Positions 1 to 64,000 of a stretch of 64,000 bases of DNA are shown piece after piece (the stretch's first letter is position 1; each line of letters begins with the position of its first letter). The DNA comes from Prochlorococcus sp. AG-402-N10 (GTDB lineage Bacteria > Cyanobacteriota > Cyanobacteriia > PCC-6307 > Cyanobiaceae): contig QCIU01000007.1 of assembly GCA_003216465.1 (NCBI GenBank), positions 1 to 64,000 of the forward strand. Direction: 5' to 3'. The position numbers and the translations under genes are program-made. Under the pieces are notes generated by a model that did no database searches, was not told where the DNA came from, and worked only from the letters and a program-made list of their open reading frames with translations.

Positions 1-186
1 ATCTTCCTCTTCTTGATCATCTATTAATTTAATTTGATCTTGATCTTGATCTATAACTACTAGCTCATTAATGGTTTCAATTCCAAACCGATGTGTCCAT
101 CTATTTATTACATTTTCTAAAAGCACATTATTTTTTTCCAAAGATGCTTTTTGATAAGTATCTATAAGATGATCTTTTAAAAACAT
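1..186 (-). CDS. Hypothetical protein, N-terminal part (runs off the left edge)
   Basis: An open frame starts at an ATG (complement of 184-186) and stays open for 62 codons to the window edge. It begins MFLKDHLIDTYQ and becomes very acidic at the visible end (DQDQDQ, then DDQEEED), where a GATCTT hexamer is repeated. No signal peptide, membrane segment or known motif is visible. It lies 7 bp downstream of the ABC permease stop on the same strand, so it may be the last gene of that operon. I do not recognise the family. Confidence 0.6.
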   Translation of the reverse strand, partial: MFLKDHLIDTYQKASLEKNNVLLENVINRWTHRFGIETINELVVIDQDQDQIKLIDDQEEED

Positions 187-193
187 AAATTTA

Positions 194-1018
194 TTAATTT
201 AATTTTCTATTTAACAGTGGTCTGATAATAATCAAAGAAAAAACTGTTAGAGAAAATAAAATTGAGATACAACTCTTACAAGTTAAGTCACCATATGGGG
301 CATGTAAAGCCACTAACTCTAAATTCATTGTTTGAGTATAAGCAATCCTGATTGGTTCAATTGCAAAGGTCAATGGATTAAGGGAGGCAAGCCACCCCAG
401 CCAATTTGGCATAAAAGAAATTGGAGCCAATGCAGTGCTTGCGAAAAGAAGAGGCAAATTTATCACGAATATAAGGGCTATTAATTCGATATGACCAGGT
501 AAAACAAATGCTAAACATAGGCTTATTGATGTCACAAAAAGAACTAAAAGTATCAAGGTCGTAAATACAATTCCTAAACCATAAAAATCAGGCCATCCGT
601 AACCCAAAATAAATGAAACTAACATTATCACAAAGCTTTGTACAAAACTAAGAATTGTAATGTAGAAGAAAGAGGATAAAACAATAGATAATCTACTTGC
701 TAAAGGAGCGACAAGTAATCTATTTAAAAAGCCAAATTCCCTATCAAACATTAAAGGCAAGCCAGAATTTAATGCTCCACTAAATGCAGTAAAAACAATT
801 AGTCCCGCTCCTAAAAAATTCCCATAAGAATCTACTCCAGGTAGAAAACCTTCTGGGGCTTTTGAGAAAAGCGCTCCAAATAAAAAGAGCCAAATTATAG
901 GTTGCAATATCCCAGCTAAAAGTGTAGATGGTCTTCTTTGTAATTGGATAAATAATCTTTTGGTTAAAGCTAAAGTTTCTTGGTATAAAAAAATTAAATT
1001 ATATTGTTTTAATTCCAT
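194..1018 (-). CDS. ABC-2 type transporter permease
   Basis: 274-residue integral membrane protein of the ABC-2 (DrrB/NodJ-like) exporter family, with about six hydrophobic segments. The conserved C-terminal block around LNPLTFAIEPIR is typical of the family. The ATPase gene lies 52 bp upstream on the same strand, so the two probably form one exporter. The substrate cannot be told from sequence: drug, lipid and polysaccharide exporters all use this fold. The position behind ctaA and ctaB is suggestive of a link to haem or oxidase biogenesis, but that is inference. Length is normal for the family. Confidence 0.85.
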   Translation of the reverse strand: MELKQYNLIFLYQETLALTKRLFIQLQRRPSTLLAGILQPIIWLFLFGALFSKAPEGFLPGVDSYGNFLGAGLIVFTAFSGALNSGLPLMFDREFGFLNRLLVAPLASRLSIVLSSFFYITILSFVQSFVIMLVSFILGYGWPDFYGLGIVFTTLILLVLFVTSISLCLAFVLPGHIELIALIFVINLPLLFASTALAPISFMPNWLGWLASLNPLTFAIEPIRIAYTQTMNLELVALHAPYGDLTCKSCISILFSLTVFSLIIIRPLLNRKLN

Positions 1019-1070
1019 TTTTTAAGGTTTTAATAGTAATTATAATTACTTAATCAAGATAATATTATTT

Positions 1071-2087
1071 TTATCTCATTGATTGCTTGGATTCTTTTTT
1101 AAGATCTCTTTTACCTGTCATTGAAATTTCAGCATCTAATAATGTTTTGCCAGTAGCCTGAAGATATACATCATCTAAACTAGGTTGACTTTGAGCAAGA
1201 GAAAAAATTTCAAACTTTGAAAAAGCCAACTCTACTTTTAGTTTTGTAAGTAAATCTTTTTCCTTTTCTACTACAAAATTTATTGAAAAACCTTGCGCCT
1301 TATTTATGATAATCTGACTAATTCCATCTATTGAAGATAAAATTTCACATATTTTTTGAGACTCTTCTTGATTACTAAATTCCCTTACTTTTAAAGTTAT
1401 TCTGTCTCCTCCTAATTTATTTTTAAGTAGAGCAGGTTTTCCTTGCGCTATAACTTTTCCATCGTCAATTATTACCAAACTATCTGCTAATTTATCTATT
1501 TCATCAAGATAATGACTACTTAAAATAATTGTCATCCCTTCATTCTTTAAATCTTTCAAAAGTTGCCAAATTATATTTCTACTCTCAATATCTAAACCAA
1601 CAGTTGGCTCATCTAATATTAAAACTTTTGGTAAATGTAAAAGACCAGCTGCTAAATCTATTCTTCTTTTCATACCTCCTGAATATGTTCCACATTTTCT
1701 ATCAATCCAATCATTCATATCTAATTGATTTATTAACGTTTTTATTCGTTCGTGTTTTTCCTTTTTTTTCATATGATACAAATCTGATTGAAAATCTAAT
1801 AACTCACGTCCCGTAAGGATTTTATCAAGAGCAATATCCTGTGCTACATAACCAATTAATTCTCTAATTTTTCTTGGATTTTTAATCAAATTAATATTAT
1901 TTATAAAAACTTCTCCACCATCAGGCTCGACTAAAGTAGCAAGAATTTTTATAAGAGTTGATTTACCTGCACCATTCGGACCCAAGATTCCAAATAAAAT
2001 ACCAGCATCAATCTCTATTGATAAATCCTTTAATGCATCAATATCAAAATACGATTTTGAGAGATTTTTAACTTGTATATAATTCAT
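1071..2087 (-). CDS. ABC transporter ATP-binding protein (DrrA/CcmA-like)
   Basis: 338-residue nucleotide-binding subunit, partner of the downstream ABC-2 permease. The Walker A motif GPNGAGKST lies at 36-44, the signature SGGMK at 136-140, Walker B with VLILDEPTVGLD at 155-166, and the switch histidine at 192. The roughly 100-residue C-terminal extension after the ATPase core is typical of DrrA-type exporters and contributes to dimer or permease contacts. It ends with a basic stretch rich in Lys. It follows ctaB with a 36-bp gap, so it is probably cotranscribed with ctaA and ctaB. Confidence 0.88.
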   Translation of the reverse strand: MNYIQVKNLSKSYFDIDALKDLSIEIDAGILFGILGPNGAGKSTLIKILATLVEPDGGEVFINNINLIKNPRKIRELIGYVAQDIALDKILTGRELLDFQSDLYHMKKKEKHERIKTLINQLDMNDWIDRKCGTYSGGMKRRIDLAAGLLHLPKVLILDEPTVGLDIESRNIIWQLLKDLKNEGMTIILSSHYLDEIDKLADSLVIIDDGKVIAQGKPALLKNKLGGDRITLKVREFSNQEESQKICEILSSIDGISQIIINKAQGFSINFVVEKEKDLLTKLKVELAFSKFEIFSLAQSQPSLDDVYLQATGKTLLDAEISMTGKRDLKKESKQSMR

Positions 2088-2123
2088 CGAACTAGAATTT
2101 ATTATCTTGCATTTTACATCAAT

Positions 2124-3122
2124 CTAATTATTAAAGTTTTTTATTAAAGATAAGAATATTTGCATAGATTGCTGTTCAAACTCTACAGAAAGTTGAGTTC
2201 TTGAAATTAATAACAAAAGACAAATTCCAAACATATAAAGTATTGACCATCTAAATAATCCTTTAGCTTTCACTAAATCATCAGGGGCAGTTTTCAATCT
2301 ATTTATTAACTGTAAAAGTCTTCCATTAAAAGGTAATAGAATTATTAAATAAAGAAGCCCGCCTTCAGGTAAAGCCAAAACCCCAAGGATACTCATTAGA
2401 GCAGTTGCCCATCCGTAGCGAGAAATAGCTTTGACAGTAAACGCTGAACCCTTAACGGAAGGGAGCATAGGTATACCTACAGACGCATAATCATCTTTTA
2501 ATAAAATTGCAAGAGCCCAAAAATGAGCTGGAGTCCATAGCATTACTAAACTAAATAACCACCAGCCACTAAGTCCTACATGTCCCGTAGCCGCGGATGC
2601 TCCTACTAAAGGAGGAATAGCACCTGCAACTCCACCGAAAACAATATTTTGAGTTGTACGTGGTTTAAGAATTATCGTATACAAAATTACATAACTACAT
2701 AATCCCAACAATGTTAATCCGGCAGCTAAATAATTTACACCACTTATCAAAAGCATTGCAGCTGCCAATGTACAAGATACTGCTCCTAAAAAAACGGTAT
2801 TAAATGATAACTTACCTGAGGGTAAAGCTCTATTACTTGTCCTTTTCATCCTTTTATCCAAGTCCATTTCCCACAAACAATTAAGAGCTCCTGCTGCCGC
2901 GGCTGCCAAGGCCCCTCCTCCTAAAGTACATATAAGCTTAGGAGAGGATAACGGCCATTCTTCCGTTAATGCCATACCTCCTAAAGTTGTAGCCAGTAAT
3001 AATGGAATCAACCTAGGTTTGGCAACTTCAAGCCAAGGAGGTAGTATTACTTTTTTTCTTGAAGGTACAACTTGTTCCCGAATTGAAGTCTGAAAATTTA
3101 AGTTTTCTAAATTACTTTTCAT
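2124..3122 (-). CDS. ctaB: Protohaem IX farnesyltransferase (haem O synthase)
   Basis: 332-residue UbiA-superfamily membrane prenyltransferase that attaches a farnesyl group to haem B to give haem O, the first step to haem A for cytochrome oxidase. The Asp-rich substrate site is visible around N81, D87 and D89, followed by [11 protein letters not shown]. Multiple membrane helices cover the rest. The first 30 residues are a polar extension. The start ATG overlaps the ctaA stop by 4 bp, so the two are translationally coupled. ctaA and ctaB diverge from ctaCDE, the enzyme they serve. Confidence 0.93.
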
Positions 3123-4093
3123 GAGTTTAAACCTACTATTACTGAATTAAATGGTTGATTGATTTTTTTATTTAGATAAGGATTTCTAAAAATCAATGAT
3201 GTTAGGGTCGCAATTAATAAACAAGTATTTAGTTGATGACCAATAACAAAAAGGGGTTCACTTAAATTAGTTCTAAGGCTTAATACTCCTAGAACAACTT
3301 GGGAAATCAAAAGCAAAAATAGTGAGCAAATGTATCTCCAATTATTCTGGAACAAATCTTGTTTATATATTGAGATAGCCAAAATAAACAAAATAGAAAT
3401 AGAAATTGGAATAGCAAATAATTTATGAGTATTTAAAATCAAACATTGTTTATTAAAAGATAAGCAGAGATGTGCAGACCAAGTTGATGAAAGCCTTACT
3501 CCAATAAAAGATTGAACTAAAGTGAGTATTAGGGGGAAAAATAATAAAATCTTCCACCAAGTCAATGATTTATTAACCCCATTATTTTCTAGATTCTGAT
3601 TGATAGTTATTGTTGTTATTAGGAGTAAAAAAGCTATCAAAAGATGAGCAGTAACTGAGTAGGAATTAAGTAAATTAATTACTGTTAATGCTCCAATAGA
3701 GCCTTGAACAATTACTAAGAAGACTAATAATGAATAAGTTTTTGGTAACCAGTATGGAAGATCCTTTCTCCAAATTATTGAAAGTATGAATTTAGAAAGA
3801 ATTAACAGCCCTACTAGGAAAGCATCCAAACGATGGAACCATTCTAGAAAAACTCTTAAATTCATATGATTAAGAGGTAGAAAAGTCCCATAACATAAAG
3901 GCCAATCAGGGCAAGCAAGACCGGCCTCCATAACCCTAGTAGCTCCTCCAATAACTATTAAAACTATTAAGGCCAAAACGCAATGGTTTCCTAATTTCAG
4001 AAAAACTGACTTGTATTTTGATTGATATATTTCGTTTTTGAACAAATTATTCAAAGCTCTTTTTTTGCATAATAATTTAGATTCAAATATCAA
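3119..4093 (-). CDS. ctaA: Haem A synthase (COX15/CtaA family)
   Basis: 324-residue membrane protein that oxidises haem O to haem A in the cytoplasmic membrane. About eight hydrophobic helices are visible. The conserved cysteine pair C61/C67 (in LACPDWPLC) lies in the first external loop, and the haem-ligand histidine H87 is in [10 protein letters not shown] positively charged leader of about 35 residues precedes helix 1. It is first in the minus-strand ctaA-ctaB-ABC run and faces the divergent ctaC promoter region across 212 bp that hold no other gene. Confidence 0.92.
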
Positions 4094-4305
4094 ACATTAA
4101 TTAAAAGTAAATGTTTTATTTTTAAAATTTATTTGTTTTTTTAATCTTTTTTCCCTGACATAAACCTATAAAAAGTTATTGATAATACTTCTTTTATTTT
4201 TTAAATCTTAAGAAGTTGTGAATTTCAATAATTTTCCATTAACAAACAATGCAAAATTAAAAAAATTGAATATGTTGAAAATATAAATATCATTTTTTAC
4301 CTCAC

Positions 4306-5109
4306 TTGTTAAATAAAAACTTTTATTTAATACTTATAATTTCCGCGGTATTTGGTATATCTTTTTTGATCGGATTCAATGTTAACTTACTTCCTGTTGA
4401 AGCAAGTATAAATGCACCTATATATGATGAGCTTTTTAAAATTCTTTTTATCATTGGATTAATAATTTTCATTGGAATGACCATAGCCGTTATATATAGT
4501 TTATTTAAATTCAGAAAAAGAAAAGATCAATATGGAGATGGGATAGCTTTAGAAGGTAATTTAAGCCTGGAGATTGTATGGACAATTATTCCTTCTATTA
4601 TTGTTTTAATAATAGGTTTATATAGCTACAACATATACGATCGAATGGGAGGTATGAAAGAACTAAATCATAGCCATGATATGATGACCTCCAACACAGA
4701 AAAGATATGGGCTGGAATAAGTCAGGCATCAAATAATGAGGTTGCTAGCAAAAATTTATCTGTTGAAGTTTCAGCTATGCAATTTGCCTTTTTATTTAAT
4801 TATCCGAAAGGAGAATTTATTTCAGGCGAGCTTCATGTTCCAGTCGATCATAAAGTTTCTATGAAGATGGAATCAAAAGATGTTATTCATGCTTTTTGGG
4901 TGCCAGAATTCAGAATTAAACAAGATATCATTCCAGGCCAACCTACGATATTAAATTTCACTCCTACTAAAGTTGGGAAATATCCAATAATATGTGCGGA
5001 ATTATGTGGTCCTTATCACGGAGGAATGAGAGCATCAATAATAGTTGAAGAAGAATCTGACTATAAAGATTGGTTTAACAAAAATACAAAAACTGAGGTT
5101 AGTTTATGA
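4306..5109 (+). CDS. ctaC: Cytochrome c oxidase subunit II
   Basis: 267-residue CuA-bearing subunit of the aa3-type terminal oxidase. Two N-terminal membrane helices (about 7-29 and 44-67) are followed by a periplasmic or lumenal cupredoxin domain. The CuA ligands H195, C230, C234, H238 and M241 and the bridging E232 are all present. The start is a TTG at 4306; an in-frame stop at 4276-4278 leaves no upstream ATG. It heads the ctaCDE operon: ctaD overlaps its stop by 4 bp. Family and function are clear. The exact start is less certain because no good Shine-Dalgarno sequence is visible. Confidence 0.94.
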   Translation: MLNKNFYLILIISAVFGISFLIGFNVNLLPVEASINAPIYDELFKILFIIGLIIFIGMTIAVIYSLFKFRKRKDQYGDGIALEGNLSLEIVWTIIPSIIVLIIGLYSYNIYDRMGGMKELNHSHDMMTSNTEKIWAGISQASNNEVASKNLSVEVSAMQFAFLFNYPKGEFISGELHVPVDHKVSMKMESKDVIHAFWVPEFRIKQDIIPGQPTILNFTPTKVGKYPIICAELCGPYHGGMRASIIVEEESDYKDWFNKNTKTEVSL

Positions 5110-6731
5110 CGATATCAATTGATTCAAAGGATTCTAATACTAAGAGTCTTCAACCTAAAGGTTGGCTTAGATACTTTAGTTTTAGTCTCGATCATAAAGT
5201 AATTGGTATTCAATATCTTGTATGTGGGTTTCTTTTTTACTTAATTGGAGGAACTTTGGCGAGTGCAATAAGAATTGAATTAGCAAGCCCAATGTCGGAC
5301 TTTATGCCCAGAGATGTATATAACCAAGTTTTAACATTGCATGGAACAATAATGATTTTCTTGTGGATTGTACCTGTGGTAAACGGTGCATTTGGGAACT
5401 ATTTAATTCCTTTTTATGTTGGAGCTAGAGATATGGCATTTCCAAGATTGAATGCTGTAGCTTTTTGGCTCATACCTCCTTCCGGTTTGATGTTAGTAGC
5501 AAGTTATTTTGTTGAAGGAGCAGCACAGGCAGGATGGACAGCTTATCCACCTTTGAGTATAACTACCCCACAATCAGGACAAATTATTTGGATAATGAGT
5601 GTTTTGTTGCTCGGAGGTAGCTCTATCTTTGGAGGGATAAATTTCATTGCAACAATTATCAAATTAAGGAGACCAGGATTAAAGCTGATGCAATTACCTA
5701 TGTATTGTTGGGCGATGCTAGGCACAAGTTTATTAGTAGTTTTGTCCACTCCAGTTTTAGCTGGAACATTAATATTGCTTAGCTTTGACATTGTCGCTCA
5801 TACAGGTTTCTTTAACCCTGTTTTAGGTGGAAACGTAGTTGTTTACCAACATTTATTTTGGTTTTATTCTCATCCAGCTGTTTACATAATGGTTCTTCCT
5901 GCTTTCGGCTTAGTTAGTGAAATTCTCCCAGTACATTCAAGAAAGCCACTTTTTGGATATACCACAATGGTTTTTTCAATAATGGGAATAGTTGTGCTAG
6001 GTCTAGTTGTTTGGGCTCATCATATGTTTACAAGTGGTACTCCTCCTTGGATGAGATTATTCTTTACTATTGCTACAGCATTTATAGCAGTTCCTACTGG
6101 AATTAAATTTTTTAATTGGGTTGCGACCTTGTGGGGTGGGAAAATATCTATCAATAGTGCAATGTTATTCTCATGTGGATTTATTATAAATTTTGTATTT
6201 GGTGGTATTACAGGAGTTGCTCTTGCTCAGGTTCCTTTTGATATTCATGTACATGATACTTATTTCGTTGTTGCTCACTTCCATTACATTGTTTATGGAG
6301 GGACTGTTTTTATTATCTTCTCATCTATATATCATTGGTTCCCAAAAGTCACGGGTAAGTTAATGAGCGAAAAACTGGGGATACTACATTTTGCCATAAC
6401 TTTTATTGGCTTTAACTTATGTTTTGCTCCTCAACATTGGCTTGGTCTTAATGGAATGCCTAGAAGAGTTGCGGAATATGATCCTCAATTTCAATTTGTT
6501 AATCAAATTAGTAGCGTTGGAGCTCTCTTAATGGCTATGAGTACTATCCCATTTTTAGTAAATATTTTCTTAAGTATTAAAAATGGAAAGGATTCTGGGG
6601 ATAATCCTTGGAATGCTTTAACTCCTGAATGGTTAACATCTTCTCCCCCGCCTGTTGAAAATTGGGAAGGTGAAGCACCATTAGTTGAAGAACCTTATGG
6701 TTATGGAAAACCAATATCTCAAGAAAATTAA
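5106..6731 (+). CDS. ctaD: Cytochrome c oxidase subunit I
   Basis: 541-residue catalytic subunit of the haem-copper oxidase with twelve expected membrane helices. Key ligands are visible: H79 for low-spin haem a, the H256-Y260 CuB pair in YSHPAVY, CuB histidines H305/H306, and H391/H393 in VVAHFHY. This is a complete canonical A-type oxidase subunit. Its ATG overlaps the ctaC stop (ATGA), and ctaE follows after 12 bp. In cyanobacteria this oxidase takes electrons from cytochrome c or plastocyanin during dark respiration. Confidence 0.97.
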   Translation: MTISIDSKDSNTKSLQPKGWLRYFSFSLDHKVIGIQYLVCGFLFYLIGGTLASAIRIELASPMSDFMPRDVYNQVLTLHGTIMIFLWIVPVVNGAFGNYLIPFYVGARDMAFPRLNAVAFWLIPPSGLMLVASYFVEGAAQAGWTAYPPLSITTPQSGQIIWIMSVLLLGGSSIFGGINFIATIIKLRRPGLKLMQLPMYCWAMLGTSLLVVLSTPVLAGTLILLSFDIVAHTGFFNPVLGGNVVVYQHLFWFYSHPAVYIMVLPAFGLVSEILPVHSRKPLFGYTTMVFSIMGIVVLGLVVWAHHMFTSGTPPWMRLFFTIATAFIAVPTGIKFFNWVATLWGGKISINSAMLFSCGFIINFVFGGITGVALAQVPFDIHVHDTYFVVAHFHYIVYGGTVFIIFSSIYHWFPKVTGKLMSEKLGILHFAITFIGFNLCFAPQHWLGLNGMPRRVAEYDPQFQFVNQISSVGALLMAMSTIPFLVNIFLSIKNGKDSGDNPWNALTPEWLTSSPPPVENWEGEAPLVEEPYGYGKPISQEN

Positions 6732-6743
6732 TCAAGAAAAACC

Positions 6744-7346
6744 ATGACAACTCTCGATAGTTCAAAAGAAATTAAAAAAAATAAAAGTGAGGCAAGTGAA
6801 CATCATGAAGACTTTAGGATGTTTGGATTAATAACTTTTTTAATAGCAGATGGGATGACTTTTGCTGGTTTCTTTGCCGCCTATCTTACATATAAAGCAG
6901 TTAATCCTTTGCCGGATGGAGCTATTTATGAATTAGAACTTCCTATACCTACATTAAATACAATTTTATTGCTTGTTAGTAGCGCCACTTTCCATAAAGC
7001 CGGAAAAGCTCTTCTTAAAAATAACAATTCTGATACTCAGAAATGGTTAATAGTTACCGCTCTACTTGGTATCACCTTTTTAATATGTCAACTATTTGAG
7101 TATTTCAATTTGCCGTTCGGACTAACAGATAATTTATTTGCAAGTACTTTTTATGCCTTAACAGGCTTTCATGGTTTACATGTAACTTTAGGGACGTTAA
7201 TGATATTAATTATTTCTTGGCAAACAAGACCAAAGGAAGGAAGAATTACTAATCAAAATATGTTCCCATTAGAAGCTGTTGAATTATATTGGCATTTCGT
7301 AGATGGAATTTGGGTTATTTTATTTATCATTTTGTACCTCTTGTAA
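6744..7346 (+). CDS. ctaE: Cytochrome c oxidase subunit III
   Basis: 200-residue membrane subunit, the short bacterial form with about five helices. Family features include the E-rich helix around residues 110-120 (CQLFEYFNL), GFHGLHVTLG and the C-terminal ELYWHFVDGIWVILF. It is the last gene of ctaCDE, 12 bp after ctaD. A polar N-terminus of about 25 residues is rich in Lys and Glu. No clear Rho-independent terminator is seen in the 96 bp before the next gene. Confidence 0.95.
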   Translation: MTTLDSSKEIKKNKSEASEHHEDFRMFGLITFLIADGMTFAGFFAAYLTYKAVNPLPDGAIYELELPIPTLNTILLLVSSATFHKAGKALLKNNNSDTQKWLIVTALLGITFLICQLFEYFNLPFGLTDNLFASTFYALTGFHGLHVTLGTLMILIISWQTRPKEGRITNQNMFPLEAVELYWHFVDGIWVILFIILYLL

Positions 7347-7419
7347 TAAAGGATTTATTCTTTAAAAATCTATTTTTTATTAACTTGTATTGCCACAATT
7401 CTCATTATTGGTAAGAATA

Positions 7420-7425
7420 TATAAT
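7420..7425 (+). promoter_or_regulatory. Possible -10 element for the cyAbrB gene
   Basis: A perfect TATAAT lies 18 bp before the cyAbrB ATG. No -35 at standard spacing is convincing: TTGCCA at 7390-7395 is 24 bp away. If used, the gene has its own promoter and a very short leader. Confidence 0.35.
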
Positions 7426-7442
7426 AAGAAAAAGCTCATATA

Positions 7443-7796
7443 ATGCTTGTAGGAAAAGAACTTCTCGAAAAATCTAAATTACTCAGCAAGCATTCTGAGG
7501 ATGAAATAGCAAGAGGCTGCGGCTATGTCGGTCCAAGTGGAAGAGTCTTAAGAAAAAGTTTTTATAGAGCACTTATTGAAGCGAAGGGTTACAAGTTAAG
7601 TAATAGTGCCGTTGGTAGGCCAGGTAATAGATCTTCAAGAGGGAGGCAAGCAGAATTTAAAACAAAAGTTCATGGCAATGGAAACCTATTGATAGGTCAT
7701 GCCTATACAAAGAAATTAGGATTAGAGCCAGGTCAAGAATATAAAATTGATCTAAAAAAAGATTCTAAAATCATCTCCCTTACTCCATTAAATTAA
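7443..7796 (+). CDS. cyAbrB-type transcriptional regulator
   Basis: 117-residue cyanobacterial AbrB-like DNA-binding protein. The conserved N-terminal block LLEKSKLLSKHSEDEIARGCGYV is followed by the family linker with AVGRPGNRSSRGRQAEFK. The C-terminal half from about residue 75 (GNLLIGHAYTKKLGLEPG) is the AbrB swapped-hairpin-like domain. In cyanobacteria cyAbrB proteins act on nitrogen and carbon balance genes together with NtcA; the targets here are unknown. The gene stands alone between ctaE and the convergent ribE. Confidence 0.88.
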   Translation: MLVGKELLEKSKLLSKHSEDEIARGCGYVGPSGRVLRKSFYRALIEAKGYKLSNSAVGRPGNRSSRGRQAEFKTKVHGNGNLLIGHAYTKKLGLEPGQEYKIDLKKDSKIISLTPLN

Positions 7797-7801
7797 GAAT
7801 A

Positions 7802-8461
7802 TTATTTATTCCAGCCATTCTCTTTAAGCCAATTTGAGGAGATTTCTTGCGAAAAGTTTTCTGAATCTATATTCTTATTAAATTTAAGTAGTTTTTCAAC
7901 ATACTTAATTAATGTATCTCCTTCAAGATTTACACTATCGCCAATTGCTAAATTTTTGAGATTAGTGTTTTCCCAAGTATGTGGAATAATTGCAATCGTA
8001 AAAATTTCCCCTTTATTCTCAGATTTTGCAATTGTAAGGCTAATGCCATTAACGCATATGCTTCCCTTATCTACAATATATTTAGAAAATTTCTTATTTT
8101 GCCACTTAATTGATAAAAGCCAAGATTTTTCAAGTTTTTCTATATTTTCAACTTTTCCCAAACCATCGATATGTCCACTAACAATATGTCCCCCAAGACG
8201 ATCGGCAATACGTAGAGCAGGTTCTAAATTAACTATTTGATTAATACTGGATTTTTCTCCTAAGGTAGTTTTTTTTAATGTTTCTTCACTCACATCTACT
8301 TTAAATTTATTATTTGATATTTCTTTTACTGTTAAACAAATCCCATCAACTGCAATACTATCTCCTATTTTTATATCAAAAACTTCATCAATAATTTCAA
8401 TAATTAAGAAATTTTTTTCTTTTTTAAGTTTTCCGGTTGACTGAATTATTCCTGTAAACAT
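7802..8461 (-). CDS. ribE: Riboflavin synthase, alpha chain
   Basis: 219-residue enzyme that dismutates two 6,7-dimethyl-8-ribityllumazine molecules to riboflavin. Two lumazine-binding repeats are visible: the first begins MFTGIIQSTGKL, the second near residue 97 with GHIVSGHIDGLG. Each repeat carries the ICLTV/ISLTI strand (VDGICLTV and VNGISLTI). Length is typical plus a short polar tail. It converges on cyAbrB with 5 bp between stops. No FMN riboswitch was recognised upstream. Confidence 0.93.
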   Translation of the reverse strand: MFTGIIQSTGKLKKEKNFLIIEIIDEVFDIKIGDSIAVDGICLTVKEISNNKFKVDVSEETLKKTTLGEKSSINQIVNLEPALRIADRLGGHIVSGHIDGLGKVENIEKLEKSWLLSIKWQNKKFSKYIVDKGSICVNGISLTIAKSENKGEIFTIAIIPHTWENTNLKNLAIGDSVNLEGDTLIKYVEKLLKFNKNIDSENFSQEISSNWLKENGWNK

Positions 8462-8572
8462 AAATTTAATAAAGATTTTTTTTAAAATTAAATATTAATT
8501 TTAATTTACTTTAAATCATTTCCTACTATAAATAAATTAAAGAGTAATTAAGTAGGAATTAATTATATAAAG

Positions 8573-9715
8573 ATGATTATTCATTCTAAGAAAAGATCAT
8601 TTGGCAAAGATTGCAATATAAGCCTTTTTACTTTAGGAACAATGAGAGCGACTGAGAATCTTGATAAAATGTACAAAATTATAAAAATCGCTTATCAGAC
8701 AGGAATAAATCATTTAGAAACAGCTGCTTCTTATGGCAATGCTGAGATAATGATTGGAGAAGCATTAAAGAAGTTAGAAACTTCTGATAATATTTTAAGG
8801 AAAGAATGGATAATTACTACCAAAGTATTACCAAAAGGTGATTTTAATTATCTAAAAAATAATTTCGAAAATTCTCTCAAAAACTTAAAACTTAATAAGG
8901 TAAACAATCTTGCGATACATGGAATCAACCTAGAGGAGCATCTAGATTGGGTTTTGAATGGAGAGGGTAAAAATTTTTTAAAGTGGTTAATTAAAGAGGG
9001 TTTAGTTGATCAAGTTGGTTTTAGTTCTCATGGCAGTTATTCGCTCATACAGAAGGCAATTAACTGTGACGTATTTAGTTTTTGCAATCTTCATTTACAT
9101 TTTTTAGATCAATCAAAAATAAGTCTTGCCGAGTTAGCTTTAAAAAAGAATATGGGTGTTTTAGCTATATCTCCAGCTGATAAAGGTGGGAGATTATATT
9201 CTCCCAGTGATATTTTATTAAAAGCATCTGCACCATATCATCCTTTGGAACTGGCTTATAGATTTTTAATTTCTAAAGGCATCACAACACTATCATTAGG
9301 AGCTACAAAATTAGAAGATTTTAATATTGCAAAAAAGCTTATAAACTCAAGTCAAAAACTTACATTTTCTGAAATTAGTGCTTTAGAAAATATCGAAAAG
9401 TTAGCTAATGAAGAATTAAAATCTACAAAATGTGAACAATGTAGATCTTGCCTTCCATGTCCAAGTGAAATCCCTATACCTGAAATACTCCGTTTGAGAA
9501 ATATATCTTTAGGATATGGCCAATTAGAGTTTGCAAAAGAAAGATATAATTTAATAGGTAGAGCGGGCCACTGGTGGGAAGAAAGAAATGCTTCTTATTG
9601 TTTAGAATGCAACGAATGCGTTCCAAGATGTCCCTGTAAATTAAACATTCCAGATTTGTTAAAACATACTCATAACTTATTAGTTGAAAACCCTAAAAAA
9701 AGATTATGGAGTTAA
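8573..9715 (+). CDS. Aldo/keto reductase with C-terminal Fe-S cluster domain
   Basis: 380-residue oxidoreductase. Residues 1-270 form an AKR barrel with likely catalytic Y54, K84 and H116. The C-terminal part holds two cysteine clusters: C287, C290, C293, C296 and C343, C346, C349, C353 (plus C355), as in 4Fe-4S ferredoxin-like AKRs of unknown substrate. The combination suggests electron transfer from Fe-S clusters to a carbonyl reduction rather than NADPH alone, which is inference. The gene ends 12 bp inside the convergent downstream gene. Confidence 0.85.
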   Translation: MIIHSKKRSFGKDCNISLFTLGTMRATENLDKMYKIIKIAYQTGINHLETAASYGNAEIMIGEALKKLETSDNILRKEWIITTKVLPKGDFNYLKNNFENSLKNLKLNKVNNLAIHGINLEEHLDWVLNGEGKNFLKWLIKEGLVDQVGFSSHGSYSLIQKAINCDVFSFCNLHLHFLDQSKISLAELALKKNMGVLAISPADKGGRLYSPSDILLKASAPYHPLELAYRFLISKGITTLSLGATKLEDFNIAKKLINSSQKLTFSEISALENIEKLANEELKSTKCEQCRSCLPCPSEIPIPEILRLRNISLGYGQLEFAKERYNLIGRAGHWWEERNASYCLECNECVPRCPCKLNIPDLLKHTHNLLVENPKKRLWS

Positions 9716-10705
9716 GGATTGAATCCACAAATTTTCTAAATTTAATTTTTCTTTTGCATTAATAGGCAAGAATGACCAACTATTTTCCCAACACATTTTA
9801 GATGGACCAAATTTATTATTTTTAAAATTGATATTGTATTTATTTTGAGAATATTCATTATTAAAAGGTAAATACCACCCTTGGTTTGCTAATTGATTGA
9901 TAGTAGCCTTGTTTTCAAAAGATTTAATCCAATTAATTAATACTTCGTTATTGATTTTTGATTTACTTAAAAGGAAACTCCAAATCAAAGGAACGCCCTT
10001 ATCAGGAAAAGCAATAGAAAGTCTTGTATCAGCTTTAAGATATCTTACGCATAGAGGATAAGGAATAATAGCAACAGATGCTTGAGAATTGACTAACCAA
10101 TTTATTGCATTTTGATCATCAAATAACATTGCTTGATCTTTAAGTTTACTTAAAGAATTTTTTGAATCAATTTTTTTTGAAATAGACATTATTATTCTTG
10201 GACTTTGAGGAAATATAATTTTTCCTTTTAATTTCTCATCAAGAAGAAAATCCCAAGACTTCCTAGCATAATAAATTAAATCTTTATTATTTTTTATAAT
10301 TACTGCATAAGGTACTACACCTATTGGAAATAATTTATTTCTTTCATAATCTTTAAAACTATTTAAAAAATTTTTTGATTTATTATTTAATAGATTATTT
10401 GGAAATAAATTATTTATGTTTTGAAAATTTTCAAAATTTATACTATTTATCCATCCATCGTTAATTAAAATAAAGTCAGAATTAGATAATTGTTTTTTAT
10501 TTTTTGCTAACGCAAGCTTACTAAAATTAATATTTTCTTGTTGCCAACTAGCAGGCAAATTATCTTTAAAATATTTTGGATAAAAAGAAGTTTGCATTGA
10601 AATTCTTATTTTTTTTGAGGTATTAATACATGAATTCAAAAGGAAAAGGAGCGATAATTTTCCGTAATTAAAGAATTGCCTTCTTGTCGAATATTTTTTA
10701 AACAT
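9704..10705 (-). CDS. Putative extracellular solute-binding lipoprotein (spermidine/putrescine-binding-like)
   Basis: 333-residue protein with a twin-arginine-like leader (R8-R9) and a lipobox ending at C26 (LLNSC), so probably exported and lipid-anchored. The body resembles periplasmic binding proteins of polyamine/iron type: FPIGVVPYAVIIKN, SWDFLLDEKLKGKI and AINWLVNSQASVAIIPYP are typical folds of that group. No permease or ATPase gene is nearby, so its transporter is unknown. Its stop directly abuts the cobT-like gene on one side, and its last codons overlap the aldo/keto reductase by 12 bp on the other. Confidence 0.6.
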   Translation of the reverse strand: MFKKYSTRRQFFNYGKLSLLFLLNSCINTSKKIRISMQTSFYPKYFKDNLPASWQQENINFSKLALAKNKKQLSNSDFILINDGWINSINFENFQNINNLFPNNLLNNKSKNFLNSFKDYERNKLFPIGVVPYAVIIKNNKDLIYYARKSWDFLLDEKLKGKIIFPQSPRIIMSISKKIDSKNSLSKLKDQAMLFDDQNAINWLVNSQASVAIIPYPLCVRYLKADTRLSIAFPDKGVPLIWSFLLSKSKINNEVLINWIKSFENKATINQLANQGWYLPFNNEYSQNKYNINFKNNKFGPSKMCWENSWSFLPINAKEKLNLENLWIQSLTP

Positions 10706-11863
10706 TTAACAAGTTTTATCTAAAGATATTTGACCTAATTCTTTCATCCTATCAAGATCACTTTGACAATTTGAAACTATTTCTTTATTACTAAAACCCT
10801 TAAGGTATGCGAAAATTGACATCCCTCCAGCACCAACGCCCTCTTTAACATATCCTATTTCATAATCAACTAATTCTTTATGTTTAGATGATTTGAAATT
10901 AAGAGAACTTGCCAATCCTAATAGGTTTACATTGTGTTTTTCAGTGATTAAATCTAATAAATCATTCAATGAATTATCTTTAACTAACCATCCAGTAGTA
11001 GCTATAAAAACGAAATCAACGAATTCTTGCTTTTTTTTAGAATCAATAAATTCTAAAGCAAGTAAAATTACTGCTAACATCTGACTACCTCCAGATAATA
11101 CAACCAATTGATTAGTTAATCTAGCTCCAATCAATAATCCCATAGAGAATGCTTGAAATGGATCTCCTACAGAAGAAATAACATCTAAAGAGTCAAAATT
11201 ATTATTTAGATTTGCTTTTAAAAGACCAGCTTTAATTACTTTTCTTTTTAAGCTCCTTGGAGCATTAATCAAACTGCTTCCTACTAAATTATTTACATTT
11301 AACCCAAAAGCTTCCATTACTGCCTGAGCAGTTGTAGTTCCTCCTGGTACAGATTCTGAAATAAATATGGGTTGATTAGAAGATTTTCCAATTTCTAGGC
11401 CTTTTTTGTAAAGACTTAAAACTCTCTTTTTACTCATGGATTTTCCTGTAGTTAGGCATTTGGCTGGGCCTTCAAAATAATTTTCCACTTTCAAATGACT
11501 AAAGTAAGGCTGTTCTTTTAATCCTAGAGGGACTACTATCGGACTTGCAGATATCAGTTTCGAACAAACATGACTTATTAATGCAGGCGTTACACCTGCA
11601 TTTAAAAAGGGTAATTTATATTTATGATCTACAGATGCACCAAAAAGAACGAATTCAGCATCTGCTAATGCAGTTTTTCTCCTAGATTTTGAATTAAACC
11701 CTGCTGCAGATATACCTTTAATTTGAGAGGTGTCTGTCCCAGCAATCACAAGATAAAAAATAAAATTATCAATTTCCTTCTTAAGAACATCTATTCTTTC
11801 TGAAAATAAATTTTGATTTATTTTACTCCCAAATAAATTTATTCCTAAATAAGATTTCTTCAT
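10706..11863 (-). CDS. CobT-like nicotinate-nucleotide phosphoribosyltransferase family protein (UPF0284)
   Basis: 385-residue member of the family related to nicotinate-nucleotide:dimethylbenzimidazole phosphoribosyltransferase. Visible family blocks are FLNAGVTPALISHVC, FISESVPGGTTTAQAVMEA and VVLSGGSQMLAVILLALE. In corrinoid synthesis CobT activates the lower-ligand base. Prochlorococcus is known to make pseudocobalamin with adenine, so the substrate may differ from dimethylbenzimidazole; this is inference. It abuts the solute-binding gene with no gap and follows the DUF2232 gene by 14 bp. Confidence 0.75.
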   Translation of the reverse strand: MKKSYLGINLFGSKINQNLFSERIDVLKKEIDNFIFYLVIAGTDTSQIKGISAAGFNSKSRRKTALADAEFVLFGASVDHKYKLPFLNAGVTPALISHVCSKLISASPIVVPLGLKEQPYFSHLKVENYFEGPAKCLTTGKSMSKKRVLSLYKKGLEIGKSSNQPIFISESVPGGTTTAQAVMEAFGLNVNNLVGSSLINAPRSLKRKVIKAGLLKANLNNNFDSLDVISSVGDPFQAFSMGLLIGARLTNQLVVLSGGSQMLAVILLALEFIDSKKKQEFVDFVFIATTGWLVKDNSLNDLLDLITEKHNVNLLGLASSLNFKSSKHKELVDYEIGYVKEGVGAGGMSIFAYLKGFSNKEIVSNCQSDLDRMKELGQISLDKTC

Positions 11864-11877
11864 TTTTTAATCCTATA

Positions 11878-12516
11878 TCAAAGTCCTAAATCAACTAATC
11901 CATTAATTATTTTAGGAGGATCAGGAATATTGGAATTTAATCTTGGGAAGAGAGAGTATGCGAGTAAATGTATGGTTAAGACATAAACCATTTCTTGAAA
12001 TATTATTAATAATATTGCAACTATTTGGATAATTCTGATCGAAGGTGAAAACGGTATATTAAACAAATCAATAACTTTATCGATTAGGCCATAACTTGCT
12101 TTTGTAATTATTACCCAAAGATTATCACCCACTAAAGTTGATAATGCAAAAACTCTTATAAAAAAACCAAGTGTGCCTAAAGTGAAACCTAAAATCCAAC
12201 TAATCCACCAACTTTTTTTATTAAACCATGACCACCCTAACCAAAAAGCTAATATCCCATATGGGAATAAAAACAAAGTTCCTCTAATAGGACCCATAAG
12301 TATAAGTAATAAGAGAAATTGTATTATGAGCCCTTCGAATGCAGTTCTAGTACCTCTTCTTAAATGCAACAAGATTATAGGGAGAGGTAATATTAATCTC
12401 AACAAGGCTCCACCTATGGGTAAATAATATAAAGCAAGCCAAAGTAAGGAAGAAAGAGACGCTAAATATGAAGGTTCTATTATATTAAGTGCCTCATTTT
12501 TTTTTGAAAATTTCAT
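11878..12516 (-). CDS. DUF2232 (YybS-like) membrane protein
   Basis: 212-residue integral membrane protein with five to six hydrophobic segments and a short polar N-terminus. The pattern LPLPIILLHLRRGTRTAFEG and FWLGWSWFNKKSWW resembles the cyanobacterial DUF2232 family. Function is unknown; some relatives look like S-components of energy-coupling-factor vitamin transporters. The position just before a CobT-like gene makes a corrinoid-related role worth considering, but nothing in the sequence proves it. It lies within the minus-strand run from topA. Confidence 0.65.
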   Translation of the reverse strand: MKFSKKNEALNIIEPSYLASLSSLLWLALYYLPIGGALLRLILPLPIILLHLRRGTRTAFEGLIIQFLLLLILMGPIRGTLFLFPYGILAFWLGWSWFNKKSWWISWILGFTLGTLGFFIRVFALSTLVGDNLWVIITKASYGLIDKVIDLFNIPFSPSIRIIQIVAILLIIFQEMVYVLTIHLLAYSLFPRLNSNIPDPPKIINGLVDLGL

Positions 12517-12535
12517 ATAAATTTTTTCTAAATAT

Positions 12536-13027
12536 TTAATTTTTCTTCATAGCTTTATTTTTTGAATCAAAAAAACGTTCAATCTTTTCTATCTCAAAAT
12601 TTACATCAGAATTTCTTAAAATGGTACGTAAATCCTCAATAGGATCTTTTGGATCTACATCTTTTAAAATAAAAATAATTTTGTATGATTGGGGCTGATA
12701 ATTTATTTTTTGCCTCAAAATATTCTCCTTAGAAATTTTTTTGATGTTTTTTGATTTCTCCACAGGATTGATAAATATTTCATTCTTTAAGTTTTTTTTT
12801 GTATCTTTATTGACTATTTGTTTTCTAATATTTTTGTTTTTTTCTTTATTTCCCTGATTAATAATAACTTTCTTATTTTTTAAATTACTTTTAGTATCCT
12901 CTTTTATTTTTGGTTCTTCAATATTTTTAAAGCTGGATTCAAGAAAATTACCAATTCTCCCCCCAGAACAAGATTGCAAAAAAATTAAAATAATTAATAA
13001 ATAAAACTTTTTTAATTTTAAACCCAT
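12536..13027 (-). CDS. Lys/Asn-rich putative lipoprotein
   Basis: 163-residue protein with a lipoprotein signal (hydrophobic residues 8-18, then LQSC with C20). The middle (about 35-105) is low-complexity and very rich in Lys and Asn. The C-terminal 60 residues (from YKIIFILKDVDPKDPIEDLRTIL) look like a small folded domain. It starts 2 bp after the topA stop, so it is almost certainly cotranscribed with it. I do not recognise a family. It is probably real because the frame and lipobox are intact in a tight operon. Confidence 0.65.
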   Translation of the reverse strand: MGLKLKKFYLLIILIFLQSCSGGRIGNFLESSFKNIEEPKIKEDTKSNLKNKKVIINQGNKEKNKNIRKQIVNKDTKKNLKNEIFINPVEKSKNIKKISKENILRQKINYQPQSYKIIFILKDVDPKDPIEDLRTILRNSDVNFEIEKIERFFDSKNKAMKKN

Positions 13028-13029
13028 AT

Positions 13030-15642
13030 TTATTTTTTACTTTTTTTATTCTTTAATTTTTTTTTACTAATTACTTTGTTTTTTTTGAAAGCAGAACCCT
13101 TTTTATCTTTCATTTTATCCTCTAATAAGGACAATGCCTCGTTAATTGTAAATTTTTCTAAATCAGTATCTTTGGGTAATGAAACATTTGTTTTCCCAGA
13201 CTTAACATATAATCCATATCTTCCATTCAAGATTTGAATTTTATCATTAAATTCTTTGGGTCTTCCAAAATCCTTTATTATTTCTTGTCCTCCTCTGCCT
13301 AATTTTGGCATCGCAAGTATTTCTAATGCACGCTTAAGATCAACCTTAAATACATCGTCTTCTTTTTTTAAAGATCTATTTTCAGAATCATCTTCATTTT
13401 TTATCCATTTAATATAAGGACCAAATCTTCCTCTATCAGCCTCAACAAATCCACCTTCTGGATGCTCTCCAAGTAGTTTTGGCAAGCTTAATAGTTCAAG
13501 AGCTTCTGATAAAGTCAAATCGTCAGTTTTTAACTCTTTTGGTAAAGATGCTCTCCTTGGCTTAGCCTTACCTTCTTCACTATTGCCTAATTGAACATAA
13601 GGTCCATAAGGGCCGAATCTTAAAAATACTTGCTCACCTGTTTTTGGATCAGTCCCAAGATCTGAAGGGCCACTTAGAATTTGATCAACTTTCTTTTTAT
13701 CTAAGTCTCCAGGTGTAATATCCATTGGAAGATTACCTTTTGCCTGAATTTCATTTCCTGATTCATCTATTTTTACTCCTTCTAGCCATGGGCCATTTGA
13801 ACCAATTCTAACTACACAAGGCAAATCATCAAAATCAACTTGTCTATATGCTTTCCCATCAATATCTCCCTCTGTTTTCTGGACTTTCACCTCAAGACCA
13901 TTTTTACCTTTATAAAAAGTTTCTAAATAAGGAAGCCACTCAAGATTACCTGAAGAAATCTCATCTAGTGAAGATTCCATTTTTGCCGTAAAAGCAGTAT
14001 CAACTAGATCTGGAAAATGTTCCTCTAGTAAAGCAGTAACAGCAAAAGCTGTAAATGTAGGTGATAATGAGTTTGAAGAAATATTTGCATAACCCCTATC
14101 AACAATTGTTCCAATAATACTTGCATAAGTAGATGGTCTTCCTATTCCCTCTTTTTCTAAAACTTTAACTAAAGCGGCCTCAGTATATCTCGCTGGGGAT
14201 TTGGTTTCATGATAAGTAGCCTCTTTACCAGTTACCTCAAGATTAGATCCAAGAGTCAAATTAGGAAGAATTACTTCTTGTTGTTCTAAAGTTGCACTTG
14301 GATCATCACTGCCTTCTACGTAAGCTCTAAAAAATCCTGCAAAATCAATACTTTTTCCACTTGACTTAAATAATCCTCCACCAACCTCTATTTCAGCATT
14401 AATCATTGTTAATTTTGCTTCGGCCATTTGACTGGCAACGGTTCTTTTCCAAATTAATTCATATAGAGAAAGATCTCTTCCCGACAATTCTGTATCACTT
14501 GGAGTCTTAAATACTTCTCCCGCTGGTCTAATAGCTTCATGTGCTTCTTGAGCATTCCTTGCATTTGAGTTAAATTGACGGACCGAGCTTGATAAATATT
14601 CTTCTCCATATTTAGAGTTTACACATTCTCTTGCCGCTCTAATTGCTTGTTCAGAGAGATGAACCGAATCAGTTCTCATATAAGTGATAAAACCCCTCTC
14701 ATACAAACCTTGAGCACATCTCATTGTTTCTCTTGCTGATAGTCTAAGTTTTCGATTTGCTTCCTGTTGTAATGTACTAGTAGTAAATGGTGGGACAGGT
14801 TTTCTTGTTGTGGGCTTTTTTTCTACTTTGAGGACTTTCCACTTTTCTTCAGATAAAGATTTGAGCAAACTCTTTGCTTTATCTTCATTCAAAATTAAAG
14901 TTTTATTACCTTTTTTTAATTTACCTGTTTGCTCATCAAAATCAGAACCATTGGAAATCTTCTGGCCCTCTAGGCTAAATAACTTACTTTCAAAAGAAAT
15001 ATTATCTTTCAACAAAGAGGCTTTCAATCCCCAGTAAGATGCTTTTTTAAATGCTCTCCTCTCTCTTTCTTTATTAACAAGTAATCTTACAGATACTGAC
15101 TGTACACGACCAGCTGAAAGTCGTGGAGCTACTTTTTTCCAAAGTAATGGAGAAAGTTCATATCCAAAAAGTCTATCAAGAATTCTTCTTGTTTCTTGCG
15201 CCTGAACTAATTCCATATCAATTTCTCTGGTCTCATCAAGAGCTTTATTAATGGCCTTTTTAGTAATTTCATGAAAAACCATTCGCTTGGTGGGAATTTT
15301 GGGTTTAAGTATTTGCATTAAGTGCCAACTTATACTCTCTCCCTCCCTATCTTCATCAGTCGCCAATAGTAATTTTGTAGCATCTTTTAAAGCATTTTTT
15401 AAATCTTTTACAACCTTCTTCTTTTCCTTTGGGACAATATAAAGTGGTTCGAAATCTTCCGTAGTGTTTACTCCTATTCTTGACCACTTCTCTTTTTTAA
15501 CTGATGCAGGTATTTCAGCAGCTCCTTTTGGAAGATCTCTTACATGGCCCATAGAAGCTAGAACTTCATAATTAGGAGGCAAAAACCTTCTTATAGTTTT
15601 TGCCTTTGTAGGACTTTCAACAATAACAAGTGTGTGATCCAA
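13030..15642 (-). CDS. topA: DNA topoisomerase I
   Basis: 870-residue type IA topoisomerase that relaxes negative supercoils. The Toprim domain shows E9 in IVESPTKAK and the D96-x-D98-x-E100 metal site. The catalytic tyrosine is Y321 in RGFITYMRTDS. The C-terminal third carries several topoisomerase-C repeats (for example LSGPSDLGTDPKTGEQVFLRFGPYG, around residues 660-690) in place of zinc fingers, as in other cyanobacteria, and ends in a Lys-rich tail. The start is TTG at 15642 (MDHTLVIVES). It leads the minus-strand run down to 9.7 kb. Confidence 0.96.
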   Translation of the reverse strand: MDHTLVIVESPTKAKTIRRFLPPNYEVLASMGHVRDLPKGAAEIPASVKKEKWSRIGVNTTEDFEPLYIVPKEKKKVVKDLKNALKDATKLLLATDEDREGESISWHLMQILKPKIPTKRMVFHEITKKAINKALDETREIDMELVQAQETRRILDRLFGYELSPLLWKKVAPRLSAGRVQSVSVRLLVNKERERRAFKKASYWGLKASLLKDNISFESKLFSLEGQKISNGSDFDEQTGKLKKGNKTLILNEDKAKSLLKSLSEEKWKVLKVEKKPTTRKPVPPFTTSTLQQEANRKLRLSARETMRCAQGLYERGFITYMRTDSVHLSEQAIRAARECVNSKYGEEYLSSSVRQFNSNARNAQEAHEAIRPAGEVFKTPSDTELSGRDLSLYELIWKRTVASQMAEAKLTMINAEIEVGGGLFKSSGKSIDFAGFFRAYVEGSDDPSATLEQQEVILPNLTLGSNLEVTGKEATYHETKSPARYTEAALVKVLEKEGIGRPSTYASIIGTIVDRGYANISSNSLSPTFTAFAVTALLEEHFPDLVDTAFTAKMESSLDEISSGNLEWLPYLETFYKGKNGLEVKVQKTEGDIDGKAYRQVDFDDLPCVVRIGSNGPWLEGVKIDESGNEIQAKGNLPMDITPGDLDKKKVDQILSGPSDLGTDPKTGEQVFLRFGPYGPYVQLGNSEEGKAKPRRASLPKELKTDDLTLSEALELLSLPKLLGEHPEGGFVEADRGRFGPYIKWIKNEDDSENRSLKKEDDVFKVDLKRALEILAMPKLGRGGQEIIKDFGRPKEFNDKIQILNGRYGLYVKSGKTNVSLPKDTDLEKFTINEALSLLEDKMKDKKGSAFKKNKVISKKKLKNKKSKK

Positions 15643-15810
15643 GGTCTATTTTAATAAATTAGTGTTTTTTTAATCAATTAAGGCATATTATGATTAATTG
15701 AAACTTCTCCAAGCAATATCGCTCAAGAATTTCAAAAATCATACCCACAAATTATAATCAAGTTAAGATTAACTCTTACATCCTTACAATCAAACATTCA
15801 ATTTAATTAA

Positions 15811-17331
15811 GTGCCCAACGAAATCTTTACAATTAATTTAAATGCCCAAGCAATTATTCCCGAAGCTTTCATTTTGCTTGGTATTGTTGGCACTCTTCTT
15901 GTCGATCTAGCTGGAGAAAAGACTGCCTCAAGATGGGCTCCTGTAATTTGTTACATTTCATTAGGCAGTTCTCTTGCAAGTCTCGCTTTACAATGGAGTA
16001 ACCCGGTAGATAATGCTTTTCTTGGCTCTTTCAATTCGGATAATTTAGCTATTGCATTTAGATCAATTATTGCATTATCAACTCTCATTTCTTTACTCAT
16101 TAGTTGGCGTTACACAGAGCAAAGTGGGAGTCCAATCGGGGAATTCGCTGCAATAATTTTATCTGCAACTTTAGGAGCCATGCTTTTGTGTGGATCTACT
16201 GACCTTGTTAGTGTATTTATATCTCTTGAGACTTTATCAGTAGCGAGTTATTTACTTTCTGGTTATCTAAAGAGAGACCCTAGAAGTTCAGAGGCTGCTT
16301 TAAAGTATTTGCTTGTAGGATCAGCCGCCGCTGCAGTTTATTTATATGGTTCTTCATTCCTCTATGGTCTAAGTGGTTCCACAAACTTATCAAATATTGG
16401 GGCAGAAATAATAAATAAGCCATCATTTATTACATCCTTATCACTAGTATTTGTCTTATCAACTGTTGCATTTAAAATTGCAGCGGTTCCTTTTCATCAG
16501 TGGACACCTGATGTTTATGAAGGATCCCCGACACCAGTAGTAGCTTTTTTATCTGTTGGATCTAAAACTGCTGGATTTGCTTTCGCAATAAGAATTTTAA
16601 GCACCACTTTTTCTTCTTTCGATGAACAATGGAAGCTTCTATTCACAATCCTAGCAATCTTAAGTATGGCATTAGGAAATATTGTTGCATTAGCTCAAAC
16701 CTCAATGAAAAGAATGCTTGCTTACAGTTCAATTGGTCAAGCAGGATTTGTAATGATTGGCATAGTCTCTGGAACTCAAGATGGACTATCAGCAGCAGTA
16801 CTTTATTTAGCTGCTTATTTATTCATGAATCTAGGTGCTTTTTCATGTGTAATCCTTTTTTCTCTAAGAACTGGTTCAGATAGAATTTCAGATTATTCAG
16901 GCCTTTATCAAAAAGATCCTTTAATCACTCTGGGTTTAAGCCTATGTCTTCTTTCTCTTGGTGGACTTCCACCTATGCTAGGTTTTTTCGGAAAAATATA
17001 TTTGTTTTTTGCAGGCTGGGCTAATCATCAATATCTTTTGGTAGTCATTGGATTAGTAACTTCAGTAATTTCAATTTATTACTACATCTCAGTCATAAAA
17101 ATGATGGTGGTAAAAGAACCGCAAGAAGCATCTGAAATAGTTAAATCTTATCCAGAAATCAATTGGAATGTTATCGGATTACCTCCCCTAAGAATTGCTC
17201 TTTATACTTGTATAGCTGTAACGGCTATAGGAGGAATACTTTCTAATCCTTTATTCAAATTAGCAAATTCAGCAATATCAGAAACCCCTTTTTTACAGGA
17301 TATATTAGCTGTGACTAATTATATACATTAA
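15811..17331 (+). CDS. ndhB: NAD(P)H-quinone oxidoreductase subunit 2
   Basis: 506-residue membrane subunit of the cyanobacterial NDH-1 complex, with about fourteen helices. It is one of the three antiporter-like proton-pumping subunits used in respiration and cyclic electron flow. Family blocks include [18 protein letters not shown] and [16 protein letters not shown]. The start is GTG at 15811 ([13 protein letters not shown]). It faces divergent topA across 168 bp with no other gene. The ABC ATPase follows after 14 bp and may be cotranscribed. Confidence 0.96.
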
Positions 17332-17345
17332 ACAATTATCTATAA

Positions 17346-18032
17346 ATGTCTAAAAAAGTTGCGACCTTAGAAAAAGTATCTAAAACCTATGGCAAAGATG
17401 ATCTTATTGTTAAAGCCTTAGATAACGTCAATTTAGAAATATATAAAGGGGACTATTTGGCAGTTATGGGGGCAAGTGGTTCAGGAAAAAGTACTGCAAT
17501 GAACATAATTGGCTGCCTAGATAGGCCATCTCAAGGTGTTTATAAATTAAATGGTATTCCAGTTGAAAATTTATCTGATGATGAATTAGCTGAGTTACGA
17601 AACCAAAAATTAGGATTTGTTTTCCAACAATTCCACCTTCTTTCAGACGCTACAGCACTTGAGAATGTTCTTTTACCGATGATTTATGCGGGCGTAAATC
17701 CTCAGGAAAGAGAAGAAAGAGCAAAAAATGCATTAGACAAAGTTGGGCTTTCCCAGAGAGTCAATAATCGTCCCAATCAGTTATCAGGAGGTCAACAACA
17801 ACGTGTTGCAATTGCAAGAGCGATTATAAATAACCCTGCGCTATTGTTAGCTGACGAGCCTACTGGAGCCTTAGATTCAAAGACAACAGAAGATGTATTA
17901 GACCTTTTTGATAAACTTCATCAATCAGGGATAACAATAGTTCTAGTAACTCACGAAGATGAAGTTGCACATCGAGCAAAGAAAATCGCTAGGTTTAAAG
18001 ACGGAAAAATAGTTGAATTAAAAATTAAATAA
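17346..18032 (+). CDS. ABC transporter ATP-binding protein (LolD/MacB/DevA-like)
   Basis: 228-residue ATPase. Walker A GASGSGKST lies at 42-50, the signature LSGGQQQRVAIARA near 138, and Walker B LLLADEPTGALD near 160. The HLLSDATALENV Q-loop region and overall length match the MacB/LolD/DevA group, which pairs with FtsX-like permeases for lipoprotein, peptide or glycolipid export. No permease gene is next to it, so its partner lies elsewhere. It is 14 bp behind ndhB and converges on birA with stops 2 bp apart. Confidence 0.85.
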   Translation: MSKKVATLEKVSKTYGKDDLIVKALDNVNLEIYKGDYLAVMGASGSGKSTAMNIIGCLDRPSQGVYKLNGIPVENLSDDELAELRNQKLGFVFQQFHLLSDATALENVLLPMIYAGVNPQEREERAKNALDKVGLSQRVNNRPNQLSGGQQQRVAIARAIINNPALLLADEPTGALDSKTTEDVLDLFDKLHQSGITIVLVTHEDEVAHRAKKIARFKDGKIVELKIK

Positions 18033-18034
18033 AT

Positions 18035-18784
18035 TTAAAACCTTGTTAATATTTCTTCATGGTTTTCATTATAAATTCTTAAATTTCCATTATTATCTAC
18101 ACCTTTAACTTTCCATTCTTTGGAATTGTAACCTCTTGGTAAAAACTTTTTTGTTAGATATTTATTTGCATTTTTAACAATGAATTCTTTTTTATAATTA
18201 AATGCGACTGAATCATGAATAGTTTTAAGAAGTTTTGCAGTCCAATAATATTCGCAGATTTTTTTTGTATTAAGTATTTCAGATAAAGTAATACCCTCTA
18301 ATGGGGTTTTATTTAACAAATTCATGCCAAGACCAATTCTTACGTAAATAGTTTCTTTTCCTCTAGTTATAACTTTAGGTAAAAATCCAATTAATTTTTT
18401 TGAATTATAAAAAATATCATTTGGCCATTTCAAATCAACTTTTATAGATTCCATATTCAACATTTCACACAAATTAGTTGCTACTGACAAACTAAATATC
18501 TCACTTGAGAAACTTGAGGAGAATATTGGATAAGCCGCACTAAGCCAAATGCCTCCTTTAGGAGAAAACCATGGCTTAGAATTCTGCCCTATTCCTGAAA
18601 ATTGTTCTTTTGCTACGATTGCTATTGGTTTATTTCTTTTAATTTGAGAAACTTTGAGCCAATTTGTTAATTCATATTCAGTACTTCTACATTTTAATTT
18701 GTATTTTAGTTTCCAATTTGGGTAAACACCTTGGATTTTCTTGTAGTAATATGCGGTCTTAGCTACAGATCCTAGAACTTTCAC
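18035..18784 (-). CDS. birA: Biotin--[acetyl-CoA carboxylase] ligase
   Basis: 249-residue biotin-protein ligase without an N-terminal DNA-binding domain (class I), expected to biotinylate the AccB subunit of acetyl-CoA carboxylase. The catalytic block LKWPNDIFYNSKKLIGFL is present. The biotinyl-AMP loop, usually GRGRRGR before W, reads GIGQNSK here (residues about 64-70), so the arginine that gates the intermediate is a glutamine. The rest of the pocket (WFSPKGGIWLSAAYP) is intact. Start ATG at 18784; divergent from the DUF721 gene. Confidence 0.85.
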   Translation of the reverse strand: MKVLGSVAKTAYYYKKIQGVYPNWKLKYKLKCRSTEYELTNWLKVSQIKRNKPIAIVAKEQFSGIGQNSKPWFSPKGGIWLSAAYPIFSSSFSSEIFSLSVATNLCEMLNMESIKVDLKWPNDIFYNSKKLIGFLPKVITRGKETIYVRIGLGMNLLNKTPLEGITLSEILNTKKICEYYWTAKLLKTIHDSVAFNYKKEFIVKNANKYLTKKFLPRGYNSKEWKVKGVDNNGNLRIYNENHEEILTRF

Positions 18785-18859
18785 AAATCCTTAATATTAA
18801 AAAACATGCAATCTCTATAAGATTAAATTATCCTAGGCTTAAAAATATAATTTTACAAA

Positions 18860-19342
18860 TTGAATAAAAAATATTTACCAATATTGAATAAAAGATACCC
18901 ATATTCAATGCAAAATTGCATCAATGATTTCAAAAAATCATGGGAAGACTTGGATAAACTATCCAAACTTAATGAAAACTGGAAAACACTAATTGGATTT
19001 GAATTATCTAGAGCATGTAAACCATTAAAAATAGAGCAGAAAATACTTACAATTTCTGTGAATCATCCACAATGGAGGCAAGCTTTGATATACAACAAAC
19101 ATAGATTAAAGGAGACAATAAGCAAATTTGGAATAAATTTGAATGAAATAAAAATAATTCAAAATTATGAAGTCAAAAGTTTAGATAAAAAAGAGATTAA
19201 TGCAAAAACAGTCTGGGAAAATCATCCAAGCAGAATAAGAAATAATAATATGGTGATTTGTAATATTTGTAATAGTCCTGCACCAAAAGGAGAAATATCA
19301 AGATGGGGGAAATGTACTTTTTGTTGGAGAAAAACTGGTTAG
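18860..19342 (+). CDS. DUF721/DciA-like protein with C-terminal zinc ribbon
   Basis: 160-residue protein. Residues about 20-105 resemble DUF721 (WKTLIGFELSRACKPLKI, then NHPQWRQALIYNKHRL), the domain of DciA, which loads the replicative helicase in bacteria without DnaC. The C-terminus has a zinc-ribbon pattern: CNIC near 134 and CTFC near 153. The start used is TTG at 18860; an in-frame ATG at 18908 would shorten it by 16 residues and still keep the domain. Function in replication initiation is inferred from family only. Confidence 0.7.
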   Translation: MNKKYLPILNKRYPYSMQNCINDFKKSWEDLDKLSKLNENWKTLIGFELSRACKPLKIEQKILTISVNHPQWRQALIYNKHRLKETISKFGINLNEIKIIQNYEVKSLDKKEINAKTVWENHPSRIRNNNMVICNICNSPAPKGEISRWGKCTFCWRKTG

Positions 19343-19350
19343 CACAATTT

Positions 19351-20052
19351 TCATTTATGTAATATTAATATTCCCATTTGATTCCAAAAAACAGTTCTAT
19401 ATTCCACATTTTTAAAACCTACACTCAAAGCAATTTGGCAAAGTTTATTCCCATCTGGAAAATTTTTTATACTTTTTTCAATATAAGAATACTCTTCGCT
19501 TAATTTAAATATTTTTGAAATTGGCACAACAATAAATCTTAAATATATTTTTTGAAATATATCCGCCATCGAATAAAATTTGGAATGATTAAAGTCTAGA
19601 AAACCAGCTCTTCCGCGATCACTTAACAGCCTAAAAACCTTTTTTAGGCCTTCTTCAACATTCACTAGATTTCTTAAACCATAAGACATACAAATTCCGT
19701 CATATTTTCTCAAATTTTCATCAATTTCAAAAATATCTTTCATCTCCCAAGCTATACATTTATTTTTAATCGATTTCGATTTTTTCATAGCAATATTTAA
19801 AATTTCTTTTGCACTATCTATTCCCATAACCTTTCCGTTAGGACTGACTTTTTTTAAAATTAAAAATGATAAATCTCCAGTTCCACAGCATAAATCAGCC
19901 CAGTTCTCTCCATCAATTGGTTTTAATAAATCAACTAATTTCTTTTTCCAAGATTTGTGCAAACCTAAACTAAACAAATTATTTAAAAAATCATAACTAA
20001 AAGAAATTTTATTAAAAATAGTTTTGACTTCATTAATTTTTTTATGTCGCAT
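19351..20052 (-). CDS. menG: Demethylphylloquinone/demethylmenaquinone methyltransferase (UbiE/MenG family)
   Basis: 233-residue SAM-dependent methyltransferase. The N-terminal motif FNKISFSYDFLNNLFSLGLH and the SAM site WADLCCGTGDL (51-61) are characteristic of UbiE/MenG. In cyanobacteria it performs the last methylation to phylloquinone, the photosystem I cofactor. The C-terminal motif SYIEKSIKNFPDG is also family-typical. It lies 44 bp downstream of hisF on the same strand and converges on the DUF721 gene. Confidence 0.9.
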   Translation of the reverse strand: MRHKKINEVKTIFNKISFSYDFLNNLFSLGLHKSWKKKLVDLLKPIDGENWADLCCGTGDLSFLILKKVSPNGKVMGIDSAKEILNIAMKKSKSIKNKCIAWEMKDIFEIDENLRKYDGICMSYGLRNLVNVEEGLKKVFRLLSDRGRAGFLDFNHSKFYSMADIFQKIYLRFIVVPISKIFKLSEEYSYIEKSIKNFPDGNKLCQIALSVGFKNVEYRTVFWNQMGILILHK

Positions 20053-20096
20053 ATTTAAATATTATTAATATTTATAATTAAGAGTAAATTATTTTT

Positions 20097-20867
20097 TTAT
20101 TCATTAGGTCTAATTGGTAGTTTCTTGTCAATAAGAAAAGATTTTATTTCCTCTACAGAGAGTTTTTTGTCATGAAGCAAAGAGGCCAAAAGGGCTGCGG
20201 ACGCTTTACCTTGAGTAAAAACATCATAAATATCTTCTAAGCAGCCTGCTCCTCCAGAAGCTATCACAGGAATATTAACTGCATTAGCAACTGTTTTAGT
20301 CAATAATAAGTCATATCCATTTTGTGTCCCATCACTATCCATTGAAGTTAATAAAATTTCTCCGGCACCTAATTCTTCAACTTTTTTTGCCCAACTTATC
20401 ACATCTAAACCAGTATTCTCTCTACCCCCCTTAATATATACATCCCATTCATTAAATTTATTAAGTTTTTTTCTTGCATCAATTGCTATCACAATACATT
20501 GTGTTCCAAAATTTTCAGAGCTTTTGGAAATTATTCCTGGATTTTTAACTGCAGAAGAATTCAAACTTACTTTATCTGCTCCTGCTCTTAAAAGATCATT
20601 AATTGAATTAATTGAATTTATTCCCCCACCAACGGTGAAAGGGATTTTTACTGATTTCGCAGTTCTTGAAACAAGATCAACTAAGGTTTTTCTATTTTCT
20701 ACGCTTGCCCTAATATCTAAAAATACTAATTCGTCAGCCCCCGCATCCGAGTATAAACAAGCCAGTTCGACAGGATCACCAGAGTCTCTAAGGTTTACAA
20801 AATTAACACCTTTAACTACCCTACCATTAGCAACATCTAAACAAGGAATTAAACGAAGAGCTACCAT
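20097..20867 (-). CDS. hisF: Imidazole glycerol phosphate synthase, cyclase subunit
   Basis: 256-residue TIM barrel that, with HisH, forms imidazole glycerol phosphate and AICAR in histidine biosynthesis. The catalytic aspartates D11 ([13 protein letters not shown]) and D130 (IVIAIDARK) are visible, as are the phosphate loops VGGGI near 79 and IASGGAG near 221. Length is typical. The partner hisH is not in the window. menG lies downstream. Confidence 0.95.
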
Positions 20868-20926
20868 TTTTAAAAAAATTGTCCAAAGACTGTTAATCTT
20901 GCATAATAGCTCCCATTTTACCCTTT

Positions 20927-21151
20927 ATGGCTGAAACAAAATTATTACCAAAAATTGGTAGTAAAGTTAAAATTAACATTAACAAGGTTAAAGATAGATT
21001 ACCTGCAAAGTTAATTGATCAAATATCATCAAACCCTAGAGTTATAACAACTGGTTATAAGATGACTGATGGTAGAAGTATTGGTATTACTGTTAGATTG
21101 CAAAATGGACAAGAAAATTGGTTTTTCCCTGAAGAAATTGAGAAAGGATAA
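20927..21151 (+). CDS. DUF2862 small protein
   Basis: 74-residue protein resembling cyanobacterial DUF2862: a short SH3-like beta fold is suggested by IGSKVKININKVKDRLPAKL, GYKMTDGRSIGITVRLQNG and the end WFFPEEIE. No catalytic motif is seen and function is unknown. It lies 9 bp upstream of chlG on the same strand. Cotranscription with chlorophyll synthase may hint at a thylakoid-related role, but this is only context. Confidence 0.75.
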   Translation: MAETKLLPKIGSKVKININKVKDRLPAKLIDQISSNPRVITTGYKMTDGRSIGITVRLQNGQENWFFPEEIEKG

Positions 21152-21160
21152 GTATCTAAA

Positions 21161-22108
21161 GTGAATGATCCGAAACAATTATTGGGAATAAAAGGAGCTT
21201 CAGAGACTTCAAGTATATGGAAACTACGTATACAATTAATGAAGCCAATTACATGGATACCTTTGATATGGGGGGTGATTTGTGGAGCCGCTGCAAGCGG
21301 AAACTTTCAGTGGACTGTAAGTAACGTTTTAGCCTCCTTAGCATGTATGCTTATGAGCGGTCCACTTCTTGCAGGTTATACCCAAACTATTAATGATTTT
21401 TTTGATAGAGAAATTGATGCTATTAATGAGCCTAATAGACCTATCCCCTCTGGGAAAATTTCAATTAAAGAAGTTAAGATGCAAATCTGGGTATTACTTA
21501 TTTCTGGGTTAGTCGTTTCTTTTTTGTTAGATTTGTATGCAAAACATAGTTTTCCTTCTTTGTTCCTTCTAGCTTTAGGTGGATCATTCGTAAGTTATAT
21601 TTATTCTGCTCCACCATTAAAATTGAAGCAAAATGGATGGTTGGGAAATTATGCTTTAGGGGCATCATATATAGCTCTACCATGGTGGGCGGGACAAGCT
21701 TTGTTTGGGAAATTGACAGTTGTTACTGCATTATTAACTCTTGCTTATAGTCTCTCAGGACTAGGTATAGCAGTTATAAATGATTTCAAAAGTGTTGAAG
21801 GAGATTCAAAACTTGGATTAAATTCGTTGCCTGTAATATTTGGGATTAAAAATGCTAGTCGAATAAGTGCTGGACTTATAGATATTTTTCAATTGTCAAT
21901 GGTTGTCGTGTTAATTGTTATTGGTCAACATTTAGCATCAGTAATTTTAGTTTTATTAGTAATTCCTCAAATAACATTTCAAGATATGTGGTTACTAAGA
22001 GATCCGTTAAAATTTGATGTCAAATACCAAGCCAGTGCACAACCGTTTTTAATAACTGGAATGTTAGTAACAGCTTTAGCAATTGGACATAGTTTTTTAG
22101 TAGCTTAA
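21161..22108 (+). CDS. chlG: Chlorophyll synthase
   Basis: 315-residue UbiA-superfamily membrane prenyltransferase that esterifies chlorophyllide with phytyl (or geranylgeranyl) diphosphate. The first Asp-rich motif N78-x3-D82-x3-D86 is followed by PNRPIPSGKIS. The second motif INDFKSVEGDSKLGLNSLPV is the ChlG hallmark. About eight helices. The start is GTG at 21161 (MNDPKQLLGIKG). In Prochlorococcus it must act on divinyl chlorophyllides. The penicillin-binding-protein gene starts 1 bp after its stop. Confidence 0.96.
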   Translation: MNDPKQLLGIKGASETSSIWKLRIQLMKPITWIPLIWGVICGAAASGNFQWTVSNVLASLACMLMSGPLLAGYTQTINDFFDREIDAINEPNRPIPSGKISIKEVKMQIWVLLISGLVVSFLLDLYAKHSFPSLFLLALGGSFVSYIYSAPPLKLKQNGWLGNYALGASYIALPWWAGQALFGKLTVVTALLTLAYSLSGLGIAVINDFKSVEGDSKLGLNSLPVIFGIKNASRISAGLIDIFQLSMVVVLIVIGQHLASVILVLLVIPQITFQDMWLLRDPLKFDVKYQASAQPFLITGMLVTALAIGHSFLVA

Positions 22109-22109
22109 A

Positions 22110-23876
22110 GTGAATGGAATAAAATACAAATATTTTATTTTTCCACCCTCAATTATAATTTTCCTTGTCTTTATTTTTCCTATACTCAATTTAATAAGGA
22201 TAAGTTTAAAATTTGATCCACTTACAATTAATAATTCAAAATCTATAGCCTATTCTTATGAAATATTATCTAGTGATAATAAAATATTAAGCAAGTTAAG
22301 TCGAAAATTTGATATTACAGATAATACAAATAAAATACCCCTTTACCTTAAGTATTCTTTTATCTCTGGAGAAGACAAAAGATTTTTTTACCACAATGGA
22401 ATCGACTTAATAGGGTTATCAAGAGCCTTTTTAAATAACATTAGAAGTGGCTACTTGAAAGAAGGAGGAAGCACAATTACGCAGCAAGTAGCGAGATTAA
22501 TTTTTTTAAATAATGAATTAAGTTTTCAAAGAAAAATTAAAGAAGTAATAATATCCTTATTACTAGATTTGAAATACAGTAAGAATCAAATTTTAAAATT
22601 ATATTTAAATAATATTTACTTAGGTTCAGGTGCCTATGGAGTAAATGAGGCCTCCCAAGTTTATTTTGGGAAACTTATAACCGAATTAACATTATCTGAG
22701 ATTGCCTTAATAGCGGGATTAGCTCCTGCCCCTTCAATTTATTCGCCTTATGTAAATATGGATTTAGCTATTAAACAAAGAAATAAGATTTTGAAATCTA
22801 TGTATATTGATGGCCACATATCATTAGCTGATAAAAATACAGCTCTTAAGGAAAAAGTTCAATTAAATTATCAAAAAGATAATAAAGATTTAAAAGATAA
22901 AGTACTTTTGGATTACATTCTGTACGAAGCAAATAACAAAATTAAAGATCTTAAAAGTTATAAGTTTTTAAGAATTAAATCAAGTATCAACAAAAATTGG
23001 CAGGTAATAGGACAGCAAATTTCAAAGGATATAGGTCCTAATAATATTGAAGTAGCTTTATTATCAGTTGAATCCAATTCGGGTTTAATTAGAACAATGA
23101 TCACCGGCAAAAATTCATCAATAAACGAATTCAATAGAGTTACTTTAGCAGTAAGACCTTTAGGGTCAACTTTTAAAATTATTCCTTATGCAGCAGCATT
23201 AATAGAAGGAATAAAGTTAAATAATAAATTCGAGGATTTACCTAATTGCTGGGAAAATTATTGTCCAAAGAATTTTTCTGAAACCTATTTAGGTAATATA
23301 TCTTTAATTGAATCTTTTAAAACTTCTTCTAATATAGTTCCATTAAAAATTGCTAATGATATAGGCCTTAAAAAGATTATAAATTTAGCTAATTTATTTG
23401 GCCTGGGATATGAACAAAAACTTGAAGAATTTCTACCATTAGCTATTGGCTCTTATGGAGATAACCTTCTAAGTATTACCAACGCCTATGCAGTTTTGAA
23501 TAGCAATGGAAATCTATATAAGCCTAGCGTGATTGAAAGAATAGAATCAAAAAATGATGAGTTAATTTGGGAAAACAAATTAATTTTTAAGAAAATTTTA
23601 TCTCCCAAAGTAAACAAAAATTTAAATAAACTACTTGAAAAATCAGTCTCTGAAGGGACTTCAATAGCAGCATCAATTAAAGGTAAAAGAATATATGGCA
23701 AAACAGGAACTTCAGATGGAAATAGAGATCTATGGTTTATTGGTTCAATTGATAATCTAACTACTGGAGTTTGGATAGGTTTTGATGAAAATAAAAAATC
23801 TAACTTGTCCAGTGGTAATGCAGCTTATTTTTGGAAAAAATTTATAACTAAAATATTTGATTTAAAAATTGAGTAA
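22110..23876 (+). CDS. Class A penicillin-binding protein (transglycosylase/transpeptidase)
   Basis: 588-residue bifunctional peptidoglycan synthase. One N-terminal membrane anchor spans about 7-30. The GT51 domain shows catalytic E88 in SGEDKRFFYHNGID and GGSTITQQVARL (119-130). The transpeptidase domain shows S353-T-F-K356, the S405-x-N407 motif and KTG at 531-533. All active-site motifs are intact. It is shorter than E. coli PBP1a and closest in plan to compact cyanobacterial PBP1-type enzymes. GTG start at 22110, tight behind chlG. Confidence 0.9.
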   Translation: MNGIKYKYFIFPPSIIIFLVFIFPILNLIRISLKFDPLTINNSKSIAYSYEILSSDNKILSKLSRKFDITDNTNKIPLYLKYSFISGEDKRFFYHNGIDLIGLSRAFLNNIRSGYLKEGGSTITQQVARLIFLNNELSFQRKIKEVIISLLLDLKYSKNQILKLYLNNIYLGSGAYGVNEASQVYFGKLITELTLSEIALIAGLAPAPSIYSPYVNMDLAIKQRNKILKSMYIDGHISLADKNTALKEKVQLNYQKDNKDLKDKVLLDYILYEANNKIKDLKSYKFLRIKSSINKNWQVIGQQISKDIGPNNIEVALLSVESNSGLIRTMITGKNSSINEFNRVTLAVRPLGSTFKIIPYAAALIEGIKLNNKFEDLPNCWENYCPKNFSETYLGNISLIESFKTSSNIVPLKIANDIGLKKIINLANLFGLGYEQKLEEFLPLAIGSYGDNLLSITNAYAVLNSNGNLYKPSVIERIESKNDELIWENKLIFKKILSPKVNKNLNKLLEKSVSEGTSIAASIKGKRIYGKTGTSDGNRDLWFIGSIDNLTTGVWIGFDENKKSNLSSGNAAYFWKKFITKIFDLKIE

Positions 23877-23886
23877 TTAAAACGTT

Positions 23887-25200
23887 TTATTTATAAGAAA
23901 TTTTTGCTGCATAAAATCCATCTCCAGGCTTATCAAATCTTGGCAATATTTGTCTCTCAAAATCTAATTTTAATTCTTTTTTTTTGGTCAAAAATCTTTC
24001 AATTAATAAGTTATTCTCTTCAGGACAGATTGTACAAGTTGAATAAACTAAAGTTCCATTTTTTTTTAAAAGAGGAGTAAGATATTCTAATAATCTTTCC
24101 TGTAAAATAATTAATTGATTTATTTTATCTTTACTCAAAGACCATCTTATATCAGGATTTCTTGCAAAGGTTCCAATACCCGAACAAGGAGCATCAATTA
24201 AAATTTTATCAAAATAAGATATAAAATTAGGATTAATATCAATCAAATTTGTAGCATCTGCTTTAAAAGTTTTAACACTTTTTATATTTAATCTTTCTAA
24301 ATTTGATTGTAGTATTTTTAATCTTTTTTCTGATCTATCTACAGCTAGGATTTCAGCATTATCATATGATAATGCGGCTAAATGAGTTGTTTTAATCCCA
24401 GGAGCAGCACAAGCATCCAAAATTTTTTCCCCTTTCATCGGATTCAATAGAGGAGCAACCCACTGAGAAGATCGATCTTGCACTACCCACATGCCATCTT
24501 TATAACCTGGAAGATTTTTTACAGATCTTGGATTCGAATTTAAAGCGACCCCATTATTTAATTGATTGATTGGGGATGCATCAATATTGCATTCATTAAG
24601 TTCTTTAATGAATTTATTTAAATCAGTTTTCAGAGAATTGACTCGTAAATCAATTGAAGGTTTTTTATTAAATGCCTTAACAATATGTTTAGTTTCTTTT
24701 ATTCCTGCCCAATTTACAATTTCATTTACAAGCCATAATGGCAATGATTCTAGGCAAGACAACCTCTCTATCTCGTTAGAGGATATTTTTGGTAGGTTTT
24801 CTTTTGCTATATTTCTAACAGTATTTCTTAAAATTGCGTTTACAGTCCCAGCCAAACCTTTTAAATCAGTTCTATTTGCTACTTCTACTGTGGAGGAAAT
24901 AGCCGCAGAAAAAGGTATTTTATCCATTTTTAATAATTGATATAAACCAACATGTAACAACCATCTTAATTTTGGCGGTTGCTTTTGATGGGCTATTTTT
25001 GATATATGATCTATCCAAAGGTCAAGAAACTTTCTATATCTTATACATCCAAAAGATAATTCAGTTATGAAGGCTATGTCTAAAGAATTAAACTCATAAT
25101 TTTTTAGTACTTTTTCTAGTGCATTATCTGAATAGATGCCAGAACTTACCTTTAATAGAATTTCCCACGATGCTTTTCTTTGAAGGTATCCTTTTGCCAA
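23887..25200 (-). CDS. rsmB: 16S rRNA m5C967 methyltransferase (RsmB/Sun)
   Basis: 437-residue SAM-dependent RNA cytosine-5 methyltransferase. The N-terminal 150 residues are the NusB-like RNA-binding domain. The SAM site is LDACAAPGIKTTHLA (about 260-275), with DAPCSGIGTFARNPDIRW and the nucleophile-bearing STCTICPEEN near 390. The start is TTG at 25200. It converges on the PBP gene with 10 bp between stops. Length is typical for the family. Confidence 0.93.
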   Translation of the reverse strand: MAKGYLQRKASWEILLKVSSGIYSDNALEKVLKNYEFNSLDIAFITELSFGCIRYRKFLDLWIDHISKIAHQKQPPKLRWLLHVGLYQLLKMDKIPFSAAISSTVEVANRTDLKGLAGTVNAILRNTVRNIAKENLPKISSNEIERLSCLESLPLWLVNEIVNWAGIKETKHIVKAFNKKPSIDLRVNSLKTDLNKFIKELNECNIDASPINQLNNGVALNSNPRSVKNLPGYKDGMWVVQDRSSQWVAPLLNPMKGEKILDACAAPGIKTTHLAALSYDNAEILAVDRSEKRLKILQSNLERLNIKSVKTFKADATNLIDINPNFISYFDKILIDAPCSGIGTFARNPDIRWSLSKDKINQLIILQERLLEYLTPLLKKNGTLVYSTCTICPEENNLLIERFLTKKKELKLDFERQILPRFDKPGDGFYAAKISYK

Positions 25201-25259
25201 AGTATTAAAAAGTTATTTTGGAATATATGCTAAATATACTTATATTAGGAATTTTGAGC

Positions 25260-25391
25260 TTAACTATTAATTGAAGTATTAAGCCAAATAAAACCCAGAA
25301 TAGTAACTAGGGTTAAGTTGAATCCCAAAAATAAGTAGATGTTCATAGAGTGAATTTTTTCATTAGAGAATGATTTATTATTTTTATTCAT
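25260..25391 (-). CDS. Small predicted membrane protein (43 residues)
   Basis: An ATG-initiated 43-codon frame (complement of 25389-25391 to TAA at 25260) encodes a polar N-terminus (MNKNNKSFSNEKIHSMN) and one membrane segment, about residues 18-38 (IYLFLGFNLTLVTILGFIWL). The size and plan match the small single-helix proteins common in photosynthetic and respiratory complexes, but it does not look like any Psb, Psa or Pet miniprotein I know. It lies upstream of rsmB on the same strand. Coding status rests on the clean hydrophobic segment only. Confidence 0.4.
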   Translation of the reverse strand: MNKNNKSFSNEKIHSMNIYLFLGFNLTLVTILGFIWLNTSINS

Positions 25392-25453
25392 AAATAAGAA
25401 GGATAAAAATTTTTTTCAGTTAAACGACAGGTAATTTTTATTTTTAAAGATTC

Positions 25454-25459
25454 TATAAT
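25454..25459 (+). promoter_or_regulatory. Possible -10 element in the 25.4 kb gap
   Basis: A perfect TATAAT lies about 7-8 bp before a plausible transcription start near 25466. No strong -35 is seen at normal spacing, which is common for Prochlorococcus promoters. It would drive rightward transcription of the candidate small RNA. Confidence 0.3.
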
Positions 25460-25465
25460 ACATTT

Positions 25466-25598
25466 AAATTTCAGTGCAAATGATTTTTCTAATTTACAGA
25501 ATATTGAATTTTGGTTTCTTATCCAATCCATTTAAGGAAGGATATTATCATCACTATATTGGAGTATAAAAATTAGTTCCCTTCCTCCGATTTTTTTA
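25466..25598 (+). ncRNA. Candidate small RNA or leader with terminator-like end
   Basis: The 500-bp gap between rsmB and the photolyase gene otherwise holds only the 43-codon ORF. On the plus strand TATAAT (25454-25459) is followed about 130 bp later by AGGAAGG (25535-25541) pairing with CCTTCCT (25580-25586) and a T run at 25591-25597, which looks like a large-loop Rho-independent terminator. Between them lies a 29-codon ORF (25480-25569) without a clear ribosome-binding site. It matches no RNA family I recognise. Confidence 0.25.
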
Positions 25599-25702
25599 TT
25601 CAAAATTTATATCCCAATCAAAATAACACTTATTAGTAATATTTCATATTAATATAAGGTTATCTTAAGTTTTTAAAATTAGTTACTTTCTTAAATATTT
25701 AT

Positions 25703-27193
25703 TTAATAAAGATTACTAATAAATCGCTCAGCTATTTTTAGATGACCGTTTAATTTTTCTGTACTCATTTTATCTAGATTCCTTGTTAACATTGCTAGTC
25801 TGTATTGTTTTCGAAAATAAGTTTCATTATCTTTTATAAATTTCCAAAATAAACCATCCCATATTAAACACCAAGGACCACTTTTATAATCAGACATTTT
25901 TTTAACATAGTTTGAGCTAGAAATATAGGGTTTTGTTGAAAAGATACCCCCATCACTAAACTGACTCATTCCATAAATATTTGGAACCATTACCCAATCA
26001 TAAGAATCTATAAACATTTCCATAAACCATTTATAAACCTGATCAGGATGTATCCGACATAGAAGCATAAAATTACCAATAACCATAAGTCTCTCGATAT
26101 GATGGCAATAACCGTATTTAATAATATTATTAATCACGCTATCTACTGGCACGATTCCTGTAGTTCCTTTATAAAAAGATTCAGGCATTGGCTTATTTTC
26201 AAAATTCCAAAAATTGGTAGTTCGCATTTTTGTACCGTATTTTTCATAAACCAGACATATAAATTCTCTCCATCCAATAATTTGCCGTATAAAACCTTCT
26301 AAAGAGTTAATTGGAACTTTGTTTTTTTCACCATAAGCTAATGCTTGATTTATAACTTCATTTGCATTTAATAAACCACTATTTAAAAGAGGGGAAAGTA
26401 AACTGTGCCACAAAAAAACTTTTTCTTTACCAATTGCATCTTCATAATCTCCAAATAAAAATATTTTATTTTTTAAGAAATCATGAAGCCATTTATCTGC
26501 TTCTTGGAAAGTAGTTGGATATATAAAATAATTACTTTCACCTATGCAATCAATATTAAAATCCGAAATTATCTTTTCAGCCTGAATAACAAACTCATTT
26601 TTTGGTATTTTCGGGATTTTAGGAATATTTATAGTCTTAGGTAATTTCTTTCTATTTAATTCATCAAAACTCCATTTACCTTCTTGAGGTGATCCATCAG
26701 GATTAACTAATATATTTAGACTTCTTCTTTGGTTCGAATAAAATCCACTCATCAAAGGTTTTTTTGTATTTGATTTAAAAGACTCTCTTAAGTCTTCATT
26801 AGTAATAAACATTGGAGATTTAAACACTTTTAATTTAAGATTATTAGCGTCAACAAATTTATTTATCCTCTTCATAATTAGAAAATCATGAGGATTAATG
26901 ATATTTATCTTTTGATATTTTGCTTCTAAGTGTCTTGATAAATAATCAATTGTGGAAAAATTATTTTTATTATCTATGTAAAAAACTTTATGTCCTGAAT
27001 TTTCTAGATATTTTTTATATGCGAGCATCGAGGCCTTATGAAAAATTAATTTGTTCTTGTGATTAATTAACTTATGAAATTTATCATTACCAAAAAATAA
27101 TGAATCCTCTATCATCAAAATTTCGCAATCTAATTTTAAGATTGGACTATCTCTAAATAGTTGATTTGGGAAAATGATTGATATTTGATTCAT
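25703..27193 (-). CDS. FeS-BCP-type cryptochrome/photolyase-related protein with degraded Fe-S site
   Basis: 496-residue member of the deoxyribodipyrimidine photolyase-related family (prokaryotic 6-4 photolyase/PhrB/CryB group). The N-terminal Rossmann domain begins ISIIFPNQLF. The FAD-domain hallmarks are IIGWRE (305-310), HHIERLMVIGNF (364-375), DWVMVPNIYGMSQFSDGG (399-416) and KMSDY (432-436). Family members carry four Fe-S ligand cysteines. Here only C442 fits the last one: the stretch after MSDY is shortened (KSGPWC) and lacks the CxxC pair, and no Cys is seen where the first ligand is expected (about 347-352). Repair or photoreceptor activity without the cluster is untested. It directly follows the DUF2256 gene. 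Confidence 0.85.
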   Translation of the reverse strand: MNQISIIFPNQLFRDSPILKLDCEILMIEDSLFFGNDKFHKLINHKNKLIFHKASMLAYKKYLENSGHKVFYIDNKNNFSTIDYLSRHLEAKYQKINIINPHDFLIMKRINKFVDANNLKLKVFKSPMFITNEDLRESFKSNTKKPLMSGFYSNQRRSLNILVNPDGSPQEGKWSFDELNRKKLPKTINIPKIPKIPKNEFVIQAEKIISDFNIDCIGESNYFIYPTTFQEADKWLHDFLKNKIFLFGDYEDAIGKEKVFLWHSLLSPLLNSGLLNANEVINQALAYGEKNKVPINSLEGFIRQIIGWREFICLVYEKYGTKMRTTNFWNFENKPMPESFYKGTTGIVPVDSVINNIIKYGYCHHIERLMVIGNFMLLCRIHPDQVYKWFMEMFIDSYDWVMVPNIYGMSQFSDGGIFSTKPYISSSNYVKKMSDYKSGPWCLIWDGLFWKFIKDNETYFRKQYRLAMLTRNLDKMSTEKLNGHLKIAERFISNLY

Positions 27194-27195
27194 AT

Positions 27196-27321
27196 CTATG
27201 ACTTTCTATTTCTGCATCTATTCGAGCAATATTTAACTTCGCTCCAACAATCTTTCCATTTTTTGCGCCAATTAAATGGTCTATTACAAACAGGGCATAT
27301 CTTACTTGGTAAATTTTTCAA
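27196..27321 (-). CDS. DUF2256 cysteine-rich miniprotein
   Basis: 41-residue ORF from a TTG at complement 27319-27321 to TAG at 27196. It carries CPVC (C9, C12), a Trp/Lys-rich core ([11 protein letters not shown]25) and YCSNRC (C32, C36), the DUF2256 pattern of a small zinc- or metal-binding knuckle. It is 2 bp from the photolyase ATG and 3 bp from the TIGR03643 stop, so translation is probably coupled. An in-frame stop just upstream of ATT-TTG rules out an ATG start. DUF2256 genes are often found next to this photolyase family, which supports the call. Confidence 0.8.
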
Positions 27322-27324
27322 AAT

Positions 27325-27561
27325 TTATAATTTTCTTGTATGAGTAGATTTAAATCTAGTCGAATCTGTAAGTTTCATATGTTTCGTCTTTCTCCCTGAA
27401 ACTCTTTTTCTCCAAACTTTGAATGATTTTGGCTTAAGATTATTTCTCATGATTTTGATAGCATCATCTTCCTTTAAACCAAATTGGTGTTCAATCGCTT
27501 CAAAAGGTGTTCTGTCTTCCCAACACATCTCAATAACTCTATCTATATCAATAATTTCCAT
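27325..27561 (-). CDS. TIGR03643 family protein
   Basis: 78-residue basic protein. The conserved N-terminal block IDRVIEMCWEDRTPFEAIEHQFGL, then EDDAIKIMRNNLKPKSFKVWRKRVSGRKTKH, matches the TIGR03643 (DUF2805) family of unknown function. The first half looks like a helix-turn-helix and the second half is strongly basic, so nucleic-acid binding is plausible but not shown. It lies inside the photolyase cluster, 2 bp after the DUF393 gene and 3 bp before DUF2256. Confidence 0.82.
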   Translation of the reverse strand: MEIIDIDRVIEMCWEDRTPFEAIEHQFGLKEDDAIKIMRNNLKPKSFKVWRKRVSGRKTKHMKLTDSTRFKSTHTRKL

Positions 27562-27563
27562 AT

Positions 27564-27956
27564 TTATTGCTTACATTCAGAGGTGCAAAGTTTTTCAATA
27601 TTCGATCTGCCGGTAATTTTAAGTCTATTTTTTGCCCAATATTGGTAAAATATTTTTAGAACTGGAGCTAGAATTTTAATTTTCAAAGGATAGTAAATCC
27701 ATCCTAGTCCTATTAACTCGTATGCATAAGCTAATACGTCTAGCCCTTTGATAATAACTCCATTTTCAGAAATCCCATGAAGATTTGACATTGCTTCTGA
27801 ATATGAAATATCCCTATACATACTAGGTTTATAACCATCGTCATTGATATCTACAAAGTTAATTCTATTCAACAAGTCCTTCTTTTTTAAGAAATTAGTT
27901 TCTCTAACACATAAAGGACAACCACCATCAAATAAAAAATTAAATTTATCTTTCAT
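27564..27956 (-). CDS. DCC-family (DUF393) thiol-disulfide oxidoreductase-like protein
   Basis: 130-residue protein with the family start FLFDGGCPLCVRE (D10, C13, C16), a thioredoxin-fold redox-like motif. The rest (SYSEAMSNLHGISENGVIIKG and VLAYAYELIGLGWIYYPLKI) is typical of DUF393. Its thiol partner is unknown. It is the first gene of the four-gene photolyase cluster; about 220 bp of non-coding DNA lie upstream. In that setting it may keep a partner reduced, which is inference. Confidence 0.82.
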   Translation of the reverse strand: MKDKFNFLFDGGCPLCVRETNFLKKKDLLNRINFVDINDDGYKPSMYRDISYSEAMSNLHGISENGVIIKGLDVLAYAYELIGLGWIYYPLKIKILAPVLKIFYQYWAKNRLKITGRSNIEKLCTSECKQ

Positions 27957-28112
27957 CTTCCTTTTTTACTTAAATATAAAATTTAAATAACTTTTTTGTG
28001 GACAATTAAAAAATTAAAAGCTCTTTTTAGAAATTTTTGCAGATTACTTTTAAAGTTTTCTGAAGAAACTTTATAAAGCCTTAATAATTTCTTACTCTAA
28101 TTCAACCAAAAG

Positions 28113-28163
28113 TCCCTTATCTTAGAATTTAATAACCATTGATTAAGGGATACATCAATGGTT
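28113..28163. other. Perfect 10-bp inverted repeat with pseudoknot potential
   Basis: AACCATTGAT (28134-28143) pairs perfectly with ATCAATGGTT (28154-28163). The 10-nt loop contains TAAGGGA (28144-28150), which is the exact complement of TCCCTTA at 28113-28119. An H-type pseudoknot, or two mutually exclusive hairpins, can form on either strand. It lies 14 bp beyond the stop of the 67-codon gene. It is not followed by a T run on either strand, so a simple terminator does not explain it. Confidence 0.5.
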
Positions 28164-28177
28164 TAAAAATTTAAGCT

Positions 28178-28381
28178 TCAATCATCAAGAAGGTGTACAC
28201 CCTCTCCAATATCAGGAGCAAATTTACAATATTTTTCGAATACTATACCAACTCCTCTCATCTTCTCCCCAAGTTCATCGTTAAATTTCTTCCATTCTTT
28301 TGAATCAGTCTCAGGTAAAATCCAACCTTGTGTTTCAACCATACTTGTTATTAATGTATAATCCCATTCAATGTAAGCCAT
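28178..28381 (-). CDS. Hypothetical protein (67 residues)
   Basis: Small acidic soluble protein beginning MAYIEWDYTLITSMVE, with no signal peptide, membrane segment or Cys-rich motif. It contains aromatic and charged residues in a pattern consistent with a folded mini-domain (ETDSKEWKKFNDELGEKMRG). It stands alone between non-coding stretches. I do not recognise it; it may be a picocyanobacterial orphan. A 10-bp inverted repeat lies just beyond its stop. Confidence 0.55.
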   Translation of the reverse strand: MAYIEWDYTLITSMVETQGWILPETDSKEWKKFNDELGEKMRGVGIVFEKYCKFAPDIGEGVHLLDD

Positions 28382-28490
28382 TTAATTACATTTAATTTAC
28401 TAAATTATTATAAACTAAATAGCCAATTAATAATTTACAAACTTCAATTTGAATTAATTAAACAAAAATTTATGATATTTATTTTGAATT

Positions 28491-28513
28491 ATTCTTTTTG
28501 GAAAGAATATAAT
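28491..28513 (+). promoter_or_regulatory. Palindrome overlapping a possible -10 upstream of trmH
   Basis: ATTCTTT (28491-28497) and AAAGAAT (28502-28508) form a perfect inverted repeat with a TTGG spacer and share their last base with TATAAT (28508-28513). It lies 28 bp before the trmH ATG. This could be a promoter with an overlapping operator. Confidence 0.3.
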
Positions 28514-28540
28514 TAAATTAATTATTAAAGCATTTTTCAA

Positions 28541-29212
28541 ATGTCAATTTTGCCAAGAAGATTTGACCGAATAAAAAATGTTTTAAATTGCCGAATGAAA
28601 AACCTAACAGTCTTAGTAGAGGCAGTAAATAAGCCACATAATTTATCTGCAATATTGAGAACATGTGATGCAGCAGGAGTTTTTGAAGCGAATTTTATTT
28701 GTGAAAAAGATGAAGTTAAAACTTTTAATAGTACAGCTCAAGGCAGTCAAAAATGGGTCAAGTTAAATAATTATGAGACAAAAATTTCTGCAGTTTCTGA
28801 GTTAAAGAAGAAAGGTTTTAAATTATATGGAACAACACTAAATAAAAGCTCAACCGATTACAGGAATTTTGACTACACAGGAAATACTTGTTTTGTTTTA
28901 GGAGCTGAAAAGTGGGGATTAAGTAATGAAATCATCTCCAAGGTTGATGAATCAATCTTTATACCTATGTCAGGAATGGTCCAATCTTTGAATGTTTCTG
29001 TAGCAGCTTCAATTTTACTTTTTGAAGCTATTCGCCAAAGAAATATTAAAAATTTACTACCTTTTGATGGAGAAGGTTTAAGTAATGAAGAATACCAAAA
29101 GACATTATTTGAATGGAGTTACCCTGAAATAGCTTCTGTTTATAGAAAATCTGGGGAAAAATATCCAACGCTTAATCAGTATGGTGAAATTAATCAAATT
29201 ATTAATAATTAA
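28541..29212 (+). CDS. trmH: tRNA guanosine-2'-O-methyltransferase (SpoU/TrmH family)
   Basis: 223-residue SPOUT methyltransferase. The three knot motifs are visible: NLSAILRTCDAAGV (about 34-47), LGAEKWGLSNEI (about 127-138) and IPMSGMVQSLNVSVAASILLFE (about 145-166). The N-terminus RRFDRIKNVLNCR and the C-terminal extension fit TrmH, which modifies G18 of tRNAs. Other SpoU substrates cannot be excluded by sequence alone. It converges on the dppC-like gene. Confidence 0.85.
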   Translation: MSILPRRFDRIKNVLNCRMKNLTVLVEAVNKPHNLSAILRTCDAAGVFEANFICEKDEVKTFNSTAQGSQKWVKLNNYETKISAVSELKKKGFKLYGTTLNKSSTDYRNFDYTGNTCFVLGAEKWGLSNEIISKVDESIFIPMSGMVQSLNVSVAASILLFEAIRQRNIKNLLPFDGEGLSNEEYQKTLFEWSYPEIASVYRKSGEKYPTLNQYGEINQIINN

Positions 29213-29249
29213 AAAACATAAAATTGAATATTACTTCTAAAAATATTTT

Positions 29250-30062
29250 TTATTTTTCGCCTATAAAAGAAAGGCCTAAGACTAAGAAAAACATTGCTAA
29301 TCCTGGGTATAAAGCAGTCCACCAAATTCCAGTGGGTAGAGCGGCCAGTGCAAGATTAAGATCACTTCCCCATTCTGGGACATCTGCGGGAACTCCTAAA
29401 CCTAAAAAGCCTAAACTTCCCAAAACTAAGACAGCATCTGCAGCATTTAAAGTAAGTAGAATAGGCAAAGGTGTTATGACGTTTGGGAATATATATTTAA
29501 AAATTATAGTTTTAAAATCTGCTCCCGAGACTCTTGCAGCTTCAATATATGTCTCTGATTTTATTAATATTGTCTGATTTCTAATTAATCTAAAATATTG
29601 AGGAGAATAAACTATACATAATGCTATGGAGGCATTAATTATTCCTTTACCTAATACGAAAGCTACGACTACCGAAAGTAAAATAACAGGTATGGAAAAA
29701 ATAGTATCCATTACAAGTGATAAGTATTTATCAATGACACCTCCAAAATATCCACTCAATAACCCTAATGGTAAGCCAAAAATTAAAGCAAAGAAAATGG
29801 CAAGGAATACAACCTCTAAAGCTATAGATGATCCTTGTAAAGTTCTTAAACAAACATCTCTTCCTAATCTATCAGTACCACATAAATGTTTTAAGGAAGG
29901 CGGTGCAAAAATATCACTACTAAATGATGATAAAGAATATCCAAAAAAGTTATTAGCCTCTAAAACTTTCATAATCAAAACAATAAAAAGATAAAAAAGT
30001 ACAATAAAAAATCCAATTCTTCTTATGTTCTTAGCGACTTGATTTGATGAGTTTGCATTCAC
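29250..30062 (-). CDS. ABC transporter permease, DppC/OppC family
   Basis: 270-residue inner-membrane permease of the peptide/nickel (BPD) type, with about six helices. N-terminal CGTDRLGRDVCLRTLQG and the coupling EAARVSGADFKTIIFKYIFPN motif are canonical. The protein stops at GLSFIGEK, about a dozen residues short of the usual family end. The start is GTG at 30062. No binding protein, second permease or ATPase is nearby, so the rest of the transporter must be encoded elsewhere. Confidence 0.82.
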   Translation of the reverse strand: MNANSSNQVAKNIRRIGFFIVLFYLFIVLIMKVLEANNFFGYSLSSFSSDIFAPPSLKHLCGTDRLGRDVCLRTLQGSSIALEVVFLAIFFALIFGLPLGLLSGYFGGVIDKYLSLVMDTIFSIPVILLSVVVAFVLGKGIINASIALCIVYSPQYFRLIRNQTILIKSETYIEAARVSGADFKTIIFKYIFPNVITPLPILLTLNAADAVLVLGSLGFLGLGVPADVPEWGSDLNLALAALPTGIWWTALYPGLAMFFLVLGLSFIGEK

Positions 30063-30144
30063 AACTTTATATGTATTCGAATCAACTAAAATATAACTAT
30101 TGTTTGCAAGATAAAATAGCTTTTAGTTTTTAATTTGAAATTAA

Positions 30145-31953
30145 TTACTGATTTAATTTCAGAACCGCCATAAAAGCTTCTTGCGGTACATCAACTTTAC
30201 CCATAGCTTTCATTCTCTTTTTTCCTTTTGCTTGCTTCTTTAAAAGTTTCTTTTTTCTAGAAATATCTCCTCCATAACATTTAGAAAGAACATCTTTTCT
30301 TAACGCACTTATACTCTCGCTTGCAATTATGCGACTACCTATTGAAGCCTGAATGGGTATTTTAAATTGTTGTTTAGGAATTAGCTCTTTTAATTTTTCT
30401 ACTAAACCCCTGCCGATACCATAAGCCTTATCTCTATGAACAATTGATGTTAAAGGATCAGCTCTTTCTGAATTTATAAGAATATCTAACCTAACTAGAT
30501 CATTTTTTCTATAACCGATCAGATGGTATTCCATTGATGCATATCCTTGAGTTCTACTTTTCATTTGATCAAAAAAATCTGTTACAACTTCTGCTAAAGG
30601 TATTTCATAAATCAAAGTTACTCTATCTGTTGTTATATATTTCATATCAATAAAAATGCCTCTTCTTTCTTGGCATAGACCCATTAATGTTCCGTTAAAT
30701 TCATTAGGAGAATAAATTTCCATTTTTACATAAGGTTCTTCTATTGATTCTCTTGATTGCGGGTCAGGGATTGTAGAGGGATTATCAATAAACGTTTTTT
30801 CCTGATCATTTAAATTAACCTTATAAATCACTGAAGGTGCCGTTACAATTAAATCCAAATCATATTCTCTCTCCAACCTCTCCTGAACAATTTCCATATG
30901 CAGAAGTCCTAAAAATCCACACCTAAATCCAAATCCCATAGCACTGCTAGTTTCTGGTTCATACTTAAGTGCGGCATCAGATAATTGAAGTTTTTCTAAA
31001 GACTCTCTAAGGTCTGGATATTGATCTGCATCAGTTGGGAACAATCCACAAAATACCATAGGGTTAGCTGTTTTATATCCAGGTAACGGTTCTGTAGCAG
31101 GAGAATTAAAAAGTGTAATTGTATCTCCTACTCTTGCATCAGCAACTGACTTAATAGATGCCGCTAAATAACCAACTTCTCCTGCATGAAGTTCATTAAC
31201 TTGCTTCTCATCAGGAACCATTACTCCAATTTCATCTAATTCATAATTTTTCTTACTAGCCATAAGTAAGATCTTATCTTTTTTATTAATTGACCCAGAT
31301 ATTACTCTAAAGTAAACAATTACACCTCTATAAGGATCATAATAAGAATCAAAAATAAGTGCCTTTGTAGAAGATTTTATTTCATCTTTAGGGTGAGGAA
31401 TTCTGCTTACAACTGCTTCTAAAATATCTTCAATTCCTTCTCCAGTTTTAGCAGAACAATTTATTGCATTAGATGTATCTAATCCAATAATCTCTTCAAT
31501 TTCCTGCTTTATTTTTTCGGCATCAGCACCTGGCAAATCAACCTTATTTAAAACAGGAATTATTTCTAAATTATTTTCAATTGCAAGATAAACGTTAGCT
31601 AAAGTTTGAGCCTCTACACCCTGACTTGCATCAACAACTAATAAAGCACCTTCACAAGCCTGCAAAGATCTACTCACTTCATAAGAAAAATCAACATGTC
31701 CTGGAGTGTCAATTAGATTTAAAATATATTCTTGCGAATCTTCTGCGTTATATTTCATTCTGGCAGCCTGTAATTTGATTGTTATACCCCTTTCTCTCTC
31801 AATATCCATGCTATCCAAAAACTGATCTTGCATATCCCTTTGTTTTACAGTACCAGTGTCTTGAAGCAACCTATCTGCAAGAGTAGATTTACCGTGATCA
31901 ATATGAGCTATTATGCAAAAGTTCCTTATTTTTGAAACGGAAATATCAGTCAT
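30145..31953 (-). CDS. lepA: Elongation factor 4 (LepA)
   Basis: 602-residue translational GTPase. G1 is AHIDHGKST near residues 17-25, followed by the RGITIK switch, DTPGH and NKVDLPGA. The LepA-specific C-terminal domain ends with [16 protein letters not shown]. It back-translocates or remodels stalled ribosomes, especially under ionic stress. Length is typical and no defects are seen. It lies 82 bp upstream of the dppC-like gene. Confidence 0.96.
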
Positions 31954-32009
31954 ATAAAATTTAAAACAACCTATAAATTATCTTCTTAGTAAATACTAGC
32001 TAATTAAGA

Positions 32010-33503
32010 TTATGGATGGAAACCTAAAATAGAATTATTTCTTTTTTTAATATTTTCTAAAAAATTATTATCACTTTCATTTTTTAATTCCGATTCATAA
32101 AGTAGATGACTTATTTTCTTCTCAAGATGAATTTTGTCTGATTTAAAAAGGCAAGATTTTTTTAAAACTTGAATCATTATAGTAACTGCTGTACTTGCTC
32201 CTGGAGAAGCACCTAACAAAGCTGAAAGTGAGCCATCTGCGGAATTTACAATTTCTGTTCCAAATTGCAAAGAACCTCCATCTTTAGTTTTTTTAATTAT
32301 TTGAACTCTTTGCCCAGCATTCTCTAAATACCAATTCGCAGAATCAGCTGATGGCATCATATTCCTCAAGTTTTCTACTCTTGATTTGTGGCTCTTAAGA
32401 GATTGTGAAAAAAGATAATTAATTAAATCGTTATTTTTTATTCCAACATCAAGCATTGAAAGTAAATTATTTTTTTTGATTGAACTAAATAAATCAAAAT
32501 AAGATCCTTTTTTTAAGAATTTCGTCGTGAACCCAGCAAAAGGACCATAGAGAAGAAATTTTTTGCCCTCAATCCATCTCGTATCTAAATGAGGGACTGA
32601 CATTGGAGGTGATCCTATATCTGCTTTCCCATAAACTTTGGCATTATGTTTTTCCGTTAAAGACTTTTCCTCACAGATAAGCCATTTCCCACTAACAGGA
32701 AAACCACCATACATCTTAGCTTCTGGAATTTTAGATTTTTGCAAAAAGTTTATTGTTTTGCCACCAGCTCCTAGGAAAACATATGAAGAGTTCAAGGAGA
32801 CTATTCTGCCTTGTTTTCGAACTTTTAATTTCCATTGTTTCTTTTCTGTTTTCTTTAAATCTATTAATTCTGTTTGATAACTAATTTCTACATTTTTATT
32901 TTTAGAAATATAGTTTAGATATTCTTTTGTTAAAGCTTCAAAGTTGATATCTGTTCCTCTTTTTATTCGAGTAGCAGCAACCTCATCTAATGGATTTCTT
33001 TTATTTGTAATAAGTGGAACCCATGATTTTATTTGATTAAAAGATGAAGAAAATTCCATATCTGCAAACTCTGGATATTCAGACATTGCTTTAAATCTTT
33101 TTTTTAAAAAAGAAATATTTTCAGTACCTGTGACAAAGCTTATGTGAGGAATAAATTTTAAAAAATTTTTAATATCTATCTTCCCAGTTGAATATAATGA
33201 GGCCCATAAAGACATTGAATTTTCAAAGGAACGATTTATAGAAAGAGCTTTATCTATTTTTAGATCTCCATTTTCATCTAAAGGGGTGTAATTTAATTCG
33301 CAATTTGCAGCATGACCAGTTCCTGCATTATTAAATGCGCCAGTACTTTCACTTCCAGATTTATTTAGCTTTTCTATGATTAATATTTTTATTGAAGGTA
33401 AAATCTCTGTAATTAGTAATGCAAGTGTTCCGCTCATTATTCCAGCCCCTACCAATATCGCATCATAACCATTATTTTCATTTAAGATGTTTTTAGAAGT
33501 CAC
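32010..33503 (-). CDS. mqo: Malate:quinone oxidoreductase
   Basis: 497-residue FAD-dependent peripheral membrane enzyme oxidising malate to oxaloacetate with electrons to quinone. The FAD site [18 protein letters not shown] lies at about 14-31. Family blocks [50 protein letters not shown] and [12 protein letters not shown] are present. It starts at 33503, divergent from the nfu gene. It links partial TCA reactions to the respiratory chain with the ctaCDE oxidase. Confidence 0.95.
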
Positions 33504-33573
33504 AACAGAAAAATTATTTTTTTTGCAATAAATCGCATTTCTTTCTAGGCTTATTATAAGTCAATTTAAAATT

Positions 33574-33819
33574 ATGAGTACTGAAACATTACCACTAACA
33601 AATGACAATGTAGAAAAAGTTTTAGATGAGCTAAGACCTTTCTTAATATCCGATGGAGGTAATGTAGAAATAGCAGAAATTGATGGCCCCATTGTTAAAG
33701 TAAGGCTTCAAGGAGCATGTGGCAGTTGCCCAAGCAGTACCATGACATTAAAGATGGGAATAGAAAGAAAGTTAAAAGAAATGATTCCTGAAATCAGCGA
33801 GGTCGTTCAGGTTTTGTGA
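33574..33819 (+). CDS. NfuA-like iron-sulfur scaffold protein
   Basis: 81-residue NifU C-terminal-domain protein. The CxxC cluster site is C49 and C52 in [10 protein letters not shown]. It delivers 4Fe-4S clusters to apoproteins; in cyanobacteria the single-domain Nfu serves photosystem I. The small size is normal for this cyanobacterial form. It is divergent from mqo, 70 bp away, and convergent with the 85-residue membrane protein. Confidence 0.92.
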
Positions 33820-33842
33820 AATATTTTTAAAAATCTTTTTTA

Positions 33843-34100
33843 CTATTCTTTGCTTAATTCTTTTGTTAATGAAGATTTAAAATCTAAACAATTTATAGGA
33901 AGACCTTGTCCTATAGCTATTAATAGTGGAGCTAAAATCCCTAGGGTAAATACTAAATTTGATTGGTTAACTTCATTTTTACTCAATGTAAAAGTTATCA
34001 AATAAATAATAGTAAAATAAGCATGTAAAGAAAAAAATTCTTTTGGTTTTAAAGCGGGCCATCTTAAAGTATTACCCAAAAAATATAAAAACCCTGTCAT
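33843..34100 (-). CDS. Hypothetical membrane protein (85 residues)
   Basis: Small protein with two probable membrane segments (about 28-40 and 48-65), separated by KNEVNQSN. The N-terminus MTGFLYFLGNTLRWPALKPKEFFSLHAYF has a conserved-looking aromatic pattern. The C-terminus is polar and charged. It does not match a family that I can name. The frame is intact, and it converges on nfu with 23 bp between stops. Confidence 0.55.
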   Translation of the reverse strand: MTGFLYFLGNTLRWPALKPKEFFSLHAYFTIIYLITFTLSKNEVNQSNLVFTLGILAPLLIAIGQGLPINCLDFKSSLTKELSKE

Positions 34101-34251
34101 AAATTTAAATTAAATAAAAAGCCTAAATCAAATATTAACCTAATACCTTTTATGTATAATTCACAATAAAATTTACTTAAGATAATAATTAAAAAAAAAT
34201 TAAATATTTATTTCTAACTGTAAAATCTGGACAGAAGCAGAAAAATACGTT

Positions 34252-34257
34252 TATAAT
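34252..34257 (+). promoter_or_regulatory. Possible -10 element for the riboswitch/DUF4278 transcript
   Basis: TATAAT lies 26 bp before the riboswitch P1 stem, giving a start near 34264. No standard -35 is clear. An imperfect NtcA-like TGT-N9-ACA lies at 34219-34233, one base short of consensus. Confidence 0.35.
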
Positions 34258-34279
34258 AAAATTGTAGCAACAACTACAT

Positions 34280-34332
34280 TTTCGTTCACCCTCATTGAGG
34301 GCGCAGTTCGAGTCATACCAGGGAACGGGGGA
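34280..34332 (+). promoter_or_regulatory. Probable glutamine riboswitch (glnA / downstream-peptide family)
   Basis: CGTTC (34283-34287) pairs with GAACG (34323-34327) as P1. CCCTC (34289-34293) pairs with GAGGG (34297-34301) as P2. The following GCGCAGTTCGAG segment (from 34301) and the closing GGGAACGGGG fit what I recall of the downstream-peptide RNA motif, the marine-picocyanobacterial form of the glutamine aptamer. The motif was named for the short conserved ORF behind it, which matches the 57-65-residue gene here. The call is from recalled consensus; a covariance search was not run. Confidence 0.7.
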
Positions 34333-34355
34333 TGGCCGTTTTGTCACATCGAAAC

Positions 34356-34529
34356 ATGACTACTTTAACTTACAGAGGTAAAAACTACGTTCAAAATAAA
34401 GAAGTTGCCAAAAAGCAACTTGTTGAACTTACCTACAGAAGAAACGTATACACCAATAGAATGGATGACGCTTCTTCAAGTAATGAAAAAGCAGAATTAA
34501 ATTATAGAGGTGCTAACTACACTAAATAG
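34356..34529 (+). CDS. DUF4278 YRG-repeat miniprotein
   Basis: 57 residues from the ATG at 34356 (MTTLTYRGKNY); an in-frame ATG at 34332 would add eight residues but overlaps the riboswitch P1 region, so the inner start is preferred. Three related units are visible: LTYRGKNY, LTYRRNVY and LNYRGANY. This is the cyanobacterial DUF4278 signature. Function is unknown. Placement behind a probable glutamine aptamer suggests nitrogen-status control, perhaps analogous to small regulators of glutamine metabolism, but that is inference. A strong terminator follows. Confidence 0.8.
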   Translation: MTTLTYRGKNYVQNKEVAKKQLVELTYRRNVYTNRMDDASSSNEKAELNYRGANYTK

Positions 34530-34544
34530 TTTAATTTTAAAAGT

Positions 34545-34572
34545 AAAAACCCCTTTATAGGGGTTTTTTTTT
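34545..34572 (+). terminator. Rho-independent terminator of the DUF4278 gene
   Basis: AAAACCCC - TTTATA - GGGGTTTT forms a clean 8-bp stem and is followed by further T residues. It closes the short riboswitch-DUF4278 transcription unit before the ArsM-like gene. Confidence 0.85.
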
Positions 34573-34604
34573 GGTTATATTTATTAGTAGTTCGAATTAT
34601 TTTA

Positions 34605-35399
34605 ATGCCTAGTGATTGCTGCAATGCTGATCAGTCAAATAAAAATTTAAAAGGTATCGATCATAAAAATGCTGTTCAAGAAAGGTATGGTTTTGCCGCT
34701 TTAGAAAAAGAGAGTTGTCTTTGCACACCTGTTGGATTTAATCCTGTTTTACTTGAAGCAATTCCTGAAGAAGTTATTGAGAGGGATTATGGATGTGGTG
34801 ATCCGACAAAGTATGTAAAGAAGAATGATATTGTTTTAGATCTTGGTAGTGGGAGCGGCAAGAATGCTTTTATTTGCTCTCAAATAGTTGGGAAAGGGGG
34901 GAAAGTAATTGGAGTTGATCAAAATCCCGATATGCTTGCATTATCAAGATCTGCTTCCAAAAAATATTCAGAAAAGATAGGTTTCATTAATACGGAATTT
35001 CTTGAGGGATCAATTGAAAATCTTGATGAAATAGATAAAGATTTGAAACCATTAATTCGAAATAAGTCTATAGATATTGTTTTAAGTAATTGTGTTTTAA
35101 ATTTGGTAAACCCTGAATATAGAAATAATCTTTTGAGAAATATAAAAAGAGTTCTTAAAGATAACGGAAGAATTGCCATTAGCGATATTGTCTCAAGTAA
35201 AAAAGTTCCTTTAAGATTGCAAAATAATCATGATCTATGGACAGGATGCATTAGTGGAGCTTGGTATGAGCCAGAATTCCTAAATGATTTTAAAGATCTA
35301 GGTTTTAAAAACTTAGAATTCTCGGAGAGAAGTAATGAACCTTGGAAAGTTATTGAAGATATTGAATTTAGAACAGTTACTTTAGTAGGTAATATTTAG
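34605..35399 (+). CDS. Arsenite methyltransferase-like protein (ArsM family)
   Basis: 264-residue SAM-dependent methyltransferase. SAM motif I is DLGSGSGKNAF (79-89) with GVDQNPDML after it. Cysteines fit the ArsM arsenic site: C163 in SNCVLNLV and C215 in GCISGAW, with C38, C40 and C64 (GCGDP) near the N-terminus. The N-terminal YGFAALEKESCLCTP block resembles cyanobacterial and eukaryotic ArsM-like proteins. It would methylate As(III), relevant in phosphate-poor oceans. No arsR or pump gene is adjacent; the substrate is inferred. Confidence 0.78.
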   Translation: MPSDCCNADQSNKNLKGIDHKNAVQERYGFAALEKESCLCTPVGFNPVLLEAIPEEVIERDYGCGDPTKYVKKNDIVLDLGSGSGKNAFICSQIVGKGGKVIGVDQNPDMLALSRSASKKYSEKIGFINTEFLEGSIENLDEIDKDLKPLIRNKSIDIVLSNCVLNLVNPEYRNNLLRNIKRVLKDNGRIAISDIVSSKKVPLRLQNNHDLWTGCISGAWYEPEFLNDFKDLGFKNLEFSERSNEPWKVIEDIEFRTVTLVGNI

Positions 35400-35431
35400 C
35401 CCTTCTCAGGAAATTTAAGTTTAAAATTTGA

Positions 35432-36607
35432 ATGAAAATTAATTTAAGAGATCAAATACCCGCATTAAAAAACAAATATTACTTCAATTATGGAGGTCAA
35501 GGACCATTACCAAAATCTTCTCTAGAGGCAATGGTTAAAACTTGGCAAATCATTCAAGATTTAGGCCCATTTACAAATGATATGTGGCCTTTTATTTATA
35601 AAGAAATATTGACCACAAAAAGAATTATTGCGCAAAAATTAGGCGTTAATTCAAAAAATATAGCTTTAACCGAGAATATCTCTTCTGGAATGATTTTGCC
35701 TTTTTGGGGTATAAAAGTAGAAGAGGGAGAAGAATTGTTAATAAGTGACTGTGAACATCCTGGAGTAGTAGCTGCAAGTAGAGAATTTTGCAGAAGAAAT
35801 AAATTAATATTCAAAATTTTACCAATCCAAAAAATTAAAAATCTAAACGATGAAAATATAATTTTAGAGATTTCAAAAAATCTAAATAGTAAGACTAAGA
35901 TCCTAATTATTTCTCATATTTTGTGGAACTTTGGATATAAAATTCCTTTAAAACAAATTTCTATCGAATTAAAAAATAATCGAGAAAATTCTTATCTTCT
36001 TGTTGATGGTGCTCAAACCTTTGGTCATATAAAAATAGAAGAAGAAGTTTTTTATTCTGATTTATATTCTATAACTTCTCACAAATGGGCATGTGGGCCT
36101 GAAGGACTAGGAGCTATTTATGTCTCAGATAGATTTATTCATGAAACAGATCCAACAATAATTGGTTGGAAATCATTAAAAAAAGAACAAGGAATTTATG
36201 AGCCTTCAGATAATCTTTTTCATGAAGATGCAAGGAAGTTTGAAGTAGCTACCTCTTGTATTCCTTTACTTGCTGGGCTCCGGACTTCTTTAGATCTTTT
36301 GGATAAAGACTGCCATGAAAAAGAAAAAAGCAAAAATATAAAAAGATTAAGTGAGAAACTTTGGGATGAATTAAATCAATTAAAAGGAATTGAATTAGTT
36401 TTAGAAAAAAAATACTTAAATGGGATAGTTAGTTTTAACCTCGAAAATATTGAAGATAAGGATGAATTTGTAAAGAAACTTGGAGAAAAGAAAATTTGGA
36501 TTAGAGTTTTAGAAGATCCAAAATGGTTTAGAGCATGCGTACATCAAATGACCACAGAAGCTGAGATAGATTTACTCGCTAAAGAAATAAAAAAAATATT
36601 AACTTAA
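35432..36607 (+). CDS. Class V aminotransferase / cysteine desulfurase-like protein
   Basis: 391-residue PLP enzyme of fold type I. D192 (LLVDGAQTFGH) and the Schiff-base lysine K218 (SITSHKWACGPEGLGA) are visible. The C-terminal loop that holds the catalytic Cys in true cysteine desulfurases (RxGxHC) reads RVLEDPKWFRACVH, so desulfurase activity is doubtful and an isopenicillin-N-epimerase-like or lyase role is possible. It lies 32 bp behind the ArsM-like gene and may be cotranscribed with it. Confidence 0.75.
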   Translation: MKINLRDQIPALKNKYYFNYGGQGPLPKSSLEAMVKTWQIIQDLGPFTNDMWPFIYKEILTTKRIIAQKLGVNSKNIALTENISSGMILPFWGIKVEEGEELLISDCEHPGVVAASREFCRRNKLIFKILPIQKIKNLNDENIILEISKNLNSKTKILIISHILWNFGYKIPLKQISIELKNNRENSYLLVDGAQTFGHIKIEEEVFYSDLYSITSHKWACGPEGLGAIYVSDRFIHETDPTIIGWKSLKKEQGIYEPSDNLFHEDARKFEVATSCIPLLAGLRTSLDLLDKDCHEKEKSKNIKRLSEKLWDELNQLKGIELVLEKKYLNGIVSFNLENIEDKDEFVKKLGEKKIWIRVLEDPKWFRACVHQMTTEAEIDLLAKEIKKILT

Positions 36608-36637
36608 AGATCTATTGATATGAAGATAAAATTTAGT

Positions 36638-37357
36638 TTACCAAGGTATCTCTGAGCTGTCCCATGCAATAAATTTTCCAGTAGATGCTGGAGATTGATT
36701 TTTAATAATATTGATCAAAAATTGAGATGATTTTTCTTTACTAAATAATTTATGTTCTGGAACAAATTTATGAAAAGGTCTAGATAAATCAGTATCTACC
36801 GTTCCTGGATGAAGCAATGTAATAGTAGCCTTTGGGAAACGTCTAGTCCACTCAATACTTAAAGATTTAAAAAACTGATTTTGAGCGGATTTTGCAGCTC
36901 TATATGAATACCAACCTCCAGTTTGATTATCTCCAATGCTTCCCACTCTTGCACTTATACTTGCAAAATTAAAATCAATATCTTTTTGTATAAATTCTTC
37001 AATAGTTTTAGCTAATAGGATAGGAGAAAAGGCATTTATTGAAAAACTTTCCATCATATTTTTTTTATCAAGATGTTGCAATCTTTTTTCTGGTTGAAGA
37101 GAATCACTATGAAGTCTCCCTGTAGCGTTAATTACTAGTCTTAATTTTGAAGGATGATTTGCTATTTTATTTTTCAACTGCAAGAGTGATTGAGAATCCT
37201 CTATATCTAATTCCCAAAAAGAATTAAATTCGCTTTTTCTTCCACATAAAACAACATCCAAGTCTTTTTCACTTTCACTCAAATCTTTTGCTATTTGCGT
37301 TCCAATTCCACCTGCGCCTACGACTAAGGCTAACCCTTTCATCTTATTAAAAATCAC
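36638..37357 (-). CDS. Short-chain dehydrogenase/reductase (CsgA-like)
   Basis: 239-residue Rossmann SDR. The dinucleotide motif is GAGGIGTQIA (14-23), a serine lies in ASISARVGS near 133, and the catalytic Y152-x3-K156 pair is in SYRAAKSAQ. The second half TLLHPGTVDTDLSRPF is typical of the CsgA-like group found in cyanobacteria. Substrate is unknown. It converges on the class V aminotransferase and lies 69 bp downstream of murE. Confidence 0.8.
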   Translation of the reverse strand: MIFNKMKGLALVVGAGGIGTQIAKDLSESEKDLDVVLCGRKSEFNSFWELDIEDSQSLLQLKNKIANHPSKLRLVINATGRLHSDSLQPEKRLQHLDKKNMMESFSINAFSPILLAKTIEEFIQKDIDFNFASISARVGSIGDNQTGGWYSYRAAKSAQNQFFKSLSIEWTRRFPKATITLLHPGTVDTDLSRPFHKFVPEHKLFSKEKSSQFLINIIKNQSPASTGKFIAWDSSEIPW

Positions 37358-37426
37358 TTAATAGATTCTAAGAAACTTTTCTTGTGATTTGCGTAAAGAT
37401 CTTTCTTATTTGATTAGTAAATTTTA

Positions 37427-38959
37427 TTAAGATTTACTTTTTTCTTTTAAAAATTTATAAGCTATTTTTCTATCATCAAAATCAATAACTTTATTATTGA
37501 GAATTTGATAGTCTTCATGTCCTTTTCCTGCAATTAAAACTACATCTTCTTTATTGGCAAATTTAATAGATTCATTTATTGCTTTGAGTCTGTCAATATC
37601 AATTGTTATTTTTTCTCTTTTATCTATACCCATCAAAATATCATTTACTATCTTTTGTGGGTCTTCTGATCTTGGATTATCTGATGTTATAAACACGTGA
37701 TCACAAAACTCTTCAGCTATTGATCCCATTAAAGGCCTTTTACTACGATCTCGATCTCCACCACATCCAAAAACAGTAATAAGTTTCCCTTTACAAAGTT
37801 TTTTAATTGATTGTAAAACTTTTTTTAATCCATCAGGCGTATGGGCGTAATCAATAATTACTGTTGGGAGTAATCTTGAAACGTCATCATTATCAATTTC
37901 TATTTTCTCCATTCTCCCAGGAGCGCCAGGGAAAGATTGTATTAACTTTGATAAATCTTTTAAAGAGAAATTAAGTTTATACAAAATTGTTATTGCTTGA
38001 ATCGCATTCATTAAATTAAATTCACCAACAAGTGGAACAAAAAGTTTAATTTTTTCCTTAGGTGTATGAAAAATGCAGATGGAGCCATTTTCAGTAAATT
38101 TTTTCTCTGTTACGAAAAAAAAATCATCATTTTCAAGTCCACTTTCAGTAACCTTTGTTGAGACTAATGAAGATCCTTTTTCAAGATCAGATGATAATTT
38201 AGATATCCAAGGGTCATCATGATTTAATACAGAAATTCCATCTTTATCTTTTAAGTAAGGTGGGAAAAATAATTTTCTTTTTGTTTGAAAATAAGATTCC
38301 ATATCTGAGTGATAATCAAGATGATCTTGAGTTAAATTAGTAAAAATAGCTGCCTCAAATTCGCAGCCTGATATCCTGTTTTGAGCAATAGAATGAGAAC
38401 TTACCTCTAATATCGCGAATTCAGATTCTGCCTCAACTGCAGCATTTAACTTCTCTTGAAGTTTATCCGCAAAATCAGTTGTATGAGAAGCCACCTCAGA
38501 GAAGCCAGGCCATCTATTGAACAAAGTACCAAATAATGCAGTCTTTTTTCCTAATTTTTTTAAAAGATATTCCAACAAAAAAGTAATTGTCGTTTTCCCA
38601 TTTGTACCCGTAACACCAATAAGTTTTAATTTTCTTGAAGGCCTATTCCAAAACTCAGCGACTATTTGACCAAAAATATAATTTAAATTACCCTCTAAAA
38701 CCAAAACCCTTTCTCTATCAAAAGATCCAATATTCTGTTTTGTAGCAGATCCAATAATGGCAGCCTCTGCATCATTTTCAATAGCCTCTCTCCAAAATTT
38801 CCCTCCATCAACATTTAATCCTGGTAATCCCAAAAACAAAGTTCCTTTTTCAACTTCTTTAGAATTGAAAGATATATTATTTATTTCTGGATTTATCAAC
38901 CGAGATGTTGGAACAAGTCCTACTAAAGATAGAAGTTTATGTAATTTTATAGATTTCAT
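37427..38959 (-). CDS. murE: UDP-MurNAc-L-Ala-D-Glu:meso-diaminopimelate ligase
   Basis: 510-residue Mur ligase adding the third stem-peptide residue. The ATP loop is GVTGTNGKTT (115-124). The DNPRSEDP motif near 430 selects meso-diaminopimelate over lysine. The C-terminal block VLIAGKGHEDYQ is present. It is preceded, 10 bp away, by the glutaredoxin-like gene and yidD. The PBP in this window uses the product later in the pathway. Confidence 0.95.
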   Translation of the reverse strand: MKSIKLHKLLSLVGLVPTSRLINPEINNISFNSKEVEKGTLFLGLPGLNVDGGKFWREAIENDAEAAIIGSATKQNIGSFDRERVLVLEGNLNYIFGQIVAEFWNRPSRKLKLIGVTGTNGKTTITFLLEYLLKKLGKKTALFGTLFNRWPGFSEVASHTTDFADKLQEKLNAAVEAESEFAILEVSSHSIAQNRISGCEFEAAIFTNLTQDHLDYHSDMESYFQTKRKLFFPPYLKDKDGISVLNHDDPWISKLSSDLEKGSSLVSTKVTESGLENDDFFFVTEKKFTENGSICIFHTPKEKIKLFVPLVGEFNLMNAIQAITILYKLNFSLKDLSKLIQSFPGAPGRMEKIEIDNDDVSRLLPTVIIDYAHTPDGLKKVLQSIKKLCKGKLITVFGCGGDRDRSKRPLMGSIAEEFCDHVFITSDNPRSEDPQKIVNDILMGIDKREKITIDIDRLKAINESIKFANKEDVVLIAGKGHEDYQILNNKVIDFDDRKIAYKFLKEKSKS

Positions 38960-38969
38960 ATGACAAAGA

Positions 38970-39272
38970 TTACTTCTTCAGAATGGCATTAATATTTTTT
39001 TGAAACCAATTCTTTAATTGATCATCTTTTAATCTAGGCGAAATACGAGGCAATTCTATAATTTCCCTAGAACTAATTCCTTCAACAGCAATAACAGGTA
39101 CTTCATAATCATATTTTTTATATTTATCTTGATATAAATCAACCCTATCAATATCAATTTCTTTAAACTCCTCTAGATTAGGGAATAACTCATTAATATT
39201 TATTTTTGCTAGTTTGTTTTTTAGTGAATCACAAAGGCAACATCCCTGCCTAACAAAAATAAATATTTTCAT
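38970..39272 (-). CDS. Glutaredoxin-like protein (DUF836)
   Basis: 100-residue thioredoxin-fold protein. The redox site is CCLCDSL (C11, C12, C14) right after the first strand, followed by the cis-Pro strand in YEVPVIAVEG. The substrate is unknown. It sits between yidD (4 bp) and murE (10 bp) in an envelope-related run. Its small size and CxxC position favour an active thiol oxidoreductase. Confidence 0.8.
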   Translation of the reverse strand: MKIFIFVRQGCCLCDSLKNKLAKININELFPNLEEFKEIDIDRVDLYQDKYKKYDYEVPVIAVEGISSREIIELPRISPRLKDDQLKNWFQKNINAILKK

Positions 39273-39276
39273 TCAT

Positions 39277-39513
39277 TTAATCAGGCACAGGGTCACATCC
39301 GCAGGGAGTTAAAGGATGACATCTGCTTAATCTTCTTAGAGTTAACCACCCTCCCTTCCAAGGACCATGTCTAGTAATTGCCTCGTATCCATAAGAGCTA
39401 CAACTTGGAATGAATCTACATCTTGGTCCGAAAAAAGGGGAAAACCACTTTTGATAGAAGGAAATCATCAAAAGAAGTATAGATGTAAGTAGTTTGTTGA
39501 TGCTTTTAATCAC
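39277..39513 (-). CDS. yidD: Membrane protein insertion efficiency factor YidD
   Basis: 78-residue protein with the full YidD signature: YQKWFSPFFGPRCRFIPSCS, YGYEAITRHGPWKGGW, RRLSRCHP and CGCDPVP, with all family cysteines. It assists YidC/Oxa1-dependent membrane insertion. The start is GTG at 39513 because no in-frame ATG precedes it. It is the first gene of the run ending with murE and diverges from rpsD across 95 bp. Confidence 0.93.
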   Translation of the reverse strand: MIKSINKLLTSILLLMISFYQKWFSPFFGPRCRFIPSCSSYGYEAITRHGPWKGGWLTLRRLSRCHPLTPCGCDPVPD

Positions 39514-39608
39514 TTTAATGATGTAAAATAACAGTTCAGTAGTAATTAGTTTAGTTGAATTTAATCAATTATCCAATTTATTGCAAATTTCAATTTTAAT
39601 TTAAACTT

Positions 39609-40217
39609 ATGTCAAGATACCGCGGCCCAAGATTAAGGGTTACGCGTCGCTTGGGAGAACTACCAGGTCTCACTAGGAAAGCTTCAAAGAAGTCTAATCC
39701 TCCAGGTCAGCACGGCCAAGCCCGTCGCAAGCGATCAGAATACGCAATTCGTCTAGAAGAAAAACAGAAACTTAGATTCAACTATGGAGTCTCTGAAAGA
39801 CAACTAGTTCGTTACGTTAAAAAAGCTAGAGCTCAAGAAGGCTCAACAGGAACCAACCTCCTTAGACTTTTAGAAAACAGATTAGATAATGTTTGTTTTA
39901 GATTAGGTTTTGGTGGGACAATCCCAGGCTCAAGACAATTAGTAAATCATGGGCATGTGACTGTTAACGGAAAAGTTCTTGATATTGCAGGTTACCAATG
40001 TAAATCAGGAGATGTTATTAGTATTAAGGAAAACAAGGCAAGTAAAAAACTTGTTGAAGGAAATATTGAATTCCCTGGTTTAGCAAATGTCCCTCCTCAT
40101 ATAGAGTTAGATAAACCTAAATTAACAGGAAAAATAAACGGTAAGTGTGATAGAGAATGGGTTGCTCTTGAAATAAACGAGCTACTAGTCGTTGAATATT
40201 ATTCAAGAAAAGTTTAA
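39609..40217 (+). CDS. rpsD: 30S ribosomal protein S4
   Basis: 202-residue primary rRNA-binding protein of the small subunit. The N-terminus [20 protein letters not shown] and the S4 RNA-binding domain ([18 protein letters not shown] through [12 protein letters not shown]) are intact. Codon use is visibly less AT-biased at the start (for example CGC, GTC, GGC codons), as expected for a highly expressed gene. It stands alone and ends in a terminator. Confidence 0.97.
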
Positions 40218-40239
40218 AAAAACTTTTCTTTGGTTTATT

Positions 40240-40272
40240 AAATCTCTCCTCGATAAGAAGAGAGATTTTATT
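40240..40272 (+). terminator. Rho-independent terminator after rpsD
   Basis: AATCTCTC (40241-40248) pairs with GAGAGATT (40260-40267), and the loop is about 11 nt. A T-rich tail follows. It separates rpsD from the cystathionine enzyme gene. Confidence 0.75.
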
Positions 40273-40292
40273 TAATTCTTATTTTGAGAACA

Positions 40293-41456
40293 ATGGAAAA
40301 TAAGGAAAATAATTTCAAAAAGCCAGGCGTTAAAACCTTATCTATTCACCATGGAGAAACATTTTCTGAAGAGACCGGTTGTGTTATGCCTCCAATTTTC
40401 TCAACATCTACTTTTAAACATGGGAATAAACAAAGTTTTGATTACACCAGGTCAGGTAATCCAAACTTTAAAATCCTAGAAAATATACTGAAATCAATAG
40501 AGGATTCTAAATACTGTACAGTTTTTGGATCTGGCATAAGTGCAGTAACTGCAATAACATCCACATTAAAATCAGGCGACAAGATACTCTGTGAGTCAAA
40601 TCTCTATGGTTGCACGGTAAGAATGTTTGATAAAGTTTTCAAAAAATTTGGGATAGAAGCTCTTTACACAGATTTTACAGATAAAAAAAGTATCAAAAAA
40701 ATTAAAGACTTCCAGCCAACTTTAATATGGCTCGAAAGTCCAACAAATCCGTTATTAAAAATACTTGATATTAAATTGATCTGTGAGGAAGCGAATAAGA
40801 ACAAAATACCTGTAGTTCTAGATAATACCTTTTCTACAGCCCTCATTCAAAAACCTTTGGAACTTGGAGCAACACTTTCTCTAATAAGTACAACAAAATT
40901 TATAAATGGACATAGTGATGCACTTGGTGGAGCAGTACTCACTAATAATGAGGAATGGAATAGTAAGATGATTTTCTCTCAAAAAGCTTTAGGACTTCAA
41001 CCCTCGCCCTTTGATTCATGGCTTATTACGAGAGGTATAAAAACTCTCCCTCTAAGAATCGAACAACAAACAAAAAGTGCAGAGATAATTACTAAGGGAT
41101 TTGAAAATCATAGGAATATTTTTAAGGTTCTTTATCCTTTTAATCAAAAACATCCACAATTTAATTTAGCTAAATCACAAATGAAATCTGGTGGTTCCAT
41201 GATCACCCTTAAATTGAACTTAAACAAAGCAGACACTTTTAAATTTTGTAAATCTCTCAAATATTTCTCATTAGCAGAGAGTCTTGGTGGAGTTGAAAGT
41301 TTGATTTGCCACCCCGCAACTATGACTCATGCATCTGTTGATGATAAAACAAAAAATCTCCTAGGTATTGATGATTCTCTTATACGTTTGTCAGTTGGTT
41401 GTGAAGATACAAATGATTTAATGTCAGATATTTTATTTGCCTTAAATAAATTTTGA
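40293..41456 (+). CDS. Cys/Met metabolism PLP enzyme (cystathionine gamma-synthase/lyase family)
   Basis: 387 residues from the ATG at 40293 (MENKENNFKK); a TTG nine bases upstream is possible but unnecessary. PLP-binding lysine is in LISTTKFINGHSDALGGAV (about residue 200). N-terminal GVKTLSIHHGETFSEETGCVMPPIFSTSTF and the C-terminal ESLGGVESLICHPATMTHA are typical of cystathionine beta/gamma-lyases and gamma-synthases. Which of these reactions it performs cannot be fixed from sequence. It is followed 3 bp later by a second, longer paralogue and then by cysK. Confidence 0.88.
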   Translation: MENKENNFKKPGVKTLSIHHGETFSEETGCVMPPIFSTSTFKHGNKQSFDYTRSGNPNFKILENILKSIEDSKYCTVFGSGISAVTAITSTLKSGDKILCESNLYGCTVRMFDKVFKKFGIEALYTDFTDKKSIKKIKDFQPTLIWLESPTNPLLKILDIKLICEEANKNKIPVVLDNTFSTALIQKPLELGATLSLISTTKFINGHSDALGGAVLTNNEEWNSKMIFSQKALGLQPSPFDSWLITRGIKTLPLRIEQQTKSAEIITKGFENHRNIFKVLYPFNQKHPQFNLAKSQMKSGGSMITLKLNLNKADTFKFCKSLKYFSLAESLGGVESLICHPATMTHASVDDKTKNLLGIDDSLIRLSVGCEDTNDLMSDILFALNKF

Positions 41457-41459
41457 AAA

Positions 41460-42929
41460 TTGAGAGATTTACTTAAAAAACCGATATGGAGAAATTTAGA
41501 GTTGGGATTTTCGATCCCCGATAGTAATCACGCAGTTTCTGTAGCATTACCAACTTGGAATGATGTAATTAACTATGAGGAAAAAAATCCAAAATGCATA
41601 GAAGCATTAAAATCAATCTATCCTCGTTTTGGACTAAATCCTTTAGTCAAAAGATTATGTGAAAAGACAAAGAAAGAAAGTCAATTCCATAATCAAAGTA
41701 TCTGGCCATATCCAGATGAAAGAATAGCTTTAAAAGCAAAAAAATACTGTGATGAAAATACTTTTCAAGAATATTCTTATATAGAAAGAAGGCATAATTT
41801 TACTTTATTAATTACTAAAAAATCAGCAACTATATATGCAAGATCTTTTTGGCAACATACGGGGCTTGGTCTATCTTCAAGAGCGGCAGCAATTGAATTG
41901 GGCCTTGAGGATTGCCCTTCAAAATCTTTAGTCAATGAAAGTTATCAAAGAATAAAAAATAGAATTTCTCAATTTACAAAAACGAACTCCAATGATATCC
42001 ACCTAACTTCATCTGGCATGTCTGCTTTATACACATCATTAGAAATTATATATAAATTATTTCCCGAAAAACCTACACTTCAAATTGGTTTTCCATATGT
42101 TGATGTACTCAAATTACCAATGAAGATCTTTCATGGAGCCAAGCTAATAACAGAAGAAAATTGCAAGAATATTGAATTAGAAATTCAAAGAATAAATCCA
42201 GCAGCTTTGATTATTGAATTACCAAGTAATCCAATGCTTAAATGTGTAAACATAAAAAAAATTTCAAAAATTGCAAATAAATTAAATATACCTGTGATAG
42301 TTGACGATACAATCGGTTCTAATCTGAATATAAATTCCCTTGAGCATGCAGATATCGTTTTCACTTCACTTACAAAAATCTTTTCAGGTAGCGGAGATAT
42401 TCTTGCTGGCTCATTAATACTTAATCCAAAAAGCAGATGGATTGATCAGTTTAGAAATGCATTAAAGGAAATAAACCTTCCAATCCTTTCAGAGGGAGAT
42501 ATAGTTTCTCTAGAAAAAGTTAGTAGAGATGTAAAACAAAGAGTTTTTAATCAAAATAAAGCATGTTTGGAATTAAAAAAAAGATTAGAGAACCATAAAG
42601 AAATTAAAAATATTTTCCATCCAGAAAATTGTCCTAATTTCAATTCCATACTTACTTCTCATGGAGGATATGGTTGCTTATTATCATTCGAATTAAAAGG
42701 AGGAATAGAGAAAGCTAAAAAGTTTTATGATTCTCTTCAAATATCTAAAGGACCAAGTTTAGGTATGAATTTTACACTTGTATGTCCTTATGTTTTATTA
42801 GCTCATTATGACGAATTGGAATGGGCTGAAAGTTTTGGTATACCTTCGCACCTTTTAAGAGTATCCGTAGGAATAGAAGATAAAGATCACTTATGGAGTA
42901 CCTTTTCTGAAGCATTAAATAATTTTTAA
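41460..42929 (+). CDS. Cystathionine gamma-synthase-like PLP enzyme, long form
   Basis: 489-residue fold-type-I PLP enzyme related to the preceding gene but with an extra N-terminal domain of about 110 residues. The Schiff-base lysine is in FTSLTKIFSGSGDILAGS (about 303). The size and layout resemble the long cystathionine gamma-synthases of plants and fungi. The start is TTG at 41460, 3 bp after the upstream stop, so translation is coupled. Together the two may carry out the two steps from cysteine to homocysteine; the assignment is inference. Confidence 0.82.
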   Translation: MRDLLKKPIWRNLELGFSIPDSNHAVSVALPTWNDVINYEEKNPKCIEALKSIYPRFGLNPLVKRLCEKTKKESQFHNQSIWPYPDERIALKAKKYCDENTFQEYSYIERRHNFTLLITKKSATIYARSFWQHTGLGLSSRAAAIELGLEDCPSKSLVNESYQRIKNRISQFTKTNSNDIHLTSSGMSALYTSLEIIYKLFPEKPTLQIGFPYVDVLKLPMKIFHGAKLITEENCKNIELEIQRINPAALIIELPSNPMLKCVNIKKISKIANKLNIPVIVDDTIGSNLNINSLEHADIVFTSLTKIFSGSGDILAGSLILNPKSRWIDQFRNALKEINLPILSEGDIVSLEKVSRDVKQRVFNQNKACLELKKRLENHKEIKNIFHPENCPNFNSILTSHGGYGCLLSFELKGGIEKAKKFYDSLQISKGPSLGMNFTLVCPYVLLAHYDELEWAESFGIPSHLLRVSVGIEDKDHLWSTFSEALNNF

Positions 42930-43012
42930 ATCCCTAGTATTTACCGTATAGAAACTTATATACTCTTTTCCTCAAAAATAGTTAGTATTAGAGTATATTT
43001 CTCAATATATAA

Positions 43013-43999
43013 ATGGCAAAAATTTATGAGGACAACAGTTTTGCTATTGGAAACACTCCATTAGTAAGATTAAAGTCAGTTACTAAAAATGCTAAAGCTA
43101 CTGTATTAGCAAAAATTGAAGGAAGGAATCCTGCCTATAGTGTTAAATGCAGAATTGGTGCAAACATGATCTGGGATGCTGAGAAAAGCGGAAAACTTAC
43201 AAAAGACAAAACAATTGTTGAGCCTACATCTGGTAATACTGGAATTGCCCTAGCTTTTACTGCTTCAGCAAGAGGTTATAAATTAATCCTTACGATGCCA
43301 GAATCTATGTCAATAGAAAGGAGAAGAGTGATGGCAGTATTAGGGGCCGAAATTGTTTTGACAGAGGCTTCAAAAGGTATGCCAGGAGCAATTGCTAAGG
43401 CTAAAGAGATTGCAGAAAGCAATCCCTCTCAATATTTCATGCCAGGTCAGTTTGATAATCCAGCAAATCCAGAAATTCATTTCAAAACAACTGGTCCTGA
43501 AATTTGGGATGATTGCGATGGTGCAATTGATGTTTTAGTTGCAGGAGTTGGAACAGGTGGAACAATAACAGGAGTATCAAGATACATCAAACAAGAAAAG
43601 GGTAAAAATATTACTTCTGTAGCAGTTGAACCATCTCATAGTCCTGTTATTACACAGACACTTAATGGAGAAGAAGTGAAATCAGGACCACATAAAATTC
43701 AAGGAATTGGGGCAGGATTTATCCCGAAAAATCTTGATTTATCAATTGTTGACAAAGTTGAACAGGTTACAAACGATGAATCTATAGAGATGGCTTTAAG
43801 ATTGGCTAAAGAGGAAGGCTTGCTTGTTGGTATATCTTGTGGAGCTGCTGCTGCTGCTGCTGTTAAATTAGCTGAACAAGATGAATATGCAGGTAAGACT
43901 ATTGTTGTTGTTCTTCCTGATTTAGCGGAAAGATATTTATCATCAATAATGTTTACTGAAGTCCCAAGTGGCATAATTGAGGAACCAGTAAAAGCTTAA
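43013..43999 (+). CDS. cysK: Cysteine synthase A (O-acetylserine sulfhydrylase)
   Basis: 328-residue fold-type-II PLP enzyme. The Schiff-base lysine is K46 in [25 protein letters not shown] is the substrate loop and [10 protein letters not shown] binds phosphate. The [15 protein letters not shown] block and the overall sequence closely resemble the E. coli type rather than the usual cyanobacterial SVKDRIG form. A run of GCT codons (43847-43863) encodes five alanines. A separate promoter is likely in the 83-bp gap upstream. Confidence 0.93.
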
Positions 44000-44004
44000 A
44001 AATA

Positions 44005-45126
44005 TTATTTCTCCAGAAATGAATCTGGTGAAATATACATAGCATCACCATAAGAGAAAAATCTAAATTTTTCTTTTATGGCTTTTTTATATAGATCTAG
44101 TAATCTTTCTCTACCAATCATTGCGCTTACTAGGAGTAATAATGAACTCTTAGGGAGATGAAAATTAGTTAATAATCCATCAACTGCCTTAAATTTATAG
44201 CCTGGCTTAATTACTAAATCAACATATTTAGCTATAGGAATAAAGTCTTCCATTTCATATGAATAGGAACTTTCAAGAGCTCTTACGCTAGTAGTTCCGA
44301 CAGCTATTACTCTTCTGTCTGTCTTTTTTATTCTTTTTATTTCTTCTACTACTTTCTTACTAACACTGACCCACTCTTTATGAAGTTTTAAATTAGATAA
44401 ATCTTCTTGATCAATTGGCTTAAATGTTCCATAACCTACATGCAAAGTAATAGGCATGACCAATATTCCTTTTTTTTTTAAATTTGAGATAAGACTTTTA
44501 CTTAAATGTAATCCTGCAGTGGGTGCCGCAACTGCCCCAGGATTACATGCATATTCAGTTTGATAACTATTTTCATGAAAAGATTCTTCTTCGGTACTTT
44601 TTATATATGGTGGGAGTGGGATTTCTCCATATATATCAAGGAGATTATTCATTGAAATTAGATCATTTATATTTTCTGGAAACTTTATAAATCTTCCTCC
44701 AGTCTCTTCATCAATCCCAGAAATTTTCAACTTTATATCTTTTGCAAAGGGTGACTTTAAATTTAAATGTTTATTTATTTTTAACTTTTTTGCAGGCTTT
44801 GCTAAACATAGCCAAGTAGATTCTTCTGATTTCTCCAAGACTAATAATTCAACTAATCTCCCATTTTCTAATTCAACCTTTAGCCTTGCTTTCATGACCT
44901 TTGTATCATTTACAACTACCAGATCCCCCTCTCTAAGTTCAGCTAAGAGATCCTTGGTATATTTATTTGTTGAATAATTTTCTTTTAATCCACTATCTCT
45001 AACTATCATTAATTTAGATTCATGCCTTACTTTAGAAGGTTTGCTTGCTATTAAAGATTCATCAAGGAAATAATCATAAGCTTCAAGCTTATGATCCACT
45101 TCTTCATTATGAATTTCAAAATTCAA
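44005..45126 (-). CDS. queA: S-adenosylmethionine:tRNA ribosyltransferase-isomerase
   Basis: 373-residue enzyme of queuosine synthesis, transferring a ribosyl unit from SAM to 7-aminomethyl-7-deazaguanine in tRNA. Family blocks: YDYFLDESLIA, GDLVVVNDTKVMKARL, GAVAAPTAGLHLS, ITLHVGYGTFKP and LLTNFHLPKSSLL. It converges on cysK with 5 bp between stops and lies 6 bp downstream of the pyruvate dehydrogenase E2 gene on the same strand. Confidence 0.95.
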   Translation of the reverse strand: MNFEIHNEEVDHKLEAYDYFLDESLIASKPSKVRHESKLMIVRDSGLKENYSTNKYTKDLLAELREGDLVVVNDTKVMKARLKVELENGRLVELLVLEKSEESTWLCLAKPAKKLKINKHLNLKSPFAKDIKLKISGIDEETGGRFIKFPENINDLISMNNLLDIYGEIPLPPYIKSTEEESFHENSYQTEYACNPGAVAAPTAGLHLSKSLISNLKKKGILVMPITLHVGYGTFKPIDQEDLSNLKLHKEWVSVSKKVVEEIKRIKKTDRRVIAVGTTSVRALESSYSYEMEDFIPIAKYVDLVIKPGYKFKAVDGLLTNFHLPKSSLLLLVSAMIGRERLLDLYKKAIKEKFRFFSYGDAMYISPDSFLEK

Positions 45127-45132
45127 TTAAAA

Positions 45133-46506
45133 TTAGGAAACAAGAGTCTCTGGCTCGTTTTCAATGAGAGAAGATAAGTCTTTTAAGAATGAAGCACCAT
45201 CAGCACCATAAATTACTCTATGATCAGCGGTTAAATTTACTTGCATTATTTTTTTAACAGATATTGAACCATCATTATTAGCAACCACTGTTGGCTTCGA
45301 TGATGCTATAGCTAAAATAGCACCCGTACCTGGTGGAAGTATTGCATCAAATCTATCAACACCAAACATTCCTAAATTAGACAAAGTAAATGTTCCTGTT
45401 GAGTATTCATCAGGTTCTAATTGTTTTGCTCTAGATCTTTTCACAAGATCTTTCCACTCTCTAGATAATTCAAATAAATCGGTGTTACAAGGTTCTTTTA
45501 ATACTGGAGTTATCAATCCGCCATCTTCCATAGCAACAGCTACAGCAATATTTATATTTTCTGGATAAGAAATTCCGTTTTCTGAAAAGCTTGAATTAAC
45601 TTGGGGATGTTTTTTAAGCGTCTTAGCAACTGCTTTAACTAATAATGCAGTCATAGTAACTCCATTTTGCTTTACTTTCTTGTAAAAATTATCCAATTTA
45701 TCGGTATCAATCGAATAACCTACTCTAAAACATGGAACATTTAAACTAGATTCCATATTCTTATTGACAGCTTTTTGAAGAGTATTAAATTGGACAGTTT
45801 CTCCAGGTTTACCAAAACTATTACCTAATGTCTCAGACTTACTTTCAGCTTGAACATGCGCACTGGAAGTGGCAATACTAGCAGAAGAACTCCCTTCTCC
45901 TATCCATGGAATAGAAACAGGTTGTCCATTTGCCTTCAATACATCATCAGCCTGAATCCTTCCATGAGGTCCTGATCCATGTACTTTTGCCAAATCAACG
46001 CCCATTGTAGAAGCAAGTTTTTTTGCCTTTGGAGATGCTATTACCCTTGAAGAATTATTACTTGTTGATGCATTCAATTGAATCTCTTTAGAGAGAGTTA
46101 GTACTTTCTCCTTTCTAACTTCGACTACTTGCTCCTTAATTTGAGGAACCTCTTTTTGTTTCTCTTCTTTTATTTCAGAGTTTTTATTTGGTAATTCAAG
46201 CTGATCAGAACTAGATCCTTCAGTATGTTTGCCTTTATTTTGTTCTTGTATAGGAGCTATTTCATCTTCATTCTCTACAATAAGTCCAATTGTTTCACCA
46301 ACTGGAGCAGTACTACCAGCTGGCATTAATACTGCCGCAAGATATCCATCTTGGAAAGATTCAACATCCATATCAGCTTTATCTGATTCAACAACTAAAA
46401 CTGATTCTCCTCTTTCAACTTTATCTCCAGGATTCTTTAACCATTCAACAATTTTGCCTTCAGTCATAGTAGAACTAAGAGCAGGCATAAATATTTCGTG
46501 AGACAT
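45133..46506 (-). CDS. pdhC: Pyruvate dehydrogenase E2, dihydrolipoamide acetyltransferase
   Basis: 457-residue core of the pyruvate dehydrogenase complex. The single lipoyl domain has K43 in ESDKADMDV. A flexible charged linker (about 80-150) leads to the E3-binding domain (IASPKAKKLASTMGVDL, near 157-173). The acetyltransferase domain ends with the catalytic H429-x3-D433-x2-D436-G region in TADHRVIYGADG. Lipoate for K43 may come from the LipB in this window. Confidence 0.94.
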   Translation of the reverse strand: MSHEIFMPALSSTMTEGKIVEWLKNPGDKVERGESVLVVESDKADMDVESFQDGYLAAVLMPAGSTAPVGETIGLIVENEDEIAPIQEQNKGKHTEGSSSDQLELPNKNSEIKEEKQKEVPQIKEQVVEVRKEKVLTLSKEIQLNASTSNNSSRVIASPKAKKLASTMGVDLAKVHGSGPHGRIQADDVLKANGQPVSIPWIGEGSSSASIATSSAHVQAESKSETLGNSFGKPGETVQFNTLQKAVNKNMESSLNVPCFRVGYSIDTDKLDNFYKKVKQNGVTMTALLVKAVAKTLKKHPQVNSSFSENGISYPENINIAVAVAMEDGGLITPVLKEPCNTDLFELSREWKDLVKRSRAKQLEPDEYSTGTFTLSNLGMFGVDRFDAILPPGTGAILAIASSKPTVVANNDGSISVKKIMQVNLTADHRVIYGADGASFLKDLSSLIENEPETLVS

Positions 46507-46640
46507 CAGATAGATTATTAAAGATTTAGTATCTTCAAGAACTTACAAAATTCTAAAAGATAGTTATGTATGTATTTTACAAAAAAATAGCCCCAAAGAA
46601 ACTATGATTTACATTCAAAAAGGAATTTAAATCTTAAAAT

Positions 46641-47087
46641 TTATTCATTGTTATTTATAGATTGAATAATTCCATCTTTAACCGTTATTGAAACTTGCAT
46701 CTTCTTAATAAGATTATCTCCAACGGAAACATCACAAAAGCTGTCAACCTGTCCTTGATCAACAACTTCATCCATTTTTAATTCACGAACTTGACTTTGT
46801 TGTTGCAATAAATTTCTTTTTTGCTCTTCTAATTCGTTTCTTTTTGCAGCAACTTGTTGCTGAACTTGCCCAACTTGCTCTTGAACTCTAGGATCTAATG
46901 GATTTACTGACTGTGATCTTATATTACTTACTATTTGTTGACCTTCTTGTTCAAGTTGAGACAACTGTTGATCAACTGCCGAAATTGCATTACTTAATTC
47001 CTTTTCAGCATCTTCTTTCCAAGTAGGAGTAACTATAGCTTTTATAGCTATAGAACGTTTAATGGATATTGAGTTTTTTGTTTCCAT
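46641..47087 (-). CDS. YlqD family protein
   Basis: 148-residue protein of the YlqD family. N-terminal ISIKRSIAIKAIVTPTWKEDAEKEL leads into a long Gln-rich coiled coil (about 38-105). The C-terminal KMDEVVDQGQVDSFCDVSVGDNL is a small beta domain. Function is unknown in all bacteria that carry it. It stands between the E2 gene and the acyl-activating gene, both on the same strand. Confidence 0.8.
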   Translation of the reverse strand: METKNSISIKRSIAIKAIVTPTWKEDAEKELSNAISAVDQQLSQLEQEGQQIVSNIRSQSVNPLDPRVQEQVGQVQQQVAAKRNELEEQKRNLLQQQSQVRELKMDEVVDQGQVDSFCDVSVGDNLIKKMQVSITVKDGIIQSINNNE

Positions 47088-47144
47088 AAAAAATAAAATT
47101 ACCCTTTTAATATAGAGATATCAAATCAAATTTTCTTTTTTAAT

Positions 47145-49070
47145 TTATTTTTTATACATTTTTTCTATTTCTAATGAATACAAATCAACAATTTCTCTTC
47201 TTTTCTGCTTAAGTGTTTGAGTCAGCAATCCATTTTCTAAAGTGAAAGCTTCAACAAAATAACAATCTAGTATCTGTTCCTCAAATCTTGCTCCTAATCT
47301 ATTTTTTAGCAAATTATTTATTTGCGATTTAAAAAATAAACCAATTTTTTTGTTCGAATTTAATTTGGAAAGATCATTCTCAAAGAATTTAGTTTCTACT
47401 AATTCTATATTTGGAGAAACAAGCGCTGTTAAACATTTTTTGTCTTGACCAACTAATTGAACTTGATTAATAAATTCAGAACTAAGAATTTCCGTTTCTA
47501 AGGGATTAGGCTCAATATTTTCTCCACTAGAGAGAACTATGGTATCTTTCGCTCTGCCTGTTATAACCAAAGACCCATTTGGAATAAGAAAACCTAAATC
47601 TCCAGTATCAAACCAACCATCTTTTGACAAAACATCATTTGTAGCTGAAACATTATTCAAATAACCTTTCATCACCTGAGGTCCTTTAACAAGAATTTTG
47701 CCTATCTCCTTAAACTTCAAAATCTTGTCTTTTTCTTCATTCATAATTTTAATTTCAGTAAATGCCAATGGCTGGCCTGAAGATCCTCTTACATTTAGCT
47801 CTCTTTTTCTACAAGTAAGTACTGGACTGGTTTCTGTTAATCCATAACCTACCAAAACATCTATACCTAAAGATTCAAAAAACAAATCAACATGTTCAGG
47901 TAAAGCACCGCCGCCATTAATTGGAAATTTAAGTTTTTCTCCACATAATTGTTTGAGAATACTTGGCCACAAAAAAGTAGAGGATAACTTATGTACAAAA
48001 AATCTACTTATAACAGATATTGTCAAAGAGATTTTTGCCCAAGAACTTACTTGATTAATTTCTAGATTTCTGATCTTTCTAAGATTTTTTTTAAAGATAG
48101 AACTGTTCTTTATCAAAAACTTTATGATTCTCTGTTTTTTAGGTGGCATTTTCTTTAAGGCCAAGAAAAAACCATCATGAATGGCTTCCCATAATCTAGG
48201 AACAGTCGCCATAACAACTGGTTTTACTTGTTTAATATCATCTTTCAAAAATTTTGGATTTGTATAAAATTGAGTACATCCGCATGAAAAAAAGAAATAC
48301 TCTGCACTTCTTTCATACGAATGCCAGATAGGTAATACGCTCAAAACAGAAGTCCCGGGTTCTGGATCGGCTATGTAGGCTAAATTTATAATTTGATGTA
48401 AAAAGTTTGCATGTGTTAAAGGAACACCTTTTGGTTTTCCTGTTGTCCCTGAGGTATAAAGAATGCTTGCAATATCATTAATCTGATGATTATCTTTTTC
48501 AAAATTATTATTTTTGAAATATTCTGTATCTCCTGCTTTGATAAATTCTGGCCAGTTTATTAAATCTTCAAAATATTCATCTTCCAAATTAATTATAAAT
48601 TTAAATCTTTTTTTTAGTTCATCTTTATTACTTAATTTCAACCATACTTCCTTGGATTGAACTATTAGCCCAACAGAATTAGAGTGTTCAATAATATACT
48701 CTAACTCTACTGAAGGAGAATTAATGCCTCTTACAGCATTAACAGCGCCTAATCGCATCAAACCTTGATCAGCTATCAACCATCTTGGTGAGTTTTCAGA
48801 TATTAATGTAACGACATCTCCTTTAACTAATCCATAACTTTTAAAAGCTATAGAAACTTTAGTAATTAAATTAGCTAACTGAGAATAGGAAAATTTTTCT
48901 TTATTTTTTCCTCTTAAATCATTAATAGCCAAAGTATTCCCACATTTAAATTTTAAGTATTCCCATATTTGATCAACATGGACAAAATTTTTTATATGTT
49001 CTCTTTTAATGACAAATTTTTCATTTTGTGAAGGAGATTTTGCTGTGGGCAAATATGCTAAATCATTCAT
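47145..49070 (-). CDS. Long-chain acyl-CoA/acyl-ACP synthetase
   Basis: 641-residue AMP-forming adenylating enzyme. The P-loop-like motif ILYTSGTTGKPKGVPLTH lies near 203-220, VGYGLTETSPVL near 400, and the hinge WFDTGDLGFL near 493. The gene length and domain order match cyanobacterial Aas, which recycles free fatty acids released from membrane lipids by loading them on ACP. CoA versus ACP use cannot be read from sequence. It is followed by ylqD and preceded by lipB. Confidence 0.87.
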   Translation of the reverse strand: MNDLAYLPTAKSPSQNEKFVIKREHIKNFVHVDQIWEYLKFKCGNTLAINDLRGKNKEKFSYSQLANLITKVSIAFKSYGLVKGDVVTLISENSPRWLIADQGLMRLGAVNAVRGINSPSVELEYIIEHSNSVGLIVQSKEVWLKLSNKDELKKRFKFIINLEDEYFEDLINWPEFIKAGDTEYFKNNNFEKDNHQINDIASILYTSGTTGKPKGVPLTHANFLHQIINLAYIADPEPGTSVLSVLPIWHSYERSAEYFFFSCGCTQFYTNPKFLKDDIKQVKPVVMATVPRLWEAIHDGFFLALKKMPPKKQRIIKFLIKNSSIFKKNLRKIRNLEINQVSSWAKISLTISVISRFFVHKLSSTFLWPSILKQLCGEKLKFPINGGGALPEHVDLFFESLGIDVLVGYGLTETSPVLTCRKRELNVRGSSGQPLAFTEIKIMNEEKDKILKFKEIGKILVKGPQVMKGYLNNVSATNDVLSKDGWFDTGDLGFLIPNGSLVITGRAKDTIVLSSGENIEPNPLETEILSSEFINQVQLVGQDKKCLTALVSPNIELVETKFFENDLSKLNSNKKIGLFFKSQINNLLKNRLGARFEEQILDCYFVEAFTLENGLLTQTLKQKRREIVDLYSLEIEKMYKK

Positions 49071-49100
49071 ATTTATAATCTTTCAAAATTTTTTTAGTTT

Positions 49101-49745
49101 CTATTCTGATACATAATTAAAATTAAAATCTTCCTGGATGAATTTTTTAACAATTTTCTTAACTTCTTTTATATCTAAATTTTTAGCGTAATCAGACATA
49201 TTTGCCATTTTACAACCCTCAATGCCGCAAGGAACAATCCTATCAAAATTCTCTAATTTACAGTCAACATTTATTGAGAAGCCATGAATTGTTACCCATC
49301 TTTTGCATCCAATCCCTATCGAGGCAATTTTTCTTTCTCCAATCCATACTCCAGTAAATCCCTTTTTAGTAGAGCAATTAATATTAAAACTCCCAAGAAC
49401 TTTAATGATAATTTTTTCAATTTTCCTTAAATACCAATTTAAATCTTTATTAAAATTATTTAGATCTAAAATCAAATATGTGACTAACTGTCCTGGCATA
49501 TGGCATGTAACCTCGCCACCTCTATCAATTTTAAATATATCTTGTTCATCTAATGAGAAGAGCAAGTTACTCATATTTGAGCCTCTTCCAAAGGTATAAC
49601 AAAGTTGATGTTCTCCTAACCAAATAAAACTCGTATTTGATTTACCTGAAATTAAGGCGTCTTGATATCTTTTTTGTAATTTATATACATCATTAAAGAA
49701 TGAAATTTTATCAGGTTGTTTAATTATTGATGTTCTATTAATCAT
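49101..49745 (-). CDS. lipB: Octanoyl-[acyl-carrier protein]:protein octanoyltransferase
   Basis: 214-residue enzyme that moves octanoate from ACP to lipoyl domains for later sulfur insertion. The conserved blocks are [21 protein letters not shown] (76-91), the lysine K139 in [10 protein letters not shown] and the catalytic C173 in VPCGIEG. All are present. It lies 30 bp upstream of the acyl-activating gene and diverges from hpf across 44 bp. Confidence 0.94.
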
Positions 49746-49789
49746 ATTTAAGTAGATTTAGGAAGTATGAAAATATTATTAGTTTTATT

Positions 49790-50374
49790 ATGAAAATTTT
49801 AATCCATGGAAAGAATCTCGAAGTTACAGGCGCATTGAAAGAATATACTGAGGCAAAGATAGAAAAAGCAACGCATCACTATAAGGATATCGTTAAAGAA
49901 GCAGATATACATCTTTCAATCGAAAAAAATCCAAGAGTTTCGCACCAAAAAGCTGAAGTAACAATTTTTGCAAATGGAACTATTATCCGAGCTGAAGAAA
50001 AAACAGAGAATCTATATTCAAGTATTGATTTGGTTTCAAATAAACTTTGTAGAAAATTACGTAAATATAAAGAAAGGCATAATAAAACATTACATAAAAA
50101 CCTTGTAAAAAATAAACATTCTTATTCCAATGCAAATGAAGAAAAAGATTCTATTGGTAAAGATATATTTAATGGAGAAAGAGAAGCTATATTACCTGAA
50201 CCATCTATTAAAAATAAATATTTTGAAATGGTTCCTATTTCTCAAGAACAGGCTAGAAAACAATTAGATTTAATTGATCATGATTTTTATGTTTTTAGAA
50301 ATAAAAAAAATAATGAACTACAAGTCATTTATAGAAGAAACCATGGTGGATATGGGTTAATTCAGTCTAAATAA
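49790..50374 (+). CDS. hpf: Ribosome hibernation promoting factor, long form (LrtA)
   Basis: 194-residue light-repressed-transcript-A type factor. The N-terminal domain (IHGKNLEVTGALKEYTEAKI to about 105) binds the small subunit, and the C-terminal domain (about 135-194, MVPISQEQARKQLDLIDHDFYVF) dimerises ribosomes. A charged linker lies between. In cyanobacteria this protein rises in the dark. The deoC-like gene follows after 8 bp. Confidence 0.93.
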   Translation: MKILIHGKNLEVTGALKEYTEAKIEKATHHYKDIVKEADIHLSIEKNPRVSHQKAEVTIFANGTIIRAEEKTENLYSSIDLVSNKLCRKLRKYKERHNKTLHKNLVKNKHSYSNANEEKDSIGKDIFNGEREAILPEPSIKNKYFEMVPISQEQARKQLDLIDHDFYVFRNKKNNELQVIYRRNHGGYGLIQSK

Positions 50375-50382
50375 TATAAAAA

Positions 50383-51033
50383 ATGCTTAATATTGAATAT
50401 GAATTAAATGAAAAGATTCATGCAATTATAATTAATCCTTATTTATCTTTGGATGACTTAAATAAAAACTGCGATTTAATTCAGAAATACTCTATCAGAA
50501 ATATTACTACATCTCTTAACTTTTTAAGTCATATTAAAAATGTATTAAGTAATCATAAAGTAAATATAAATACTCTCATTTCTTTTCCTTTTGCTGACTT
50601 GCCGGTTGATTTTATTGATGACTTTGTTTCCTATGCAAAAGATGCAGGTGCAAGTGGAATAGAATATACTCCTAATTTTTTTAATCTATCTAAAAATAAT
50701 TTAAATACTTTCGCCAATGAAATTGAAAGTATTAATTCCTCAGAATTACCAGTAACTATTATTATTAACAAAACAAAATTAGATAATGAACTTTTTGAAA
50801 AGGCCATAGAAATTTCCCTTGAAATAGGAATAACAAACTTTCAATTTGGAGATGGTTTTGGAACACCTATTTCTAAATTTGATGTAGTTGAAATATTAAA
50901 AATTTTAGATAATCAAAATTATATAAAAATTGTTGGAGGTATAAAAAAACTATCGCAAGTTATTGATTTATTTGATTCAGGTGTGGATAGTATTGGAACT
51001 TCAAATTTTAATGAGATCTTTAAAGAAATCTAA
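50383..51033 (+). CDS. DeoC-like protein lacking the Schiff-base lysine
   Basis: 216-residue TIM-barrel related to deoxyribose-phosphate aldolase (SLNFLSHIKNVL, ISFPFAD, GASGIEYTPN, IKIVGGIKKL). The usual catalytic FxKTSTGFG block reads FQFGDGFG (153-160), which puts Q154 where the Schiff-base lysine should be, and the usual Asp of GADEIDMV is E94. The second lysine K182 is kept. Aldolase activity by the known mechanism is therefore unlikely. It is 8 bp behind hpf and 9 bp before recO. Confidence 0.75.
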   Translation: MLNIEYELNEKIHAIIINPYLSLDDLNKNCDLIQKYSIRNITTSLNFLSHIKNVLSNHKVNINTLISFPFADLPVDFIDDFVSYAKDAGASGIEYTPNFFNLSKNNLNTFANEIESINSSELPVTIIINKTKLDNELFEKAIEISLEIGITNFQFGDGFGTPISKFDVVEILKILDNQNYIKIVGGIKKLSQVIDLFDSGVDSIGTSNFNEIFKEI

Positions 51034-51042
51034 CTTATTAAA

Positions 51043-51822
51043 ATGTCAGGCGAAAGCAGAATAGAAGGTCTATGTATTAAAGCTAGTCCATTAGGCGAAA
51101 GTGGTAGATTAATTACTGTTTTAACAGATGACCAAGGTATTATTAGGCTTGCAGCTCCAGGAGCCAGACGTCCAAAAAGTAGTCTTGCGGCAGCAACTCC
51201 TTTAACATATTTAAGTTTTCAGATCTTTGGGAATAGAAGTCTTAAGTCAGTTCGGCAGATTAAAATAATTAAGAGCTACAACGGGTTGGGCAAAAATATT
51301 GAATGTCTTGCGGCAGCACAAGCGATTACTGAATTAACGTTTTTATTAGTAGGAAACAACGATAAGCAACAAAGCTACTTATCTTGTGTCCTTATTCATT
51401 TAGATCGGATTTATCAATATAAGAATGAGTGTGAAGAAGACTTCAAAATGCTTTCAATGAGTATTCAATCTTTAATTCACTTATTAGCGCTTGGGGGAAT
51501 AAATATTCCTGTAAATTTTTGCTGCAAAACTGGTGAGCCTATTATTCCGCCTTTAGGTGATTGGAATTGGCAATGTTACTATTTACCAAATGAGGGATTT
51601 TCTACAATTGAAGATAAAGAAAGCATCTTAAAATTGAATGCATCTGAAATTGCTCTTTTGCAAAGGCTGCTTTTCCCAGAATTACCAATAAAATCAAATG
51701 GGGAATTATTAGGACCTAAAAAAGTTTGGGTTAAGATATTATCAATTATTGAAAGTTGGATTTCTGCGCAATTAGAAAAAGAATTATCATCGCTAAAAAT
51801 GTTAAGAGACTTTTACCTATAA
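51043..51822 (+). CDS. recO: DNA repair protein RecO
   Basis: 259-residue recombination mediator that loads RecA in the RecFOR pathway. The N-terminal OB fold is EGLCIKASPLGESGRLITVLTDDQG with GARRPKS. The helical domain carries CCKTGEP near 165 as a remnant of the zinc site. Length is typical. It is the third gene of the hpf-deoC-like-recO run. Confidence 0.88.
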   Translation: MSGESRIEGLCIKASPLGESGRLITVLTDDQGIIRLAAPGARRPKSSLAAATPLTYLSFQIFGNRSLKSVRQIKIIKSYNGLGKNIECLAAAQAITELTFLLVGNNDKQQSYLSCVLIHLDRIYQYKNECEEDFKMLSMSIQSLIHLLALGGINIPVNFCCKTGEPIIPPLGDWNWQCYYLPNEGFSTIEDKESILKLNASEIALLQRLLFPELPIKSNGELLGPKKVWVKILSIIESWISAQLEKELSSLKMLRDFYL

Positions 51823-51907
51823 TTAAGGTTAAAACTGTTACTAAATTAAAAGATCTCGTTGTTTCTGACTTTGACTGTTAACTTTATAAATAGTTAAATA
51901 ATTTCGA

Positions 51908-53074
51908 GTGGTTCATGTAGCCTGGTTAGGAAAAAAATCTCCCTTTTGTGGAAATGTTAGTTATGGAAATTTAACTACAGAACAATTAAAAGTTAGAGGA
52001 CATAAAGTTAGTTTTATACATTTTGATAATCCATCTAATACAAACGAGTCTAAACCTTTATTTTTAGCGAATGACCCTGAAGTAAGTCTTCCTTACCTAA
52101 TTAAATCTCAAGTTTACACAATCCCTTCTCCAAGAGCCGAAAAAGAATTAAGACTTTCATTAGAGAAATTAAAGCCAGACATAGTGCATGCAAGTTTAAC
52201 TTTATCGCCTTTAGACTTTAGATTACCTGAACTTTGTAAACAAATAAATCTTCCTCTGGTAGGAACTTTTCATCCTGCATTTGATAAAAAGAATAGAAAC
52301 TTAACTGCAAGTACTCAGCAACTAACTTATCAACTTTATGCTCCCTCGTTAGCAAAATTCCATAAAATAATTGTTTTCTCAGAGCCTCAAAAAACACTTC
52401 TAGAAAAACTAGGCGTTAGTAAAGAAAAGCAAATAATTATTCCAAATGGAGTTAATGAAAATATATGGCAACCTATGACAGTGAAAAGTAAGAAATATGA
52501 TTTGGTTAAAAGTAAACTAGGGGAGGGAAGAATCTTTATATATATGGGAAGGATTGCCAACGAAAAAAATATTGAAGCCCTTTTAAAATCTTGGCGTCAA
52601 ACAAAAACTAAAAATTGCAAATTAGTGATTGTTGGAGATGGGCCGCTAAAGCCGACTCTGGAAAATAACTTTTCTAACCTAGGAAAAGATAAATTAATTT
52701 GGTGGGGATCAGAAATGGATTTAGAAACAAGAGTGGCAATTATGCAAATAGCAGAGGTATTTTTTTTACCAAGTTTAGTAGAAGGACTATCTTTGTCACT
52801 TTTAGAGGCAATGTCGACAGGTACAGCATGTATTGCAACTGATGCTGGAGCAGATGGTGAAGTTTTAGATGATGGTGCAGGTATTGTAATCTCTACTGAT
52901 AATGTTGTAACTCAATTAAAAACTATAATTCCAATTTTGGTAGATCATCCTTCTTTCACAAAAACCTTAGGAGAAAAAGGTCGTGCGAGAGTAATTGAAA
53001 GATATACAATAAAAGAAAATATCCAAGCTCTTGAAAAACTTTATTTTGATTCTATAAAAATATTTAATAGTTAA
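51908..53074 (+). CDS. GT4 glycosyltransferase (possibly digalactosyldiacylglycerol synthase DgdA)
   Basis: 388-residue retaining glycosyltransferase of the GT-B fold. The nucleotide-sugar site is LPSLVEGLSLSLLEAMSTG (ExE pattern, about 283-301), and the mid-protein IPNGVNENIWQP and YMGRIANEKNIEALL are typical of GT4. The N-terminus VAWLGKKSPFCGNVSYGNLT resembles, from memory, the cyanobacterial DgdA (slr1508) group and not SqdX. Start GTG at 51908. Its stop overlaps convergent proC by 4 bp. The acceptor is unproven. Confidence 0.7.
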   Translation: MVHVAWLGKKSPFCGNVSYGNLTTEQLKVRGHKVSFIHFDNPSNTNESKPLFLANDPEVSLPYLIKSQVYTIPSPRAEKELRLSLEKLKPDIVHASLTLSPLDFRLPELCKQINLPLVGTFHPAFDKKNRNLTASTQQLTYQLYAPSLAKFHKIIVFSEPQKTLLEKLGVSKEKQIIIPNGVNENIWQPMTVKSKKYDLVKSKLGEGRIFIYMGRIANEKNIEALLKSWRQTKTKNCKLVIVGDGPLKPTLENNFSNLGKDKLIWWGSEMDLETRVAIMQIAEVFFLPSLVEGLSLSLLEAMSTGTACIATDAGADGEVLDDGAGIVISTDNVVTQLKTIIPILVDHPSFTKTLGEKGRARVIERYTIKENIQALEKLYFDSIKIFNS

Positions 53075-53883
53075 TGAAATTCCTTGCTACGATTACTTGC
53101 AGAAATTACAGCTTCAATCAAAGCAGATCTTAATCCCTTATTTTCTAAAACTCTTAAGGCTGATATTGTTGTACCTCCTGGAGAGGTTACCATATTCTTA
53201 AGCTCAGCAGTTGTTAAATTCGTATCCTTTATTAAACTAACTGTCCCTAGTATCATCTCCATTACCAATTCTTCAGAAAGTTGTTTTTGCAGTCCGCCGC
53301 TTAAGCCACCGTCACTTAAAGCTTCAACAATTAAGCCAATTATAGCTGGACCTGAAGATGTTAATGCTAAAAATATATCAAGCAAATCTTCAGGAAATTC
53401 ATAAATTTTACTAGAACTTTCAAATAATGTTTTTATAAATTTCTTCTGATTTTCTTCAATACCTCCCCCCCAAGTAATTCCAGTTAAACCTTTACCAATT
53501 GTTATTGGAATATTTGTAACGACCCTCACGCATTTATGATTTGGGAATCTTTCGACAAGTTTTTCTAAAGAAACACCAGCTAAAATAGAAACCAATAAAT
53601 TTCTACTATTTTGATTCTTATTTGATTCAACTATATTTTTAAGTTGTTGTGGTTTTACAGAGAGAAGTTTAACTTTACATTCCCAGACAATCGAAGATTC
53701 AAGGCTATTTGCCTGAAAAATATTAATATCATGATCATAGTTTTTTCTAATATTCTCTAAACTCTTTTTTGTATTTACTAAACAGTAAACATCCTTCGGA
53801 TTTATTAAATTTTTATCTAATAGCGGAGTGATTATAGCTTTTGCAATATTTCCAAAACCAATAACTGCAAGTTTACTAGTCAA
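53071..53883 (-). CDS. proC: Pyrroline-5-carboxylate reductase
   Basis: 270-residue NAD(P)H-dependent enzyme of proline synthesis. The Rossmann motif is AVIGFGNIAKAI (6-17). The dimer/active-site block SSGPAIIGLIVEALSDGG and VTSPGGTTISALRVLENKG are present. The start is TTG at 53883 (MTSKLAVIGFG). It is the last gene of the cluster der-ecfT-pipX-yggS-sepF-proC, an arrangement seen widely in cyanobacteria. sepF ends 6 bp upstream. Confidence 0.93.
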   Translation of the reverse strand: MTSKLAVIGFGNIAKAIITPLLDKNLINPKDVYCLVNTKKSLENIRKNYDHDINIFQANSLESSIVWECKVKLLSVKPQQLKNIVESNKNQNSRNLLVSILAGVSLEKLVERFPNHKCVRVVTNIPITIGKGLTGITWGGGIEENQKKFIKTLFESSSKIYEFPEDLLDIFLALTSSGPAIIGLIVEALSDGGLSGGLQKQLSEELVMEMILGTVSLIKDTNLTTAELKNMVTSPGGTTISALRVLENKGLRSALIEAVISASNRSKEFH

Positions 53884-53889
53884 GATTAA

Positions 53890-54465
53890 TTAAGAATAGG
53901 CTGATAATTTAGATTCCCCCCAAGCCGGTTCTGGAGTTGTATTAGTTTGTAAATTATATTGAGATGTCTTTTTATTTGAAACATTAGCTGGAGAGGCTTC
54001 CTCTGGGAAAGAACTTGTTACGTTTACACAACTTGGGGCAAAAAGGAAAATGCTTTCACCAACTCTTTCTTGATGACCATCTATTGCATAAGTGCCGCCT
54101 GCAACAAAATCAACAGCTCTTTGTGCTTGATCAGGATCCATCATAGTCAAATTTAGAATTACAGTTTTTCTCTCCCTCAATGCTTGAATTGCTTGAGGCA
54201 TTTCATCAAAACTCCTTGGTTCCATCAAACTAACTTCAGAAGAAGAACTAGAAATCCCAGGCATTCCTACCACATTTGAGGACCTATTATTATTCATAAA
54301 TTCAAAAGGATTAGATTTTGAAAGGACGTTTGATTTTTTTTGATTATGTTTGAAATCATTCATACCATCTAATTCATCCTCTGTTGTGTAGTCCAATTCA
54401 TCGAAGTCATCATCCAGATACTCATCACCTGCTACAACTGCCTTTAATCGAGAAATAAGTGACAC
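53890..54465 (-). CDS. sepF: Cell division protein SepF
   Basis: 191-residue FtsZ-binding protein. An amphipathic N-terminus ([13 protein letters not shown]) for membrane attachment is followed by an acidic linker and the SepF fold at about 75-150 ([26 protein letters not shown], then [17 protein letters not shown]). It recruits FtsZ to the division site in cyanobacteria, which lack FtsA. A 158-bp leader with paired hairpins precedes it. Confidence 0.93.
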
Positions 54466-54492
54466 CTTTTAAATCCTCTTGAAATTGATAAC

Positions 54493-54539
54493 TAAGGTCA
54501 AAAACCTTAAGTAAGGTATTCATCTTTTATGGATGAATA
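54493..54539 (-). promoter_or_regulatory. Hairpin pair with alternative pairing in the sepF leader
   Basis: On the plus strand TAAGGT (54493-54498), ACCTTA (54504-54509) and TAAGGT (54512-54517) allow the middle element to pair with either neighbour. An 8-bp hairpin TATTCATC/GATGAATA (54517-54524 with 54532-54539) overlaps the third element by one base. In the sense (minus) direction these lie 28-74 nt before the sepF start. It could be an attenuator, a processing site or a partial terminator for yggS. No T run follows. Confidence 0.35.
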
Positions 54540-54623
54540 AACTACCTATACTTAAATAACGTTACTTATAGTTTACTGCAAGTTTAAAAACAATAATTTT
54601 ATAAAAAAATAATTAATTAATGA

Positions 54624-55262
54624 CTAATATGTTCTGTTACCAAAGATTATTGATCCTAACCTTAACCAAGTAGATCCAGCCTCTATCGCTTCTTTCCAGT
54701 CTCCTGACATTCCCATTGAACAATCCTTAAGTTTGAGTGAATCTGCAAGAACGCGGCATTTTTTGAATAGTTTAATATTATCTGTTGAGCTCAAACCTCT
54801 TGGGTTAATGGTCATTAGTCCTTTAATTTTGATACTCTTAAATTGCATAATTTGATCCCAATTTTCTGTCAATTCTTTGGGATTAAAACCTCCTTTGTTT
54901 GGGTCATCACTAAATTTAACTTGCAACATTATTAATGGATTTTTCTGCTCTTCAAATGAAATATTAGATATCTTTAATAACTTTTCATACGAGTCTACAG
55001 AATGTATATATTCGAAATTCTGAACAATTTTTCGTATTTTATTACTCTGGACTCTTCCAATGAAGTGCCATTTTATTTTTTTTAAATCTTTTAATATTAA
55101 TTGCTTCTCAAGGGCTTCTTGAAATCTACTCTCACCAAAATCGGTTTGTCCTTCATTAATAATAGTTTTAATTTCTTCACTACTAAACCCCTTGCTCACT
55201 GCAAGTAAATTTACATTTCCTGGTAATTTTTTTTTAATTTGTAAATAATTTGAAATTTCCAA
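54624..55262 (-). CDS. YggS/PROSC family PLP-binding protein
   Basis: 212-residue fold-type-III PLP protein involved in PLP homeostasis. The PLP lysine is K24 in LLAVSKGFS. The TDFGESRFQEALEKQ, WHFIGRVQSNK and GMSGDWKEAIEAGSTWLRLGSIIFG blocks are family hallmarks. It starts 3 bp after the pipX stop. The pipX-yggS pairing is known in cyanobacteria and the two are functionally linked there. Confidence 0.93.
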   Translation of the reverse strand: MEISNYLQIKKKLPGNVNLLAVSKGFSSEEIKTIINEGQTDFGESRFQEALEKQLILKDLKKIKWHFIGRVQSNKIRKIVQNFEYIHSVDSYEKLLKISNISFEEQKNPLIMLQVKFSDDPNKGGFNPKELTENWDQIMQFKSIKIKGLMTINPRGLSSTDNIKLFKKCRVLADSLKLKDCSMGMSGDWKEAIEAGSTWLRLGSIIFGNRTY

Positions 55263-55265
55263 ATT

Positions 55266-55532
55266 TTATAAAAAAGTTTGCGTAAATAAATTTTCCCATT
55301 TTGGTAAATCTTCAGATCCTTGTCTTCTAGCTTTTTGCAAGTTTAATTCTGATTGATTACGTGCATCTAGATAGGGAATAACTTCAAAAAAAACTTCTCT
55401 TTGTTTAATTTCGACTAAAAAAAACATTTTTTGGGCATATAAAGTGGCATAAATATCCTTCCCCTCATTACCTAGAGAAACTTGATACAACATTCCAAAT
55501 GTTGGGTGGTTTAAGTAACGCTCTGAACTCAA
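55266..55532 (-). CDS. pipX: PII-interacting protein X
   Basis: 88-residue coactivator of the global nitrogen regulator NtcA, sequestered by PII when nitrogen is plentiful. The Tudor-like N-terminal domain begins SSERYLNHPTFGMLYQV, and the two C-terminal helices (NQSELNLQKARRQ) are present. The start is TTG at 55532. It sits between ecfT and yggS. With the probable glutamine riboswitch it marks two nitrogen-status devices in this window. Confidence 0.93.
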   Translation of the reverse strand: MSSERYLNHPTFGMLYQVSLGNEGKDIYATLYAQKMFFLVEIKQREVFFEVIPYLDARNQSELNLQKARRQGSEDLPKWENLFTQTFL

Positions 55533-55550
55533 GCTAAAAACTGTAGTTAT

Positions 55551-56465
55551 TTACAATGCACCATACTGTTTTCTAAGGAAAATTGCTATGAAAATAAAAC
55601 ATATCGATAATGAATTAAAAATAAAAGTTAATGGAGTTGATTTATCTAAAGTCTTAAATCTATTGGTATTAATAACAACATATTTCTTAGAAAGCAATGA
55701 ATCGGCGCCTTGATCAATTCTTAAGAATATATTTAGAAATAATCTTTCAGTTACCGATAATAAAAATTTAATTGATTTCTTAAAACCTAAATTTTTAAAA
55801 TTGATCGATCTAACTGATACTGCTTTGAGTATATTTTGGAATTCTTCCTGCACTAAAGGAATAAATCGTAAAGCTAAAAGTAATTGAAAAAGCCATTTAT
55901 CAATAGGTAAGCCGATTTTCCTCAAGGGGGCCATAAAAAAACTCAATGCCCAGACTATATCCTCTTGCAATGTTGTAAGGAGCATCAAATTAACACTTTG
56001 AATAACCGTAAATATTAAAGTTGAGGTTTTTATTCCCAATTCAAGCGCTTTCTTAGATAAGTTGTATGGACCAAGAGTAATAAACCCTATCTTCTTCGCG
56101 GAAATTTCTAAAATATTCCATTTTTCCTGGCTATCTATAATTAAATTCAATTCATTAGGATCTCTTAAAGAATTATCAAGAGATTGAATATCAGAGAAGG
56201 CGAATAATGATAAAAAACCAATTAATAATGATAATCCTGTAAGAAAGACAACTGATCGCCACCAAACTCTTAAGGGTAACAAACTCACAAACGTGAGGAA
56301 TATCAAACAAATAACTAAACTTAATCTCCAAAAGGGGCCTGCCCAGATTGGCGTAATTAGAAAAACCAATACTAAAATTATTTTTAATCTACTATCAATA
56401 ATTCTTAACCAACTTCTATTTCCATCTACATATTGTCCAATAGAAAATTTAGTAAGAATATTCAT
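55551..56465 (-). CDS. ecfT: Energy-coupling factor transporter transmembrane protein (EcfT/CbiQ)
   Basis: 304-residue membrane protein with five to six helices. The family core is LRFIPLVQEEFQNILKAVSVRSI (about 199-221), which contains the Ala-Arg-Ser-like coupling motif region. In cyanobacteria this gene lies between der and pipX, as here. It would form a vitamin or metal transporter with ECF ATPases encoded elsewhere. The start ATG overlaps the der stop by one base. Confidence 0.85.
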   Translation of the reverse strand: MNILTKFSIGQYVDGNRSWLRIIDSRLKIILVLVFLITPIWAGPFWRLSLVICLIFLTFVSLLPLRVWWRSVVFLTGLSLLIGFLSLFAFSDIQSLDNSLRDPNELNLIIDSQEKWNILEISAKKIGFITLGPYNLSKKALELGIKTSTLIFTVIQSVNLMLLTTLQEDIVWALSFFMAPLRKIGLPIDKWLFQLLLALRFIPLVQEEFQNILKAVSVRSINFKNLGFKKSIKFLLSVTERLFLNIFLRIDQGADSLLSKKYVVINTNRFKTLDKSTPLTFIFNSLSICFIFIAIFLRKQYGAL

Positions 56466-57841
56466 TAATCTTTTTGAATAATATTAATGTTATTTTTTGA
56501 AGTTTCCTTTTCCAAAGCCCTTTGCTGCTTACCTCTCCAAAGTAAAATTAATGGAGAGCCTTCAAACCCAAGACTTAATCTAATTTGTTTTTCAATATAC
56601 CTTCTATACGTTACTCCAAATAATTTAGGGTCATTGACAAAAAGTGTAAAGGTTGGAGGCTGGTTTTTTACTTGAGTACCATAGTACATTCTTCCTTGCT
56701 TACCACTTCTTTTTGTAGGTGGATTTTTCCATCCAAGAGCCTCTTTAAGGACTTCATTAACAACTGATGTTGTAACTCTTCTTCTATGTTGTTTTACCGC
56801 ATTAAGAGCATGCTCAAAAATATTTTCAACTCTTTGGCCAGTCAAAGCTGATATAAAAATCATTTTTGACCAATGCAAAAAATACAATTTTGATCTAAGT
56901 TCTTTCTCCACTTGATAGATTGTAGTATTATTTTTCTCTACAAGGTCCCATTTGTTTACTACAATTACGCATGCTCTACCTTCTTCTTCTATACGCCCTG
57001 CCAATTTCTGATCTTGATCAGTAACGCCATCAATAGCATCTATAACTAATACGCAAATATCACTCCTATCAATAGATTTAAAAGCTCTATTAATTCCAAA
57101 AAATTCAGTTCCGTATTTTACATTTTTTTTTCTTCTTATCCCTGCAGTATCAACAATTTTCCATAGTTGGGAGTCTCTCTCAATAACAGTATCTATTGAA
57201 TCAGTTGTAGTCCCACTAATATCACTAACTATTGCTCTTTTTTCTCCGCAGATAGTATTTAGCAGGCTAGATTTACCAACATTTGGTCTTCCAATAATCG
57301 ACATCATTATTTTATCTTCTTCATCTTCCACATTAAAATCTTCAGGCAATCCATCTATAACAAGGTCTAGAAGATCTCCCGTTCCAGAGCCATGAATAGC
57401 GGATACAGGAAAAGGTTCACCTAATCCTAATTTCCAGAATTCAGAGGCCAAAGAGACACCTAAGGAAGTAGATTCACATTTATTTACTGCAACAATTGTT
57501 TTACAAGCTGAATTCCTCAACCATTTTGCTATTGATAAATCTCCGTCAGTTAATCCTTGATTGCCATCAACTACAAATAAAGCGAGAGAAGCCTCTTCCA
57601 ATGCTAAATTAACTTGTGTACGAATCTCAGGGAGAAATTCACTATCGTCTTCAAAAACTAATCCTCCAGTATCAACGATTTGAAATTCTTTACCACCCCA
57701 AGAAGCATTTTGATAGGTTCTATCTCTTGTAACTCCAGGTTTATCAAATACGATTGCATCATTACTTTGGCATAACCTATTTACCAAAGTAGATTTACCG
57801 ACATTAGGTCTTCCGATTATCGCTATTGAAGGAAGAGTCAA
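56465..57841 (-). CDS. der: Ribosome biogenesis GTPase Der (EngA)
   Basis: 458-residue protein with two tandem GTPase domains: the first P-loop is GRPNVGKST (10-18), the second GRPNVGKSS near 188. DTGGL and DTAGI are the G3 motifs, and NKCE and NKWD the G4 motifs. The C-terminal KH-like domain is [23 protein letters not shown]. It is essential for 50S subunit assembly. It leads the cluster through to proC. Confidence 0.96.
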
Positions 57842-57913
57842 TTATTCTCCTGAGAAATTTAGCTCTAATACAACTATAACGTCAATACTATCTTTGACTT
57901 TAAACAAAAATAT

Positions 57914-58402
57914 TTATTTGATTGAAGGATCTCCATCATGTCCATGTATTGGATTAAAAGGAGGAGAGGCTAATATTGGTAAAGTATTATGGTCTTTAAG
58001 TATAGATTTAGATTCAATTCCCCAAAATATCAACCAATTTACTGCAGTTGCTCTTCTTGTTCTCCTGGGATATAGTTCGTTGATCTTATAACCTTTAAAG
58101 TTGAGAACTTTTTTTAAACCTTGCTTATGATCCTTGGGAATTGAACGTGTTAGATGAATCGCGGCACCTCTCTCTGAAATTATTTGAGGAGCATTATTAT
58201 ATTTTTCTGACCAATATGGAGGGGTATATTCACCAGATATCCAATCGTTAGTAGATGTTTTTTTAACATAGAAAAGTCTCTCCCAAATCAATTCACAAAC
58301 AAAAACGTCACTAACTTGATCATTAAGAATTGAAAAAAGAAGTTTTTTACTTAACGGCCAAGTAAATTTTTTATCTGGGGAAGAAAAATCTCTTCTAGTC
58401 AT
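57914..58402 (-). CDS. DUF1823 family protein
   Basis: 162 residues from the ATG at 58402 (MTRRDFSSPDKKF); a TTG two codons upstream is also possible. Conserved stretches WERLFYVKK, EYTPPYWSEKYNNAPQIISERGAAIHLTRSI and YPRRTRRATAVNWLIFWG mark DUF1823, a cyanobacterial and plastid family of unknown function. No transmembrane segment is clear. The start overlaps the cobI stop by 8 bp, so expression is coupled to it. Confidence 0.82.
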   Translation of the reverse strand: MTRRDFSSPDKKFTWPLSKKLLFSILNDQVSDVFVCELIWERLFYVKKTSTNDWISGEYTPPYWSEKYNNAPQIISERGAAIHLTRSIPKDHKQGLKKVLNFKGYKINELYPRRTRRATAVNWLIFWGIESKSILKDHNTLPILASPPFNPIHGHDGDPSIK

Positions 58403-59156
58403 AATCAAATCTTATTAGAAGTAAAGAAAAGTAAGGTATTTTATTCAACTCAAATTTTGAAACCTCCTGCACAATTTGGTCAGGCATTCCAACATTTAAA
58501 GCAATAACTGATTTACTAAAAATATCTTCTTTTTTTAATAAATTTCTAACCCACTCCCATCTCTTACCAACTTTCATTAAGACCAAAACGGTTTTCTTTT
58601 CTCTATTAATACTTATTAATTCAGCTAATTCTTGTCTACTGGAAGGGCATTCTTTGATAATTAAGGTCTCTCCTTTTATAGCTAAATTAAAATTGCTTAA
58701 TGCTGCTGCTGCCGAAAAAGATGATATCCCAGGTATTGTCTTCGTAATTATTTCAGGATAATTATTTTTAATTATTCTCATAATATTTGATGAGCTTGCA
58801 AAAAGTGAAGTATCGCCAAGACAAAGTAAAGCAACTGACTCGTAATTTTTTATAGATTTAACAATTATGTCAACTGAATTAGACCATATTTCATCTGGAT
58901 CAAATTCTTGCCTCGCCATGGGAAAAATAATAGGAATTTTTTTCTTAAATTTGATATATTCTTTAACTATTTCTGCTGCTGAGCTCTTCTTATCATTACT
59001 TGAAATTGGGAAAACTATCACTTTTGCTTTTTTAATAGCCTGAACCGCTGCAATAGTCAATAGGGAAGAATCTCCAGGTCCAACCCCAACAACTGTTAAT
59101 GATGGAGAATCAGTTTTAAAACCAAGAAACTTTTGTATAGCTTTTTTAATTCCCAT
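58395..59156 (-). CDS. cobI: Precorrin-2 C20-methyltransferase
   Basis: 253-residue SAM-dependent uroporphyrin-III-type methyltransferase that adds the C20 methyl group in corrinoid synthesis. The SAM loop VVGVGPGDSSLLTIAAVQA (22-40) and LCLGDTSLFASSSN, TIPGISSFSAAAAL are family blocks. It follows the miaE-like gene by 20 bp. With the CobT-like gene it supports a complete corrinoid pathway in this genome. Confidence 0.9.
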   Translation of the reverse strand: MGIKKAIQKFLGFKTDSPSLTVVGVGPGDSSLLTIAAVQAIKKAKVIVFPISSNDKKSSAAEIVKEYIKFKKKIPIIFPMARQEFDPDEIWSNSVDIIVKSIKNYESVALLCLGDTSLFASSSNIMRIIKNNYPEIITKTIPGISSFSAAAALSNFNLAIKGETLIIKECPSSRQELAELISINREKKTVLVLMKVGKRWEWVRNLLKKEDIFSKSVIALNVGMPDQIVQEVSKFELNKIPYFSLLLIRFDYD

Positions 59157-59176
59157 AAGCAGATTAAAAAATTTAT

Positions 59177-59785
59177 TTAACTATGAACCCTTGGCAAAGA
59201 AAAAGTTTGAGATAGGATTTTCGTCTCAACTTTAGATAATTCCTCTAACCTTTGATAGGTTTCTTCTTTAGAGAATTTATTCTGCGCCAATTTCCAATAA
59301 ATACCGAAATGCCTTGCTTCACTTTCAAGTAAAGACTCATAAAGCAACTTGAGAGATTTATGTTCAGAATTCAATGCTAGTAAACTTAATCTTTCATGAC
59401 TTCTCGCTTCAATTAGTCCTGCTATTAAGAAACTGTCTAACATCCTATTAGGTTCATCTTTTCTGATACATTTAGCCAATTCGCCTCCATATGGAGGGGG
59501 CTTTAGAGCTTTAAGCGAATAACCAAGATCCCTTAATAAATATAGTATTTTTTCAAAATGCTCTAACTCTTCCCTTGCTATAGGGCTCAAAACCTCTGCC
59601 AGACCTGGTTCAGATGGATATCTAAACATTAATTGAATTGCTACTCCTGCAGCTTTTCTTTCACAATGAGCGTGATCAATAAGAATATCTATTGGATGCG
59701 ACAAAGCAAGCTGAATCCACTTAACTGACGATAATGAAGACAAATATTTAATATGGGAAGTGGGCCTTTTAAAATCAATTAGCAT
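59177..59785 (-). CDS. miaE: tRNA-(ms2io6A)-hydroxylase MiaE-like diiron protein
   Basis: 202-residue ferritin-like four-helix protein with the diiron ligands of MiaE: HCERKAAG near 41, REELEHFEKIL near 73, EARSHERL near 127 and ESEARHFGIYW near 154. The enzyme hydroxylates the isopentenyl side chain of modified A37 in tRNA. It abuts the aroQ stop with no gap. The family assignment is good; the exact tRNA substrate is inferred. Confidence 0.85.
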   Translation of the reverse strand: MLIDFKRPTSHIKYLSSLSSVKWIQLALSHPIDILIDHAHCERKAAGVAIQLMFRYPSEPGLAEVLSPIAREELEHFEKILYLLRDLGYSLKALKPPPYGGELAKCIRKDEPNRMLDSFLIAGLIEARSHERLSLLALNSEHKSLKLLYESLLESEARHFGIYWKLAQNKFSKEETYQRLEELSKVETKILSQTFSLPRVHS

Positions 59786-60226
59786 TTAGTTATTAGTACT
59801 TAAAAATTCAATTATCCCCTCAAGAGCAAGAAAATAACTTGTAATACCAAATCCACTAATTATTCCTATTGCCTTATCTGTAAGAAAAGATTCTTTTCGA
59901 AATTCTTCTCTGCTAAAGATATTTGATATATGTAGTTCTACAAATGGTATTTTAGACCCAATCAAAGCATCTCTAATTGATATTGAAGTGTGTGTAAAAG
60001 CTCCAGCATTTATGAGTATCCCTTGGATACTTTTAGCAGAGCTTTGGATTTTATCAACTATTTCTCCTTCATGATTACTTTGGAAACATTCAAGATTAAT
60101 ACTCTTTTTTTCTGCGACTTTTGTTAAATCTTTTTCAATATCGTTCAATGTTTTATTTCCATATATTTCAGGTTCTCTAGTACCCAACAGATTAAGGTTA
60201 GGACCATTTATCAATAAAATATTCAT
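59786..60226 (-). CDS. aroQ: 3-Dehydroquinate dehydratase, type II
   Basis: 146 residues from the ATG at 60226 ([15 protein letters not shown]); a TTG six bases upstream is possible. This shikimate-pathway enzyme converts 3-dehydroquinate to 3-dehydroshikimate. The active-site blocks [45 protein letters not shown] and [15 protein letters not shown] are intact. It is the first gene of the aroQ-miaE-cobI-DUF1823 run. Confidence 0.94.
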
Positions 60227-60327
60227 CAGCAATGAAGTCTTTTCTTTTAAATGCTATCTAGAAAGAAGCAAAAAAACCAAAACATTTTCACACAAAGTGA
60301 CCATTAACTGATAAGTTCAAATAGTGG

Positions 60328-60409
60328 GGGTCGGTGCCCGAGTGGTTAAAGGGGGCGGACTGTAAATCCGCTGGCTCTGCCTACGTTGGTTCAAATCCAA
60401 CCCGGCCCA
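60328..60409 (+). tRNA. tRNA-Tyr (GTA)
   Basis: Acceptor GGGTCGG (60328-60334) pairs with CCGGCCC (60402-60408). The anticodon loop CTGTAAA holds GTA at 60362-60364. There is a long variable arm, as expected for bacterial tRNA-Tyr, and the T arm is GTTGG-TTCAAAT-CCAAC. CCA is not encoded. It lies 10 bp upstream of tRNA-Thr. Confidence 0.95.
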
Positions 60410-60419
60410 CTTTTAAATT

Positions 60420-60491
<72 letters not shown>

Positions 60492-60529
60492 CTTGAAAAA
60501 GCAAGTCATAAACCATCACTAGCATTCAT

Positions 60530-60554
60530 AAGGACTCATAAGAGTCTTTTTTTT
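60530..60554 (+). terminator. Rho-independent terminator of the tRNA pair
   Basis: GACTC (60533-60537) - ATAA - GAGTC (60542-60546) is followed by eight T residues. It closes the tRNA-Tyr/tRNA-Thr transcript. Confidence 0.8.
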
Positions 60555-60639
60555 ATGCTTAAGTAGCTTGAACACTGATTAAATGGCAAAAAACATCCTT
60601 CAGGAGGCTTCAGTATAAGCCAATTTCAAAAATATAAAA

Positions 60640-60672
60640 GTTCCCGAAAAGTTCCCGAAAAGTTCCCGAAAA
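60640..60672. repeat. Three tandem copies of an 11-bp unit (GTTCCCGAAAA)
   Basis: Three perfect, contiguous copies at 60640-60650, 60651-60661 and 60662-60672 lie between the tRNA terminator and the stop of the cytosine methyltransferase gene. The unit is more GC-rich than its surroundings. It may be a recombinase or regulator binding array at the border of the island, or a slippage product. No match is known to me. Confidence 0.8.
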
Positions 60673-60696
60673 ATTTCTAAAAATAAAGAAAAAAAT

Positions 60697-61992
60697 TTAT
60701 AGTCTTAATTCAATTTGACCATTTTTGATTAATTTTGGTTTTTCTGTCTTAAAATCACATTCTTCAATTTCATTTAAAACTTTAACCAAAGACCTCCCCA
60801 TAGCTAAAGCTAAATTGACTGGGACAGCATTACCAATTTGCTTGTAAATACTAGAGAGCGAACCGCAGAAATGCCACTCATCAGGGAAAGTTTGTATGCG
60901 AGCATATTCTCTAATTGTCAAAGGACGCGTTTCCTCTGGATGACATCTCTCAGTCTGTTTCTGCGCTGGTGCACAAGTAAGTGTTAACGAAGGCTCGTCC
61001 CAAGATAACCTTCTTGCAAGTCCTGTTTTCCCACCTCCAAGAAAATAGCTCCCTCTCATATATTCTCTTTGCAAATTTTCTGGCAAATCTCTCCAATATC
61101 CCCCAGGAGGAACTTTACACATTATCTCTCTTTTTCTTTTTGGATAAACTTGTCCTTCTGATTCAGGAACATCAGTTTTAAAAAGTCGCCCTTTTTGTAA
61201 AGCATCTCGCATAGTAAAAATTTCTGGAAATTTAGAAGGATATCTATATTGAACAAATCTACTAAAATCCTTTCTGATTGCTACTAGAAAAATTCTTTCT
61301 CTTTTTTGAGGTACTCTATAAAATATTGCTTTTAAGACTTCTGGTTCTACTAATTCATAACCTATTTCATCAATAACTTCTTTTATTGTTTGCAAAGTTT
61401 TACCTGATTCGTGAGAAACTAAACCTTTTACATTTTCTGCAAGGATTACCTTAGGATTAGTTTCTTTAACTGCTCTTGCAAATTCATAAAATAATGTCCC
61501 TCTAGTATCCTCAAAACCTAATTTTTTGCCTGCATATGAAAATGCTTGGCAAGGGAACCCTCCAGTTAGAACATCAATTTTATTTTTATAAGGTGTAAAA
61601 TCTAAATCTTTAATATCACAATTTTCTACATTCCAATCTTTTCTATTAGATTTGAGGGTTTGGGAGGCATCCTTATTAATTTCATTAAGTAAGACTGACT
61701 TAAATCCTGCTTTCTCTAAACCTAAAGCTAATCCCCCAGCACCTGCAAAAAGCTCAATAATCTTATATGTTCTATTTGGCTTTATCTTTGATTCTACATC
61801 CCAATTAGTATCAAATAAAAATTCAGCAGATGGAAATTTAAATAATTGTTCTAATTTAAAATACTTCTTCCCATTATTTGGATTTATATGAGGAATAAGT
61901 TTAGTCGTAGACCAACTTTCAATTACTCTTTTACTTGTCCCAAGTATATCAGCTACGATTTCAAGAGAAAATTCTTTTGTATTATCTACCAT
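60697..61992 (-). CDS. DNA (cytosine-5-)-methyltransferase with N-terminal HTH-like domain
   Basis: 431-residue C5 methyltransferase. Motif I is FAGAGGLALGLEKAG (82-96), motif IV GGFPCQAFSYAG with nucleophile C148, motif VI ENVKGL (186-191), motif VIII QKRERIFLVA (229-238), and motifs IX-X end with QIGNAVPVNLA. The first 60 residues (ADILGTSKRVIESWSTTKLI, GKKYFKLEQLF) look like a MerR-type helix-turn-helix, unusual for this class and possibly autoregulatory. It follows the putative endonuclease gene by 14 bp, forming a type II restriction-modification pair. The target sequence is unknown. Confidence 0.9.
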   Translation of the reverse strand: MVDNTKEFSLEIVADILGTSKRVIESWSTTKLIPHINPNNGKKYFKLEQLFKFPSAEFLFDTNWDVESKIKPNRTYKIIELFAGAGGLALGLEKAGFKSVLLNEINKDASQTLKSNRKDWNVENCDIKDLDFTPYKNKIDVLTGGFPCQAFSYAGKKLGFEDTRGTLFYEFARAVKETNPKVILAENVKGLVSHESGKTLQTIKEVIDEIGYELVEPEVLKAIFYRVPQKRERIFLVAIRKDFSRFVQYRYPSKFPEIFTMRDALQKGRLFKTDVPESEGQVYPKRKREIMCKVPPGGYWRDLPENLQREYMRGSYFLGGGKTGLARRLSWDEPSLTLTCAPAQKQTERCHPEETRPLTIREYARIQTFPDEWHFCGSLSSIYKQIGNAVPVNLALAMGRSLVKVLNEIEECDFKTEKPKLIKNGQIELRL

Positions 61993-62006
61993 AATAAAAT
62001 TATTTT

Positions 62007-62807
62007 TTAAATATCATTTAAAGCGGATGATATTTCTTCCTTAAGAGTTTTTTCTAAACTTTGAAAAATTTTAATTAAATCTATTATTGAAAACTTATCA
62101 TTTGATACTTTCTTCCAAAGTTCATCACCAACCAAAATATCTGCTCTATCGTAATATTGATTCCATCTTGTGTATTTAATACTATCGGGAATAGGACTCT
62201 CGGGATTATAAGGAATAGCAAAAAAAGGTTCCAAATCAATTTCAGGATTTTGGCTAAACATAATTGCAGACCATTCAAGAGTTTTTCTTTTTAAAGCTCT
62301 AAATGATTTCTTATTATTTTTTACAGTGGTAATGTCTATAAGAATTTTCGTGCCATCTTTTTTTTCCATAAAAACATCTACTGTGCTATCAGGATATTCA
62401 AATATCTTATCTTTATTTTCAAAAAATTTACTTTTACATATATCTCGAATCTCCTGTATTTCTCTCTCTCTATTAGGTACGTATTCAATATCTTCAAGTT
62501 TGTTTAAATATAAAACGATTTCATCATCGATATAACCATATATTTTCTTTTGTTTTTCACAGGAATTGCCAAATGTAATCGCCAAGTCGCAGCAAATTGT
62601 TTCATAAAGTGATTGTCCAAAAGTTGTTTGTAATGACTGTCCAACTTTTGTAGTCAAAAGAAATTCATATCCACAAAGATTTTGAAGGAAAGGATGTTTA
62701 TCTCCTTTTTGAATATCTAATTTCTTTTCTTGAATTCGAGCTTTTAACTTTAAACAATTTTTAATTTTTTTTGAAATCTCCATTTTTATTTCATCAGAAA
62801 TTGTCAT
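62007..62807 (-). CDS. Putative type II restriction endonuclease
   Basis: 266-residue soluble protein. A PD-(D/E)xK-like core is suggested by YPDSTVDVF (D144) followed by ILIDITTVKNN (D158, K163). The helix block VGQSLQTTFGQSLYETICCDLA is reminiscent of the TdeIII/MjaII endonuclease family, but this is a weak recollection. The position usually held by the catalytic Lys (two after the acidic residue) is T160. The strongest evidence is context: it lies directly upstream of a C5 methyltransferase on the same strand, in an accessory region. Confidence 0.6.
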   Translation of the reverse strand: MTISDEIKMEISKKIKNCLKLKARIQEKKLDIQKGDKHPFLQNLCGYEFLLTTKVGQSLQTTFGQSLYETICCDLAITFGNSCEKQKKIYGYIDDEIVLYLNKLEDIEYVPNREREIQEIRDICKSKFFENKDKIFEYPDSTVDVFMEKKDGTKILIDITTVKNNKKSFRALKRKTLEWSAIMFSQNPEIDLEPFFAIPYNPESPIPDSIKYTRWNQYYDRADILVGDELWKKVSNDKFSIIDLIKIFQSLEKTLKEEISSALNDI

Positions 62808-62968
62808 TCAAAAAAAATTTCACTTGCAACAAATTTAGCTTAATAATTTCTTTTTTTCATAGACAAATTTTATTAAAAATAAATTAATAAAAATATCCAA
62901 ACAAGAATGAACTATTATTAATAGAAAATATCTAATGAAATTTGTCCTGAAAAAGGTTGGGTATTTGA

Positions 62969-63502
62969 ATGAAACGCTTACTACTTTTATCGCTTTTATT
63001 AGGTTTAATTCCTTCAGCTAATGCAATGGAAACCTGTAATTTTGTAAGTGAATATTATCCAGATGTAACTATTGAAATTGATAATGATGAAAGAAAATTT
63101 GGTGGATTTGGAGTAATTAAATATAAAGATAAGCCAATGTTAGATTTTGCTACTGGTCTTAGTAATGGATATGGAGGTCAGTATTACGTAATCAGAAAAC
63201 TTGCAAAGGATATAGCCTATGAAGATGATAAAAAGTCGATAGCTTCGGGAAAAGTAGTAGGAATGATAGGTACTCAAACCAGAACTACACCAATAGATAA
63301 AAGGAAGTCTGGAGAAAAAAGAATAATGTTTCCAAATTTTGGTACTGGCTATTACTATTCTTTATCAAATTACTTCGAGCCTGAAAAAGATGGGCGTTTC
63401 GCTGGAAGAACTAAAGCTATGAGTGCAATTCTTGGGGCATCAGAAGGCTTTTTTATACCTGACAAAATATGCGAAAGGTTTATTTTCTACGGGTGGGATT
63501 AA
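62969..63502 (+). CDS. Secreted hypothetical protein
   Basis: 177-residue protein with a clear Sec signal peptide (MKRLLLLSLLLGLIPSANA, cleavage after ANA at 19). Such leaders are common in Prochlorococcus exported orphans. The mature part has few cysteines (C23, C168) and is mixed in charge, with Gly/Tyr-rich stretches (GTGYYYSLSNYFEP). No domain is recognised. It is divergent from the endonuclease gene and lies 41 bp before the next plus-strand ORF. Confidence 0.65.
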   Translation: MKRLLLLSLLLGLIPSANAMETCNFVSEYYPDVTIEIDNDERKFGGFGVIKYKDKPMLDFATGLSNGYGGQYYVIRKLAKDIAYEDDKKSIASGKVVGMIGTQTRTTPIDKRKSGEKRIMFPNFGTGYYYSLSNYFEPEKDGRFAGRTKAMSAILGASEGFFIPDKICERFIFYGWD

Positions 63503-63543
63503 ATGAAACCTAACTTGAAAGAATAAACTCAAATTTTTTAATA

Positions 63544-64000
63544 ATGGGAAAAGAAACTTATCAAATAAAAGTTTGCGTTCACGATGAGGTAGTAGCTTTT
63601 GCTGGAGCGATGAATCCCAAAGGTGAGCTAGCTTGCGAAGATGAGATGTATTCACCTGAACGTTATAAGTTAGAGAGTTGCAACCCTGAAGATACTATTC
63701 CAGTAGCAACTTTTTTTTATGAAAAGTACTCCCCAAAAAAAGCATATTTTTATGTTGCATCATTTACAGAAACACAATGGAAAGAATCTCATATGGAAGT
63801 TTATTCACTCTTTGCTATTTGGTGGGATAAGGAGTGGAGTCATTGGGAAAAAGTACCTGAATACTGTTGTTCTGTGATATCTGAGCAACCTCAACCACCT
63901 TTACATAAAGAAGCAGCAAACTGGATGCTAAAAAATATGACTACCAAAGGCAGTGGTTTTGCAGACGTAGATTATTTTTTAAAAGGCAAACTAGAACTAT
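63544..64000 (+). CDS. Hypothetical protein, N-terminal part (runs off the right edge)
   Basis: An ATG at 63544 opens a frame that stays open for 152 codons to the window end, long for AT-rich DNA. It begins MGKETYQIKVCVHDEVVAF, is rich in Trp, Tyr and Cys (for example FAIWWDKEWSHWEKVPEYCCS at about 94-114) and has no signal peptide. No family is recognised. A smaller minus-strand frame covering its first part is treated as a shadow. Confidence 0.6.
   Translation, partial: MGKETYQIKVCVHDEVVAFAGAMNPKGELACEDEMYSPERYKLESCNPEDTIPVATFFYEKYSPKKAYFYVASFTETQWKESHMEVYSLFAIWWDKEWSHWEKVPEYCCSVISEQPQPPLHKEAANWMLKNMTTKGSGFADVDYFLKGKLEL

Follow-up and report, generated by a model that had tools for sequence, protein, structure and literature searches.

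A cluster-free PhrB-type photolyase of Prochlorococcus and a candidate partner of its class

The phr2 gene of Prochlorococcus sp. AG-402-N10 encodes a PhrB-type photolyase that lacks all four cysteines holding the 4Fe-4S cluster in its relatives, and the homologues that share this lack form one clade. Residue conservation and a structural model make it very probable that the product is a light-driven (6-4) photolyase that works as PhrB does, only without the cluster. The protein found in the window, by which we mean the whole stretch of 64,000 nucleotides that was analysed, is most likely a further copy of a described type, the cluster-free branch being already known in print.

The phr2 protein and its missing cluster ligands

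An earlier note on this DNA had placed a photolyase/cryptochrome gene at 25703-27193. The reading frame is real, but its strand is minus, with the initial M at 27193 and the stop at 25703, and it is open throughout; the motifs quoted there, HHIERLMV, DWVMVPNIYGMSQFSDGG and MSDYKSGPWC, are all present in the protein. We reject a sequencing or frameshift artefact because the frame is open and the same pattern recurs in 153 other rows of our alignment. The gene and the sites discussed below are:

25703..27193, minus strand: phr2, predicted to encode a 496-aa cluster-free prokaryotic (6-4) photolyase of the PromaPL/Phr2 type (from ORF, Pfam, fold matches and tree)
26147..26149, minus strand: codon of P349, which aligns with the first cluster ligand of PhrB, C350
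26099..26104, minus strand: H364-H365, of which H365 corresponds to the catalytic H366 of PhrB; His in 154/154 cluster-free and 131/131 cluster-bearing rows
25907..25927, minus strand: Y423 to Y429, corresponding to Y424 (lesion binding) and Y430 (repair efficiency) of PhrB, invariant in both groups; roles as given in the available part of PMC4619345
25868..25885, minus strand: K437-C442, the shortened cluster loop, 10 residues missing relative to PhrB, with W441 nearly invariant

Two Pfam domains exceed their curated cut-offs in the product, PF04244 (DPRP; residues 6-224, E 6.1e-44) and the FAD-binding domain PF03441 (FAD_binding_7; residues 306-432), the pair that marks prokaryotic (6-4) photolyases. 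PF00875, the N-domain of CPD photolyases and likewise of class I/III, class II and eukaryotic (6-4) photolyases, was absent from the Pfam matches to this protein, with PF04244 in its place. The closest named relative comes from the Prochlorococcus single cell AG-686-M10 (86% identity), and the orthologues of P. marinus MIT 9201 and HNLC2 are 75% and 67% identical, respectively. In its own genome assembly (97.6% complete) phr2 is single-copy and accompanied by one further photolyase gene; viral contigs yielded no relative to a single-protein query, which finds close relatives only.

The four cysteines of FeS-BCP enzymes (C350, C438, C441 and C454 of PhrB), completely conserved in the FeS-BCP set of PMC3204975, have no counterpart in the phr2 protein. 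In an alignment covering PhrB residues 3-505 they face P349, K437, a gap and L443, and an alternative alignment over residues 43-489 sets K437 beside the gap rather than opposite C438. The C350 position lies 15 residues before the HH pair, where the earlier note had rightly seen no cysteine, and the segment equivalent to PhrB Y437-Y460 is shorter by 10 residues, slightly fewer than the dozen or so that had been estimated. Ligand loss had also been recognised, but as three of four, because C442 was taken as the fourth ligand. This residue adjoins the C454 position, one place away, and is Cys in 111/154 cluster-free rows: 77/77 counted as cyanobacterial (a set that includes L077) and 34/77 others (among them the cyanobacterial L198), with Gln, Thr, Glu and similar residues elsewhere. 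Because C442 is not conserved outside some lineages, we discard it as a surviving ligand; there is no conserved ligand, and all four positions are gone.

Across the aligned homologues the pattern is all-or-none. The 285 aligned rows, which include the window and PhrB, comprise 131 with all four cysteines, 154 with none and 0 with one to three. These numbers refer to rows and should not be read as separate events, because L183-L192 share genomes with ten earlier loci and many of the Prochlorococcus sequences are nearly identical to one another. Among the cluster-free rows the first ligand position is Pro in 152/154 and W441, directly before C442, is Trp in 153/154, while cysteines occur elsewhere, at C379 in 150/154 and at C363 in 101/154. 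The absence of Tyr460 and Tyr437 has been tied to the absence of the cysteines (PMC4619345, in the part available), which does not fit our rows: Tyr460 is kept in 40/154 and Tyr437 in 91/154 of the cluster-free ones.

Six rows had been dropped before this count, five as incomplete (L010, L091, L179, L196 and L242) and one, L274, as a PF04244 N-domain continuing in frame into an unrelated C-terminal part; L001 and L032 are the window itself, and L031 is the other photolyase of its genome. A family draw from 201 Cyanobiaceae genomes yielded matches in 117 at a threshold of E 1e-30, and 70 of these were aligned. A scan of genome contigs for the patterns HHIERLM and QIIGWREF returned 80 loci, 79 of them counted and all of these cluster-free, but the patterns favour the cluster-free clade and the loci therefore give no frequency. 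Further draws with PF04244 matched 42/146 cyanobacterial, 49/148 Bacteroidota, 24/149 Planctomycetota and 37/140 Myxococcota genomes, the last three phyla being those of the genomes that carry the named loci L129 (Arenibacter echinorum), L149 (an uncultured Pirellulaceae bacterium) and L152 (a Myxococcales bacterium). Cluster-free proteins made up 9 of the 37 Bacteroidota matches aligned (of 49), 3 of 23 readable Planctomycetota rows (24/24 aligned), 4 of 35 readable Myxococcota rows (36/37 aligned) and 5 of 38 readable cyanobacterial rows (40/42 aligned), the matches left unaligned at first being the low-scoring ones.

Several rows are unusual in their own right. L288 (G391) is a divergent cluster-free form whose first ligand position is Leu and whose loop differs, and L130 and L234 are cluster-free with insertions where the cluster loop is deleted. 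Phr2 proteins L035, L036, L038 and L041 (genomes G034, G101, G123 and G075) lack the linker between the N-domain and the FAD domain, approximately window residues 197-225 (27 alignment columns in L035), and their 470-aa frame is still open. In L274 (G657, Myxococcota draw) the PF04244 N-domain is in frame with a non-photolyase C-terminal part that by eye resembles a carotenoid desaturase, either an assembly chimera or a real fusion. A 'Rhodobacteraceae' MAG contig (L077) carries a Prochlorococcus-like phr2 with 75% identity, and a 'Microbacteriaceae' MAG contig (L112) one that by eye resembles the Verrucomicrobiota rows; both contigs are probably mis-binned.

Predicted repair activity

Eight residues of PhrB, H366, L370, M410, Y424, Y430, Q306, and D179 and D254, which we take to be the Mg2+ site, are all present in the phr2 protein and are identical in 154/154 cluster-free and 131/131 cluster-bearing rows. 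The available text of PMC4619345 reports that H366A loses repair, that Y424F loses both lesion binding and repair, that Y430F keeps 30% of repair and that L370M has less of it. Conservation of this order is strong evidence, at the level of sequence, for unchanged (6-4) chemistry, and since the repair residues are identical in both groups, ordinary (6-4) repair without the cluster appears the likelier activity, ahead of a modified repair, of CPD repair and of signalling.

The predicted fold agrees. An AlphaFold2 model built from a 60-row alignment has a mean pLDDT of 95.8, a pTM of 0.94 and no residue below 70, and its closest matches are solved members of the PhrB type, which fill the first ten VIA-align rows and the first eleven Foldseek rows. 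The ten VIA-align entries, a fold shared by PhrB (Agrobacterium), CryB (Rhodobacter), SePhrB (S. elongatus) and the Caulobacter and Vibrio enzymes, score Z 43.6-49.1 over 476-488 residues, whereas the next row is a class II photolyase at Z 29.7 over 347 residues; in Foldseek the first eleven rows reach E 1.4e-31 or better and the list then falls to 1.2e-11. Class II and class I/III photolyases share the photolyase fold and FAD domain, but at Z 29.7 or less and 10-16% identity among the matches listed, and eukaryotic (6-4) photolyases appear in the Foldseek list only, with 15-17% identity and E-values no better than 1.2e-11. FeS-BCP enzymes are 28-30% identical to the phr2 protein and differ from it in having the four cysteines and the longer loop. 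The altered repair or signalling foreseen in the earlier note thus runs against both lines of evidence, the invariant repair residues and a model far nearer to PhrB-type enzymes than to the other photolyases listed.

In the mechanism that we propose, FAD in its reduced form, excited by blue light, would pass an electron to a (6-4) lesion held by Y423, with H365 as proton donor and D177/D252 as the Mg2+ site, and the electron would return to FAD after repair. The cluster of PhrB is thought to be structural, and it has been assumed to be needed for stability because cysteine mutants were insoluble or not expressed (PMC4619345, in the part available). In the phr2 protein the 10-residue deletion, the Pro and W441, to which we ascribe a putative structural role, may close the pocket, so that the fold would no longer need iron.

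Besides the cluster, the sequence points to changes in the antenna pocket and in the outer electron-transfer residue. PhrB and the phr2 protein have Trp390 in common along with the repair residues and the Mg2+ Asp pair, but the outer carrier W342 of PhrB is Tyr in the window and in 122/154 cluster-free rows; as W342 and W390 both carry electrons in PhrB, photoreduction may differ from that of PhrB. Position 368 is Glu in 154/154 cluster-free and 9/131 cluster-bearing rows. From PhrB to phr2 the antenna pocket changes by L8F, G9P, D10N, E37F (phr2 F33), I51H (H52) and R108L (L105), K47 being kept, and the chromophore is therefore probably not bound as in PhrB. FO synthase, which would supply an 8-HDF antenna, was not seen among the ten Radical-SAM matches in the 97.6% complete genome. 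NCBIfam assigns six of these: two are lipoyl synthases and the others BioB, ArsS, HemW and an slr0320-type protein. Only BioB gave additional matches to CofG and CofH, with scores well short of the cut-offs; the remaining four Radical-SAM matches were assessed by visual inspection alone.

Other functions have been suggested or can be envisaged. Cluster loss would have gone with a switch in lesion type if phr2 encodes a CPD photolyase, as the available text of PMC9426592 proposes from the missing cysteines, from the lower UV-B survival of Synechococcus RS9916 after loss of phr2 and from the UV-B protection that phr2 gave to E. coli, where it also protected against UV-C. That proposal takes the cluster to be indispensable for a (6-4) photolyase, which misfits PromaPL, cited in the same text as a cluster-free (6-4) photolyase; moreover, the six repair residues and both Asp are invariant across cluster-bearing and cluster-free rows, and fold and sequence place phr2 among the PhrB-type enzymes. 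The residue table speaks against the published suggestion, although it does not settle the matter, and we regard a CPD photolyase as quite unlikely here. We find it very improbable that the protein is a cryptochrome-like regulator that repairs little DNA or none: this would accord with the changed outer Trp and antenna pocket, and CryB of R. sphaeroides, a cluster-bearing relative, is cited as a regulator (PMC9178010, in part), yet neither the lesion-binding Y424 nor the repair His varies, and UV protection by RS9916 phr2 has been reported (PMC9426592, available text).

It might also be supposed that a metal or cluster is still bound, either by C379, C442 and C363, given their frequencies among the 154 rows, or by the four cysteines (CxxC...CxxxC) of the DUF2256 protein encoded 2 nt upstream of phr2. 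C442 and C363, however, are not conserved outside some lineages, and DUF2256 accompanies cluster-bearing photolyases too, in the FeS loci of Bacteroidota and in Caulobacter and S. elongatus, which hold both families; it is therefore no substitute for the cluster, and we consider binding by any of these cysteines extremely unlikely.

Single clade and proposed spread of the cluster-free form

Cluster-free relatives of PhrB have been described before, as far as the available parts of the sources go. PromaPL of P. marinus has no cluster and groups with the FeS-BCPs (PMC9178010), and both PMC9178010 and PMC9426592 cite it as a cluster-free (6-4) photolyase. PMC9426592 treats picocyanobacterial Phr2 as the counterpart of PromaPL and states that most Phr2 proteins are without the cysteines. 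All four are likewise missing from subgroup M, which has 20/110 sequences and spans several lineages (PMC9178010), and the cysteines are absent from about 7% of 464 PhrB homologues (PMC4619345). The window protein shares with PromaPL/Phr2 the genus, the PhrB-like N-domain and the absence of cluster cysteines, and we found no difference in kind; it is likened to PromaPL by description and is matched in the same way to subgroup M, as a PhrB homologue without the four cysteines from one clade that spans several lineages.

The cluster-free form is one clade, as the earlier note's 'cluster-free branch' implied. A quick unrooted tree of 99 rows with less than 62% mutual identity, from which the ligand columns were left out, separates its 36 cluster-free rows from the others by a branch with an SH-aLRT of 100, and a careful unrooted tree of 52 rows, six of them cluster-bearing, gives the clade 100/100 support; the letter make-up departs from the model assumption in 53/99 rows of the quick tree and 21/52 of the careful one, in which L220, L053 and L288 have long branches. 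In both trees the nearest cluster-bearing neighbours are L210 and L215 of the Bacteroidota draw, taken in the careful tree from its six cluster-bearing rows. Cluster-free rows come from at least five phyla, namely Cyanobacteriota, Bacteroidota, Verrucomicrobiota, Planctomycetota and the Myxococcota draw.

Within the careful tree, Prochlorococcus and marine-type rows stand beside Verrucomicrobiota rows, and a second Cyanobiaceae type (L037, L040, L044 and L052) stands beside rows of the Planctomycetota and Myxococcota draws. A constraint that unites the two Cyanobiaceae types, defined with the tree already in view, lowers the log-likelihood by 88.7 units (p-AU 3e-57). The cluster-free gene thus appears to have reached the Cyanobiaceae at least twice. 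Cluster-bearing and cluster-free genes also replace each other within genera (G062/G113 in g6, G030/G099 in g30 and G045/G081 in g45). We propose that the cluster was lost once, long ago, and that later transfers carried the cluster-free gene among Bacteroidota, Verrucomicrobiota, Planctomycetota, Myxococcota and cyanobacteria; the loss may have been allowed by a need to save iron, or because the cluster could simply be dispensed with. Neither tree is rooted, so the choice of loss over gain depends on the published view of the cluster as ancestral, and the FeS cluster is viewed as ancient in the available part of PMC4619345.

DUF2256 and the array upstream of phr2

On the minus strand phr2 is the last gene of an array in the order DCC1-like, TIGR03643/DUF2805, DUF2256, phr2, with gaps of 2, 3 and 2 nt. 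The upstream genes are:

27564..27956, minus strand: DCC1-like thiol-disulfide oxidoreductase (PF04134, E 6.9e-24), 130 aa, first gene of the array
27325..27561, minus strand: TIGR03643/DUF2805 (PF10985), 78 aa; E 8.8e-36 to TIGR03643 and 1.7e-32 to PF10985
27196..27321, minus strand: DUF2256 (PF10013, E 1.6e-20), 41 aa, a small protein of metal-binding type with CxxC...CxxxC and a TTG start

DUF2256 belongs to the TRASH superfamily (PMC4047054) and its domain is frequent among very small bacterial proteins (PMC11796252), according to the available parts of these sources. Among loci with at least 1.2 kb upstream, the DUF2256 motif occurs at 58/118 cluster-free and 12/96 cluster-bearing ones, counts that are a description rather than a test because flanks are unequal and many loci are near-copies; the positive cluster-free loci are those of Prochlorococcus, where it lies directly upstream, and of some Bacteroidota.

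Whole genomes show a close co-occurrence, given here as raw genome counts, with kinship addressed by the genus-level table of Cyanobiaceae only. Among 201 Cyanobiaceae genomes DUF2256 is present in 106/117 with a PhrB-type gene and in 3/84 without one. The control against photolyases of other kinds, made in Cyanobiaceae only, compares 106/117 with 3/26 among the 143 genomes that have any photolyase match, so that within this family the link is to the PhrB type and not to photolyases at large; by genus the figures are 20/20 and 1/11 among the 31 genera with any photolyase. Among 148 Bacteroidota genomes DUF2256 occurs in 46/49 with a PhrB-type gene and in 4/99 without, two of these four being weak matches. 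The two genes are unlinked in 24 of the 46, being separated by more than 100 kb or placed on separate contigs. Their distance is below 300 bp in 10 genomes and no more than 6 kb in another 12, and these 22 linked pairs all share one strand, with DUF2256 upstream in 21. In 14 control genomes DUF2256 was found only in Caulobacter vibrioides and S. elongatus, both of which have PF04244, and Haloferax volcanii, with PF04244 but without DUF2256, is a counter-example.

Individual loci vary in arrangement. In L345-L348 of the Bacteroidota draw, DUF2256 is followed by a second photolyase (FAD_binding_7 in 4/4, PF00875 in 3) and then by the PhrB-type gene; DUF2805 precedes the photolyases in L345 and comes after them in L347. 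Beside the Arenibacter photolyase, a DUF2256 match (G341:C1:807734-807835) contains an in-frame TAA and may therefore be a decaying copy.

Because cluster-bearing and cluster-free photolyases are both involved, the co-occurrence is not about the missing cluster. It may be, and we put this forward tentatively, that DUF2256, probably together with TIGR03643/DUF2805, is a dedicated partner of the whole PhrB-type class, with or without the cluster. Candidate roles for such a partner include a DNA-lesion, cofactor-loading or regulatory subunit, and the array in the window, in this reading an operon, would be a candidate for the partnership in its tightest form. Exposure to UV, as a shared ecological factor, and common descent may account for some of the co-occurrence. 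No report of a link between DUF2256 or DUF2805 and photolyases, and no paper on TIGR03643, was found in the literature reached, which covered few subscription journals.

The type to which phr2 belongs is known, and the candidate partnership with DUF2256 is the part that merits further attention. Our results lend new weight to the cluster-free branch in that no partial ligand set occurs among the 285 rows and the origin is single, in that the repair residues are strictly conserved, against the published CPD guess for marine Phr2, and in that the co-occurrence with DUF2256 is strong and unreported in the literature reached. The branch is a natural experiment on the function of the 4Fe-4S cluster, in which the same active site can be compared with and without it. 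If the partnership is true, DUF2256 would gain its first testable role, in DNA photorepair.
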